Source: a bacterium
GTDB lineage: Bacteria > Armatimonadota > Zipacnadia > Zipacnadales > UBA11051
Direction: 5' to 3'
Assembly: GCA_021372615.1 (NCBI GenBank)
Contig: JAJFUB010000123.1
Location: 1 to 47,189, forward strand
Length of the DNA stretch: 47,189 nucleotides
Part shown: positions 1 through 47,189 of the stretch, one piece after another
Layout of the letters: the number at the start of each line of letters is the position of its first letter
How positions within the stretch are numbered: the stretch's first letter is position 1
The notes under the pieces: generated by a model
Database searches by the model: none
What the model was told of the DNA's origin: nothing
Seen by the model: only the letters and a program-made list of their open reading frames with translations
Position numbers and translations under genes: made by a program

Positions 1-13
1 GGCCTGCCCGAAT

Positions 14-42
14 GCGCGCGTGGGGACACGCGCGCCCACGCG
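14..42. repeat. Palindromic repeat, family A, single arm
   Basis: This 29-base unit contains a perfect 9-base inverted repeat, GCGCGCGTG (14-22) and CACGCGCGC (27-35), followed by CCACGCG. The same 29-base unit occurs twice, as an inverted pair, at 45587-45615 and 45635-45663, with one base different (position 23 here). It lies downstream of the minus-strand FAD oxidoreductase and could also end its transcript. The window edge prevents seeing whether a partner arm exists to the left. Confidence 0.7.
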
Positions 43-90
43 ACAACCACTTCGTCCACGCGGCAAACGCTTCGTCCACGCGGCAGCCAC
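31..90. repeat. Three 20-base tandem units
   Basis: Bases 51-70 and 71-90 both begin with TTCGTCCACGCGGCA and differ only in their last five bases. Bases 31-50 are a more diverged copy (cccacgcgacaaccac). The period is 20 bases. The first unit overlaps the end of the family A palindrome. The array sits just after the stop codon of the FAD oxidoreductase on the minus strand and codes for nothing recognisable. Confidence 0.6.
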
Positions 91-104
91 TGCCTCGCCG
101 CGAC

Positions 105-1424
105 CTACTCCGACACGTTCGCGCCGTTCGCCGCCAGCTTCTCCAGCAGCACTTCGGCCGGCAGTGCCCGGGGTGTGCAGGCTCTCTCCAAGCACAACGC
201 CGCTGCGGTGCCGGCCGCCTCCCCGAGGGCCCGACACGTGGGCTCGATGCGAATGGCCGCCTGGGCCTCGAAGGTCGCCGATATGCAGCGCCCGGCCACC
301 AGCAGATCATCCACCCCCAGTGGCACGAGGCAGCGGTACGGGATGTCGTGGTACTCGCCCGGCGGCAGCTTCTTGAGCGTGATGCCCACACCCGAGGGAT
401 TGTGCACATCCACCGGGTAGCTGCTCTTGGCGATGCGGTCGGGGAAGCGCGTGGGCTGCAGGCAGTCCTCGGCCGTCAGGACATACTCGCCGACGATGCG
501 GCGGCTCTCGCGAATGCCCGGCAGGGGCGCGGTCAGCACCAGGTAGGCGTCGTCGAAGCCCGCCAGGTAGCGCCGGCAGAACTCCATGATCTTCGGGATG
601 ACCTTGCGGCCCTGGACCTGCACCTTGGTCAGGTCCTCGGCCTTCGCGCCGTTGACAAACGTGATGCGCGGGCAGTTGAAGGCGACCTCCCCAGGGCGGC
701 CGGGGATGCTGAAAAACTGCACATAGCCGCCCTCCTCCGGGGCGAACACGCCGTCGGCCGTGGCCTGGTCCACAATGGCCTCGATCTTGGGGGCCACGGT
801 GAAGCCTTTGGAGAACCCCATGGACAGCTCCGGCGGCTGGCAGGGCCGGTCGGTCAGTTCGGTGATCTTCACGGCGAGGGCGTCCAGGTCCACGTTCCCC
901 AGGACGAAGCGAAGCGAAGCCGACTGGTTCAGCCCGTCCTCCGGCCGCCCGCTCTCACACGGCACGCCCGCCCGGAAGGCGATGTCGGCGTCGGCCGTGC
1001 AGTCCACGAACTGCCGAGCAGCGAACTCCTGCCGGCCGGACTTGTTGTAGGCGACGACACGCGTGAGGCGCCCGCTTTCGGTGACTGCTTCGGCCAGGAA
1101 GGTGTGATAGAGCAGCTCCACGCCCGCCTCCAGGGTCATGTCCTCCAGCACGTACTTGAGCAGCTCGTAGTTGAAGGCCGAGGACCGGCAGCCGCCGGGC
1201 CACGCCGCGAGCCGGTCAATGATCTCCTGGTGCATCCCGGTGATGAGCTGCTGGCCGCCGGCATGGTAGCTCATGTACGGGACGACGAGCGCCCCGGTCT
1301 GGCTGCCGCCCAGGAAGCCGAACTGCTCGACCAGGAGCGTCTTTGCCCCGCCCCGCGCGGCGGCGATGGCTGCACACGACCCGGCGGTTCCCCCGCCGCA
1401 GACAACAACATCATATCCACTCAT
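105..1424 (-). CDS. FAD-dependent oxidoreductase (FAD_oxidored type)
   Basis: A 439-residue flavoprotein without a signal peptide, so probably cytoplasmic. A Rossmann dinucleotide motif lies at the N-terminus (YDVVVCGGGTAGS, glycines 10-15), followed by an acidic strand end (LLVEQFGFLGG). The C-terminal segment DDLLVAGRCISATFEAQ with a following GEAAGTAAAL is typical of the FAD_oxidored family, whose members are annotated as FAD-dependent oxidoreductases of unknown substrate. The ATG at 1424 is preferred over an in-frame GTG at 1439 because GAGG lies nine bases before it. The gene diverges from a GH29 fucosidase, with a strong inverted repeat between them. The C-terminal half of the secreted fusion at 39286-42738 contains a related domain. 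The substrate cannot be told from sequence; oxidation of a sugar or sugar derivative is an inference from context. Confidence 0.9.
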   Translation of the reverse strand: MSGYDVVVCGGGTAGSCAAIAAARGGAKTLLVEQFGFLGGSQTGALVVPYMSYHAGGQQLITGMHQEIIDRLAAWPGGCRSSAFNYELLKYVLEDMTLEAGVELLYHTFLAEAVTESGRLTRVVAYNKSGRQEFAARQFVDCTADADIAFRAGVPCESGRPEDGLNQSASLRFVLGNVDLDALAVKITELTDRPCQPPELSMGFSKGFTVAPKIEAIVDQATADGVFAPEEGGYVQFFSIPGRPGEVAFNCPRITFVNGAKAEDLTKVQVQGRKVIPKIMEFCRRYLAGFDDAYLVLTAPLPGIRESRRIVGEYVLTAEDCLQPTRFPDRIAKSSYPVDVHNPSGVGITLKKLPPGEYHDIPYRCLVPLGVDDLLVAGRCISATFEAQAAIRIEPTCRALGEAAGTAAALCLERACTPRALPAEVLLEKLAANGANVSE

Positions 1425-1443
1425 GGTCACTGGCCTCACGGAC

Positions 1444-1474
1444 GGTGCGTGATGACGGTTGCGTCATCCGCACC
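1444..1474. promoter_or_regulatory. Inverted repeat in a divergent intergenic region, operator or hairpin candidate
   Basis: GGTGCG-t-GATGACG (1444-1457) and CGTCATCCGCACC (1462-1474) are inverted copies, perfect apart from one extra T, separated by GTTG. It lies 20 bases before the minus-strand oxidoreductase start and 125 bases before the plus-strand fucosidase. It may be an operator serving one or both genes, or a leader hairpin of the minus-strand transcript. Confidence 0.5.
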
Positions 1475-1599
1475 GGTTGGTTCGGGCTACACCGGCAAGG
1501 CACCTGCGCGCGGCGGTATGGAACCCGGCCAGCCGAACGGCAGGTGACAGCCTAGCAGCGGCGAACCCCTGCCCCATCACCTTTCAGCGCGAGGTCGTC

Positions 1600-2856
1600 A
1601 TGTCCGACTATCTGCCCACCGCCGTCCCCACCGCCCGGCAACTGGAATACCAGGACTGGGAGATGGGCCTGTTCCTGCACTTCGGCATTCGCACGTTCTA
1701 CGAGGGCCACCGCGACTGGGACGGCAAGCCCATGTTCTCGAAGGCCTTCGTCCCCAGCGCCCTCGACCCTGAGGACTGGGTCCTGTCAGCCAAGAACGCC
1801 GGGATGAAGTACCTGGTCCTGACCGCCAAGCACCACGACGGCTTCGCCAACTGGCCGAGTGAGTACACCGAGTTCCACTGCGGCAACTCGCCCTGGCGGA
1901 ACGGCGAAGGCAACGTCGTGCGGGACTTCATCGCCGCCTGCCGCAAGCACGACATGCACCCGGGGCTGTACTACTCACCCGCGCAGTGGGGCGGTACGGT
2001 GGACTTCAGGGGCGACGCCAAGGCCTACGATGACTACTTCATCAACCAGATCAGCGAGATCCTCGAGCCGTACGGGCCGATTGACGTCCTCTGGTTCGAC
2101 GGCTGCGGCAGCGCCGACCACGAGTACGACTGGCAGCGCATCACCGACCACATCCGCAAGCTCCAGCCGGAGGTGAACATCTTCAGCATGGGCACGGACC
2201 CGAACTTCACCTGGGTCGGCAATGAAGCGGGCATCGCGCCGGTGCCGAACTGGAACACGCGCGTGGCCGACCAGGGCGCGCCGATTGACGGGCAGCAGCC
2301 GGTCAAGTGGCTCCCGGCCGAGTGCGACTGCATGATGCGCTTCTCCAACTGGTTCTACAGCGATCAAGACGAGCACACCGTCAAGAGCGTGGAGCAACTC
2401 ATGGGGCTGTACTACTACTCGGTGGGGCGCGGGTGCAACCTGCTCATCAACATTGGGCCCGACCGGCGGGGGCTGCTGCCGGACAAGGACCGCGCCCGGC
2501 TGCTGCAGTTCGGCGAGGAGATCCGGCGACGCTTCGGCCGGCCGCTGGCCACGCTGGACGCCTTCACGCGCGAGGGGGACACGTGGACCTACGCCTCCCC
2601 TGAGCCGTTCCTGGTGGATCACGTCATCACCCAGGAGGACCTTACGCGCGGCGAGCACGTGCGGCGCTTCGTGGTCGAGGCGGTGCTGACCCACGGGGGA
2701 CCGGCGGGCACCATCTGCCTGTGGGAGGGGCAGAACCTGGGCCACAAGCAGATCTGCCCGTTCTCCCAGCTTCAGGTGCGTCAGATCCGCCTGCGCGTGA
2801 CGGAGTCCGATGGCCCCGTCAGCCTGCGCGCCCTGGAGCTGCACAAGACGCGGTAG
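1600..2856 (+). CDS. GH29 alpha-L-fucosidase, cytoplasmic
   Basis: A 418-residue protein of glycoside hydrolase family 29, which releases alpha-linked L-fucose by a retaining mechanism. Family landmarks are MGLFLHFGI near the N-terminus, YLVLTAKHHDGFANWPS, and IDVLWFDGCGS, in which Asp167 aligns with the family nucleophile. The late segment CNLLINIGPDRRGLLP is also typical. A C-terminal beta domain of about 100 residues follows. No signal peptide is present, so it should act on imported oligosaccharides. The ATG at 1600 has GAGG five bases before it; the reading frame is open further upstream but without a better start. It is divergent from the oxidoreductase at 105-1424. It is one of three GH29 genes in the window, each clearly different in sequence. 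Confidence 0.93.
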   Translation: MSDYLPTAVPTARQLEYQDWEMGLFLHFGIRTFYEGHRDWDGKPMFSKAFVPSALDPEDWVLSAKNAGMKYLVLTAKHHDGFANWPSEYTEFHCGNSPWRNGEGNVVRDFIAACRKHDMHPGLYYSPAQWGGTVDFRGDAKAYDDYFINQISEILEPYGPIDVLWFDGCGSADHEYDWQRITDHIRKLQPEVNIFSMGTDPNFTWVGNEAGIAPVPNWNTRVADQGAPIDGQQPVKWLPAECDCMMRFSNWFYSDQDEHTVKSVEQLMGLYYYSVGRGCNLLINIGPDRRGLLPDKDRARLLQFGEEIRRRFGRPLATLDAFTREGDTWTYASPEPFLVDHVITQEDLTRGEHVRRFVVEAVLTHGGPAGTICLWEGQNLGHKQICPFSQLQVRQIRLRVTESDGPVSLRALELHKTR

Positions 2857-2875
2857 CCGCGGCGACCAAATGGGG

Positions 2876-2881
2876 TATAAT
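2876..2881 (+). promoter_or_regulatory. -10 box placed for a leaderless transcript
   Basis: A perfect TATAAT ends six bases before the ATG at 2888, so the expected transcription start falls on or next to the start codon. No convincing -35 box or Shine-Dalgarno sequence is seen before this ATG. This fits leaderless translation of the two-gene module that follows. Confidence 0.55.
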
Positions 2882-2887
2882 GCGAGC

Positions 2888-3202
2888 ATGATCGAGACCA
2901 GCGAGATCCCGAAGACGTATGAAGAGGCCGTCACGACACTCGCGCGCTGGCAGGGGGAGATAGCCGACCCGGATCTCGTCATCTACGCGTGCCTGGACCC
3001 CGAGCATCAGGTGGTCCGGCTGATTGAGATCAGCGCGGGCTTCGTCAGCACCAACCCGCCCCACCCCTGGGCACTGGGGCCAACGCCGTATTTCCCCTAT
3101 AGGAGCGAAGTCTTGCTGCTGACGCCGGGGGACTGGGAAGCCAGCAGGATTCCAGACGACTGGGCCTGCCTGACGCGCGAGCAGGTGTGGCCTCAAGCAT
3201 GA
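2888..3202 (+). CDS. Small conserved protein, partner of the HEPN-like gene
   Basis: A 104-residue soluble protein without a signal peptide or membrane segment. It begins MIETSEIPKTYEEAV, has a core around VRLIEISAGFV, then PYFPYRSEVLLLTPGDWE and a Trp-rich acidic end. I recall similar short proteins ('FPFRS...LTP.EW' type) in planctomycetes and cyanobacteria next to HEPN-like genes, but no function is known to me. The ATG at 2888 is chosen because TATAAT lies just before it and the next gene starts inside its stop codon (ATGA, 3199-3202), so the two are translationally coupled. It could be an antitoxin or regulator of its neighbour; that is inference. Confidence 0.75.
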   Translation: MIETSEIPKTYEEAVTTLARWQGEIADPDLVIYACLDPEHQVVRLIEISAGFVSTNPPHPWALGPTPYFPYRSEVLLLTPGDWEASRIPDDWACLTREQVWPQA

Positions 3203-3726
3203 CCAAGGCCCACGCGTTCTTCCGTCAGGCCGCCAGTGACTTCCGCGTGTTTGAGTTGCTGCTGTCGCAACCAGGCCTGCCGCAATGCCATGCACTCCAC
3301 TATCTGCAGATGGCGAGCGAGAAGCTGGCGAAAGCGATCTTCCTGGCGGGCGACCCATCGTTCAACTACAGGCGCCATGCAGTGCTGCGCAACCTACACC
3401 AACCACTTCGGCGTCAGGACGTCTGCCGGATGCTCGGCTTCGGCAGCATGAAGCAGTACGAGGCCACGCTGAACGGACTAAGGCCCGTGCTGGACCAGAT
3501 TGAGCACCTGTGTCCCGCCGTGGACGATGGCGCCGCCGCGGACACGACCCCTAACGTGGAGTACCCGTGGCTCGGACGGGACGGGCAAGCGGGCCTCACG
3601 TGGCTGGTTCCAGCCGACCACCAGTTCGAGCTTGTTGCGGAGTTGCTGAAGCCTCGCCACGCTGGCTTGACCGCACTGCAGTTCATCGCCCTGCTCCTGG
3701 AACGCCTCTCACCGATCATCGAGTGA
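3199..3726 (+). CDS. HEPN-like domain protein
   Basis: A 175-residue, mainly helical protein. The segment CHALHYLQMASEKLAKAIF matches the second helix signature of HEPN-superfamily proteins, many of which are RNases or nucleic-acid-binding partners in toxin-antitoxin and defence systems. A later PNVEYPWLG segment and WLVPADHQF recall a stand-alone HEPN-like group. The canonical HEPN RNase motif R-x4-6-H is not evident: RRHAVLRNLH gives the wrong spacing. Nuclease activity is therefore uncertain. The ATG at 3199 overlaps the upstream stop as ATGA; an in-frame GTG at 3187 is the alternative. Base composition looks somewhat less GC-rich than the flanking glycosidase genes, which may point to transfer. 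Confidence 0.75.
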   Translation: MTKAHAFFRQAASDFRVFELLLSQPGLPQCHALHYLQMASEKLAKAIFLAGDPSFNYRRHAVLRNLHQPLRRQDVCRMLGFGSMKQYEATLNGLRPVLDQIEHLCPAVDDGAAADTTPNVEYPWLGRDGQAGLTWLVPADHQFELVAELLKPRHAGLTALQFIALLLERLSPIIE

Positions 3727-3747
3727 CAGGATGGCGGACAGCACTGT

Positions 3748-6486
3748 TCACGGCTTCGCCACCAGCCGATACCGCAGCGTCACCTCCTGCCCCGCCGTGA
3801 AGCGGGACGGCAGGCTTACCAGTGCGCGGCCATACGTGTGCTTGCCGTTGTAGTGGTCCACCGTCTCGTCCTGCCCCAGCGTCACGGCTAGCGGCTCCGC
3901 GAAGACGACACTGTGCCCCTGGCCGGCGGCGTCGCTGAAGCGTATCGTCGTGGCAGGCTTCCCGCTCTCGACCGGCTGGCCCTGTGCGTCCAGCAGCTTG
4001 ACCTGCATGTCCGGCTTGATGTCCGTTAGCGGGTACGGCAGGCACTCCCACACGTTCTGGCAGGTGAAGTCCGCCTCGCTCTTGGCCGCAAGCGCACACT
4101 CGATGCCGTCATCCAGGAAGCGGTACGCGCGGCGGTAGGTCAGCGGCGTCTCGCGGATCTTCCCGGTCAGTTCCGCCGTGCCGCGCTCCGTATCCAGCTT
4201 GCTCTTCACGTCCATGTAATAGGGCCACAGCACCCGGTCCTCCCCCACCTTGACCAGTAGTGTGTTCGCCCGTGACGCGCCCCAGTTCTTGCTCAGCAGC
4301 GACACGCCGAAGCCCGGCGACCAGAACAGGCACAGGCCGTCGTTGTGCGGGTACTGCTCGCCGTAGTCCTTCGGCCGCACGCCCATCTGCCACTCCTGGT
4401 AGGCCACGCCGCAGTACAAGAAGGCATAGTAGGCAGGGCGCTTGACGCAGAAGAACTCGTCGCCGAAGTTGCGGGCAAAGCGCTCCTCGGCCACGCAGGG
4501 GAGCTTCCCGGGCAGGCACTTGTTCTCGTAGATGCGCCAGTTGGCGAAGTTGATGTCGAAGGCGCCGCTCGCCCGACCGGTATTGGCTGGCTCCTTCGCG
4601 AAAAAGTCGTCCGGCAGGTAGTGGGCCGCTTTGCGCAGGTCCTCCTCGGCCTTCCGCCGACCTGCCTCGTCAGTGATCGGCTCGTAGTACGCCCAGGTGC
4701 CGTGCCCCGGATAGCGCAGGCCAGCCTCGGGCAGGTTGTCCGACATCGGCCCCAGCCCCGCGCCGTACTGGGGGCCGACCCAATCACCCGGCGTCCGGTG
4801 GCAGTAGCCGCTGCTGGCCAGCCACGTGTCATTCGGCTCGGGGACGATGGTGTGGTTGAACAGGTTGTAGGCATTGCGCAGCGATTCGAGTAGGCGAGGG
4901 TCCTGGGAGTGGTGGTAGATCTCCGACAGCGAGTGGCCGGTGATGCCGTTGTAGGTGGCGTCGGGGCCGTTGGCCTCGGTCATGTAGCCGGCCGGGCGCT
5001 GGCCCTGGAAGAGGCAGTCTATCAGCCAGTGGACGTTGCGCAGGACCGCCTGCTTGTACTGCTCCTCGCCCGTCCCCTCATAGTAGCGCCACAGCCCGAC
5101 GAGCAGGATCGTCCACTGATTGGTGCAGCCGCCAACCGTGCCGTACAGGAAGCGGTCCGTCAGCCGCTGCTGCCCGGCATGCCAGATGGCCTGCACGTCG
5201 GTGGGCACGTCCTTGTACACGAGCGAGAACGCCCCGCTCTGGGAGTGCTCCAGCGTGAAGGCATGGATGCCCACATAGTAGGTGTTGCTGATGTTGCAGT
5301 ACTCGCCCTCGCGCAGGACCATCTGATCGAGCAGCGCGCCGATGATGATGCGGTTGAGCAACTGCGGGTTGTGGTAGTACGGGTTGAGGCTCGCCTGCAT
5401 CCAGTACATCGCGGCGAGGTCCTTGTTGAGCCCGGCGAAGGTCTCCAGGCCGGTGCGGTCGTAGTCGGCCAGCGGGTTGCCGGCCTTGGCTTGACCCTCC
5501 TTGTCCTTCCAAGTCCAGATGGCGCCGAACCACGGACTCTTCGGGTCGAGGTTCTGGGTCGCCAGGATCGGCGGCAGACATGCCATCACGCCATAGTAGC
5601 CAAACAGCAGCGTGTTGCGGCCGGGCTCCTTCAGCAGTTCCGGCATCAGCTTGTCCAGCGGCGCGACAGGCACCGCGTAGTCCGACGAGGGGCGCTGCTT
5701 GTACTGCTGCAGCAGCTTCCAGGCAGCTACCTGGTGCCTGTGGAAGCACACGCTGCCATCCGGCATGACGTCCACGCTGGCGTGGATGGCCTTCGCGGCG
5801 TCGGCTGAGGGGCACAGGATGATCGGGTAGCCCTTGAAGTCCAGCCGGTAGAAGTCGCCCGTGGCCTGCAAGCGCCAGACGTGCTCCCCCGTGGGCAGCG
5901 CCACTGCGCCGTCGCGCTTCTCCTTGGTCAGCTCCAGCTTCGCCGCGCCGGTCTCATCCAGCAGCTTGAGGCTGTCCAGTTGGTCGGCGGCGGCGACCGG
6001 CAGCCTCGGCAGTCCCGGGGGCAGGTAGACGTAGGTGTCGGCGAACTGATCCTTGACGCCGGTCAGCCACTGCAGGTGGCCGAACACGCCGAACTCCAGC
6101 TCGGGCGTGGTCTGTAGCTCCACGGTCGAGCGTCCCCAGGACACGCTGTAGCCGCCGGTGACGACGACCTGGTACACGCCCGGCCCGGCGGCCGCGATCT
6201 TGCCCTGGTACACATCGGGCTCAGGCTTGGCGATGACCTCACCCGGGAACTCGTGCCGCAGCACCAGCTTCTCCTGCGGGTCGAACACCCGCAGCAGCGT
6301 CGGGGTCGGGCGATCTTTGCGCCAGGGCTGCATGACCCTGACGCCCAGGTCGAAGGCCTGCCCCGTGGGGTTGACGAGATAGAACGTCAGCCCGTCGTTG
6401 AGGCAGAACGGCCCGGGGAAGGGCTTGGCGGCGCAGGGGAGCGCCGCCAGGATGAGCGCCAGTCCGGCGATGCCAACGCGAGACAT
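3748..6486 (-). CDS. Large secreted protein with probable alpha/alpha-barrel core
   Basis: A 912-residue protein with a clear signal peptide (MSRVGIAGLALILAALPCAA). After a beta-rich N-terminal part of about 200 residues there is a long helical region with many Trp, Tyr and His residues (NPYYHNPQLLNR, GGCTNQWTILLVGLWRYYEGTG, GITGHSLSEIYHH) that looks like an (alpha/alpha) toroid of the kind used by lyases and hydrolases. A beta-sandwich end (LPSRFTAGQEVTLRYRLV) follows. I cannot assign a known family or catalytic residues. It lies 46 bases downstream of another large secreted protein on the same strand, so the two are probably co-transcribed. A role in polysaccharide breakdown is inferred from fold impression and neighbours. 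Confidence 0.85.
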   Translation of the reverse strand: MSRVGIAGLALILAALPCAAKPFPGPFCLNDGLTFYLVNPTGQAFDLGVRVMQPWRKDRPTPTLLRVFDPQEKLVLRHEFPGEVIAKPEPDVYQGKIAAAGPGVYQVVVTGGYSVSWGRSTVELQTTPELEFGVFGHLQWLTGVKDQFADTYVYLPPGLPRLPVAAADQLDSLKLLDETGAAKLELTKEKRDGAVALPTGEHVWRLQATGDFYRLDFKGYPIILCPSADAAKAIHASVDVMPDGSVCFHRHQVAAWKLLQQYKQRPSSDYAVPVAPLDKLMPELLKEPGRNTLLFGYYGVMACLPPILATQNLDPKSPWFGAIWTWKDKEGQAKAGNPLADYDRTGLETFAGLNKDLAAMYWMQASLNPYYHNPQLLNRIIIGALLDQMVLREGEYCNISNTYYVGIHAFTLEHSQSGAFSLVYKDVPTDVQAIWHAGQQRLTDRFLYGTVGGCTNQWTILLVGLWRYYEGTGEEQYKQAVLRNVHWLIDCLFQGQRPAGYMTEANGPDATYNGITGHSLSEIYHHSQDPRLLESLRNAYNLFNHTIVPEPNDTWLASSGYCHRTPGDWVGPQYGAGLGPMSDNLPEAGLRYPGHGTWAYYEPITDEAGRRKAEEDLRKAAHYLPDDFFAKEPANTGRASGAFDINFANWRIYENKCLPGKLPCVAEERFARNFGDEFFCVKRPAYYAFLYCGVAYQEWQMGVRPKDYGEQYPHNDGLCLFWSPGFGVSLLSKNWGASRANTLLVKVGEDRVLWPYYMDVKSKLDTERGTAELTGKIRETPLTYRRAYRFLDDGIECALAAKSEADFTCQNVWECLPYPLTDIKPDMQVKLLDAQGQPVESGKPATTIRFSDAAGQGHSVVFAEPLAVTLGQDETVDHYNGKHTYGRALVSLPSRFTAGQEVTLRYRLVAKP

Positions 6487-6532
6487 GCACCATCATCTCC
6501 TCAAGACGGTCTCGGGACGCGACCGCGCCCCG

Positions 6533-9500
6533 TCAGTACTCGACCTTGATGCTGAAGCTGCTCGGCCCGGGCTTCAGGATGACCAGCTCACGGGCGGGAT
6601 CTGTCTCGGCATGCGGCCGACCGTTCACCAGCACCCGCCGCCAGTGCTTGCCTTCAGGATGGCGCAGGCGCAGGACAAGGCGCTGCCAGGGGTTGCGGGT
6701 GGGCGGGCGGACGGTCGCGGTCAGGGAGCCCTGGCCTACTGCCGAATCCACCCGGAGGCTCACCGGCCCGAACTCGGTCGGCAGGTTCTCCAGCCGGATC
6801 GTCTTGCCGTGCTCGAACCACGCCCGCGGAGTGCCGTAGAGCAAGCGCAGTTCTGTGTTCGGCTCGCCCCACTTTGCCGGGGCTTCCATGACCAGCATCT
6901 CCCGCAGCAGCAGCATGGCGACGGCGCTGGAGCACGGGACCGGGTCACTCATGTCCGGGACCCTGTACTGACTGCGCACGTGTAGGTCGCTCGCGTACAG
7001 CAGGTTCGTCTCCCGCGAGGCAAAGGTCGTGTGGTCCATGCTGAAGGCCAGGTAGGCGTAGAAGCCCAGCAGGAACTCGTTGACCTGGTCCTGCTGGAGC
7101 TTGGACAGCATGTAGCCCAGGCCGTACAGGCCATCGAGGCCGCCCGGCCCCACATCGCGACGGAAGCGCGGCAGCAGGCAGAACGTGCGGTTGTCCTGCT
7201 CCATCCAGTCCGTCAGGTAGCGCATCTGCTGCCCGCCCGGCTCCAGGGCCGTCAGGTCCAGCAGACAGCCGATGAAGAGCTGGTCGTAGTCGTTGCCGAC
7301 CGGCGCCTTGGCGTAGAGCTGCAGCGGCAGGAACGGCGGCGTGCGGTCGCGCAGCACGTTGCCCTCGACGGCACGATCCAGGCAGGCGCGGTAGTCCGCC
7401 GCCTCCTGGCGATAGCGCTCCGCGGTAGTCTTGTCCCCCAGGTCGTCCAGCAGCCACGCTGTGTCCACAAGCCCCTTCCAGCAACAAAAGTTGGCATAGA
7501 GGGCGTAGCACTGCAACTCCGAGATGTCACCGCCATACGACCACTTCGGCAGCAGCCCCCAGTGCAGCGGCTTCTCGCCGTTCTCCAGCACCATCGTCCG
7601 CCGCCGCTGGGCGACCGTCCATTCGGCGCACTCGCGGATGAGCGGCAAGTGCGTCTCGATCCACGCCCGGTTGCGGGTGAGCCTGTAGAGCCGGATCGCG
7701 TACGAGGGCTGCAGCCCGTTGCGGTACTGCTGGTGCCGGTCGGCATACTTCTTGTACTCCGGCACCTTCACCAGGAACTGCGGCGTGAGGTACGTGTGGT
7801 CCATGTAGCGCTCGGCATCAGCGGAGAAGCCGGACTGCGCCAGCGCCATCATGGCGTAGCCCTCCTCGACGCCGTACAGGTTGCCGTCATAGACCGAGGG
7901 GTACGACCCGTAGGGCATGACATCGCCATCGGCGTTGATGAAGAGCTGGGTGAGGACAGCCTTGTAGAGGTTGTTGACGCGCGCCTCGGGCACCTCGACG
8001 ACGGCCGCGGGCTTGAGGAGGCTGTCCCAGTACGCGACGGGCTGCTCGCCCAGCGTCTCGGCCAGCCGGCGCAAATCCGTGAACTCCGGGACCGCGGGCG
8101 ACAGCGGTTGCACGACCTTGATGATGCGTTCGGCGTCATTGCCCAGCTCGAACGGGACGCGAACGGTGTTGGGATCACCGGGGAAGGCTTCGAGGTGCTC
8201 GCCGATCAGTACGACCTCGCTGCCGCGCAGGAGGCGGTCGCCCTGGATCGTCAGCGGCTGGCCTTTGGCGTCAAGGGTGAGGTTCACGGAACTGCGGAGG
8301 CGATCGCCCTCGCCGCTGCGCGTCACCAGCACGGTCAGCAGCAAGCACGGGCACGTCTCACCCGGCCCGGCGTACCCGACACCCGCCATGAGCGTCACCC
8401 CGAGGTCCGCCAGGCGCCCCGCAGTCACCGTCGCCGGCATCCAGCCCTGGGCCAGACAGCGACTGACGGTGTCCCTGCTGTCGGCGAGGCGCTCCCGCCT
8501 GTCCCCGAACGAGACCCGCAGCGGCACGCTGGAGAGGACGTCGCCGTCCCACGTCACGCCGACCTCGCGCTGGTCATCCTTGAGCCCTAGCAGCGCCCGG
8601 GCGGGTGTCATGGGGAGTGCGGCGGTCGCCAGCGCCTCGAAGCTCGGCTCCTGGCCGGAGGTGAGCTGACTGCGCGTGAAGGCGTCGCTGACCAGCCGAT
8701 CGGGCCACACGTTGGGCGCCACAGGGAGGTACCGGTACGCCTCGATCTCGACGGGCGGAGGGCAGCCGGCCGGCCACGCGAACGCCAGGGCCGTCGTGAC
8801 GGCCGGCTCGAAGGCGTAGGTCAGGCAGTGCCGGGCGTCGTCTCGCTGGAGCTTCAGCCCGGCCTGGACGGGCAGCCAGTGGCCGTCGGCGCCCAGCAGC
8901 ATCAGCGCGGGCGCGGTCGGCGGCAGTGCCCCTGCGAAGAAGAGCGCGGCTCCGTCCAGGACATGCGGGATCGGCCACGCCACGCCGACGCGAGCGCCCG
9001 TGGGGAGCTGCTCGCGCAGCGCCGCCAGCTTCCCATCCACCAGCTCCGGGGCTCCCACGCCGTCCTGCTCGCGGCGTCCCCACACCACCCCACGCGAGGC
9101 GTCCGGCTGCGTCTCGTGTAGACGGGCGATGTTGCGTTCGAGCGTCACCAGCTCCAGGGCTTTCAGTTCGTCCGCCGTCAGCTTCCGCATCCCCTCCAGC
9201 CCTGGCCGGGCCTCGGGCTGCATCAGCGGTGTGATCTCCTGCAGCGCCAGGAAGCCCCGCTCCGCTTCGCCGCCCCGCGGGTGCTGCAACAGGCGTATGG
9301 TGCGCGCCGTGACTGCCGGGAAGGTGATGACGCTGTGTTGGGCCGTGGGGCGCAGCCAGTCGCCGGGGCCGGTCAGCGACACCCAGTTGGCGTCGCTGAG
9401 CATGGCGACCCGGACGGCCTTCGGCCACCACTGCGGCTTGGTCCACCACAGGCCGACCTGGTTGAGGGTCACCGGCTGCGGCCAATCCAGGCGCACCCAG

Positions 9501-9745
9501 TGCTCCACCCCGGCGGTCGGAGCCGAGACCCAGCTATTGCCGCAGTTGCCCAGCGCGTCCCGGTGGCCGTAGACCTGCGTGATCTCCTGGCCCAGGACGA
9601 CCCACTTGCCGTCGGTGAGCACGCCCACGGCATAGCCCGAGCAGGTCGTATCCGCCGTCACGGTAGCGCGCGGCAGGGCGTCGGCCAGGGCGACGCCCGT
9701 GCTCAGCGCCGCCACCAGCAACAGGGCCAGTCCGGGAGTGGTCAT
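6533..9745 (-). CDS. Secreted discoidin-like plus six-hairpin-type protein
   Basis: A 1070-residue exported protein with signal peptide MTTPGLALLLVAALSTGVALA. Residues of roughly 25-190 look like an F5/8 type C (discoidin) domain, with HWVRLDWPQPVTLNQVGLWW. The middle and C-terminal parts carry helical-barrel features (VYDGNLYGVEEGYAMMALAQ, NGLQPSYAIRLYRLT, WLLDDLG) resembling six-hairpin glycosidases, ending in a beta domain (FSIKVEY). No catalytic residue is assigned. The ATG at 9745 follows GGAGGA with a six-base gap and a signal peptide begins there; the frame stays open much further upstream only as antisense to the next gene. It is first of a two-gene unit with the 3748-6486 gene and is divergent from a membrane protein gene. 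Confidence 0.85.
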   Translation of the reverse strand: MTTPGLALLLVAALSTGVALADALPRATVTADTTCSGYAVGVLTDGKWVVLGQEITQVYGHRDALGNCGNSWVSAPTAGVEHWVRLDWPQPVTLNQVGLWWTKPQWWPKAVRVAMLSDANWVSLTGPGDWLRPTAQHSVITFPAVTARTIRLLQHPRGGEAERGFLALQEITPLMQPEARPGLEGMRKLTADELKALELVTLERNIARLHETQPDASRGVVWGRREQDGVGAPELVDGKLAALREQLPTGARVGVAWPIPHVLDGAALFFAGALPPTAPALMLLGADGHWLPVQAGLKLQRDDARHCLTYAFEPAVTTALAFAWPAGCPPPVEIEAYRYLPVAPNVWPDRLVSDAFTRSQLTSGQEPSFEALATAALPMTPARALLGLKDDQREVGVTWDGDVLSSVPLRVSFGDRRERLADSRDTVSRCLAQGWMPATVTAGRLADLGVTLMAGVGYAGPGETCPCLLLTVLVTRSGEGDRLRSSVNLTLDAKGQPLTIQGDRLLRGSEVVLIGEHLEAFPGDPNTVRVPFELGNDAERIIKVVQPLSPAVPEFTDLRRLAETLGEQPVAYWDSLLKPAAVVEVPEARVNNLYKAVLTQLFINADGDVMPYGSYPSVYDGNLYGVEEGYAMMALAQSGFSADAERYMDHTYLTPQFLVKVPEYKKYADRHQQYRNGLQPSYAIRLYRLTRNRAWIETHLPLIRECAEWTVAQRRRTMVLENGEKPLHWGLLPKWSYGGDISELQCYALYANFCCWKGLVDTAWLLDDLGDKTTAERYRQEAADYRACLDRAVEGNVLRDRTPPFLPLQLYAKAPVGNDYDQLFIGCLLDLTALEPGGQQMRYLTDWMEQDNRTFCLLPRFRRDVGPGGLDGLYGLGYMLSKLQQDQVNEFLLGFYAYLAFSMDHTTFASRETNLLYASDLHVRSQYRVPDMSDPVPCSSAVAMLLLREMLVMEAPAKWGEPNTELRLLYGTPRAWFEHGKTIRLENLPTEFGPVSLRVDSAVGQGSLTATVRPPTRNPWQRLVLRLRHPEGKHWRRVLVNGRPHAETDPARELVILKPGPSSFSIKVEY

Positions 9746-9877
9746 CAGCTTCCTCCAGCACCAGGTGTCCGGGCATGTTCCGCCAGCCGGGGCGGCGCTC
9801 CTGCGTGACAGGAGGAGTCGGCCGCCGGCGTGGTGAATAGGCCGGGCGGACCTGAGCGAACTGCCCGAGGTGACGCG

Positions 9878-12040
9878 TTGCCCTCCGTTGTGACTCCCGA
9901 ATCTCATGCCGCCCACGTGCCGTCGCGGGCGAGTAGTGACCCGACCCATGACCACACCAGCCATGGAGCGGTGACACTCCGCGCCGTCATCATCGCGGTC
10001 GTGCTGTCCCTGCTCGTGACCGCGTGGGCCAAGCAGGCCGAGCTGGTGACGCTCACGAGCCAGATTTCCGAGAGTACGCCGCCGATCGCGTCCATCCTCG
10101 GGCTGTTCCTGCTGCTGGGCGCGACGGGGCTGCTCAACAAGCTCGCGGGGTGGGCCAGCCATAGTCCCGCCCGGGCCCACATCGGCCGTTGGGCCCATCG
10201 CCTCCGCCCCTCCCCCGGTGAGATGCTGGTGGTGTTCGTCTTCCTGGCCATCACGGCCGCCATGCCCGGTGTCGGCCTGTTCCGGCAGGTCATGCCCTGC
10301 CTGATGGTGACGCAGTACTTCGGGATGCCCACCAACCACCTGAACGAGATGGCGGCCAACATCCCGACGGCATGGGCGCCGACCGACCCGGAAGTCGCCC
10401 GCGTGTTCTGGGAGGGTGGGGATACTGCTGTGCCGACGTTCGGCCTGGAGGGCGTGCCCGTCATCGGGCCGGTGCTCGAGGCTACCTACCGCTTCCTGGC
10501 CGGTCCCCTGCTGATCCCCTGGCAGCACTGGCTCACCCCCTTCCTCATCTGGTCGCTGTACCTGAGCGCCTACTTCATCAGCGCCTTCTGCTTCATCACG
10601 CTCTTCCGCCGCTCGTGGGAGGAGGATGAGCGCCTGACGTTCCCGGTCTCGAGCTTCTCGGTCGAGATGATCCGCCCCGAGGGCAGCCTGCTGTCGGGCC
10701 ATAGCTTCTTCCGCGACCCCGTGGTGTGGATCGGCTTCTCGCTGGCGTTCATCTACAACCTGACCAACGCCCTGAAGGTCTTCAACCCGGCGTTGCCCGC
10801 GCTGGGCATCTCCTATTCCCTGGGCAGCCTCTTCACCGAGTCGCCCTGGAACACGATGTCCGGGTTCTCGATCTTCTACAAGCCGGAGATCCTCGGCCTA
10901 GGCTACCTGGTGCCCTCGGACGTGCTCTTCTCCATCTGGTTCTTCACCATGGCCCAGTGGATCGTGCGGCCCTTCGCCAAGATGGCCGGCTACACGCCCT
11001 CCGGGTTCCCATTCATGGCCCAGCAGGCCCAGGGCGCGTTCATGTTGCTGGCCGTGTACTTCCTCTACCAGTCACGGCGCCGGCTGTGGGAAGTCGTGCA
11101 GAAGGCCACCGGCAGTGCCCCGCACGTGGATGACAGCACCGAGCCCCTGCCCTTCGCCGTCTCGTTCTGGGTCGCCCTCGCGGGCATGATCGTCGTCTTC
11201 ACCATGCCGATGCTCTTCGGGGTTGCCTGGTGGATGTCGGTGATGTACTTCGGCATCATGTTCGCGATCCTGCTCGTGTACTGCCGCAACCGCGCCGAGA
11301 TGGGCTTCCCGGTCGTGTGGGGCTACCCGCTGTACGCGCAGCGGTCCTCGATGATCAACTTCCTGGGCAGCGCCGCCTTCCTGCCCGGCGGCGACAGCCA
11401 GTCCTTCACGCTGCTCACGATGTTCTCGTGGCTCCAGCGCAGCGTCAACCAGGCCATCACCAGCACGGGCGTGGAGGCCTTCGTCTCCGCCCACCGCCTC
11501 GGCCAGAGCCGCCGCACGCTCGCCAAGGTGGTCATTGCCGCCCTGGTCTTCGGCCTGTTGACCTCGTTCGTGGTCAACCTAGCGTCATACTACGAGTATG
11601 GTGGGCTGGTGCTGTCCAGCCCCGGCGGCAACGAGGGCGGGCAGATGACCCAGGAGGTGCTGAGCCAGTTCAACGCCATCTCCCAGTGGCTGGACCGGCC
11701 CGAGCAGGCCGACCCGCGCAAGATGGGCTACACCATCGGCGGGGCCATGATCGCGTTGGGCCTGATCGCGGGACGCCGCGCGTGGGTCCAGTTCCCGTTC
11801 CATGCCGGCGGCTATGCGCTGGCCAACTGCCACGGCAGCCCCTTCATGTGGTTCCCCGCCTTCGTCCTGTGGCTGACGAAGGCGCTGACCCTGAGGCTGG
11901 GCGGCGTCAAGCTCTACCGGCGCATCGCTCCGGGCTTCCTGGCCTTCACCCTCGGGCACTTCTTCTCCGTCGGTCTGTGGAGCTTCCTGGGCTTGTGGGC
12001 CGGTGAGTGGGTGCGGCGCTACATCGTGTGGTTCCTGTAG
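9878..12040 (+). CDS. DUF6785/DUF6784-like multi-pass membrane protein
   Basis: A roughly 720-residue protein with about a dozen hydrophobic segments. It shares with the protein at 12123-14039 the pattern E-[LM]-L-V-[IV]-F-x2-L-A-I-x-A-A-M-P-G early on, an ERL-[FY]-P motif after the fourth helix region, and a similar C-terminus (PFH..GY, helix, short tail). From memory this is the uncharacterised family called DUF6785/DUF6784; a carrier role is plausible but not shown. The start is uncertain: TTG at 9878 has GAGGTG five bases upstream, while a GTG at 9830 would add 16 residues behind a GGAGGAG at twelve bases. It is divergent from the secreted protein gene ending its promoter side at 9745 and converges on its paralogue. 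Confidence 0.85.
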   Translation: MPSVVTPESHAAHVPSRASSDPTHDHTSHGAVTLRAVIIAVVLSLLVTAWAKQAELVTLTSQISESTPPIASILGLFLLLGATGLLNKLAGWASHSPARAHIGRWAHRLRPSPGEMLVVFVFLAITAAMPGVGLFRQVMPCLMVTQYFGMPTNHLNEMAANIPTAWAPTDPEVARVFWEGGDTAVPTFGLEGVPVIGPVLEATYRFLAGPLLIPWQHWLTPFLIWSLYLSAYFISAFCFITLFRRSWEEDERLTFPVSSFSVEMIRPEGSLLSGHSFFRDPVVWIGFSLAFIYNLTNALKVFNPALPALGISYSLGSLFTESPWNTMSGFSIFYKPEILGLGYLVPSDVLFSIWFFTMAQWIVRPFAKMAGYTPSGFPFMAQQAQGAFMLLAVYFLYQSRRRLWEVVQKATGSAPHVDDSTEPLPFAVSFWVALAGMIVVFTMPMLFGVAWWMSVMYFGIMFAILLVYCRNRAEMGFPVVWGYPLYAQRSSMINFLGSAAFLPGGDSQSFTLLTMFSWLQRSVNQAITSTGVEAFVSAHRLGQSRRTLAKVVIAALVFGLLTSFVVNLASYYEYGGLVLSSPGGNEGGQMTQEVLSQFNAISQWLDRPEQADPRKMGYTIGGAMIALGLIAGRRAWVQFPFHAGGYALANCHGSPFMWFPAFVLWLTKALTLRLGGVKLYRRIAPGFLAFTLGHFFSVGLWSFLGLWAGEWVRRYIVWFL

Positions 12041-12056
12041 CGGAGGCGCAATACCA

Positions 12057-12093
12057 GGGCGGGGTGTCGGCGCAGCCGACGGGGACCCCGCCC
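12057..12093. terminator. Bidirectional terminator-like nested inverted repeat
   Basis: GGGCGGGGT (12057-12065) pairs with ACCCCGCCC (12085-12093). Inside it GTCGGC (12066-12071) pairs with GCCGAC (12075-12080), with a four-base bulge on one side. It lies midway in the 82 bases between two convergent membrane protein genes, the expected place for a shared terminator. There is no T-run, so it could also be a dispersed palindromic repeat. Confidence 0.55.
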
Positions 12094-12122
12094 CACCGGC
12101 CGGGACAGTGACGCGGCTGCGG

Positions 12123-14039
12123 CTACTCCACGATCAGTTCCTTCCCCGGCACGAAGAAGTGGAACACGATCCAGAAGGTCATGATGAAGCAGACGCCAAG
12201 GATGAGGCCGTAGGCGGCGGGCTTCAGGCGCTGGAAAGCCTGGTAGCCCGCAAAGCGCACCACCAGCATCTTCACGATCCACCCCAGGAAGATCGAGATC
12301 CAGTAACGCTCCGTCGGCCAGCCCATCCAGGCCACGTAGCCCAGAGGGTGGAACGGCCACCACACGAACCGTTGGCGCATCGAGACCAGGAAGAGCGTCG
12401 CGAGCCCCCCCAGGCCCAGCCCGACCCAGTCCTCCGCCCCCGTCTTGACCGCCCCGCGCAGACCTGACGCCAGTTGGTTCACCGTGCCCAGCCCGCTGCC
12501 TTGCGGCCACCAGCCCAGCCGGAAGACGCCGTAGTGGTAGATCACGGCGGGCACCGCGACATGGCAGACGATCAAGGTCAGCGCGACAGCCACCATCAGG
12601 AAGGCGATCGTGCGCACGCGCGGCGTCTCGATCAGTGACCCAAGCTTGAGACACTGGAAGGCCTGCGGCATGAACTGGGTCGCCGTGCCGCGGATCTGGG
12701 TCCAGCTCATCATGGTCATCAGTGTCAGGTTCAGCGGCCCGATCTGCCGCACGCCGATGAGCCGGAAGAGCATCTGGTCGAGGCGGAAGGGGCTGGAGTA
12801 GATGTACATCCCCGCCTCGCACACGACGCGCGAGGCGACCATCGAGACCAGCGGGAAGAGCCCCATGAGCAGCGCGGCCCACCCCACGGGCAGCCCCACC
12901 TGACGCGCCCACCACAGGATGAACACGAAGCCCCCGGCCAGCCCCCACAGGGCGAGGCGTTCGCCCCTCGTGGAGGCCTCCTGGCGTCCGGCGGCCTCTC
13001 TCGCCGGTGTGCGAGTGAGCCTGCCCAGGGCGTCTTCGGCCACCGCCCGCAGGTAGTGGCGCGCGGACCACAGGAGCGTCAGGGCCAGCACCAGGTAGCC
13101 GCCGGCCGTCTGCATCTCGGCGAACTGCGCATGGTTCGTGCGCAGGCCCATGCTCATGCGCAGTGCCGCCTGCCCCAGGCGCAGCAGGTAGAAGAACCAC
13201 AGGCTGAAGGCCACCTCGTGCGAGAGCAGGTAGGAGATGCCGACCATCTCGGGGTACAGGTGCAGGGGCATGTAGTTGAACGCCACGAGCGAGCCGCCGC
13301 CGAAGAGGCGGCCGCTGTCCTTCTGCAGGTTCAGGTCGGGCACCGCCGGGTAGTAGCTATGGAGGCCCTTGGTCAGGAAGGGGATCATGGCCGCCGCAAA
13401 GGTCGTCCACAACAGCCAGTTGCGCAGCAGCGGGGAGGCCTCCGGCTGCCCCTGGGTCAGCTCCATCGGCACCTGAATCAGGGGGTACAGCAGCCGCTCC
13501 TGCTGCTCCCAGCGCCGCGCCAGCAGGGCCGACAGGCACAGCAGCATCCAGTACAGGGCCAGCATGAACGGCGTCCATACCAGCAGCGGCACAAGCCACG
13601 GGCGCCACGGAACCCCCCGCCCGGCCGGCAGGCCCTCGTAGGCCCAGCGAATCGCCGGCGCATCGCGGTCCTTGCCCGGCACCAGCAGGGGGCTGAGGTC
13701 GTCCAGGTAAGTCTGCGGCGGGACGATCTCGGGGATGGCGTAGTAGACGACGGCGAGGGTGTTGAGGTAGAAGTGCTGGGCGTAATCCTGGCCCGGCATG
13801 GCGGCCATGATGGCCAGGAGCATGAAGATGACCAGCAACTCACGTCGCGACAGGGCCCGTCCGGGCATGAACTTGCGCCACAGGATGTTGCCCACGATGA
13901 GCAGCAGTAGCAGCGCCATGACCCCGCGCGGCAGATAGCCGGTGCCCAGGATCTCGTAGCGCAGCATGACCGCCACGCAGCCGGCCACGGTGAAGCCGAT
14001 GACCAGCAGCAGGCCGATGATGACGGCGCGGGCGCTCAT
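12123..14039 (-). CDS. DUF6785-like multi-pass membrane protein
   Basis: A 638-residue integral membrane protein starting MSARAVIIGLLLVIGFTVAG, with about a dozen hydrophobic helices. The motifs RRELLVIFMLLAIMAAMPG and WEQQERLLYPLIQVP align with those in the protein at 9878-12040, so the two are paralogues, although this one is shorter. The region SRVVCEAGMYIYSSPFRLDQMLF is a recognisable family block. The substrate is unknown. It starts 24 bases after the cstA stop codon on the same strand, so it is very probably transcribed with cstA. Translation starts at the ATG at 14039 with only a weak ribosome binding site, which fits coupling to the upstream gene. Confidence 0.88.
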   Translation of the reverse strand: MSARAVIIGLLLVIGFTVAGCVAVMLRYEILGTGYLPRGVMALLLLLIVGNILWRKFMPGRALSRRELLVIFMLLAIMAAMPGQDYAQHFYLNTLAVVYYAIPEIVPPQTYLDDLSPLLVPGKDRDAPAIRWAYEGLPAGRGVPWRPWLVPLLVWTPFMLALYWMLLCLSALLARRWEQQERLLYPLIQVPMELTQGQPEASPLLRNWLLWTTFAAAMIPFLTKGLHSYYPAVPDLNLQKDSGRLFGGGSLVAFNYMPLHLYPEMVGISYLLSHEVAFSLWFFYLLRLGQAALRMSMGLRTNHAQFAEMQTAGGYLVLALTLLWSARHYLRAVAEDALGRLTRTPAREAAGRQEASTRGERLALWGLAGGFVFILWWARQVGLPVGWAALLMGLFPLVSMVASRVVCEAGMYIYSSPFRLDQMLFRLIGVRQIGPLNLTLMTMMSWTQIRGTATQFMPQAFQCLKLGSLIETPRVRTIAFLMVAVALTLIVCHVAVPAVIYHYGVFRLGWWPQGSGLGTVNQLASGLRGAVKTGAEDWVGLGLGGLATLFLVSMRQRFVWWPFHPLGYVAWMGWPTERYWISIFLGWIVKMLVVRFAGYQAFQRLKPAAYGLILGVCFIMTFWIVFHFFVPGKELIVE

Positions 14040-14063
14040 CGTGGGGTAGCCTTCGGTCGGGGG

Positions 14064-15902
<1,839 letters not shown>

Positions 15903-15989
15903 GGCGGACCCTCCGTGTCAGGAATGCCGGCGAGCAACCGGCGAGATGATACAACCTGCGCCGATGCAACGGCAAGAGGGCAACCGTCT

Positions 15990-16053
15990 GGCAGGGGCGC
16001 CCCGGCCTGCCTGGGCTGAAGCAGACGTACGGGCGGGGGACCAGCCCCCGCCC
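15990..16053. repeat. Palindromes between cstA and the upstream hydrolase gene
   Basis: GGGCGGGGG (16031-16039) and CCCCCGCCC (16045-16053) form a perfect 9-base stem with a five-base loop. Nearby, GGCAGG and CCTGCC flank a GGGGCGCCCC palindrome at about 15990-16012. They lie in the 187-base gap after the stop of the gene at 16090-18213. They may end that transcript or be copies of a dispersed repeat; no T-run follows. Confidence 0.45.
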
Positions 16054-16089
16054 TACAGGACGCCGCCAGCAGAAGGTCTCAACCAGCCG

Positions 16090-18213
16090 TCAGCGCGTCA
16101 GCTTGTAGACATGCCGCTCATACGGGCCGAAGCTGTCGCTCCATGTGCCGCCCTGGGCCTTTACGCTGCGCCCCTCGAAGACGACCTCCGCCTGCGCCGC
16201 CTCGCCTGCCAGCGTTAGCTTGCCCTCGACGGGCTCGCGGCCGGTGTTCACGGCCAGTACCCAGGTCGCGCCGCCCTCGCGGTAGCTCGCCGTCAGGACG
16301 GCCGAGGCGTCACACTGGACCGCCGCGGCCGTCTCGGCGCTGCCCAACGCCGGGGCCAGGGCCGCCATCTCCACGCACATCGCGCGCATCTCGTCCCAGC
16401 ACTGCTGCGACCGCGGCACCTGCGCGAACCAGTAGATGCCCCGCGCGCCCTTGATGAGCGAGCCATAGACCATACAGGACAGCTCCCGCGGCGTCGGCTC
16501 GCGATCCATCCAGTAGGCGTAGCCCGTGCCCTGCAGCCACATCCACACCGGCTTGTGCTCGGGACGCGCCGCGGCCGCCATGGCGGCGACACCATTGATC
16601 GCGTGCAGCGGCTGGCCGTGGGGGATCGGATAGATGTCCGTGGAGTAGATGTCACCCATGTGGCCGGTGAGCTTGTTGCCCAGGTAGTTGATGAGCGCCG
16701 GGTGATCGGGGTCCAGTTCGTGCGCCAGGTTGAGACGGGCGTTCGCCTCGGCGAAGCGCTCGCCGCTTGGTTCATCGAAAACATACCAACATAGCAGAGC
16801 GGGATGGTTCTTGAGTGTGGTGATGTGACTGCGCAGCCTCTCGAGGGGGATGTTGCCATCCATCCAGGGGATGACGCGCAGGCCCAACTCGGCGGCGTGG
16901 TCGAAGTAGCTCTTCAGCTCCTCGGTGGTGATGGACGCCCGGATCTCAATGCACACATCGGGGAAGCCTGCCTGGGCGACGACATCCAGCATCTTCAGGT
17001 CGGAGATGAACTCCAGTCCCAGCGCGTGCATGAGGTAGGGCTGGCCGTTCACCAGGAAGCGCCCGGCGTTGTCTATCGTCACCTTGGTGGGCTGGACCGG
17101 CCCGGTCGTCTGGCGCCCGGCAGCGACCTCGGGGGTGCGCCGGGGCGCAGACCAGTCCACGCCCTGCTCGCGCTGGCAGAGGGCCTCGTCGCCAGGGTGC
17201 GGGTGGAAGTCGTCCGACGCCTGGCCCGTCTGTTGCAGCTGCACGTCGTCCATCCACAGCGTGCCATCACCCTCGGCGCCGATGCGCACCATGACCTGCC
17301 GTCCGGGCGCCACGCCGGCCACGGCCACGCGCCCCCACTCCTTGCCGGCCTGGCTGCGGCCGGTCTTCCCGCCCGCCGACAGCGTCACCGGCACCCCCTC
17401 GCGGTCGGCCTTCACCCAGGCTGAGAGGGTGTAGTCGCTGACTGGCTTGTCGCGCAGGCCGAACCAGGCGGAGACGGCCTGCAGCCGCGGCAGGCCCGGC
17501 TCATTGATGAGGCGGAGGCTCTGCTTGCCGCTGCGCACCACGGTCGTGTCCAGGCTGAAGTGCCGCCGCCACAGGTCCATGTCCGTCGCCCAGGGCAAGT
17601 TCCCGACGCCCCAGTGGCCGCTGCCCCAGGCGTAGGGCAGGGGACCGGGAACCTCGAAGCCGCCATTGCGCAGGTAGTTCCGGTGCACGTCGCGGGCATC
17701 GGCTCTGAAGCCCCGCAGCCGGAAGGTGATCGGCCCGGGCGCCGAGCCCCACATCGAGAACCGGAAGCGCTCGACCTTGTCCCAGCCGGTCGGTGCGTCC
17801 TCGGTGCCGAAGTCATCCAGTTCCCAGGTCGTGCGCACCCACGCGGTCGAGGCCGGCGTGCCGGCAATGCGTGCATACCAGCCGCCGGGCGTGCCGAAGT
17901 AGATGCCCAGCGTCCCGGCCCGCTCGGCGCCCTCCACACTCACCTCCACACTCACGGCCCCCACCGCCGACAGGTCCACCGGCCCCACATAGTCCCAGCA
18001 CAGGCGGTCGCCGGCCGTCTTGTACTCACCCTTGAGCACCAGGCAACTGCTGCCGTCCGGTAGCTTCTCGACGGCCACCGGCGGCGAGCCGAACTGCGGC
18101 TGCCACGCTTTCTGCGCGGCGGCGGTGTCGGGGAAGCTGCAGATGTCGGGCACGTCGGTCCAGGCACACGCGGCCATGAAGCACACCAGCGAGGGCAGCA
18201 GGAGGGATTTCAT
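16090..18213 (-). CDS. Secreted CBM-like plus TIM-barrel glycoside hydrolase-like protein
   Basis: A 707-residue protein with signal peptide MKSLLLPSLVCFMAACAWT. The first half holds beta-sandwich modules; NYLRNGGFEVPGPLPYAWG is the usual opening of a CBM4/9-like carbohydrate-binding domain, and DGTLWMDDVQLQ its usual end. The second half is a TIM-barrel resembling clan A glycosidases: RFLVNGQPYLMHALGLEF opens it, and Glu481 in CWYVFDEPSGE is the likely acid/base. A small beta domain closes it. The exact GH family is not clear. The ATG at 18213 is preferred because a signal peptide starts there, although the frame is open to 18309. It is divergent from the alpha-mannosidase gene; ACCTGCC and GGCAGGT (18244-18250 and 18259-18265) form an inverted repeat in the gap between them. 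Confidence 0.87.
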   Translation of the reverse strand: MKSLLLPSLVCFMAACAWTDVPDICSFPDTAAAQKAWQPQFGSPPVAVEKLPDGSSCLVLKGEYKTAGDRLCWDYVGPVDLSAVGAVSVEVSVEGAERAGTLGIYFGTPGGWYARIAGTPASTAWVRTTWELDDFGTEDAPTGWDKVERFRFSMWGSAPGPITFRLRGFRADARDVHRNYLRNGGFEVPGPLPYAWGSGHWGVGNLPWATDMDLWRRHFSLDTTVVRSGKQSLRLINEPGLPRLQAVSAWFGLRDKPVSDYTLSAWVKADREGVPVTLSAGGKTGRSQAGKEWGRVAVAGVAPGRQVMVRIGAEGDGTLWMDDVQLQQTGQASDDFHPHPGDEALCQREQGVDWSAPRRTPEVAAGRQTTGPVQPTKVTIDNAGRFLVNGQPYLMHALGLEFISDLKMLDVVAQAGFPDVCIEIRASITTEELKSYFDHAAELGLRVIPWMDGNIPLERLRSHITTLKNHPALLCWYVFDEPSGERFAEANARLNLAHELDPDHPALINYLGNKLTGHMGDIYSTDIYPIPHGQPLHAINGVAAMAAAARPEHKPVWMWLQGTGYAYWMDREPTPRELSCMVYGSLIKGARGIYWFAQVPRSQQCWDEMRAMCVEMAALAPALGSAETAAAVQCDASAVLTASYREGGATWVLAVNTGREPVEGKLTLAGEAAQAEVVFEGRSVKAQGGTWSDSFGPYERHVYKLTR

Positions 18214-18243
18214 GGGGACGGCTTCCCCGACCGGAGCGGCCTC

Positions 18244-18265
18244 ACCTGCCCGGCGGGCGGCAGGT
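18244..18265. promoter_or_regulatory. Inverted repeat in divergent gap, weak operator candidate
   Basis: ACCTGCC (18244-18250) and GGCAGGT (18259-18265) are perfect inverted copies eight bases apart. They lie in the 140-base region between the divergent hydrolase (minus) and alpha-mannosidase (plus) genes. The size would suit a dimeric regulator, but arms of seven bases occur often by chance in such GC-rich DNA. Confidence 0.25.
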
Positions 18266-18353
18266 TGGCGCAGGGCAGACGCGGAAAGGCCCTTGTCACC
18301 GACCGTCACTGCCCGTCCGCCGCCACACTACTCCTCGCCGGAGGGCCGCCATC

Positions 18354-20897
18354 ATGTCCGACCACCGTCTCCACCTGATCTGCAACGCACATCTCGACCC
18401 CGTGTGGCTGTGGGAATGGGAGGAGGGCGCGGCCGAGGCCATCTCCACCTTCCGCGTCGCCGCCGACCTGTGTGAGGAGTTCTGCGCTCGCGGGCGAGCG
18501 CCTGGCTTCGTCTTCAACCACAACGAGGCGGTGCTCTACGAGTGGGTCGAGGAGTACGAGCCGGCGCTGTTCAAGCGCATCCAGCGGCTCGTGAAGCAGG
18601 GCAAGTGGCACATCATGGGGGGCTGGTTCCTGCAGCCGGACTGCAACATGCCCAGCGGTGAGTCGTTCGTGCGGCAGGCGCTGTACGGGCGGCGGTACTT
18701 CCGGGACAAGTTCGGCGTGCGCCCCACGACCGCCCTGAACTTCGATCCCTTCGGCCACAGCGTGGGCCTGCCCCAGATCCTCGCCAAGTCGGGCTACGAC
18801 TCGTATCTCTTCTGCCGGCCGGGCCAGGAGGACTGCCCGCTGCCCGCCGCGCAGTTCGAGTGGGTTGGCTGCGACGGCTCCAGCGTCCGCGCGGTGCGCA
18901 TGGTCCACTATAACTCCCCCCTGGGCCAGGCCCGCCAGAAGGTCGAGAACCTCGCGCCCCAACAACCTGCGGACAAGCCCGGCCTCATCCCCTGGGGCGT
19001 CGGGGATCACGGCGGCGGGCCGTCCCACGACGACGTGCAGGCCCTGCAGGCGCTCATCCGGGAGCGCCCGGACCTGAAGATCGTGCACTCGACGCCCGAG
19101 GCCTACTTCGCCGAGCTGGCCGCCTCCGGGGCGAAGCTGCCCCGACACGACCGCGACCTGAACCCCTGGGCGGTCGGCTGTTACACCTCGCAGGTGCGCA
19201 TCAAGCAACTCCACCGGCGGCTGGAGAACGACCTGTACAGCCTGGAGAAGATGGCCTCGGCGGCGTGGCTGGCCGGGCTGATGGCATACCCCGCGGAGGA
19301 GATGAGGCCGGCCCTACGCGACCTGCTGCTCTGCGAGTTCCACGACATCCTCCCCGGATCGTCCCAGCAGCAGGTCGAGGAGATGTCCCTGCGGGTGCTC
19401 AGCCACGGCCTCGAGATCGTCTCGCGCCTGAAGGCCCGCGCGTTCTTCGCGCTGGCCGCCGGGCAACCCACAGCGAGGGCCGGCGAGATCCCGATCATGG
19501 TCTACAACCCACACCCCTTCCCGGTCCGCACCACGGTCGAATGCGAGTTCCAGCTCGCTGACCAGAACTGGCAGGATGCCTTCACGCTGCCGACGGTCTA
19601 CCAGGGCCGCAAAGCCCTGCCCTCTCAGCCCGAGAAGGAACTCAGCAACCTCAACCTGGACTGGCGCAAGCGCGTGGTGTTCGACGCCGTGCTGCAGCCC
19701 TCGCAGATGAACCGGTTCGACTGCAAGCTGCAGAGCCTGCCGGCCAAGCCTGCGCCGGGCGACTACCTGCAGGGCGAGGCCCTGGTCGTCAAGACAGACG
19801 ACCTGGAAGTGCATGTGAGCACGCAGACCGGCCTGCTCGACTCGGTTCGCGTGGGTGGGGCGGAGGTGGTCGGACCGGGGGCGGGCGAGCCGCTGGTGAT
19901 GCAGGACAACGAGGACCCGTGGGGCATGAGGGTCCACGGCTTCAACACGCTGACGGGGCGCTTCAAGCTGCTCTCCCCCGCTGCGGCGGCGCGCCTGGCC
20001 GGGGTCCACGCCAAGTCCCTCGCGCCCGTGCGTGTCGTCGAGGACGGCGCCGTGCGCGTGGTCATCGAGGCGCTCTTGGGCTACCGCAACTCGTTCATCT
20101 GCCAGCGCTACAAGATCCCGAAGGCCGGGACCGAGGTGGAGATCGAGACGCGGGTGCAGTGGGCGGAGAAGGACCAGATGGTGAAGCTGCAGGTCCCCTG
20201 TCGCGTGGGTGGGCGCCGGGACGCGCCCACACCTGCGGGTTCGGGGACGCACCCGCCCGCGCGGTTCGTCGGCCAGACGGCCTTCGGGGCCTATGCTCTG
20301 CCCGACAGCGGCGATGAGGCCGTGTCCCAGAAGTGGGTTGCCGTTGTCGGCGACGAGCAGGCCCTGACCTGCATCAACGACGGCACCTACGGCTCCAGCT
20401 ATGCCGACGGCCTGCTGCGCCTGACGCTGTTGCGTTCCGCGGCCTACTCGGGCCACCCCATCGGCGACCGGGAGATCGTGCCTCAGGACCGCTTCACCCC
20501 GCGCCTCGACCAGGGCGAGCGCCTGTTCCGGTTCTGGCTCAACGCCGGGCCGACACAGGAACGCCTGGCCGCCGTGGACCGCGAAGCGCTCGTCCACAAC
20601 GAGCGCCCCATGGCGCTCTCGTTCTTCCCGTCGGGGGCGGGAGACAAGCCCGGCCCGTGTGCGCTGCTGAGCGACGAGGCTGTCCAGGTGACGGCCCTGA
20701 AGCGGTCCGAGGATGGCCGGCGCCTCATCGTCCGCCTGTTCGAGCCTACGGGGCAGAAGCGGACGACGACGCTGAGCCTTCCGGCCCTGGGCCTCAAAGC
20801 GAGGCTGCGCTTCACCCCCTTCGAGGCGAAGACGCTGGCGGTGGACCCGAAGTCGGGCTTCTTCAGCTCAGTGAACCTCATGGAGGAGGAGCCGTGA
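18354..20897 (+). CDS. GH38 alpha-mannosidase, cytoplasmic
   Basis: An 847-residue zinc-dependent retaining alpha-mannosidase. The N-terminus carries the family zinc site NAHLDPVWLWEWEEG (His13, Asp15); NFDPFGHS contains Asp131, the nucleophile and third ligand; GVGDHGGGPSHDD contains the later His (His219). The helical middle domain (NDLYSLEKMAS, LLLCEFHDILPGSS) and the large beta-sandwich C-terminal half are intact. No signal peptide is seen. An unusual stretch, residues 619-637 (GGRRDAP...THPPAR), is encoded by two DNA hairpins and interrupts a beta-sandwich region, suggesting an inserted repeat. The stop codon overlaps the GTG start of the MttB-like gene (GTGA), so the two are translationally coupled. 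Confidence 0.95.
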   Translation: MSDHRLHLICNAHLDPVWLWEWEEGAAEAISTFRVAADLCEEFCARGRAPGFVFNHNEAVLYEWVEEYEPALFKRIQRLVKQGKWHIMGGWFLQPDCNMPSGESFVRQALYGRRYFRDKFGVRPTTALNFDPFGHSVGLPQILAKSGYDSYLFCRPGQEDCPLPAAQFEWVGCDGSSVRAVRMVHYNSPLGQARQKVENLAPQQPADKPGLIPWGVGDHGGGPSHDDVQALQALIRERPDLKIVHSTPEAYFAELAASGAKLPRHDRDLNPWAVGCYTSQVRIKQLHRRLENDLYSLEKMASAAWLAGLMAYPAEEMRPALRDLLLCEFHDILPGSSQQQVEEMSLRVLSHGLEIVSRLKARAFFALAAGQPTARAGEIPIMVYNPHPFPVRTTVECEFQLADQNWQDAFTLPTVYQGRKALPSQPEKELSNLNLDWRKRVVFDAVLQPSQMNRFDCKLQSLPAKPAPGDYLQGEALVVKTDDLEVHVSTQTGLLDSVRVGGAEVVGPGAGEPLVMQDNEDPWGMRVHGFNTLTGRFKLLSPAAAARLAGVHAKSLAPVRVVEDGAVRVVIEALLGYRNSFICQRYKIPKAGTEVEIETRVQWAEKDQMVKLQVPCRVGGRRDAPTPAGSGTHPPARFVGQTAFGAYALPDSGDEAVSQKWVAVVGDEQALTCINDGTYGSSYADGLLRLTLLRSAAYSGHPIGDREIVPQDRFTPRLDQGERLFRFWLNAGPTQERLAAVDREALVHNERPMALSFFPSGAGDKPGPCALLSDEAVQVTALKRSEDGRRLIVRLFEPTGQKRTTTLSLPALGLKARLRFTPFEAKTLAVDPKSGFFSSVNLMEEEP
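20205..20260. repeat. Two-hairpin GC-rich segment inserted in the GH38 gene
   Basis: TGGGCGC (20210-20216) pairs with GCGCCCA (20223-20229), and GCGGGT (20235-20240) pairs with ACCCGC (20251-20256). The segment encodes a Gly/Arg/Pro-rich stretch with no counterpart that I recall in GH38 proteins. GGGACGCGCCCAC here resembles part of the family A repeat arm. It is probably a palindromic element captured in frame, but less clear than the one at 21580. Confidence 0.45.
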
Positions 20898-22456
20898 GGG
20901 TTGCCTACCCGCAGTACACGCCGCGTGTCACGCCGGAGATGATGGCCGAAGTGCGGCAGACGGCCACGCGGCTACTCGCCGAGGTCGGCTTCGTCGTCGA
21001 GCACGAACGCTTCCTGGACCATCTCCGGGGGCGCCCTGGCCTGAGATTCGGCGGCCAGCGCGTGTACTTCGACCCGGCGCTGAGCAATGAGTACCTGGAC
21101 CGCCACGTGGCCGACCTGCGCCGGTCACTACTGGCAGGGGACAGGGCTGCCGGGGCGGCCACACAGGGGGAGGAGCTCGCCCTGGCTGCGTCCGGCTCCA
21201 CGCGGCAGGACTGGACCCTCGCCATCGCCGGCTACTCCATGGCCCTGCTCGACCCCCGCACCGACGAGGTGCGGGAAGCCACGTGCGACGACCTGCGGGA
21301 CTGCATCAAGCTAGCCCGCTCCTTCGGCATCGGGGGCATGTACCCGCTCATGCCACAGGATGTGCCGCCGCTGCTGCGCACGCTCGCGTGCTTCCGCGTC
21401 TGCTGGGAGAGTGCCGACAACATCGAGCCCTATGACTACCAGCAGCCCGAGCAGGTCCCGTTCCTGCTGGACATGCACCGCCTGATGGGCAAGCCGATGG
21501 ACATCACCTTCACGGTGCCCACGGCGATGACCCTGGACGCGCGCGACCTCGATATCTTCCTGTCAGTGTATCCCTTGTGGAATGGTACGCCCGACACTCC
21601 TGTCGGGCGCGGGGCGCCCGAGCGCCCGACAGGAGTATCGGGCGTACCATTCAACTGGCGCATCCTCGACTACGGCATGCTCGGTATCACGAAGCCTTGC
21701 AGCGCCCTCGGCTGCGCCACCATGCAACTGGCCGAGTCGCTGGCGGTGCACATGCTGCTGAAGCTGTTTGATGACACCGTCGAGGCGCCGCTGATCATGA
21801 CCGCCGGGCAGCCCACCGACTTGCGCCATGTCTGCTGGGCTTTCGGCTCGCCGCGGCGGCATGTCTTCTCGCACGTGAACTCCTGGCTGGCCCCGGCGCT
21901 GTGCGGCCTGGAGCCCGAGGAGTATGTCGTGGCGGGGGTGCTTCTGGAGACGGCTTCAGCGGCCACCGACGAGCAGGCGGCGCTCGAGAAGATGGCGTCG
22001 GGGCTGCTCGGGGCCCTGCAGGGCGCGCGACACTTCGGCTATGCGGGTGTGCTGTGCGTGGATGACCTCTTCAGCCCGACGCAGTTCGTCATTGACGTGG
22101 AGATGGTCGCCTACCTCCGGGAGCTGATTGAGGCCTTCGACCCCCCTCCCGACCTCCTCGCCCTCGACGGCCTGTACGACGAGTGCCGCGAGGTCGGTCT
22201 GGGCCTGGATACGTTCCTGTCACATCCCCACACCGCGCGCCGCTGCCGCAATGTCATGCCCTCCTCCGACCGCCTCGTGCGCGAGAAGCTGCGTTCGTGC
22301 CTGGCACACCACCGGACACTAAAGGACCGAGCGCGAGACGAGGCGCTGGAGAGGATCGCGGCGTGTCCGGAGTTCGTGCTCGATGAAGCGAGGCGGGAAG
22401 GCCTGGCGAGGATCTACGCCGAGGCGGAGAAGGCGCTCGGAGGGGCCGGCTACTAG
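20894..22456 (+). CDS. MttB-like corrinoid methyltransferase homologue, no pyrrolysine
   Basis: A 520-residue member of the trimethylamine methyltransferase (MttB) superfamily, whose characterised relatives move a methyl group from quaternary amines to a corrinoid protein. Landmarks are ARSFGIGGMYPLMPQDVPP, LDYGMLGITKPCSALGCATM and FGYAGVLCVDDLFSPTQF. There is no in-frame amber codon before the final one, so it is of the non-pyrrolysine type and its substrate is unknown. No corrinoid protein gene is present. GTG at 20894 overlaps the mannosidase stop (GTGA) and GGAGGAGG precedes it. Residues 229-253 (WNGTPDTPVGR...GVSGVPF) are encoded by a 73-base palindrome and look inserted between FLSVYP and NWRILDYG. 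The last codons (AGY, then TAG) lie in another palindrome. Confidence 0.88.
   Translation: MRVAYPQYTPRVTPEMMAEVRQTATRLLAEVGFVVEHERFLDHLRGRPGLRFGGQRVYFDPALSNEYLDRHVADLRRSLLAGDRAAGAATQGEELALAASGSTRQDWTLAIAGYSMALLDPRTDEVREATCDDLRDCIKLARSFGIGGMYPLMPQDVPPLLRTLACFRVCWESADNIEPYDYQQPEQVPFLLDMHRLMGKPMDITFTVPTAMTLDARDLDIFLSVYPLWNGTPDTPVGRGAPERPTGVSGVPFNWRILDYGMLGITKPCSALGCATMQLAESLAVHMLLKLFDDTVEAPLIMTAGQPTDLRHVCWAFGSPRRHVFSHVNSWLAPALCGLEPEEYVVAGVLLETASAATDEQAALEKMASGLLGALQGARHFGYAGVLCVDDLFSPTQFVIDVEMVAYLRELIEAFDPPPDLLALDGLYDECREVGLGLDTFLSHPHTARRCRNVMPSSDRLVREKLRSCLAHHRTLKDRARDEALERIAACPEFVLDEARREGLARIYAEAEKALGGAGY
21580..21652. repeat. 73-base palindromic element inserted in frame, family C
   Basis: Two 30-base arms, 21580-21609 and 21623-21652, are inverted copies with a single mismatch and flank a 13-base loop. 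The outer part reads GAATGGTACGCCCGA and the inner part CTCCTGTCGGGCG. The plus strand translates as NGTPDTPVGR...RPTGVSGVPF inside the MttB-like protein. The minus strand, in one frame, gives almost the same peptide (NGTPDTPVGRSGAPRPTGVSGVPF split across the loop). This behaviour matches that of Rickettsia palindromic elements, although the sequence is unrelated as far as I can tell. Confidence 0.85.
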
Positions 22457-22533
22457 CCGGCCCGCCGTCATGGGCCTGCGCTGCTCGGTGACACACGCTG
22501 TCAACGCCGGGCCGGCTGATAGCCGGCCCCTCC
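22439..22533. repeat. Composite palindrome over the stop codon, family B
   Basis: The left arm (22439-22470) and right arm (22501-22533) are inverted copies with a few differences. Each arm is itself a palindrome around GGCCGGCT-n2-AGCCGGCC. The TAG stop codon of the MttB-like gene (22454-22456) lies in the centre of the left arm. The element fills nearly all of the 92 bases between two convergent genes and could also act as a bidirectional terminator. The arrangement resembles paired REP elements. Confidence 0.75.
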
Positions 22534-22548
22534 AGCGGCACACCCCCG

Positions 22549-25113
22549 CTACTCCCGCACGATCCACAGATCGCGGAAGTTCGCCGTACAGTCTGCTGTG
22601 CCGATCCCCAGCCGTCCCGGTCCCAGTGGCTGCGGATCGGTCCAGTCGAGCGCCTGGCGCCCGTTGATCGTGAGCGTCAGTTGCGCGCCCTTGCGTTGCA
22701 CGACCAGGTGCAGATCGCGCGGGCTGTTGCAGTGGCCGCCCATGCGCACCGCAAACGCCGGATCGCGCGTCTCCGCCACGACCTGTCCCAGGCGCAGCAG
22801 TCGCGTCACCGTGCCCCCCTCCCCGGCGATCAGGAAGCGATACCCGCCGTCGAGTTCGGCTTGCTCCGCGTTCATCACCAGGCTGATGTCGTGGCACGGG
22901 AAGTGCTTGTGCTCGCGGTCCTCGTAGCCCTCGGAATACTCGCTCACCCAGACATCGAGTTGCCGCACGTTCAGCCGGGGCTGCACGTGGCAGGCCAGGG
23001 CCTGCGGCTGGCCTTTGGCCGTGTACCAGTAGTCCCAGGCGATGCAGGCCATGCCGGTGTGGGTGCCCCATTCACCGCTCACCGGCTGCCAGTCGGTCTC
23101 CTCGGACTTGAAGGCATAGACGGAGGCGCGCCGGTGCGCCAGTGTCACCTGTCGCGCCGACCACCCGGCGCCGGTGGCATAGGCCGCGCAGAGGCTGCCC
23201 GGCAACGGCTGCGGATCGTCGAACACCAGGGGTGTGCCGTCCGCCAGCGCCACGATGAAGCGCCCGTCGCGCCACAGGCGGAGCGTGGCCGGCGGCTTGG
23301 GGAGGGGCTTCTCGGTCACAGCCTTCTCGGCGCGGAAGAGTCTCAGGGCCTTGCCGTCGGTCTCCGCCCGGTAGCCGCTGCCCAGCGTGTAACCGTGGCT
23401 GTCGCAGGCGATGGCGACCCCGCCGCTGCCGCCGGGGTGGAGCTGCAGCCCCTCCACGGTCATGACAGCGTCGCCCGGACATGGCGAGTAGTACCAGAGG
23501 CTGGCGGGCTGCTGCCCGTAGGCCCTGGCGCTGAGCAGACGGTTGTCGGTGGGCCCGGCGCCGGTCCAGGTGCCACCGTTGGGCCGCCACACATAGCCCA
23601 GCACGAAGCGGCTCGTGTCGCTGTTCTCACCGGGCATGGGCGTGGGGACGCCGGTGACGGTGGAGATGACCGTGGGTGTCTCCTCGTCGCCGGAGGCCTC
23701 GGCGGAGCTGAAGCGCGCTTCGCCGTCGGTGAAGACGCCGCACGCGCCGCCGCGGTAGGTGAAGTCATAGCACGACAACCACCCGCCGGGGGTGGCGGCA
23801 GACAGGCGCCCGGCGAGGTGTGAGAGCGTCAGCCGGCCGGGACGGCCCTTGCCGGCGGCACTGGCGAGCGTTACGGCCTTGCCGTCGGTCACTCGCTCCA
23901 GCGCACAGCCGGTGGGGCCCATGCTTAGGCGGTAGCCGCTGTCGTTGCGCCAGTTGAGCAGCAGGCCGCTCGGCCCCCTGGCAGAGCGCAAGTCCACCCG
24001 CAACGCGTTGGCGTCGGCAGCCTTCAGCCACAGGCACGGACTGAAGGCCTGGGCCCGTCCGTTCAGGTAGCCGCAGTCGGTGTCCCATGCCCCCTGTGCG
24101 CCGCTCCAGTCGCCTCTGCGGGTGCTGTCGGCCTCGCGACACCACCGGGCCGGGCGCACGTCGAAGTCGTCAAAGCGCACCTCGCCCTTGCCCTCGGCCA
24201 GCAGCCCCACCTTGCCCCCGGCGCAGGGGATGCTGCTGTCGCCCAAGCGTGTTCCGTCCACGCTGCAGCGGATCGCCCCATCATCCACCTGGAGCGCCAG
24301 CTCGTGCCAGTTGCCCAGGCGCCAGGCGAAGGGCGGCGCCGGCAGTGCCGTCGTCTTCGGCTTCCCCTGCGACACGGTCGTCAGCTCGGCGATTCCCTGC
24401 TCGCCGCTGCCCGGACGCACAGAGAAGACGCAGTAGTTGTTCGCGTCCTGGGCGTAGAAGACCAACCCGGCGCGCACGCCTGGCACGGCCAGGACGGCGG
24501 TGCGCACGCGGTAGTGCTCCCAGAAGTCCTGCCCGGTCAGCGATAGCGCCTGCCCGTTAGGTGTCACCTGGTACCACGAGGCGGCGATGGGGCGGTTCTC
24601 AAGGGCCTTCAGGGGGTCGCGGTAGGTGCCGATACTCCACTGGCCGCTGACGGGCTCCCATACCGACTCGCCGCCCTCGGGGTCAAAGAACTCGTCATGG
24701 AAGGCGGCCGGCTCGACGGGCTGGACGTGCAACTCGGGCCCGCTCGCCCCGGGCGCCAGCATCACGGCCCCGGCAATGGTGCGATCCACGTACGTGCGCA
24801 GGAGCACGCGCCCCGCCGTCTCGATCTCCACCAGCGACTGCCGCCGTCGCACACGCACGGTCCCGCTCACAGCGCCGGTGACGGCCGCGAGCTGCCCCTT
24901 CCCCCGCTTCGAGACGGCGTTGAGCGTGGCGCCCTTGCCGGTGCAGCCGAGCGCCAGCCCGGCGCCATTCTGCCAGTCGAGCAGCACCTGCACCGCGCCC
25001 GCCTTCGGCATGGAGAAGGTGACATCATAGGGGCCATCCACAGGGGTGGACTCGCCGCCAGCCCATAGGCGGGGGGCGACGAGCAGGCAGCACGCAGCAA
25101 GCGCGATCCGCAA
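22549..25113 (-). CDS. Secreted protein of repeated concanavalin-like beta-sandwich domains
   Basis: An 854-residue exported protein (signal peptide MRIALAACCLLVAPRLWAGG). It appears to consist of four or so LamG/DUF1080-like jelly-roll units: recurring patterns are WEPVSGQWSIGTY, FWEHYRVRTAV, NYCVFSVRPG, GNWHELALQVDDGAIRCSVDG, VGLLAEGKGEVRFDDFDV, then further copies with WQPVSGEWGTHTG and RLLRLGQVV, ending GRLGIGTADCTANFRDLWI. Such domains bind or cleave carbohydrates; no catalytic site is recognised. The TTG at 25113 is preceded by GGAGGA seven bases away, a strong site that decides the start. It converges on the MttB-like gene and is divergent from a GH29 gene. Confidence 0.83.
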   Translation of the reverse strand: MRIALAACCLLVAPRLWAGGESTPVDGPYDVTFSMPKAGAVQVLLDWQNGAGLALGCTGKGATLNAVSKRGKGQLAAVTGAVSGTVRVRRRQSLVEIETAGRVLLRTYVDRTIAGAVMLAPGASGPELHVQPVEPAAFHDEFFDPEGGESVWEPVSGQWSIGTYRDPLKALENRPIAASWYQVTPNGQALSLTGQDFWEHYRVRTAVLAVPGVRAGLVFYAQDANNYCVFSVRPGSGEQGIAELTTVSQGKPKTTALPAPPFAWRLGNWHELALQVDDGAIRCSVDGTRLGDSSIPCAGGKVGLLAEGKGEVRFDDFDVRPARWCREADSTRRGDWSGAQGAWDTDCGYLNGRAQAFSPCLWLKAADANALRVDLRSARGPSGLLLNWRNDSGYRLSMGPTGCALERVTDGKAVTLASAAGKGRPGRLTLSHLAGRLSAATPGGWLSCYDFTYRGGACGVFTDGEARFSSAEASGDEETPTVISTVTGVPTPMPGENSDTSRFVLGYVWRPNGGTWTGAGPTDNRLLSARAYGQQPASLWYYSPCPGDAVMTVEGLQLHPGGSGGVAIACDSHGYTLGSGYRAETDGKALRLFRAEKAVTEKPLPKPPATLRLWRDGRFIVALADGTPLVFDDPQPLPGSLCAAYATGAGWSARQVTLAHRRASVYAFKSEETDWQPVSGEWGTHTGMACIAWDYWYTAKGQPQALACHVQPRLNVRQLDVWVSEYSEGYEDREHKHFPCHDISLVMNAEQAELDGGYRFLIAGEGGTVTRLLRLGQVVAETRDPAFAVRMGGHCNSPRDLHLVVQRKGAQLTLTINGRQALDWTDPQPLGPGRLGIGTADCTANFRDLWIVRE

Positions 25114-25186
25114 GGCGAGGTCCTCCGGGGCGAAGTCAGGAGTATGTTGCCTGGGGCGGGTGGTGGTTCCTTCCGTCCATGGCCCT

Positions 25187-25226
25187 GTAGCCCTCGGCTA
25201 CGCCGGGGGAGGGGGCCGGGCCCCTC
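25187..25226. repeat. Small palindromes in a divergent promoter region
   Basis: GTAGCC (25187-25192) pairs with GGCTAC (25196-25201), and GAGGGG (25209-25214) pairs with CCCCTC (25221-25226). They are followed by a GGGGCGAATACGGCCGTGCA stretch that includes the palindrome ACGGCCGT. The 158-base region separates the divergent genes at 25113 and 25272. It looks like a mosaic of small repeats rather than a standard promoter. Confidence 0.35.
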
Positions 25227-25271
25227 GGGGCGAATACGGCCGTGCATCTCCCAGCGAAAGGAACTCCCCCG

Positions 25272-27026
25272 ATGCCTGACCACAACCACGACCCCCTGGC
25301 CTGGTGGCGCGAGGCCCGCTTCGGCCTCTTCATCCACTGGGGTATCTACTCGGTGCCCGCCGGCTTCTGGAAAGGCCAGCCCATCCCCAGCCTCGGCGAG
25401 TGGATCATGCACAACGCCAAGATCCCCCTGGAGGAGTACGCGCCGCTGGCCCAGCAGTTCAACCCGATCAAGTTCAATGCCGAGGAATGGGTCTCGGTCG
25501 CCGCCAAGGCGGGGATGAAGTACCTGGTCATCACCGCCAAGCACCACGATGGCTTCGCGATGTTCCACTCGCCCAGCAACCCGTACAACATCGTGGATGC
25601 CACGCCGTACGGCCATGACGTGATGAAGGACCTGGCCGAGGCCTGCGCGCGCCACGGGCTGCGGATGTGCTTCTACTACTCGCAGGACCAGGACTGGGTC
25701 GCAGAGGGCGCGTCGGGCCACTGGGAGGAAGTCCAGGACAAGGGCTGGCACGGCCACAAGCCCGACCCGGAGAGATTCGCCGCGTACCTGGAGAGCAAGG
25801 TGAAGCCCCAACTGCGCGAGCTGCTGACCCAGTACGGCCCTATCGGCCTGATCTGGTTCGACACGCCCGTGGCCATCACCAAAGAGCAGAGCCAGATGCT
25901 CAAGGAGTACGTCCACAGCCTGCAGCCGGACTGCCTGGTCAGCGGCCGCGTCGGCCACGAGCTGGGCGACTACGGCAGCCTGGGCGACAACATGATCCCG
26001 GCCGGGCCGGTCGTGGGCGACTGGGAGACCCCGGCCACCCTCAACGACACCTGGGGCTTCAAGAGCGACGACCACAACTGGAAGTCGGTCCAGGACCTGC
26101 TGATCCTGCTGGTGGACCTGACCAGCAAGGGCGTCAACTACCTGCTGAATGTCGGCCCGACCAGCGAGGGCCTCATCCCCCGGCCGAGCATTGACCTGCT
26201 GCTGGCCATCGGCCAGTGGATGGACGTGAACAGCGAGGCCATCTACGGCACGCAGCCCAACCCGTGGCCGTTTGAGTTCCGCTGGGGCAGAGTCACAGCC
26301 AAACAGAACAAGCTCTTCCTACTGTTCTACGAGTGGCCAGCGATGGTTCTGGGGCGTGTGCACGAAGACTCGAACCGCCCCGGCGGCTGGGCTGGCCAGC
26401 ACGAGCTTGTGGGGCTGCGTAGCCGTGTCAAGCGGGCCTATCTGCTGGCGGATCCGGGGAACGCCCTACCGTTCATACAGGATGGCGATCACGTGACGAT
26501 ATCGCTCCCTGGTGTGGCTCCTGATCCGTTGGTGTCGGTCGTGGCGCTGGACTTCGTCGGTGACCTGGACGTGGACACGAGCATCTACCAGCAGGCCGAC
26601 GGGACGGTGACGCTGCCGGGCTACCTGGCCGACATGCTCAAGGGCCCGGACAGCGGCATGGCCCTGAGCCGCAACGGGATGGTCAGCGGCTGGAGGGACA
26701 CCGCGAGCAAGCTGCAGTGGCAGTTCAAGCTGCTGGCGCCGGGAACGTTCACCGTGAGGGTCGTTCTGGGCTCACCGTACCATCGCCGCCCGCCGGACGG
26801 GGGCCACGTGCTGCGGCTGACGGCCGGCGAGGCCACAGTGTCCGGCGCCGTCACCTGTGACGAGCAGGTCCAGAGCCCGCGCGCCCAGTACCTCCCGGAG
26901 TACGCCGGTACGCTGGGGCAGATCACGCTGGACACCCCCGGCACGGTCACCGTCGCCCTGGAGGCCGAGCAGATCGCCGGCGAGGCCGGCATCACCCTGG
27001 CGGCGGTGCAACTGGTCCCGGCATGA
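25272..27026 (+). CDS. GH29 alpha-L-fucosidase with C-terminal beta domain
   Basis: A 584-residue GH29 enzyme. RFGLFIHWGIYSVPAG opens the barrel, KYLVITAKHHDGFAMF and MCFYYSQDQDW follow, and Asp197 in GLIWFDTPVA aligns with the nucleophile. VNYLLNVGPTSEGLIP closes the catalytic part near residue 300. About 250 further residues form beta domains, the last resembling a carbohydrate-binding module. No signal peptide is present, so it should be cytoplasmic. The ATG at 25272 follows AAGGA at ten bases; a GTG at 25242 is an alternative. The stop codon overlaps the folK start (ATGA), which puts a fucosidase at the head of a cofactor gene cluster, an unusual arrangement. Confidence 0.94.
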   Translation: MPDHNHDPLAWWREARFGLFIHWGIYSVPAGFWKGQPIPSLGEWIMHNAKIPLEEYAPLAQQFNPIKFNAEEWVSVAAKAGMKYLVITAKHHDGFAMFHSPSNPYNIVDATPYGHDVMKDLAEACARHGLRMCFYYSQDQDWVAEGASGHWEEVQDKGWHGHKPDPERFAAYLESKVKPQLRELLTQYGPIGLIWFDTPVAITKEQSQMLKEYVHSLQPDCLVSGRVGHELGDYGSLGDNMIPAGPVVGDWETPATLNDTWGFKSDDHNWKSVQDLLILLVDLTSKGVNYLLNVGPTSEGLIPRPSIDLLLAIGQWMDVNSEAIYGTQPNPWPFEFRWGRVTAKQNKLFLLFYEWPAMVLGRVHEDSNRPGGWAGQHELVGLRSRVKRAYLLADPGNALPFIQDGDHVTISLPGVAPDPLVSVVALDFVGDLDVDTSIYQQADGTVTLPGYLADMLKGPDSGMALSRNGMVSGWRDTASKLQWQFKLLAPGTFTVRVVLGSPYHRRPPDGGHVLRLTAGEATVSGAVTCDEQVQSPRAQYLPEYAGTLGQITLDTPGTVTVALEAEQIAGEAGITLAAVQLVPA

Positions 27027-27556
27027 GCGACAGGATGACCTGCTATCTGAGCCTGGGCTCGAACCTGGGGGATCGTGCGCGCGCCCTGGCGCAGGCCCTC
27101 GCCCTGCTCGACGCCCACCCGGACATCCATGTGCGTCAGGTGTCCCCCGTCTACGAGACGAAGGCCGTGGCCGACGAGCCCCAGCCGGACTATCTCAACC
27201 TGGCGGTGGCCGTGGAGACGAACCTGGAACCCCCGGCGTTGCTCGCCGTCATGCATGACATTGAGCGTCGTCTGGGTCGCACGCGACCCTACCAGAACGC
27301 GCCGCGCACCGTTGATCTCGACCTGCTCGTGTGCGCCACAGAAGTTGCGCCGGGTGGTATAATGTGCGCGACGGCGGAGCTGACGCTGCCGCATCCGCGG
27401 ATGCTGGAGCGCCAGTTCGTGCTGCAGCCGCTGGCCGACCTGAACCCGGACCTGCAGGTCGGCGGCGCGCCCCCCGTGGGCGAGCTGGTGGACCGCGACG
27501 ATCCTGACGTGCGGCGGCTGGGCGAGCTGTCTGAGTTGATCGGCGAGGCCCGATAG
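27023..27556 (+). CDS. folK: 2-amino-4-hydroxy-6-hydroxymethyldihydropteridine pyrophosphokinase
   Basis: A 177-residue FolK, which transfers pyrophosphate from ATP to 6-hydroxymethyl-7,8-dihydropterin in folate synthesis. The N-terminal SLGSNLGDR, the QVSPVYETKAV segment and the RTVDLDLLV motif, which supplies the magnesium-binding aspartates, are all present, as is the late LPHPRMLERQFVLQPL. It overlaps the preceding fucosidase by four bases (ATGA). An alternative ATG twelve bases on would shorten it by four residues. folP and folB are not in the window. It is followed after 12 bases by a GspF-like gene. Confidence 0.95.
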   Translation: MSDRMTCYLSLGSNLGDRARALAQALALLDAHPDIHVRQVSPVYETKAVADEPQPDYLNLAVAVETNLEPPALLAVMHDIERRLGRTRPYQNAPRTVDLDLLVCATEVAPGGIMCATAELTLPHPRMLERQFVLQPLADLNPDLQVGGAPPVGELVDRDDPDVRRLGELSELIGEAR

Positions 27557-27568
27557 GCGGGAACCCTC

Positions 27569-28579
27569 ATGTTCGGCAGCCTGAGATTGGTCGAGAGAGT
27601 ACACCTCTTCCGTGAGTTGGCGACCCTCGTCAATGCGGGGATGTCGCTGGGCATGGCGCTGTCGTCGCTCGAGGAGCGGGGCGGCTCGCCGGAGCTGCGG
27701 GTGGCGCTGCGCGACGCGGCGCGGAGCGTGTCCTCCGGCAAGCGTTTCTCCGAGGTGATGGCCCGCCATCCAAAGGTCTTCTCGGAACTCAACGTCGCGC
27801 TGATCGCTGCCGGCGAGGAGGGCGGGCACCTGGATGAGATGCTCACTCTGTCGGCCGACTACCTCGAGCGCGACCTGGAGTTCCAGCAGACGCTGGCGCG
27901 GGAGACGCTCTACCCCAAGCTGCTGCTGGTCGCGGTGGTGCTGATCCCGCTGGCCACGCGCATGATCATCGCCGGGCTGACGCTGAGCCTGGGGCAGGCG
28001 CTGCTGGTGGGCATCAAGTTCGCTGCGGTGGTGGGGCTGTTCGTCCTGTTGCCGCTCGGCGTGCTCTACATGGTCTACCGTCGCTACTACCACTCGACGG
28101 CCCAGGGCCGGCGGACGATAGACGACCTGAAACTCCGCGTGCCCATCTGGGGCGCGGTGTCGGCGAAGCTGGCGTGGGCCCGCCTGTGCCGGGCTCTGTC
28201 AGCCCTGTACGGGGCGGGGGTCAACATCCGCTCCGCCGTGGGCATTGCCTCGAACACCGCCGCCAACCGGGCGATCGAGGAGGCCCTGACCGGGACGGTG
28301 CCCGCGCTGGAGCGCGGCGAGAAGCTGAGCGATGCCCTGGCCAAGACAGGGCAGATCCCGCCGCTGGCCTTGAGCATGCTGCGGACGGGCGAACAGACGG
28401 GACAGATCGACTCGACCATGGCCAAGGTCGCCGACTACTTCGAGGCCGAGGCCTTCACGACGGTGCGTAAGGGCATGACGGCGATCGTGCCCCTGGCGGT
28501 CATCTTCTTCGGGGTGGTCGTGTTCATGATGGCTGCTCAGGCCTATGCCGGCTATTTCAGCGGCCTGCTCAATCAGTAA
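27569..28579 (+). CDS. GspF/PilC-like type II secretion or type IV pilus inner-membrane protein
   Basis: A 336-residue integral membrane protein with two copies of the GspF domain: HLFRELATLVNAGMSLGMAL (about residues 11-130) and LCRALSALYGAGVNIRSAV (about 205-325). Hydrophobic helices lie around residues 118-135, 150-172 and near the C-terminus (IVPLAVIFFGVVVFMM). GEEGGHLDEML and RTGEQTGQIDSTM are the family's conserved glycine turns. It lacks the usual N-terminal extension of about 60 residues found in many PilC proteins. No other pilus or secretion gene is nearby, so it is an orphan platform protein whose partners must lie elsewhere, or it has another role. Confidence 0.92.
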   Translation: MFGSLRLVERVHLFRELATLVNAGMSLGMALSSLEERGGSPELRVALRDAARSVSSGKRFSEVMARHPKVFSELNVALIAAGEEGGHLDEMLTLSADYLERDLEFQQTLARETLYPKLLLVAVVLIPLATRMIIAGLTLSLGQALLVGIKFAAVVGLFVLLPLGVLYMVYRRYYHSTAQGRRTIDDLKLRVPIWGAVSAKLAWARLCRALSALYGAGVNIRSAVGIASNTAANRAIEEALTGTVPALERGEKLSDALAKTGQIPPLALSMLRTGEQTGQIDSTMAKVADYFEAEAFTTVRKGMTAIVPLAVIFFGVVVFMMAAQAYAGYFSGLLNQ

Positions 28580-28614
28580 CAGCGGGGCCAGGACAGGGAG
28601 TTGTCAACGACGGT

Positions 28615-29466
28615 ATGCGGATCGAGAAGCGTATTGCGGGCGTGCGCGCCTTCGTGCAGGCGGCGCGACGCGAGGGTAAGTCAGTGGGCCTCGTGCCGAC
28701 GATGGGGGCGCTGCACGAGGGCCACGAGGCGCTCATGCGCCGCTCCTGCGGCGACAATGATGCGACCGTAGTCAGTGTGTTCGTCAACCCGACCCAGTTC
28801 GGGCCCCAGGAGGACTTCGCCGCCTACCCGCGCGACCTGGAGCAGGACCTGCGCCGGGCTCAGCGCCTGGGGGTCGAGCTGGTCTTCGCCCCGGACGTCG
28901 CGGAGATGTACCCCGAGGGTGCCTCCACGACCGTGACGGTGGCGGGGGTCAGCGAGGGCCTGTGCGGCCACTTCCGCCCGGGGCATTTCACCGGTGTCGC
29001 CACGGTCGTCGCCAAGCTGCTGAGCATCGTGCAGCCTGACCGCGCGTACTTCGGCGAGAAGGACTACCAGCAACTGCAGGTCATCCGGCGCATGGTCACC
29101 GATCTGGCCATGCCCGTGCACATCGTGCCCGTGCCCACTGTGCGTGGGGCCGACGGTCTGGCGATGAGCTCGCGCAACGCCTATCTGAGCCCGGCCGAGC
29201 GCCGGGCGGCGCCCCGCCTCTATCAGGCCCTACAGCAGGGGGCCAAGGTCGCGGTCGGGGGCGGGACGGGCGGGGCAGCGGTCGCGGCGGCGAGGGCAGT
29301 ACTGGATGCAGAGCCGCTCATTAGGGTACAATACCTGGTGGCGGTGGACCCCCAGACACTGCAGGACAAGTCGGAACGGGGGCGGCCGCTGGTACTGGCC
29401 GCAGCCGTATACCTGGGCAAGACGCGACTGATTGACAACATCACCATCAACGGCGAGACGAAGTAG
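28615..29466 (+). CDS. panC: Pantothenate synthetase
   Basis: A 283-residue PanC, which condenses pantoate with beta-alanine using ATP through a pantoyl-adenylate. The nucleotide-binding PTMGALHEGHEALM (HxGH) lies near residue 30; VFVNPTQF, GHFRPGHFTGVATVV, YFGEKDYQQLQVI and MSSRNAYLSP follow in the usual order. Length is normal. It ends in TAG immediately followed by the ATG of panD. It begins 35 bases after the GspF-like gene. panB, the third pantothenate gene, is not in the window. Confidence 0.97.
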   Translation: MRIEKRIAGVRAFVQAARREGKSVGLVPTMGALHEGHEALMRRSCGDNDATVVSVFVNPTQFGPQEDFAAYPRDLEQDLRRAQRLGVELVFAPDVAEMYPEGASTTVTVAGVSEGLCGHFRPGHFTGVATVVAKLLSIVQPDRAYFGEKDYQQLQVIRRMVTDLAMPVHIVPVPTVRGADGLAMSSRNAYLSPAERRAAPRLYQALQQGAKVAVGGGTGGAAVAAARAVLDAEPLIRVQYLVAVDPQTLQDKSERGRPLVLAAAVYLGKTRLIDNITINGETK

Positions 29467-29823
29467 ATGCTCAGAAACATGGCGAAGAGCAAGATCCACG
29501 GGGTGACAGTCACCCAGACCGAGCTGCAGTACGAGGGCAGCATCACGATAGATGCCGACCTCATGCGGCCGGCCGACATCCTCCCCGGCGAGCGCGTGCA
29601 GGTCGTCAACCTGGCCAACGGGGCGCGGCTGGAGACGTACGTGATCGAGGGCCCGCCCGGCTCGGGCACGATCTGCCTCAACGGCCCGGCCGCGCGGCTG
29701 GCGGCCGTCGGCGACAAGGTCCACATCATCTCCTACGCGCTCTACGAGGACGCCGAGGCGCGCGCCCTGCACATGAAGACGATCCTGGCCGACGCCGGCA
29801 ACCACCTGCGGAGCGAGGCATGA
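29467..29823 (+). CDS. panD: Aspartate 1-decarboxylase
   Basis: A 118-residue pyruvoyl enzyme that makes beta-alanine from L-aspartate, feeding panC. Its precursor cleaves itself between Gly24 and Ser25; here [10 protein letters not shown] puts G24-S25 exactly at that position. [20 protein letters not shown] and the GAAAR-like [18 protein letters not shown] block are family-typical. The start codon directly abuts the panC stop, and its own stop overlaps the nadC start (ATGA), so the three are coupled. Confidence 0.97.
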
Positions 29824-30656
29824 GTGCGGACCTGCAGGCCATCGTGGCCCGGGCACTGGCGGAGGACATTGGCCCTGGCGACATCACCAGTGAGCTGGCG
29901 GTCCCGCCCCACGTCCGGGCGCGGGGCTGTTTCCTGGCCAAGCAGCCCGGCGTACTGTCCGGCCTCTACGTGGCCCAGGAGTGCTTCCGCCAGGTGGACC
30001 CCACGGTGGAGTTCCACGCCCTGACGTCGGAAGGCAGCGTCTTCAGCGCTGGGGACCAGCTCGCGGAAGTCGCCGGCCCGGCCCGCTCGCTGCTGACCGC
30101 CGAGCGCGTGGCCCTCAACTTCCTGCAGCGCCTGTGCGGCGTGGCCACGCTCACACGCGAGTTCGCCAACCGGGTCGCCGGCACCAAGGCCCGCATCGTG
30201 GACACCCGCAAGACGACGCCGGGACTGCGGCTGCTGGAGAAGCGGGCCGTGCGCGCCGGGGGCGGGCACAACCACCGCTTTGCGCTCTATGACGGCGTGC
30301 TGCTCAAGGACAACCACATTGCCGTGGCCGGCGGGGTCGCCCCGGCAGTAGCGGCGGCGCGGGCGGGGGCGCCCCATACGCTGAAGATCGAGGTGGAAGT
30401 CACCTCGCTGCCGCAGCTTGAGGAAGCCCTGGCCGCCGGCGCGGACGTGGCCCTGCTCGACAACATGACGCCGGCGATGATGGCCCAGGCCGTGGCCCTC
30501 GCGGGCGGCCGCCTCCTGCTGGAGGCGTCGGGTGGCATCAACCTCGACAACGTGGCCGCGGTGGCCGAGACCGGTGTAGACCTCATCTCCGTCGGGGCGC
30601 TGACGCACTCGGCCCGCGCCATTGATATCAGCCTGGAGCTGGAGCCCGAGGCGTAG
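29820..30656 (+). CDS. nadC: Nicotinate-nucleotide pyrophosphorylase (carboxylating)
   Basis: A 278-residue quinolinate phosphoribosyltransferase, which forms nicotinate mononucleotide, CO2 and pyrophosphate in de novo NAD synthesis. [11 protein letters not shown] near the N-terminus, [51 protein letters not shown] and [12 protein letters not shown] are all diagnostic and in order. The ATG overlaps the panD stop. nadA and nadB are absent here. It is the last gene of the coupled cofactor run. Confidence 0.97.
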
Positions 30657-30727
30657 GACCGCCCTCGGTCGCCCAGTTGACGCGGGCCCGGCCGCACGGG
30701 GTTCGCGACCTGCAAGTGGGGCAAGCC

Positions 30728-31882
30728 ATGTTCCTGATCCCCTGTCTGCTCCTCGCCGCCGCTGTGGCCTGGGCCGCGCCCTCGCCGCCGCCCACCAACC
30801 TGGCCCTGAACTGCCCGTATGTCACCAACGTGCAGACCTTGCCCGGCTGGAACGGCCTGGTGGACGGGGCCAAGGACTCCGACTCCGCTCCCGGCTGCTT
30901 CGCGACCGCCAACGTCACGGGGTACCCCAAGTACACCGTCATTGACCTGCAGGGCGACTGCACCATCAGTAAGGTGGTCGTCTACAACAGCGCCAACGGC
31001 AACACGCGCACGGTCTCTCTGGCCTGCTCGGCCGACGGCCGCACCTACAAGAAGCTGCGCGATCCGGACTTCATCTTCGCGCGCAACAACGCCATGGCGC
31101 TGACGGTCAGCTTCCAGCCCCGCCCCGCGCGCTACGTCCGCGTCACCTTCGTGGACACCTGGCAGGGCGGCCTGGGCGGCAACAACTGTCTGTTCCTGCG
31201 CGAGGTGGAGGTCTACGGCACGCGCGCGGGCGCGACGCCGAAGCCGGACCCCTTCGCCCTCGCCGCCCACCAGGCGCCCCTGGTCGCAACCCGGGCGGAG
31301 GCGATCTTCAAGCGCTACTGTCTGGACGTCCCGGGTGACCTGCGCGTGACCGTCGTGGGCGACAGCTTCACTGCCGGCGCGGACCAGGATACGCACTGGG
31401 CCCGCATCGCAGCCGCCGAACTCGCCAAGCTCTTCCCGGAGAGGCGCGTCGTGCTCACCGGCGTGGGCGGCGATGAAAGCGCCCTGGCCTATGGCCTCGA
31501 CTGGGCCACCGACCACCGGGGCATCCTGGCGCCCGATCTCATCATCGTGGCCTATGGCACGAACGCTGCGCTGGCCGGGGCCAGTCTCGATGAGTTCCGC
31601 AGCAAGTACCAGGCTCTGATTAGTGAGCTGTTGGAGAACACCGGCGCCCTGGTGGTGCCACTCACGCCGCTGCCGTTCCTGCCCCCGGAGACACGGAACT
31701 CCGGTGGCTACGGGGCCATCGTGGAGCAGATCGCACTGGCGGGCGGACTTCCCCTCTTGCGCACATCCGCCGTACTGGGTAAGATCCCGGGAGAGAAGTC
31801 CCTGCTCTATCTGGACAACACCCACCTGAGCCCGGCGGGGCATCGGGCCGTCGGTGAAGCTCTGTCAGACCTGCTACGCTAG
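30728..31882 (+). CDS. Secreted discoidin-like plus SGNH hydrolase
   Basis: A 384-residue protein with signal peptide MFLIPCLLLAAAVAWAAP. Residues of about 25-180 resemble an F5/8 type C domain (TVIDLQGDCTISKVVVYN, RPARYVRVTFVDTWQGG, LREVEVYG). The rest is an SGNH/GDSL-type esterase: VTVVGDSFTAGAD with Ser213, an AYGTN block, and Asp363 and His366 in YLDNTHLSPAGHRAVG complete the usual triad. Such enzymes remove acyl groups from glycans or lipids. The ATG at 30728 was chosen for the signal peptide; the frame is open to 30677. It follows nadC by 71 bases and is followed by a terminator. Confidence 0.88.
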   Translation: MFLIPCLLLAAAVAWAAPSPPPTNLALNCPYVTNVQTLPGWNGLVDGAKDSDSAPGCFATANVTGYPKYTVIDLQGDCTISKVVVYNSANGNTRTVSLACSADGRTYKKLRDPDFIFARNNAMALTVSFQPRPARYVRVTFVDTWQGGLGGNNCLFLREVEVYGTRAGATPKPDPFALAAHQAPLVATRAEAIFKRYCLDVPGDLRVTVVGDSFTAGADQDTHWARIAAAELAKLFPERRVVLTGVGGDESALAYGLDWATDHRGILAPDLIIVAYGTNAALAGASLDEFRSKYQALISELLENTGALVVPLTPLPFLPPETRNSGGYGAIVEQIALAGGLPLLRTSAVLGKIPGEKSLLYLDNTHLSPAGHRAVGEALSDLLR

Positions 31883-31914
31883 CCCGCGCGGCCGCACCCC
31901 TCTGGCCGCACGGG
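31883..31914 (+). terminator. Stem-loop after the SGNH hydrolase gene
   Basis: CCCGCGCGGCC (31883-31893) pairs with GGCCGCACGGG (31904-31914) with one mismatch and a ten-base loop, directly after the TAG stop. It contains a repeated GGCCGCAC. No clear T-run follows. Confidence 0.5.
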
Positions 31915-31956
31915 ACGCTGGTACTCGCATCAATCGCAGAAACGAGATGAGGCCTG

Positions 31957-32292
31957 ATGCGCACCATCGGTGGCATCCTGCTGGGAATCCTCCTGTTCTT
32001 CCCTGGCGTGGAATTCCTGCGGTGGCTCATGGTCAAGGTCCTCGGCGCCTACGACGCCATGACTCTGACCGACGGCTGCCTGCTGATGATCATGATTCTG
32101 CTGTGCGTCCACCTGGTGAACTCCCGCGGGCGGACGGCGGAGCGCGCTCGGCGGTCGGGTCGTGAGGCCGACCGCTTCGAGGAGCCGCAACTGCAGTACC
32201 TCCCTGGTCACGAGCGCCCACGCACGACCCGCCGCGGCACGACACGCAGCCGGCGCACGACCACTCGCCGGAGCGGGGACGACCGGCGCTAG
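31957..32292 (+). CDS. Small membrane protein with basic tail
   Basis: A 111-residue protein with two hydrophobic helices (IGGILLGILLFFPGVEFL and LLMIMILLCVHLV) and a C-terminal tail of about 55 residues rich in Arg and Thr. The tail probably faces the cytoplasm by the positive-inside rule. No family is recognised. GATGAGG before the ATG at 31957 supports the start. It has its own terminator and no obvious functional link to its neighbours. Confidence 0.65.
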   Translation: MRTIGGILLGILLFFPGVEFLRWLMVKVLGAYDAMTLTDGCLLMIMILLCVHLVNSRGRTAERARRSGREADRFEEPQLQYLPGHERPRTTRRGTTRSRRTTTRRSGDDRR

Positions 32293-32314
32293 GGCAGGAC
32301 CGACCGAAGCCAAA

Positions 32315-32339
32315 CGGCAGGCCCACGCCGGGCCTGCCG
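32315..32339 (+). terminator. Strong intrinsic terminator-like hairpin
   Basis: CGGCAGGCCC (32315-32324) and GGGCCTGCCG (32330-32339) form a perfect 10-base stem with the loop ACGCC, preceded by AAA and followed by CTTTCGTCT. It ends the transcript of the small membrane protein gene. Confidence 0.75.
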
Positions 32340-32372
32340 CTTTCGTCTGGGTGAACCTGTCCGGGAAGGCAT

Positions 32373-32390
32373 GCGGCTCTGGAGAGCCGC
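32373..32390. terminator. Perfect short hairpin between convergent genes
   Basis: GCGGCTCT (32373-32380) and AGAGCCGC (32383-32390) are perfect inverted copies around GG. It lies after the stop of the minus-strand alpha/beta hydrolase and may end that transcript, complementing the plus-strand hairpin at 32315. The rest of the gap holds two near-copies of CCGAACCCC. Confidence 0.5.
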
Positions 32391-32447
32391 GCTCCAACGG
32401 CCGCGTCCGAACCCCGAGTCCTGAGTCCCGAACCCCCGACCCGCGCC

Positions 32448-33635
32448 TTACCTCAACCACCTATCGAGCCAGGCGAATGCCTTGTCCTGCATCTCGGCAT
32501 TGAACTCGTGCGGGCCGTCGTAGGTCACAGGCTCGAACCGCCCCTTGGCGCCGGCCTTGGCGTAGACGGCCGCGATCTTGTCGTACGCTGCCTGCACACC
32601 CTCGTTGGTGAACAGCCCGTCCTGCGTGCCCTGGATGCACATCAGCGGCTGCGGCGCGTGCATGGACACGACATCGGGCAGGTCCATGAGCTGCTGCAGT
32701 CCGGGCACCACCGCCCAGAAGCCGATGGAGGTGAGCTTCTGCTGCAGCATCGCCGGGTAGCTGCACATCCACCCCACGACGACCGCCGCCTTGATGCGCG
32801 GGTCCAGCCCGCACAGATGCGCCGAGCGGAAGCCCCCGACCGACAGCCCGCAGCAGCCGATGCGGTCGGGGTCCACATCCGGCCGTGAGGCCAGGTAGTC
32901 CACGCTGCGCATGTCGTCGGTGAACATGATCCCCGCCCACGTGGTGCCACTCTCGAAGACGCCGATGGCGGTCCGGGGCAGCAACTCCCCGGCGCGCCGG
33001 TTGAAGGCAGCGACCTGTTCGGGTGTCATCTGCTCGCGGTCCTGGTACTCCGGCGGGTCGCCCGGCAGGATCATCCGCCGCTCGCCCCAGTACATCATGT
33101 CAATGGCCATGACCACATAGCCGCGCTTGACCAACTCATTGCCCACGCTACGCCCGCTGTAGCCCATCTCCTTGAACGCGGTCAGCGCGGGATGCGCGTT
33201 GGGGAGGCCGATGACCTTCTCCTTGCCCCAGACAAAGAACGCGCCGTGATCGTGTAGGAGCAGGACCGCGGGGTGCTGCTTCTGCCCGTCCTTCGGAATG
33301 AGCACATACGCGGGCACGCGGATGTCGGGGGTGGTGTTGAAGGTGATCTTCTCGCGCACATAGCCGCCGCAATCCACGCGCTCGAGGACCTCCGGCCTGG
33401 GGGCACACTTGGGCGGGTTGTAGTGCAGCAGCTCCCGCACCTTCTTCCGCGCCTGGCGCTGCCATTGCTCCACATCGGTGAAGCGCGGGCTCAGGAAGGA
33501 CAGCGGGAACTGCGCGGGGACCTGCGACTGGATGAAGGGGTACAGGGTCCCGGCCTGGGCATCGGGGACGGGCGGCGTCTGGGCCATGGCCATCGCTCCT
33601 GACAGTATCGCGACGAGGCAGATCAGCGTGCGCAT
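32448..33635 (-). CDS. Secreted alpha/beta hydrolase, acetyl-xylan-esterase or dienelactone-hydrolase-like
   Basis: A 395-residue protein with signal peptide MRTLICLVAILSGAMAMAQ. The alpha/beta hydrolase core shows HPAVLLLHDHGAF for the oxyanion strand, a nucleophile elbow CCGLSVGG with Ser265, Asp339 in QGTQDGLF and His376 in DGPHEFN, a complete triad. It is most like the carbohydrate-esterase-type 'acetyl xylan esterase/dienelactone hydrolase' proteins that deacylate glycans; the true substrate is unknown. The ATG at 33635 overlaps the stop of the upstream gene by one base (TGATG), so it is coupled to the 33635-36094 gene. GGGAGA lies eight bases before the start. Confidence 0.88.
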   Translation of the reverse strand: MRTLICLVAILSGAMAMAQTPPVPDAQAGTLYPFIQSQVPAQFPLSFLSPRFTDVEQWQRQARKKVRELLHYNPPKCAPRPEVLERVDCGGYVREKITFNTTPDIRVPAYVLIPKDGQKQHPAVLLLHDHGAFFVWGKEKVIGLPNAHPALTAFKEMGYSGRSVGNELVKRGYVVMAIDMMYWGERRMILPGDPPEYQDREQMTPEQVAAFNRRAGELLPRTAIGVFESGTTWAGIMFTDDMRSVDYLASRPDVDPDRIGCCGLSVGGFRSAHLCGLDPRIKAAVVVGWMCSYPAMLQQKLTSIGFWAVVPGLQQLMDLPDVVSMHAPQPLMCIQGTQDGLFTNEGVQAAYDKIAAVYAKAGAKGRFEPVTYDGPHEFNAEMQDKAFAWLDRWLR

Positions 33636-36094
33636 CACTGGATCTCCCATGTGTACTTGCGTCCGTTGGTGCTCGGGTCCGAGCCATCACTGGCGGCGAA
33701 CCACAGCGTCGTCCCCCAGTGCGCGAACAGCCCCTTGCCCTCCTCGCGGATGCGCACGTGCGCCGTGTGCGCCGGGCCCAGGGGCTTGCCATCCTCGAAC
33801 ATCAGCAGCGTGGAGGGTGGTACGTCCTTGACGCCGTCGCCGGGGTAGAGCGGGCCGAGGTCATACTGATACAGGTGGCCGATCTCGTGCCGAATCTGCG
33901 ACGGCGAGATCACCCCCTGCAGCGCCATCAGCCAGCGGGCGCCGTCCCGCTCCATGGCTCGCCAGCCGGGCACATCGTCCTGCGGCATCGGCGTCTTGGT
34001 CGCCACCAGCGCCAGGTAGTCCAGGTTCAGGCCTAGCCCGTTCTGGTTCGCCAGCCGCAGCGTGTGCTCGCCGGCCGTGAGCGCCAGCGCCACTGGCTTG
34101 CCCTTGGCCTGCAGGCACGTTACGCCCCAGTTGTCCATGAGGTCCGAGCCATAGCCCCCGGTGGTCGGGAAGGCGAAGTCGCCACGCTGCTCCCCGTCCA
34201 CGCTCAGCGCCCGCGCCGAGTCCACCGGCACGGCGTAGCGAGCCAAGAGGAAGTACTGGTCCGCCACCGGCACGTTAACTTCCCACTCCAGCCAGTGCCC
34301 CTGCGTGTCCGCATGCGACAGCGACAGCCCGGACGCGTTGAGCTTGTCGTTGCGTACGTGCATCTTGCCGCCCCCCTCGGCCGCGAACTGCTCGGCCTCC
34401 ACCCGCAGGATGAGGCCCCACTGCCTGAGCCCGAAGTCATACGGCGCCGGAGGCAGTTGCAGCGTCCGTCGGCTGGAGCTGACGTGGCCCTGGCTGTCCT
34501 TCACGGTCAGCGTCACCGGCAGGGGCCCGCCGTGCAGCATCGTCTGCTTGACGGTCGCGCCGGTCGCCGGCTTGTCGCCGATCCGCCAGGAGTAGGACGC
34601 GATCTTGCCCTCGGCCGCGCGCGACGTGGTCCCGTCCAGCACGACCTCGGAGCCGGTCGACGTCGCCGTAACCGTCGCGTCGAACTGCGCCAGCACCTGG
34701 TTCAGCAGGTTGATCCGCGCGTAGCTGATGCCGGCCACGCCGCTGGCCACGCCGAGCAGATCCAGTGTGGCCGACGGCGCCGACCCGCCCCGCTCGGTGG
34801 CGGTGAAGAACGAGGTCATGGGGTACTGCAGCGCCACCCGCACCGGGTCACTGTGCGTCCCGTCGGGGTAGATCTCCATCAGACGGTTCTCGGCAACAGC
34901 CTTGCCCTGGGCGTCCGCGCCGCTGGTGTAGTAGAAGACGAACAGGCGGCCATCGGGCGTGGCCTGGAAGCGCCCCCAACCGGGGATCAGCTTGCTCTCC
35001 TGCTTCTCTCCGCCGAACGCCAGCCGCGTCTTGTGCACCACCTTGCCCTGGTCAATGATCCCGTACATCAGGGCATACGTCTGCGGCTCGTCCGGGAAGA
35101 ACTTGTCGCGCACGCGCGTATCCCAGACGCTCTGTTCCAGCCACAGGATGTGCGCTCGCCCCTGACCATCCAGCCACAGGTCCAGATTGCTGATGTGCCC
35201 GCAGGTCTTGTCGCAGTCGGCGACCTTCACCCATTCCGCGAAGGGCTGCCGGGTGATGTCCGGGGTCCAGCAGTAGTACAGGCGCCGGAAGTCGTAGTCC
35301 CACGCCTTCCCCTCGTGCAGCACGAGCTTGAACTCGCGCCACTCGCGGACCCACTCGATGATGTCGCTCACGCCCATGAGGTGGGCGGCGCGGTTGCGGA
35401 GGGCCATGTTCTGGTAGCAGACGCGGATCGCCTCGGGCTTCTCAAACTCCGCGCCCCACGGCATCTTGATGGTGCCGCACCTGCTCCACTTGCCCGCGCG
35501 GTCCAGGAACGCCCAGTGGCTCTGGTCATAGCCGGTGTTCTGCAAGTACAGCGCCTCGTGGCTCTTGCCGTCCACGGTGAAGCCGCGGTAGGAGTGCTCG
35601 CAAAATGGTGGGGTGCCTTCCCACTGCGGCAGCGACACCTGCGGCGGGGCTGTCAGCTTCCTGGTATCGAAGATGAGCAACTGCGGCTGGGCCGACCCGT
35701 TGTAGGCGTCCGGCTCCGTGAGCGTGGGATCGCTGGTGAGCAGCAGCCGGCCATCGTCGAACAGCCCCAGCGGGCAGGGCTCGCGCTGGCGGCCGGTGGC
35801 GTCTTTCTGCATGAGCTGCCAGCCCCTGGCCCCGCGCTGGAAGACCATCCAGCGCACGTTGTTGAGCGGCTTTTGGTCCGGGATGGTCTCGATGCCGCTG
35901 GCGAACAGGTCCTGCCCCCGGCGGGCGATACACGTCGAGCCATAGCACCACATCGGCCCGGCGCCGTTGTTGGCCGGCGGCGTGGTGTAGACTTGTTCCT
36001 CGGCCTCGACCGTGGGCAGCAGCGGGGCGGCGGCGTGGGCGTCCATGGCCCAGATCACTCCCGTCAGGCAGAGTGCGGCAGCAAGGACCTTCAT
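33635..36094 (-). CDS. Secreted multi-domain protein with PKD and CBM-like modules
   Basis: An 819-residue protein with signal peptide MKVLAAALCLTGVIWAMDAHA. The first 430 or so residues look like a beta-propeller of the BNR/sialidase-like kind (GLFDDGRLLLTSDPTLTEPD, GHISNLDLWLDGQGRAHILW, GRFQATPDGRLFVFY). A PKD domain follows (about 468-550, VVLDGTTSRAAEGKIASYSW and VTLTVKDSQGHVSS), then a CBM6/35-like module (about 563-695, ILRVEAEQFAAEGGG). The C-terminal 120 residues are unassigned. No catalytic residues are identified. GGAGGA lies five bases before the ATG at 36094. It forms an operon with the esterase-like gene. Confidence 0.85.
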   Translation of the reverse strand: MKVLAAALCLTGVIWAMDAHAAAPLLPTVEAEEQVYTTPPANNGAGPMWCYGSTCIARRGQDLFASGIETIPDQKPLNNVRWMVFQRGARGWQLMQKDATGRQREPCPLGLFDDGRLLLTSDPTLTEPDAYNGSAQPQLLIFDTRKLTAPPQVSLPQWEGTPPFCEHSYRGFTVDGKSHEALYLQNTGYDQSHWAFLDRAGKWSRCGTIKMPWGAEFEKPEAIRVCYQNMALRNRAAHLMGVSDIIEWVREWREFKLVLHEGKAWDYDFRRLYYCWTPDITRQPFAEWVKVADCDKTCGHISNLDLWLDGQGRAHILWLEQSVWDTRVRDKFFPDEPQTYALMYGIIDQGKVVHKTRLAFGGEKQESKLIPGWGRFQATPDGRLFVFYYTSGADAQGKAVAENRLMEIYPDGTHSDPVRVALQYPMTSFFTATERGGSAPSATLDLLGVASGVAGISYARINLLNQVLAQFDATVTATSTGSEVVLDGTTSRAAEGKIASYSWRIGDKPATGATVKQTMLHGGPLPVTLTVKDSQGHVSSSRRTLQLPPAPYDFGLRQWGLILRVEAEQFAAEGGGKMHVRNDKLNASGLSLSHADTQGHWLEWEVNVPVADQYFLLARYAVPVDSARALSVDGEQRGDFAFPTTGGYGSDLMDNWGVTCLQAKGKPVALALTAGEHTLRLANQNGLGLNLDYLALVATKTPMPQDDVPGWRAMERDGARWLMALQGVISPSQIRHEIGHLYQYDLGPLYPGDGVKDVPPSTLLMFEDGKPLGPAHTAHVRIREEGKGLFAHWGTTLWFAASDGSDPSTNGRKYTWEIQ

Positions 36095-36117
36095 GGCATC
36101 CTCCGAGCAAAACGAAA

Positions 36118-36147
36118 CGGCGACTCCACCTTTCGATGAAGCCGCCG
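36118..36147 (-). terminator. Intrinsic terminator for the zinc-ribbon gene
   Basis: On the minus strand CGGCGGCT (36147 to 36140) pairs with AGTCGCCG (36125 to 36118), counting one G-U pair, and is followed by TTTCGTTTTG. A second perfect palindrome, AACGCGCT-g-AGCGCGTT, lies at 36162-36178 nearer the stop codon. Together they separate the zinc-ribbon gene from the secreted protein gene downstream. Confidence 0.6.
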
Positions 36148-36197
36148 CTCCTCCCTCCCCTAACGCGCTGAGCGCGTTGCGGGCAAACTGCGTCGCC

Positions 36198-36722
36198 TCA
36201 CTGGTGCGTTGCGAGCGACACGACGCCGACGATAGCCGCTACGACGACCAGGACGCCTACGAATGCGGTGGCCTTGACCATCGTACGGGCTTCTGCCGCA
36301 TCCCGAAAAACCAGCCCGGGGATCGACTCCGGGCTGCGCCATCCTCGAATGAACCCGTAGATGCAGGCTGGGAGGACAAAGTACAGTACAAAGCGATAGC
36401 CCGCGGGCACGCGGTCGCCAGTGATGATGATCGGCACCGCCACCGCGCCAACGAATATCACGACGCACAGGGCCATGTACAATGCCCTGAGCCCCTTCTG
36501 GACCTGCGCCACGTACTTCACGTCCGCCGCGGCTTGCTTTGGCGACACCGCCCCTCGCCCGCCTCGCCGCGGGGCGGCGATTGCCGTCAATTCCGACGGG
36601 GCTGCCGAGGTCGTCGCCGGCGCAGTCGCCGTGGCCGCCGCCAGCTTCTCTCCGCAGTCCAGGCACTGCTTGTCGGTCTCGTAGTTCTCCGCACCACACT
36701 TCGGACACGTGACACGCTTCAT
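36198..36722 (-). CDS. Zinc-ribbon membrane protein
   Basis: A 174-residue protein. A zinc ribbon opens it: CPKC at residues 6-9 and CLDC at 20-23. An Ala/Thr-rich linker leads to two or three hydrophobic helices (LYMALCVVIFVGAVAVPIII, YFVLPACIYGFIRG, ATAFVGVLVVVAAIVGVVSLA). Proteins of this layout are common and mostly uncharacterised. GGAGGC precedes the ATG at 36722 by nine bases. It lies 77 bases after the NagB-like gene on the same strand and is followed by its own terminator. Confidence 0.8.
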   Translation of the reverse strand: MKRVTCPKCGAENYETDKQCLDCGEKLAAATATAPATTSAAPSELTAIAAPRRGGRGAVSPKQAAADVKYVAQVQKGLRALYMALCVVIFVGAVAVPIIITGDRVPAGYRFVLYFVLPACIYGFIRGWRSPESIPGLVFRDAAEARTMVKATAFVGVLVVVAAIVGVVSLATHQ

Positions 36723-36799
36723 GGGAAGTCTGCCTCCGACGTTCTGTGCAAGACACGGGAAGCAATGCGCGCCATTCCACGTTGCGGGCGTGGTCCGCC

Positions 36800-37720
36800 T
36801 TAGCTCATGTCAATCTGCACGTCGCTGGCCACCGGGCTCCACATCGTGTAGTCGGTCTTGGCCGTCTGCAGGATGGAGCCGGGGACGTACTTGTTCGGGT
36901 ACACGTGCGCCGCCAGGCGGGCGATGAACCGCTGCCAGCTCATGGTCGTCCCGGGGCCACACATCCCGTCCAGCCAGAAGCTGCGGTGCTTGGCGCCCAG
37001 GATGTCGGCCGGGGCGATCGAGGCGGCCTTGGGCGGAACCCAAGACCAGTCGCCGCCGAAGCTGTGCAGGGCGTTCTGCATGATCGTCATCGGGTTCAGC
37101 TCGACGATCTGCGCCTTGGCCTGTTTGTACTCCTCAAGGTCGGCGTAGTTGTCGCCCAGGTGCGCCTCGAAGAAGGCGATGTGGCCGCACCAGCCGATGC
37201 CGCCGTAGCAGCAGTCGGCCCCGCCGGTCGCGGCGATCATGTCTGAGTAGCTGTTGATGTTGCCGGTGTTGGGGAAGTGGATGTTCTCGGCCTTGGGCCG
37301 CAGCTCCTCGCGGATCTGCCCGAAAAAGCTCCCCATCATCGAGGTCGCAAAGGAGCCTTGCCAGTCCGGTGGCGCGGTCTGGCCGTTCTCGTCGGCGTAC
37401 TCATCCATGTTGAAGGTGATAAGGTGCTTGCAGTCAATGCTCAGCCGGTTGATGATGCTGGCCGCGATGGCGTACTGCGGCACGGGTCCCACCGGCAGGA
37501 TCAGCACGCACTGGCGCCCTTCCTCCGCGGCCGACACGATGCGACCGACGATGTCGAGGGCGAATTCGGCATAGAACACGGCGATGCTGTCAATCAGCCG
37601 GATTTTGAAGTCGGGGTTGCTGTGCTTGCAGATGTCTTCTTTCTTGATGGCTCGTACGCGCGCACACTCTTCCTTGTCGCGGAACGAGATGAACTTGCTG
37701 AGTTCGGGTTGGAACGCCAT
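36800..37720 (-). CDS. Glucosamine-6-phosphate deaminase-like (NagB-like), atypical active site
   Basis: A 306-residue protein of the NagB/glucosamine-6-phosphate isomerase fold. VLILPVGPVPQYAI gives the phosphate-binding loop region and FNMDEYADENG contains Asp106, matching the E. coli catalytic Asp72. The second signature, GIGWCGHIAFFEA, keeps His180 and Glu185 (E. coli His143, Glu148) but has Cys178 where E. coli NagB has Asp141. It is also about 40 residues longer than E. coli NagB. Activity as a true deaminase is therefore doubtful; it may act on another sugar phosphate or serve as a regulator. The ATG at 37720 has GGGAGG eight bases upstream and is preferred to an upstream in-frame ATG at 37777. 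Confidence 0.83.
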   Translation of the reverse strand: MAFQPELSKFISFRDKEECARVRAIKKEDICKHSNPDFKIRLIDSIAVFYAEFALDIVGRIVSAAEEGRQCVLILPVGPVPQYAIAASIINRLSIDCKHLITFNMDEYADENGQTAPPDWQGSFATSMMGSFFGQIREELRPKAENIHFPNTGNINSYSDMIAATGGADCCYGGIGWCGHIAFFEAHLGDNYADLEEYKQAKAQIVELNPMTIMQNALHSFGGDWSWVPPKAASIAPADILGAKHRSFWLDGMCGPGTTMSWQRFIARLAAHVYPNKYVPGSILQTAKTDYTMWSPVASDVQIDMS

Positions 37721-37948
37721 GTCTCTTGCCTCCCTGCGGATTGCCAAGTGCTGCCAGTGCATTCGCCGCCCCTCCATCAGAACCCTTCCTGCCGCCAGCC
37801 TCGATCATCCCTGTCGGGCGGCCGAGGAGCGACGCCCGAGCAATACTGCGACGGTTGTGCGGGAGACGAAGGTGGTGTCTGCCCGGATGGCGCATTGCTT
37901 GGCTTTGCCGCCTACATCACATGCCGTGCCGTTGAGGGAGGGTTTGGG
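37721..37948. other. Divergent intergenic region
   Basis: These 228 bases separate the divergent NagB-like and secreted protein genes and must hold both promoters. No clear -35/-10 pair is seen. TCGGGCG (37814-37820) and CGCCCGA (37833-37839) form an inverted repeat; with the preceding CTG it resembles the inner arms of the in-frame palindrome at 21580-21652 and may be a decayed copy. Confidence 0.4.
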
Positions 37949-39076
37949 TTGACCGTTGTATTGAGGAGCCTCGCCGTACTGCTGCTGGGCGCCGTGTGCG
38001 CCATGCCCGTCAGGGCGGAGACCATCCGCCTCGCCGATGGGACACCGATCACTATTCGTCTGCTGCAAGAGCTGAAGTCGGGGCGGAACAAGCAGGGAGA
38101 GGCGGTGCGCTTGCGGGCCGCCGAGCGCATCAGCGCTCAGGGCCAGGTTCTCGTCGAGGCCGGGGCGCAGGCAAGCGGCATGGTGACGCAGTCCAAGGGC
38201 GCGAAGATGCTCGGCAAGGCCGGGAAGATTGACTTCGATGCCCGCTGGGTGGAGGCCGTGGACGGTTCGCGCATCGCCCTGCGCTCGGTCATCAACAAGA
38301 AGGGCAAGAGCTCTGAGGCCTGGGTTATCGGGGCCACGATCCTCTTCGCCTGGCCGGCCATGTTCTTCCGCGGCTCCAACATCACCGTCCCTGAGGGCTT
38401 CGAGTTCGCCGCCTACGTGGACGGCAACTTCGAGGTCAAAGCCCCGCCCCCCGGCACCGCACAGCACCCGCAGGCCGAGGGCGCGGGCCAGGCGGCTGCC
38501 CTGCCGGCCAACCTGCAGTCCCTGAATGTCTCCGACGTGACTGCCCTCAAGCTCGACGACAAGAAGAGCCTCGTCGCGTTCTACGCGGAGAACCCGAACG
38601 CTGACGTCGGGCTACAGAATGCCCTGGTGACGCTTTCGGCCGTGGACGACAACGGCAATCTGGTTGGCACCAATGCCAGCCTCAAGATGTACGAGCCCGA
38701 GAAGACCATCTACTGGCTCGGGCCGCGGCAGAGACAGCTCTTCGTGAAGCAGATCAGCGTAAGCAGCGGCTATGCGCGCGTCGTGGTGCACGTGAGTGAG
38801 TCGTGGGTGCCATGGCGCGAGGAGCCACCGAAGGTGACTGTCATCTCGACGGGCCTCAAGGGGGACAAGATCATCGGCGAGGTCCGCAACGAGTCGGCCA
38901 CGACCACGAGCATCGAGGTCGCCGCAGTCGCGAAGGAGAGCGGCAAGATCGCCGCCGCGGCCTGCGGCACTGTCGAGAAGGTGCCGGCGGGCCAGAGCAA
39001 GACCTTCAGCCTGTCGGTCGCCGGGGTGGTCCCCGCGGGCGCCATGTTGGAGGCCACGGCCCTCGCAGCGAAGTAG
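37949..39076 (+). CDS. Secreted conserved protein of unknown function
   Basis: A 375-residue protein with signal peptide (VVLRSLAVLLLGAVCAMPVRA). The first domain, ETIRLADGTPITIRLLQEL...VLVEAGAQASGMVTQSKGAKMLGKAGKIDF, matches a widespread but unnamed secreted family I recall from acidobacteria and others, with a 'G..V...I..G....G.V' beta pattern, a short hydrophobic stretch (WVIGATILFAWPAMFF) and ITVPEGFEFAAYVDGN. The second half is an unassigned beta-sandwich. TTG at 37949 is taken as start because GGGAGGG lies about six bases upstream and the signal peptide follows; a TTG twelve bases later is possible. It is monocistronic, with a terminator. Confidence 0.75.
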   Translation: MTVVLRSLAVLLLGAVCAMPVRAETIRLADGTPITIRLLQELKSGRNKQGEAVRLRAAERISAQGQVLVEAGAQASGMVTQSKGAKMLGKAGKIDFDARWVEAVDGSRIALRSVINKKGKSSEAWVIGATILFAWPAMFFRGSNITVPEGFEFAAYVDGNFEVKAPPPGTAQHPQAEGAGQAAALPANLQSLNVSDVTALKLDDKKSLVAFYAENPNADVGLQNALVTLSAVDDNGNLVGTNASLKMYEPEKTIYWLGPRQRQLFVKQISVSSGYARVVVHVSESWVPWREEPPKVTVISTGLKGDKIIGEVRNESATTTSIEVAAVAKESGKIAAAACGTVEKVPAGQSKTFSLSVAGVVPAGAMLEATALAAK

Positions 39077-39093
39077 GCTAACCGCCGACAGAC

Positions 39094-39125
39094 ACAGGGG
39101 CAGTCCCTCGCGGGGCTGCCCCTGT
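39094..39125 (+). terminator. Intrinsic terminator-like hairpin
   Basis: ACAGGGGCAG (39094-39103) pairs perfectly with CTGCCCCTGT (39116-39125), with further CCC/GGG pairing inside. TGCGTTCTCT follows. It ends the transcript of the gene at 37949-39076. Confidence 0.75.
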
Positions 39126-39165
39126 TGCGTTCTCTGCTGCGCCCCGGGTGCAATGGGGCACGGTC

Positions 39166-39217
39166 GGGCACGAGATCAACCGGGCGAACTCGGGCTCAAA
39201 CGCCCGACCTCGTGCCC
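39166..39217. repeat. Nested palindrome between convergent genes
   Basis: GGGCACGAG (39166-39174) pairs with CTCGTGCCC (39209-39217), and inside them GGGCG pairs with CGCCC. It lies between the terminator at 39094 and the end of the minus-strand fusion gene at 39286, and may end that transcript or be a dispersed repeat. Confidence 0.45.
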
Positions 39218-39285
39218 CCTGCTGAGTCTGCGCAATCGGGGGCAGCTTCCGCCTCGTGCCTGCCGATTTGCTTCTCGGGCGCGAC

Positions 39286-42200
39286 CTACTCCCGGTACAG
39301 GCGCACCTCATAGACCCGGGCCGCCGCCACGCCGTTGGTGGCCGTGACAGTCAGGCGCAGCTTCGTCAGGGCCAACTCGGCGAAGTGATGCACCCGGTGC
39401 CGCTGGTAGTTCCCGGCCACCTTCGCCAGCGACTGCCACTCGCGGCCGTCGCAGCCGGTCACCTCGTAGTCCCGCACGCACTGCGGCACCAGCGCCACAT
39501 CGTGGAAGGCGTTGTTGACATCCGTATCAAACGTCAGACTGACGGTGTTGGCTGACACGGGCCGGTCGAACTGCAGCTCCGCCCACTGCGGGAGGGCCTG
39601 GGCGGGGTCGGAGGCCCACAGGCCCGGGTCGCCCGCGGTGGGGCGCGTGAGGCCATCAGTCAGGTGCGCGACGGCGAAGTCGCCCGGCACCCGCAGCGGT
39701 GGCGTCGCGCATACGGCGTAGTACTGCCCGGGAACGGGTGTCCACTTCCCCGCGGCGGCATCACCATACGCCCGCAGAGACCCGCCGGGCCCCGCCTTCA
39801 TCAGCCGCCAAGACAGGTCCTCCGTCTGTGGCAGCCAGCACAGCAGGAACGGAGCTTCGTTCGCCGGCGGAATGTCAAAGCGCACCCAGTGCTCGCCGGG
39901 TGGCACCTCAGCGGCGCTCGTGACGGCCTGCGGAGCGGCGCCTGGGAGGGCATCGGCCCGCGCCATCGTCGCCACGTGCAGGGACAGGCGGAAGGGTGTG
40001 GGGCGAGTGGACTTCAGGAGCAGTTCGAGGGCACGGGGGCGCTCCCCGGCCGGGAGCACCATGGCCCGGTCACAGGTCATGGCGTGCGTATCGCCCGGGC
40101 GCACGTCCTCGCGGCCGAACAGCTCGCAGTCTGCCCGGCTGGAACACGCCAGGCGCGAGGCCTGCGGCGCCATGTTGTCGGGGTCGGGTACAGCGAGGCC
40201 AGGGATGTGCTGGTCCTGGCGGATCAGCAGGCGCTGGAGTTCGGCCAGATGCTCCTGGCCTACGGCGCGCGGTGTGGTCTGGTGGCGCAGCGCCAGGGCC
40301 GCCGCCGTTCCCGCCGCCTGTCCCAGCGCGGCCAGCGTCCCCTGGACGCGGACCGACCCCAGGGCGATGTGGGTTACGCTCACATCGCGGCCCGCCATGA
40401 GCAGGTTGTCCACGTTCGCTGAGTACAGACAGCGGAAGGGGATCGTGTAGATCGGCACGTGGGCGTTGGTATCGAAGGCGCCCTCCTCCGGCGCCGAGTA
40501 GATGCCCTGGGGGTGGTGCACATCCAGCGGCCAGCCGCCGTAGGAGATGGCGTCGGGGAAGACCTTCCCGGCCTGGCAGTCGTTCTGGGTGAGAAGGTAG
40601 TCGCCGATCAGGCGCCGTGTCTCACGCTTGGCGTCGTAGATGGGCACGGACACCAGCTCGTACTGGGCGGCCTCCGCCTTTCTCTCCCAGCGGTTCTTGA
40701 TGTAATCCCAGTAGCCGTAGGTGATGCGGACCAGTTCATCGCGCGCCTGCTCGGGGTTCCACAGGTCGTCCACGTCCCCGCGGTGCTCCATCCACCAGTT
40801 GCCGCCGGCCAGGTGCTGGATCTGCCGGCCGTAGCCGGCCATGCTGTCGAAGCGCGGCGCCCAGGGCGGCGGCGTGTAGGGGCTGGGCTTGCCGGTGTCC
40901 GCAGCCCGATATGACAGCGAGGTCCCCCCCATGATGCAACCGCTCATGGTGATCGTGTCGGCCGCCGCCGGGGCCAGGCTCTCACCGAACTCGCTGCGGG
41001 CCTCACGCCCGAGGCGGAACTTCGCCCCCGCGTAGTACCCCAGCCAGCCATCGCCGGTGCAGTCTATGAACATGCGTCCGGCGTACTCGCTGGTCTCCCC
41101 GGTCAGAGCATCCACCGCGCGCACCGCGGCGATGCGCCCCGGGCTGGCGAGACGCGCCGCGACGACTCGCTGGTTGAGGCAGACGGTCAGGTTGGGTTCG
41201 GCTCCCGCCAGTTCGGCGAAGGCCCGGCTCATCTGCGGGTAGCCGAAGCGGGCCTTCAGACGGCCGGCCTCCTCGATGATGCCGCCCTCGCGGGCATTCG
41301 CGTGACAACTCGCGGCGCCGTTGATGGGCACGCCGGCCTCGGTGCTGGCGTTTCCACCCAGGACGGGGCGGTCCTGGATGAGCGCTGTCTTGGCGCCGTT
41401 ACGCGCCGAGGCGATGGCGGTGCAGCACCCGGCCGCACCGGCGCCGACGACGATGACGTCCCACTCCCCGCGTAGCCGCGGCGCCAGCGACAGCCCCGTG
41501 AGCCGCCCCCGCTCGAGGGTGGTGTCATCGAGCTTCTCGGGCGGACGATAGGCAAGGTCGCGCGTCAGGAGGATGGCGTCGCAGCGGCCATAGTACCCGG
41601 TCAAGTCGTGCAGCGCGATCGTGTTGGCGCCGGCCTTCAGTTCGACCTCACCGCCGTCTTCCCACAGCCACGCTCCGCTGGGCGCCCGGCCGAAGGTGTT
41701 TGTCGCGGCAGTCCCGTTGACCAGGACCGTGAACTGGCCAGGGGAGTACTCCTGCAGCCAGTTGCGGCAGCGCACCCAGAGGCGGTAGCGGCCCCCCTTG
41801 TCCAGCGTGAAGCCCGTGGTCGCGTCGGCTACAGGCCTGCCGATGCCGTTGGCGAGCAGGTATGCGGAGCCCATGAAGGCGACGAACTGCGTGTCGAGCG
41901 TCCAGCCGCCGTAGTCTGCGAAGTCCTCCGCATCCACCCACAGGAAGCCGTCCACCACCATCTTGATCTCCCGTGGCGGCTTGCGGAATGGCGCGGGCCG
42001 TTGACCGATGGTGATGGGCTGCATGGGTGTGTCCCTCTCGCGGGCGAGCGCAGCCAGGCCGGTCTCGTAGCGGCCCTGCACCTCTGCTGCCGGCAGGGCG
42101 TGGCTGAGGATGCGGACCTCATCCACGTCGCCCCGGAAGAAGTAGTTCCCCGGTCCCGAACCAACGTAGCACTGCAGCGGCGTCGCCTCGATCTGCACCG

Positions 42201-42738
42201 GCCCCGTCAGACTGGCGCGGGCGTCCTCGCTGCCGTTGACATACAGGCGCAACTCACCGTTGGCGCACGTACCGACGAGGTGGAGCCACTGACCAACCGG
42301 CCAGTCGGTGCGGGTGGAGGTGCAGAACTGCGGCCGCCCCGCCTGCCACACAATGAACCCCAGACGGTTGCCGGCGAAGCGCAGGGCATAGTGCCCCTCT
42401 TTGCGGATGACGGCGGGGTAACTCGGGAAGACACGATCCTGCAGGCGCACCCAGGCCTCGAGAGTGAGGCCGGGGCCGACAGCAACAGGGGCGCCGCCCA
42501 GGCAGACGGCCTGGCCCTCGCGTCCGTCGAAGGACAGCGCCTGCCCGGCCACGCCCTTGACGACGGTGGCGTAGCGCACCGTCAGGTCGTTGCCGAGGCC
42601 GGAGCGGTCAGGGATGATGTCCCCGCGGACCTGGTCAGAGTCCCAGGCGGCGACGAGGTCCGCCGCCGCCTGGGGTTGCGGCACACACAGCAGTGCCAGG
42701 GGTAGAAGCCAGCAGGCGTGAGGCATCCTCGTTGGCAT
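39286..42738 (-). CDS. Secreted LamG / CBM-like / FAD oxidoreductase / discoidin fusion
   Basis: A 1150-residue protein with a signal peptide (WLLPLALLCVPQPQAAA). A LamG-like concanavalin domain spans about 25-230 (LTLEAWVRLQDR, DVDEVRILSHALP). A CBM35-like module lies at about 263-391 (VDAEDFADYGGW). An FAD_oxidored domain spans about 425-815: VIVVGAGAAGCC with GAGAAG at 432-437, then GNASTEAG, MFIDCTGDGWLGYYAG and NLLMAGRDVS. An F5/8 type C-like domain closes it (about 1020-1150, ending RVYEVRLYRE). A flavin domain on an exported multi-module protein is unusual and raises the question of export route and FAD loading. Starts at 42738 or 42726 are both possible. It lies 28 bases after a GH29 gene in the same operon. 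Confidence 0.88.
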   Translation of the reverse strand: MPTRMPHACWLLPLALLCVPQPQAAADLVAAWDSDQVRGDIIPDRSGLGNDLTVRYATVVKGVAGQALSFDGREGQAVCLGGAPVAVGPGLTLEAWVRLQDRVFPSYPAVIRKEGHYALRFAGNRLGFIVWQAGRPQFCTSTRTDWPVGQWLHLVGTCANGELRLYVNGSEDARASLTGPVQIEATPLQCYVGSGPGNYFFRGDVDEVRILSHALPAAEVQGRYETGLAALARERDTPMQPITIGQRPAPFRKPPREIKMVVDGFLWVDAEDFADYGGWTLDTQFVAFMGSAYLLANGIGRPVADATTGFTLDKGGRYRLWVRCRNWLQEYSPGQFTVLVNGTAATNTFGRAPSGAWLWEDGGEVELKAGANTIALHDLTGYYGRCDAILLTRDLAYRPPEKLDDTTLERGRLTGLSLAPRLRGEWDVIVVGAGAAGCCTAIASARNGAKTALIQDRPVLGGNASTEAGVPINGAASCHANAREGGIIEEAGRLKARFGYPQMSRAFAELAGAEPNLTVCLNQRVVAARLASPGRIAAVRAVDALTGETSEYAGRMFIDCTGDGWLGYYAGAKFRLGREARSEFGESLAPAAADTITMSGCIMGGTSLSYRAADTGKPSPYTPPPWAPRFDSMAGYGRQIQHLAGGNWWMEHRGDVDDLWNPEQARDELVRITYGYWDYIKNRWERKAEAAQYELVSVPIYDAKRETRRLIGDYLLTQNDCQAGKVFPDAISYGGWPLDVHHPQGIYSAPEEGAFDTNAHVPIYTIPFRCLYSANVDNLLMAGRDVSVTHIALGSVRVQGTLAALGQAAGTAAALALRHQTTPRAVGQEHLAELQRLLIRQDQHIPGLAVPDPDNMAPQASRLACSSRADCELFGREDVRPGDTHAMTCDRAMVLPAGERPRALELLLKSTRPTPFRLSLHVATMARADALPGAAPQAVTSAAEVPPGEHWVRFDIPPANEAPFLLCWLPQTEDLSWRLMKAGPGGSLRAYGDAAAGKWTPVPGQYYAVCATPPLRVPGDFAVAHLTDGLTRPTAGDPGLWASDPAQALPQWAELQFDRPVSANTVSLTFDTDVNNAFHDVALVPQCVRDYEVTGCDGREWQSLAKVAGNYQRHRVHHFAELALTKLRLTVTATNGVAAARVYEVRLYRE

Positions 42739-42766
42739 CGCGGTGGCCCCGGCGTCCCAAGTGCTG

Positions 42767-44014
42767 CTACTTGATCTTCCCCCACGGGTCCTTCGGCAGG
42801 ATCACACAGCCCGCGCCCAGCGTCTGCTTCGGCTCGCCGCTGAACTTCAGCTCGATCACCGTGCACAGCGGGTCCGGGGCATCTGCCGGTACGCCCTTGA
42901 GCAGCACCCGATCCTTGTCCTGCACGACCTTCAGCTTCTTGCCACCCATGACCTTGGCGGACTCGATCTTGCAGTGCAACCCGCCGATGGAGAAGTCACA
43001 CCCCGGCCAGCGGTTCACGTGGTAGTACAGCGTATCGCCCTTCCGGGTGAAGGCGCCCAGGAAGGTCCACTCCTGCTGCATCGGGTCGGTGGCCGGGTAG
43101 ATGCTCTCCCCGTACTTGTCCAGCCACTCGCCGACCTGCTTGAGGATCTTCGGCTGCGGGTTGGGGATGACGCCCTCGGGCGAGGGGCCGCAGTTGAGCA
43201 GCAGATTGCCGCCGCCGGCCGCGACTTGCCGCAGCATCCCCAGCACCTGCCGCGCGGTGCGGTACTCCGGCTCGATGGGCCCGTAGCCCCACGAGCCGTT
43301 GAAGGTCATGCAGGCCTCCCACGCCCCTTCCTGGGCCACGATGTGCTCCTCGGGGGTGCCGAAGTCGCCGGGAATCTGGTTGCGGTTGTTGATGATGATG
43401 TCCGGCTGCAGCTCGTACACCATCGCGTTCATCTTCTCGGACTCCCAGCCCGCGGCGTCCAGTGGCCAGGAGACGTCGTACCACATGATGTCAATCTTGC
43501 CGTAGTTGGTGCACAGCTCCCGGATCTGCCCGTGGATGTAGTCTATGAAGCGCCGCCGCGACTTCTCGTTGAGCTTGCACTTGGCACCATCGGGATGGTG
43601 CCAGTCCATCAGCGAGTAGTAGAACCCGACCTTGAGCCCCTCGGCGTGGCAGGCCTCGACATACTCGGCCACGAGGTCGCGCTTGGGGCCGCGCTGCTTG
43701 GCGTTGTAGTCGGTCAGCGCGCTGTCGAACAGGCAGAAGCCCTCATGGTGCTTGGTGGTCATTACCATGTAGCGCTGTCCGGCGGCCTTGGCGAGCTTGG
43801 CCCACTTGCGTGCCGGCCACGGCCCCGGCTTGAAGCTGTCGGCCAGCTTCTCATACTCCGCCAGCGGAATGCGCTCGCGGTTCATGACCCATTCGTGGCG
43901 TCCGAGCTGCGAGTACAGTCCCCAGTGGATGAACATCCCGAACCGCGCCTGACGGAACCACGCCAGACGACGCTCGCGATCCTGCTCGACAGTGAGTGGC
44001 TTCTTGGCTGGCAT
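42767..44014 (-). CDS. GH29 alpha-L-fucosidase
   Basis: A 415-residue GH29 enzyme without a signal peptide. RFGMFIHWGLYSQLGRHEWVMN, YMVMTTKHHEGFCLFDS and VGFYYSLMDWHHPD are typical; Asp180 in IDIMWYDVSWP aligns with the nucleophile. GGNLLLNCGPSPEGVIP ends the catalytic barrel, followed by a beta domain of about 100 residues. The ATG at 44014 has GAGGA about seven bases upstream; the frame stays open nine bases further to another ATG-like start. It is followed after 28 bases by the secreted flavoprotein fusion, and preceded by three hairpins that separate it from the gene at 44153-44956. Confidence 0.94.
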   Translation of the reverse strand: MPAKKPLTVEQDRERRLAWFRQARFGMFIHWGLYSQLGRHEWVMNRERIPLAEYEKLADSFKPGPWPARKWAKLAKAAGQRYMVMTTKHHEGFCLFDSALTDYNAKQRGPKRDLVAEYVEACHAEGLKVGFYYSLMDWHHPDGAKCKLNEKSRRRFIDYIHGQIRELCTNYGKIDIMWYDVSWPLDAAGWESEKMNAMVYELQPDIIINNRNQIPGDFGTPEEHIVAQEGAWEACMTFNGSWGYGPIEPEYRTARQVLGMLRQVAAGGGNLLLNCGPSPEGVIPNPQPKILKQVGEWLDKYGESIYPATDPMQQEWTFLGAFTRKGDTLYYHVNRWPGCDFSIGGLHCKIESAKVMGGKKLKVVQDKDRVLLKGVPADAPDPLCTVIELKFSGEPKQTLGAGCVILPKDPWGKIK

Positions 44015-44051
44015 TCTGACCATCCTCTTCGGTCATGTTCGGCGCTTGGGT

Positions 44052-44150
44052 CGGGGGTTCAAACCCCCGCCTATGGGGAGCGCCCGGAGACCGCAAGCGG
44101 TCTCAGCGGGGCGTGAAGGACACGTCGTACGGTCGCACTGGGTGTGACCG
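44052..44150 (-). repeat. Three tandem hairpins between two minus-strand genes
   Basis: CGGGGGTT-ca-AACCCCCG (44052-44069), GAGACCGC-aa-GCGGTCTC (44087-44104) and CGGTCGCAC-tgg-GTGTGACCG (44130-44150, one G-U pair) follow each other. The last sits directly after the stop of the gene at 44153-44956 and is its likely terminator. The other two may be dispersed repeats or a leader structure before the GH29 gene. Confidence 0.6.
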
Positions 44151-44152
44151 TA

Positions 44153-44956
44153 TCAGTTGCAGTCACCGCACAGGCCGCCGCGGCACCGAACTCGGGAGCC
44201 ATTGCTCATGTGCGAAGCATAGACCCGCGGCGAGTGCTGGAGATCCTGATCCTCAGGATGCCCCCACCGTGGCAGGTACATGATCATCTCCTCCAGGTTC
44301 TGAAGAGCGTCGTTGGAAGCCGCGTACGGCTCCAGATCCCCGCCTCGGACAGTCAGACACGCCGCGACTCTGCCCTGCGGCCAATAGACAGCCACGATGT
44401 GGTCGGTCTCGATCGTGACTTTGTCTAGGAACACTGCCGCCTGCCGCTGCCACTTCGCCACCTCACGCCGCGTCTCGCGCCTCGTGATGATGAACACGGT
44501 GACCGGCTCGCCGCGCGGTTCAGCGGTCTCTCGGCTCAGGCACTCGCGCCAAGCGTCGCACGTCTGGTCGCCTTCCCAGGTCTCACATATCTCCTGCTTG
44601 TCCGAGTCGTAGATAAGGGCGTCCCCCCAAAGCCACATCGGAGCCTTCCCGCTGCCCCATGGGTTCTTCACAGGGTACTTCTCCAGCTTGCCGGGCCTGT
44701 AGTGTGCGGCGAGAGCGAGGCGCTGTTCGCTCGGCAGCCGCTTGGCTCCCCTCATGCTCGTGAGGGCCGCGTTGACGATGGGCCACTCCACAGCCTGCTT
44801 GTGGGCATCCGGGGCCGCGGGGGGCGTGTAGGTGACGCGAGGTGCGGTCTGCTGGACGCCGTGCCGTCGCTGCTCCGACACCACGAACCAGTTGGCAGCG
44901 AACACGAGGCCGATGAAGGCGGCGATGGCCACGCCGCATGTCTTGAGGTCTTGCAC
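44153..44956 (-). CDS. Membrane-anchored protein with Cys-rich tail, unknown function
   Basis: A 267-residue protein with one N-terminal hydrophobic helix (CGVAIAAFIGLVFAANWFVV), probably an uncleaved anchor, then a soluble domain with no family I recognise. Noticeable are SMRGAKRLPSEQRLALAAHY, WLWGDALIYDSDKQEICETWEGDQTCDAWRECLS and VTVFIITRRETRREVAKWQ. The C-terminus reads RVRCRGGLCGDCN, three cysteines that could bind metal or form a disulfide. GTG at 44956 follows AGGAGG by seven bases. It starts 21 bases after the cysteine-cluster gene, probably in one operon. Confidence 0.72.
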   Translation of the reverse strand: MQDLKTCGVAIAAFIGLVFAANWFVVSEQRRHGVQQTAPRVTYTPPAAPDAHKQAVEWPIVNAALTSMRGAKRLPSEQRLALAAHYRPGKLEKYPVKNPWGSGKAPMWLWGDALIYDSDKQEICETWEGDQTCDAWRECLSRETAEPRGEPVTVFIITRRETRREVAKWQRQAAVFLDKVTIETDHIVAVYWPQGRVAACLTVRGGDLEPYAASNDALQNLEEMIMYLPRWGHPEDQDLQHSPRVYASHMSNGSRVRCRGGLCGDCN

Positions 44957-44977
44957 CTGACGGCCTCCTTGCGGGCT

Positions 44978-45529
44978 CTACACTCTCCCCCCACTCACAA
45001 TCTCCTCCACGAAGTCCAGCAGCTTCCCAAAGGACGGATGCTTCGGCGGGTCGTTGTTCCATTCCCGCGCAAAGCGCGCGTGCGTGTTCCATTCGTCCTG
45101 ATAGCGGGCGATCTCCTGCTTGATCGCCTCGTGATCCACCTCGTCCAGGTCGAACCGCCGTGGGCAGAGCGTGTCCTCTTTGTGCTTGACGACATCGCCC
45201 TGGTCGGTGAAGGGATAGACGCGGCAGGTCCCGGGCCGCAGGTCGTAGATCCCACAGCGCCGGTGGCCGCCGATGTCCAGCAGGAAGGAGCAGCCTCGGT
45301 CCGCGCCGTCGGGCGGGAGCAGGGCCAGGGCGATAGGCTGCTTGCGGATGAAGAAGGCGAAGGGCTTCTCCCGGGGGTCCTCGTCCACGTAGCGCGCGAG
45401 GAAGTCATGCACGGGCAGGTCGAGGGCGCGATGGATGCGGGCCACATCCACGACGTTGAGCGTCACGGCCAGGTCGGTGCAACAGGCGCCGGGGCACATC
45501 TGGCAGGGGTTCGGGTGGGTCTTGGGCAT
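44978..45529 (-). CDS. YkgJ-like cysteine-cluster protein
   Basis: A 183-residue soluble protein of the YkgJ/CxxCxxCC family (putative zinc- or iron-sulfur-binding). Cysteines lie at 9, 12, 16 and 17 (PCQMCPGACC), then GCSFL, RRCGIYDLRPGTCRVYPF and LCPRRF, the usual eight-cysteine layout. Function in the family is not established; some members are linked to oxidoreductases or flagellar modification. The ATG at 45529 has GGAG five bases before it. The frame is open much further upstream, but only through the palindromic repeat at 45587-45663. Confidence 0.9.
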   Translation of the reverse strand: MPKTHPNPCQMCPGACCTDLAVTLNVVDVARIHRALDLPVHDFLARYVDEDPREKPFAFFIRKQPIALALLPPDGADRGCSFLLDIGGHRRCGIYDLRPGTCRVYPFTDQGDVVKHKEDTLCPRRFDLDEVDHEAIKQEIARYQDEWNTHARFAREWNNDPPKHPSFGKLLDFVEEIVSGGRV

Positions 45530-45586
45530 GGGTCTCCGTGATCCGCAGTGACGTGTCGCGTGTCGCACGCTTCCCGAGCCGCGTGT

Positions 45587-45663
45587 CGCGTGGGCGCGCG
45601 TGTCCTCACGCGCGCAACCTCCGCGGCCAACGTCGCGCGCGTGAGGACACGCGCGCCCACGCG
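45587..45663. repeat. 29-base perfect inverted repeat pair, family A
   Basis: The arms 45587-45615 and 45635-45663 are perfect inverted copies around a 19-base loop. Each arm contains GCGCGCGTG and CACGCGCGC around AGGA (or its complement), so each arm also folds on itself. A third copy with one mismatch lies at 14-42. Before it, CGTGTCGCGTG occurs twice (45552-45592 region). It fills most of the gap between the second MttB-like gene and the YkgJ-like gene, both on the minus strand. Confidence 0.85.
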
Positions 45664-45672
45664 GACCGTGGC

Positions 45673-47115
45673 CTACACACCGATCTGCCGCCGCGCCTCC
45701 GCCACGACCGCCTCCACTGCCCGCTTCTCCTCGTCGGTCAACGGGCACTGGTTCTCGGCCTCGGCGGCAACGCGCCTGGCCTTGGCGCGGGCGTTGTCAA
45801 TCATCGTCCGCGGGTCCTGCGCCCAGGCCATCGGTACGCGGCGATCCACCAACTCCGGCAGCCACAGCTCCTCGCGGAAGTGCCGGGCCGTGTGGTCCTG
45901 GTTCAGGAAGTACGCCCCTTTCGGGGCGATCTCGCAGATGACTTCTTCGGCCAGCTTCTCCGCCCCCACGGCGATCCCCTGCAGCAGGCGCTCGAAGTAG
46001 CCCATCAGCTCGAGGTCGAGCATGAGCTGGGTTACGCTGCCGATATCCGAGAAGGCCGTCACGCCGAGAGACCCCCAGCCGCGCACCCCGCCGCAGATGC
46101 CCCACATGCACGACAGCGCCTTCTCCATGACCGCCTGCGCATCGGGGCGCTTGCTGGCCGTGCCCGGTCCGCCAAAGCCGTGAAACTCCCCGCCGAACAC
46201 ATACGCCCCCATCTGGCGCGCCCCCAGGGCCAGCAGGTCCATGTCCGGTCCGCTCTGGGTGTGGATGCCCACCTTCATGTCGAAGGGGCAGGGGTGGGCG
46301 ATCCAGCCGATGAGCCGGTCGTCGAGCGCCAGACTGATGACATTGCACGCCAGCACCTCGGCCGTGCACTGCACCAGCGCCCCGGCCAGTGTCACCGGTG
46401 TGGCCGTCCCGGCCACGGGCATCGTCATCATGTTGAACGGCTGCCCCAACAGCTCCCGCGCCTTCAGCCCCACCTCGACGTTCTCGCGGGTGATCATGAA
46501 GGGGGTGTTGACCCAGCACTTGGCGACGAACGCCGGGGCGCGCTTTGCCTGCTCCGGCGAGCCGCTGCTGATGGCCTGCAACTCCAGGAAGTACGGCAGC
46601 AGGTCGGCGTTGTACACCGACACCGTAGTGGCGCGCTTGCTATTGAGCAGATTCGTGGCGAAGGTATGCAGGTCGCAGATCTGCGGCGGCACATCCTGGG
46701 GGATGAACGTGGGGTGGGCCCGGCCCAGGCGCGGGAAGTGGTCGCAGATCCGCGACCACTGCGCCAGGTCGGCTGTGGTTGCCGGCCGTAGCGCCTCGGT
46801 CTCCAGGTCGCAGCAGACGAGCGCCTGCCCGGAGGCAGCATAGCTCAACTCGTTGGTCGTCACTTCCGCGGGCCGGCAGGGCCCCCGTTCCTGACGACTC
46901 TGCTCGATGCGGCCAAGCACGAGATCGCGCACGGGCTCGGGAAAGCTCACGCGCTCGCCGTCTATGGTGCAGCCGAGGTCGCGCAGGGGTTGGAGGAATT
47001 CCTCCGGCGCCTGCACCCGCAGCGGCACCCGGGCCCACACCCGCAGCGCTGCCTGCCAGATCTGCTCCATCTCCGGCTCGTTCAGGACCGACATCGTGTG
47101 AGTCAGCAAATGCAT
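45673..47115 (-). CDS. MttB-like corrinoid methyltransferase homologue, no pyrrolysine
   Basis: A 480-residue MttB-superfamily protein. Landmarks are HFPRLGRAHPTFIPQDVPPQI, TPFMITRENVEVGLKARELLGQPFNMMTMPVAGTATPVT, FDMKVGIHTQSGPDMDLLALGARQMGAYVFGGEF and GWGSLGVTAFSDIGSVTQLMLD. There is no internal amber codon, so it belongs with the non-pyrrolysine members, some of which demethylate glycine betaine or other quaternary amines. No corrinoid protein or corrinoid reductase gene lies nearby. It is clearly different from the copy at 20894-22456 and has no palindrome insert. The ATG at 47115 follows GGAGGA five bases upstream. The 74 bases to the window end are GC-rich and show no certain promoter. 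Confidence 0.88.
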   Translation of the reverse strand: MHLLTHTMSVLNEPEMEQIWQAALRVWARVPLRVQAPEEFLQPLRDLGCTIDGERVSFPEPVRDLVLGRIEQSRQERGPCRPAEVTTNELSYAASGQALVCCDLETEALRPATTADLAQWSRICDHFPRLGRAHPTFIPQDVPPQICDLHTFATNLLNSKRATTVSVYNADLLPYFLELQAISSGSPEQAKRAPAFVAKCWVNTPFMITRENVEVGLKARELLGQPFNMMTMPVAGTATPVTLAGALVQCTAEVLACNVISLALDDRLIGWIAHPCPFDMKVGIHTQSGPDMDLLALGARQMGAYVFGGEFHGFGGPGTASKRPDAQAVMEKALSCMWGICGGVRGWGSLGVTAFSDIGSVTQLMLDLELMGYFERLLQGIAVGAEKLAEEVICEIAPKGAYFLNQDHTARHFREELWLPELVDRRVPMAWAQDPRTMIDNARAKARRVAAEAENQCPLTDEEKRAVEAVVAEARRQIGV

Positions 47116-47189
47116 GGCTTCCTCCGGCCTTCTCAGGGCGAAGGCGGACGGGGACTCGGCCGCCGGCCGTGGGGCCCGCCGCACACTTG

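Follow-up and report, generated by a model that had tools for sequence, protein, structure and literature searches.

A GTAC-tagged REP family in an Armatimonadota genome, with an in-frame copy in an MttB-like gene

The 47,189-nucleotide stretch of DNA analysed here (the window) carries a gene for an MttB-like protein of the trimethylamine methyltransferase superfamily whose reading frame runs straight through a palindrome. From the sequence alone, this palindrome had been described as an insertion of about 25 residues, similar in behaviour to the palindromic elements of Rickettsia, that would encode nearly the same peptide on both strands and that had no known counterpart in this type of organism. 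Several questions follow from this description: what kind of element the palindrome is, whether it belongs to a mobile family, and how it came to be read as part of a protein.

The palindrome and its host protein

An inverted-repeat search of the window confirmed the palindrome at 21580-21652 as a real inverted repeat, and the open reading frame of the MttB-like gene stays open throughout it. The arms stretch to 34 nt with 94% complementarity (21577-21610 and 21622-21655, with 11 nt between them). The palindrome folds stably both as single-stranded DNA (-42.2 kcal/mol) and as RNA (-67.6 kcal/mol), in each case with a z-score of about -10 against dinucleotide shuffles. Each arm is also a hairpin by itself, in which GGTAC is followed by GCCCGACA-CTCC-TGTCGGGC, and the palindrome as a whole consists of two 25-nt REP units in inverted orientation (Table 1). 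The conserved repeat core of this copy covers 65 nt (21584-21648), with one change from the family consensus across the 50 nt of its two units. The outer GAAT/ATTC bases are private to the MttB copy, which is the sole one among 18 simple pairs to have four matching outer bases. A search of the window against Rfam gave 0 matches.

Table 1. Features of the MttB-like gene and its repeats, in window coordinates
Feature	Position	Strand	Remarks
MttB-like gene (trimethylamine methyltransferase superfamily) carrying the insert	20894..22456	+	Pfam PF06253, E 2.7e-18; orthologues 46-60% identity
Whole palindrome with outer bases private to the MttB copy	21577..21655	.	
REP unit 1, GGTACGCCCGACACTCCTGTCGGGC	21584..21608	+	exact consensus
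Spacer between the two REP units	21609..21623	.	15 nt; most inverted pairs 13-16 nt
REP unit 2, inverted, GGTACGCCCGATACTCCTGTCGGGC	21624..21648	-	one mismatch
Different palindromic repeat at the 3' end of the MttB-like gene, GGAG-GGGCCGGCT-act-AGCCGGCCC	22439..22468	+	
Inverted partner of the GGAG-tagged repeat	22504..22533	-	

The host ORF is 520 codons long from its GTG start and belongs to the Pfam MTTB family. The palindrome is read in frame as W229-NGTPDTPVGRGAPERPTGVSGVPF-N254, no stop interrupts the gene at any point, and the sequences on either side of the insert are conserved. Orthologues from the same family and order (43-56% local identity) read YPDWKKHRD-INFRILDY where the window protein reads YPLW-NGTPDTPVGRGAPERPTGVSGVPF-NWRILDY, and the named orthologue records include one from a Candidatus Zipacnadia bacterium, Zipacnadia being a class of Armatimonadota; the window genome probably lies near this class. 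Rather than all carrying the same residues, the orthologues are without the insert, and alignment shows a gap at this position. The gap is not a clean 25 residues from W229 to F253, since about six loop residues of the orthologues (QKHRDI/KKHRDI) have no counterpart in the window protein and the net gain is 18 residues.

The insert probably sits in a loop, with a helix before it and a strand after it. This position is suggested by the alignment, by the homologues PDB 2qne and 9yce, whose alignment likewise shows a short loop at the insert position, and by the predicted secondary structure (helix 216-229, coil, strand 254-258), which is weak and agrees with a loop. A structural model of the protein, with only two usable relatives and a mean pLDDT of 32.6, is too poor to place the loop.

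Copies across the genome and its relatives

The genome containing the window comprises 6.41 Mb in 171 contigs. Searching it with the repeat gave 107 alignments, and the pattern GGTACGCCCGACACTCYTGTCGGGC, with up to three mismatches, gave 117 matches genome-wide compared to 0 for the reversed control, so the arms are not unique to the MttB-like gene. We read the surroundings of 61 clusters, which hold 115 of the ~117 units. The consensus, GGTAC-GCCCGACA-CTCY-TGTCGGGC, is a tagged hairpin with an 8-bp perfect stem and a 4-nt loop. Its 25 positions are conserved at 94-100% (94-99% per position for the GGTAC tag across 115 units), except for a loop base that is C or T (68/32), and the flanks are random. 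Of the clusters, 26 are singlets and 18 are simple inverted pairs, while the other 17 form arrays or are arranged in other ways, and a tag-outward inverted pair is present in 31 of the 61. By this anatomy of a tagged hairpin, dispersed copies and inverted pairs, the GTAC element is a REP that also forms REPINs.

Genes were called with a simple finder of our own, for which long ORFs from the repeat loci served as the training set. These calls place 57 of the 61 clusters outside genes: 37 between co-directional genes, 15 between convergent genes, 3 between divergent genes and 2 at contig ends. The remaining 4 are inside genes. Coding sequence makes up ~91% of the sampled DNA (binomial P ~1e-52 for no more than 4 of 59 clusters inside), and insertion or survival must therefore be strongly biased against genes; the family behaves as a REP that occasionally hits them. 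When 15 close co-directional gene pairs were checked by Pfam, no recognised domain was split across the REP, and as far as tested the intergenic copies are thus not hidden gene disruptions. Intact neighbours around intergenic REPs include glyQ-glyS, encoding glycyl-tRNA synthetase alpha and beta, and argJ with an amino-acid kinase gene. An ArgJ protein (L006 1839-3185) has an extra alanine/proline/glycine repeat run (PAASAGPAI...) mid-protein, which breaks its Pfam match into two stretches.

The intragenic copies are all in frame and lie in the MttB-like gene, a DNA methyltransferase, an ABC permease and selB. All four are found at gaps relative to orthologues of relatives, which date the inserts only at 45-90% identity and with boundaries that are not at base resolution. 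In the N4/N6 DNA methyltransferase (C27), the insert SGTPDTPVGRMAQEAGQECPAYL faces a clean gap in the relative G001, where the two flanks are 72% and 66% identical, and members of the order differ in the length of this site. The second hairpin of this copy keeps its pairing through two amino-acid-changing differences, GCCGGACA/TGTCCGGC. The MalG/UgpE-type ABC permease (C135) contains three REP units, which G001 is without at 73% identity, while SelB (C50) has ~24 residues that are missing from G001, here the nearest relative and 88% identical just upstream. The selB insert (L033 9422-9495) is one GTAC unit joined to a GTAG-tagged hairpin of another family, GTAGGGCGGGG...CCCCGCCC. At other sites, too, GTAGGGCGGGG stands immediately before several GTAC singlets. 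The expectation of a mobile palindromic family with many copies, some of them in frame within genes and absent from orthologues, is borne out by these ~117 units and their four intragenic cases. At the same time, there is no general excess of intragenic palindromes in this genome. A sample of 20 stretches of 20 kb, taken irrespective of repeat content (~352 kb once masked bases are excluded), held 2 strong intragenic palindromes compared to 5 in codon-shuffled genes, and the idea of a genome-wide wave of intragenic palindromes was discarded.

The proposed symmetry of the encoded peptide stands only in part. The opposite strand of the MttB palindrome does read NGTPDTPVGR, but this is automatic for near-perfect palindromes, because palindromy gives the same peptide in either orientation. 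The forward unit is translated as GTPDTPVGR in three of the four genes, while the inverted units are translated as RPTGVSGVP, GQECPAY, PDKSVGRT and RQECRAYP, using all three frames, with GQECPAY and RQECRAYP sharing one of them. We therefore rejected the symmetry as a designed feature and regard it as a by-product of palindromy.

A search of 61 genomes and an order-wide search showed that the GTAC unit is essentially confined to the window genome. The identical hairpin occurs with a GTAG tag in G023 and in G126. The latter, from another family of Armatimonadota, has 13 matches, and the single locus inspected carries an inverted pair. In G033, the identical hairpin occurs with GGAG/GGGG (about 33-37 matches). 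The GTAC family resembles the GTAG REPs and REPINs in its tagged short hairpin, dispersed copies and inverted pairs (Bertels and Rainey, 2011, PMC3116915; Di Nocera et al., 2013, PMC3733652). GTAG and CGTC REPs have been described in >80 species, between co-directional and convergent genes, and those inside ORFs encode 20 to 30 residues and include RPE-4 and RPE-6 of Rickettsia conorii (Di Nocera et al., 2013, PMC3733652). The sites and the occasional in-frame copies seen here are similar, although the tag differs from that of the GTAG superfamily.

The Rickettsia palindromic elements RPE-1, RPE-4 and RPE-6 are likewise palindromes of mobile origin that are read in frame in proteins (Delihas, PMC2229807; PMC3733652), and a review of such in-frame elements notes that Rickettsia guanylate kinase stays active despite its insert (Delihas, PMC2229807). 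The elements nevertheless differ in sequence and tag, as RPE-4 and RPE-6 are CGTC-tagged; RPEs have been described as 105-146 bp long, and intragenic copies are a small minority here. The GTAC hairpin groups instead with the GTAG- and GGAG-tagged REPs of other Armatimonadota and is not a Rickettsia palindromic element. In-frame intragenic REPs in non-rickettsial bacteria were reported in 2013 from other phyla (PMC3733652), so the lack of precedent suggested by the sequence-only reading applies more narrowly, to Armatimonadota. This phylum is unmentioned in that REP survey (PMC3733652), and our literature search found no relevant report linking it with palindromic repeats. The kind of element is thus known, but the GTAC REP represents a new family in a new phylum, with an unusual tag, and it extends tagged REPs and their in-frame protein copies to Armatimonadota.

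Movement and maintenance of the intragenic copies

We consider it likely that the MttB copy is a REPIN tolerated as an in-frame passenger, with a RAYT working in trans as its most likely means of movement. A RAYT (HUH/Y1) transposase would have acted on the hairpin in its single-stranded form and mobilised the REPIN, two inverted units of the GGTAC-tagged short hairpin repeat, and one copy would have inserted in frame into the helix-strand loop of the MttB-like gene. It may have been kept because it brings no stop in the frame used, maintains the frame and lengthens a loop that tolerates extra residues. The encoded peptide would then be a passenger without selected function, and the insert is presumably neutral. 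The four clear inserts, including the one with two REP families in the conserved factor SelB, could be removed to probe this neutrality.

Of the Y1 transposases in the window genome, seven in all, two resemble IS200 and five resemble RAYTs (two of these five above the NCBIfam cut-off), and the presence of RAYT-like genes makes RAYT mobilisation of the GTAC REP plausible. Unlike in typical REPtrons and the GTAG superfamily, no RAYT here is flanked by a GTAC REP: in the 6-kb surroundings of the seven Y1 genes, none was found within 1.5-3 kb of any RAYT/Y1 gene. GTAG-tagged hairpins of a different family do lie near two Y1 genes. These are GTAG-CCACGGGC-NNNN-GCCCGTGG and variants, which surround the IS200-like Y1 of C56 and also lie next to the C146 RAYT (L102 2601-2690, 3284; L106 3546), and it is possible that they represent a REPtron of another family.

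Some observations speak against a RAYT-moved passenger. Cleavage by TnpA-REP is guided by the tetranucleotide tag in vitro, and an engineered GTAC tag blocked or shifted cleavage by two RAYTs, abolishing it for the Stenotrophomonas enzyme and moving it to GA or GT for the Marinomonas enzyme (PMC8266576); here, GTAC is the natural tag of ~117 units. In addition, some MttB loop residues were also lost, and no compared relative offers a near-identical flank with an empty site.

A related proposal is that the family tag changed from GTAG to GTAC in the window lineage, with a matching change in the RAYT, and that the accompanying loss of the tag's amber stop left most REPINs open in six frames and tolerated in genes more often. 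In all six frames, 19 of the 31 inverted pairs are stop-free, compared to 5% of shuffles, and swapping the tag to GTAG in silico leaves 0 of 31 open. In the frame actually used, however, a GTAG tag would add no in-frame stop in any of the four intragenic copies, so six-frame openness does not explain them. Tag-guided cleavage also predicts GT or GA dinucleotides next to the tag, and across 91 outer flanks neither was enriched at any fixed offset. We regard this proposal as unlikely; if true, it would show that the guide of a HUH transposase had been retargeted in nature. The GTAC family, beside identical GTAG hairpins in relatives, provides a natural test of tag-guided TnpA-REP cleavage.

Four in-frame insertions in unrelated genes, the GTPDTPVGR reading shared by three of them and the six-frame openness of the inverted pairs could also point to a protein invader akin to the Rickettsia elements, with its frame and symmetry under selection. 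This is improbable, given that only 4 of 61 clusters are intragenic, that the inverted units are read in different frames and that an open GTAC tag is not needed in the frames used. It is likewise improbable that the gene retains the hairpin for its effect as an RNA element, such as slowing ribosomes or setting the stability of the operon mRNA. The stable RNA fold and the pairing preserved in the methyltransferase copy would fit such a role, while the MttB orthologues are without the hairpin and an identical hairpin is found elsewhere in unrelated contexts. Moreover, a relative has the compensated variant in full and other family copies have one half of it, so the variant may have been inherited with the element.

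It is very improbable that the MttB-like enzyme has co-opted the insert as a functional loop. Although the gene is open to its end with conserved flanks, its inserted peptide is simply what the repeat consensus encodes, apart from one change in 50 nt, and shows no sign of selection at the protein level, and the orthologues do without it. A fold-back chimera, finally, might be suspected in a metagenome assembly of 171 contigs, as assembly artefacts can produce palindromes. The 61 clusters occupy distinct unique contexts, with arrays and singlets built from one unit, and related families are present in independent assemblies, which makes an artefact so unlikely as to be almost negligible. A REPIN tolerated as a passenger is the reading that we prefer.

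Other palindromic repeats in the genome

The GGAG-GGGCCGGCT-NNN-AGCCGGCCC copy at the 3' end of the MttB-like gene supplies its last codons and its TAG stop, and more copies of this repeat are present in loci L007, L019, L026, L097 and L104. A third palindromic family, GCGCGCGTGRGGACACGCGCGCCCACGCG, is found at window positions 13-45, 45578-45618 and 45632-45672; it has 20 matches in 427 kb of window-genome loci, with one pair inside a called gene (L097 5477-5516). Another GGAG-tagged family, GTGGGAGCGGTCACCGACCGCGAC, is abundant, with 18 matches in the ~352 kb not chosen for repeats, and is also in frame inside genes (L013 14094-14157; L168 13251-13302 and 15512-15563).

An FGGY sugar kinase (L029, gene 1321-2991) has two separate inserts that are absent from orthologues, at 1588-1663 and at codons 349-379. 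One of these is palindromic, and the peptide of the other recurs at four further places in the genome. An inverted pair of the GTAGGGCGGGG family lies in frame at L086 1463-1517, inside a called gene (833-1897).
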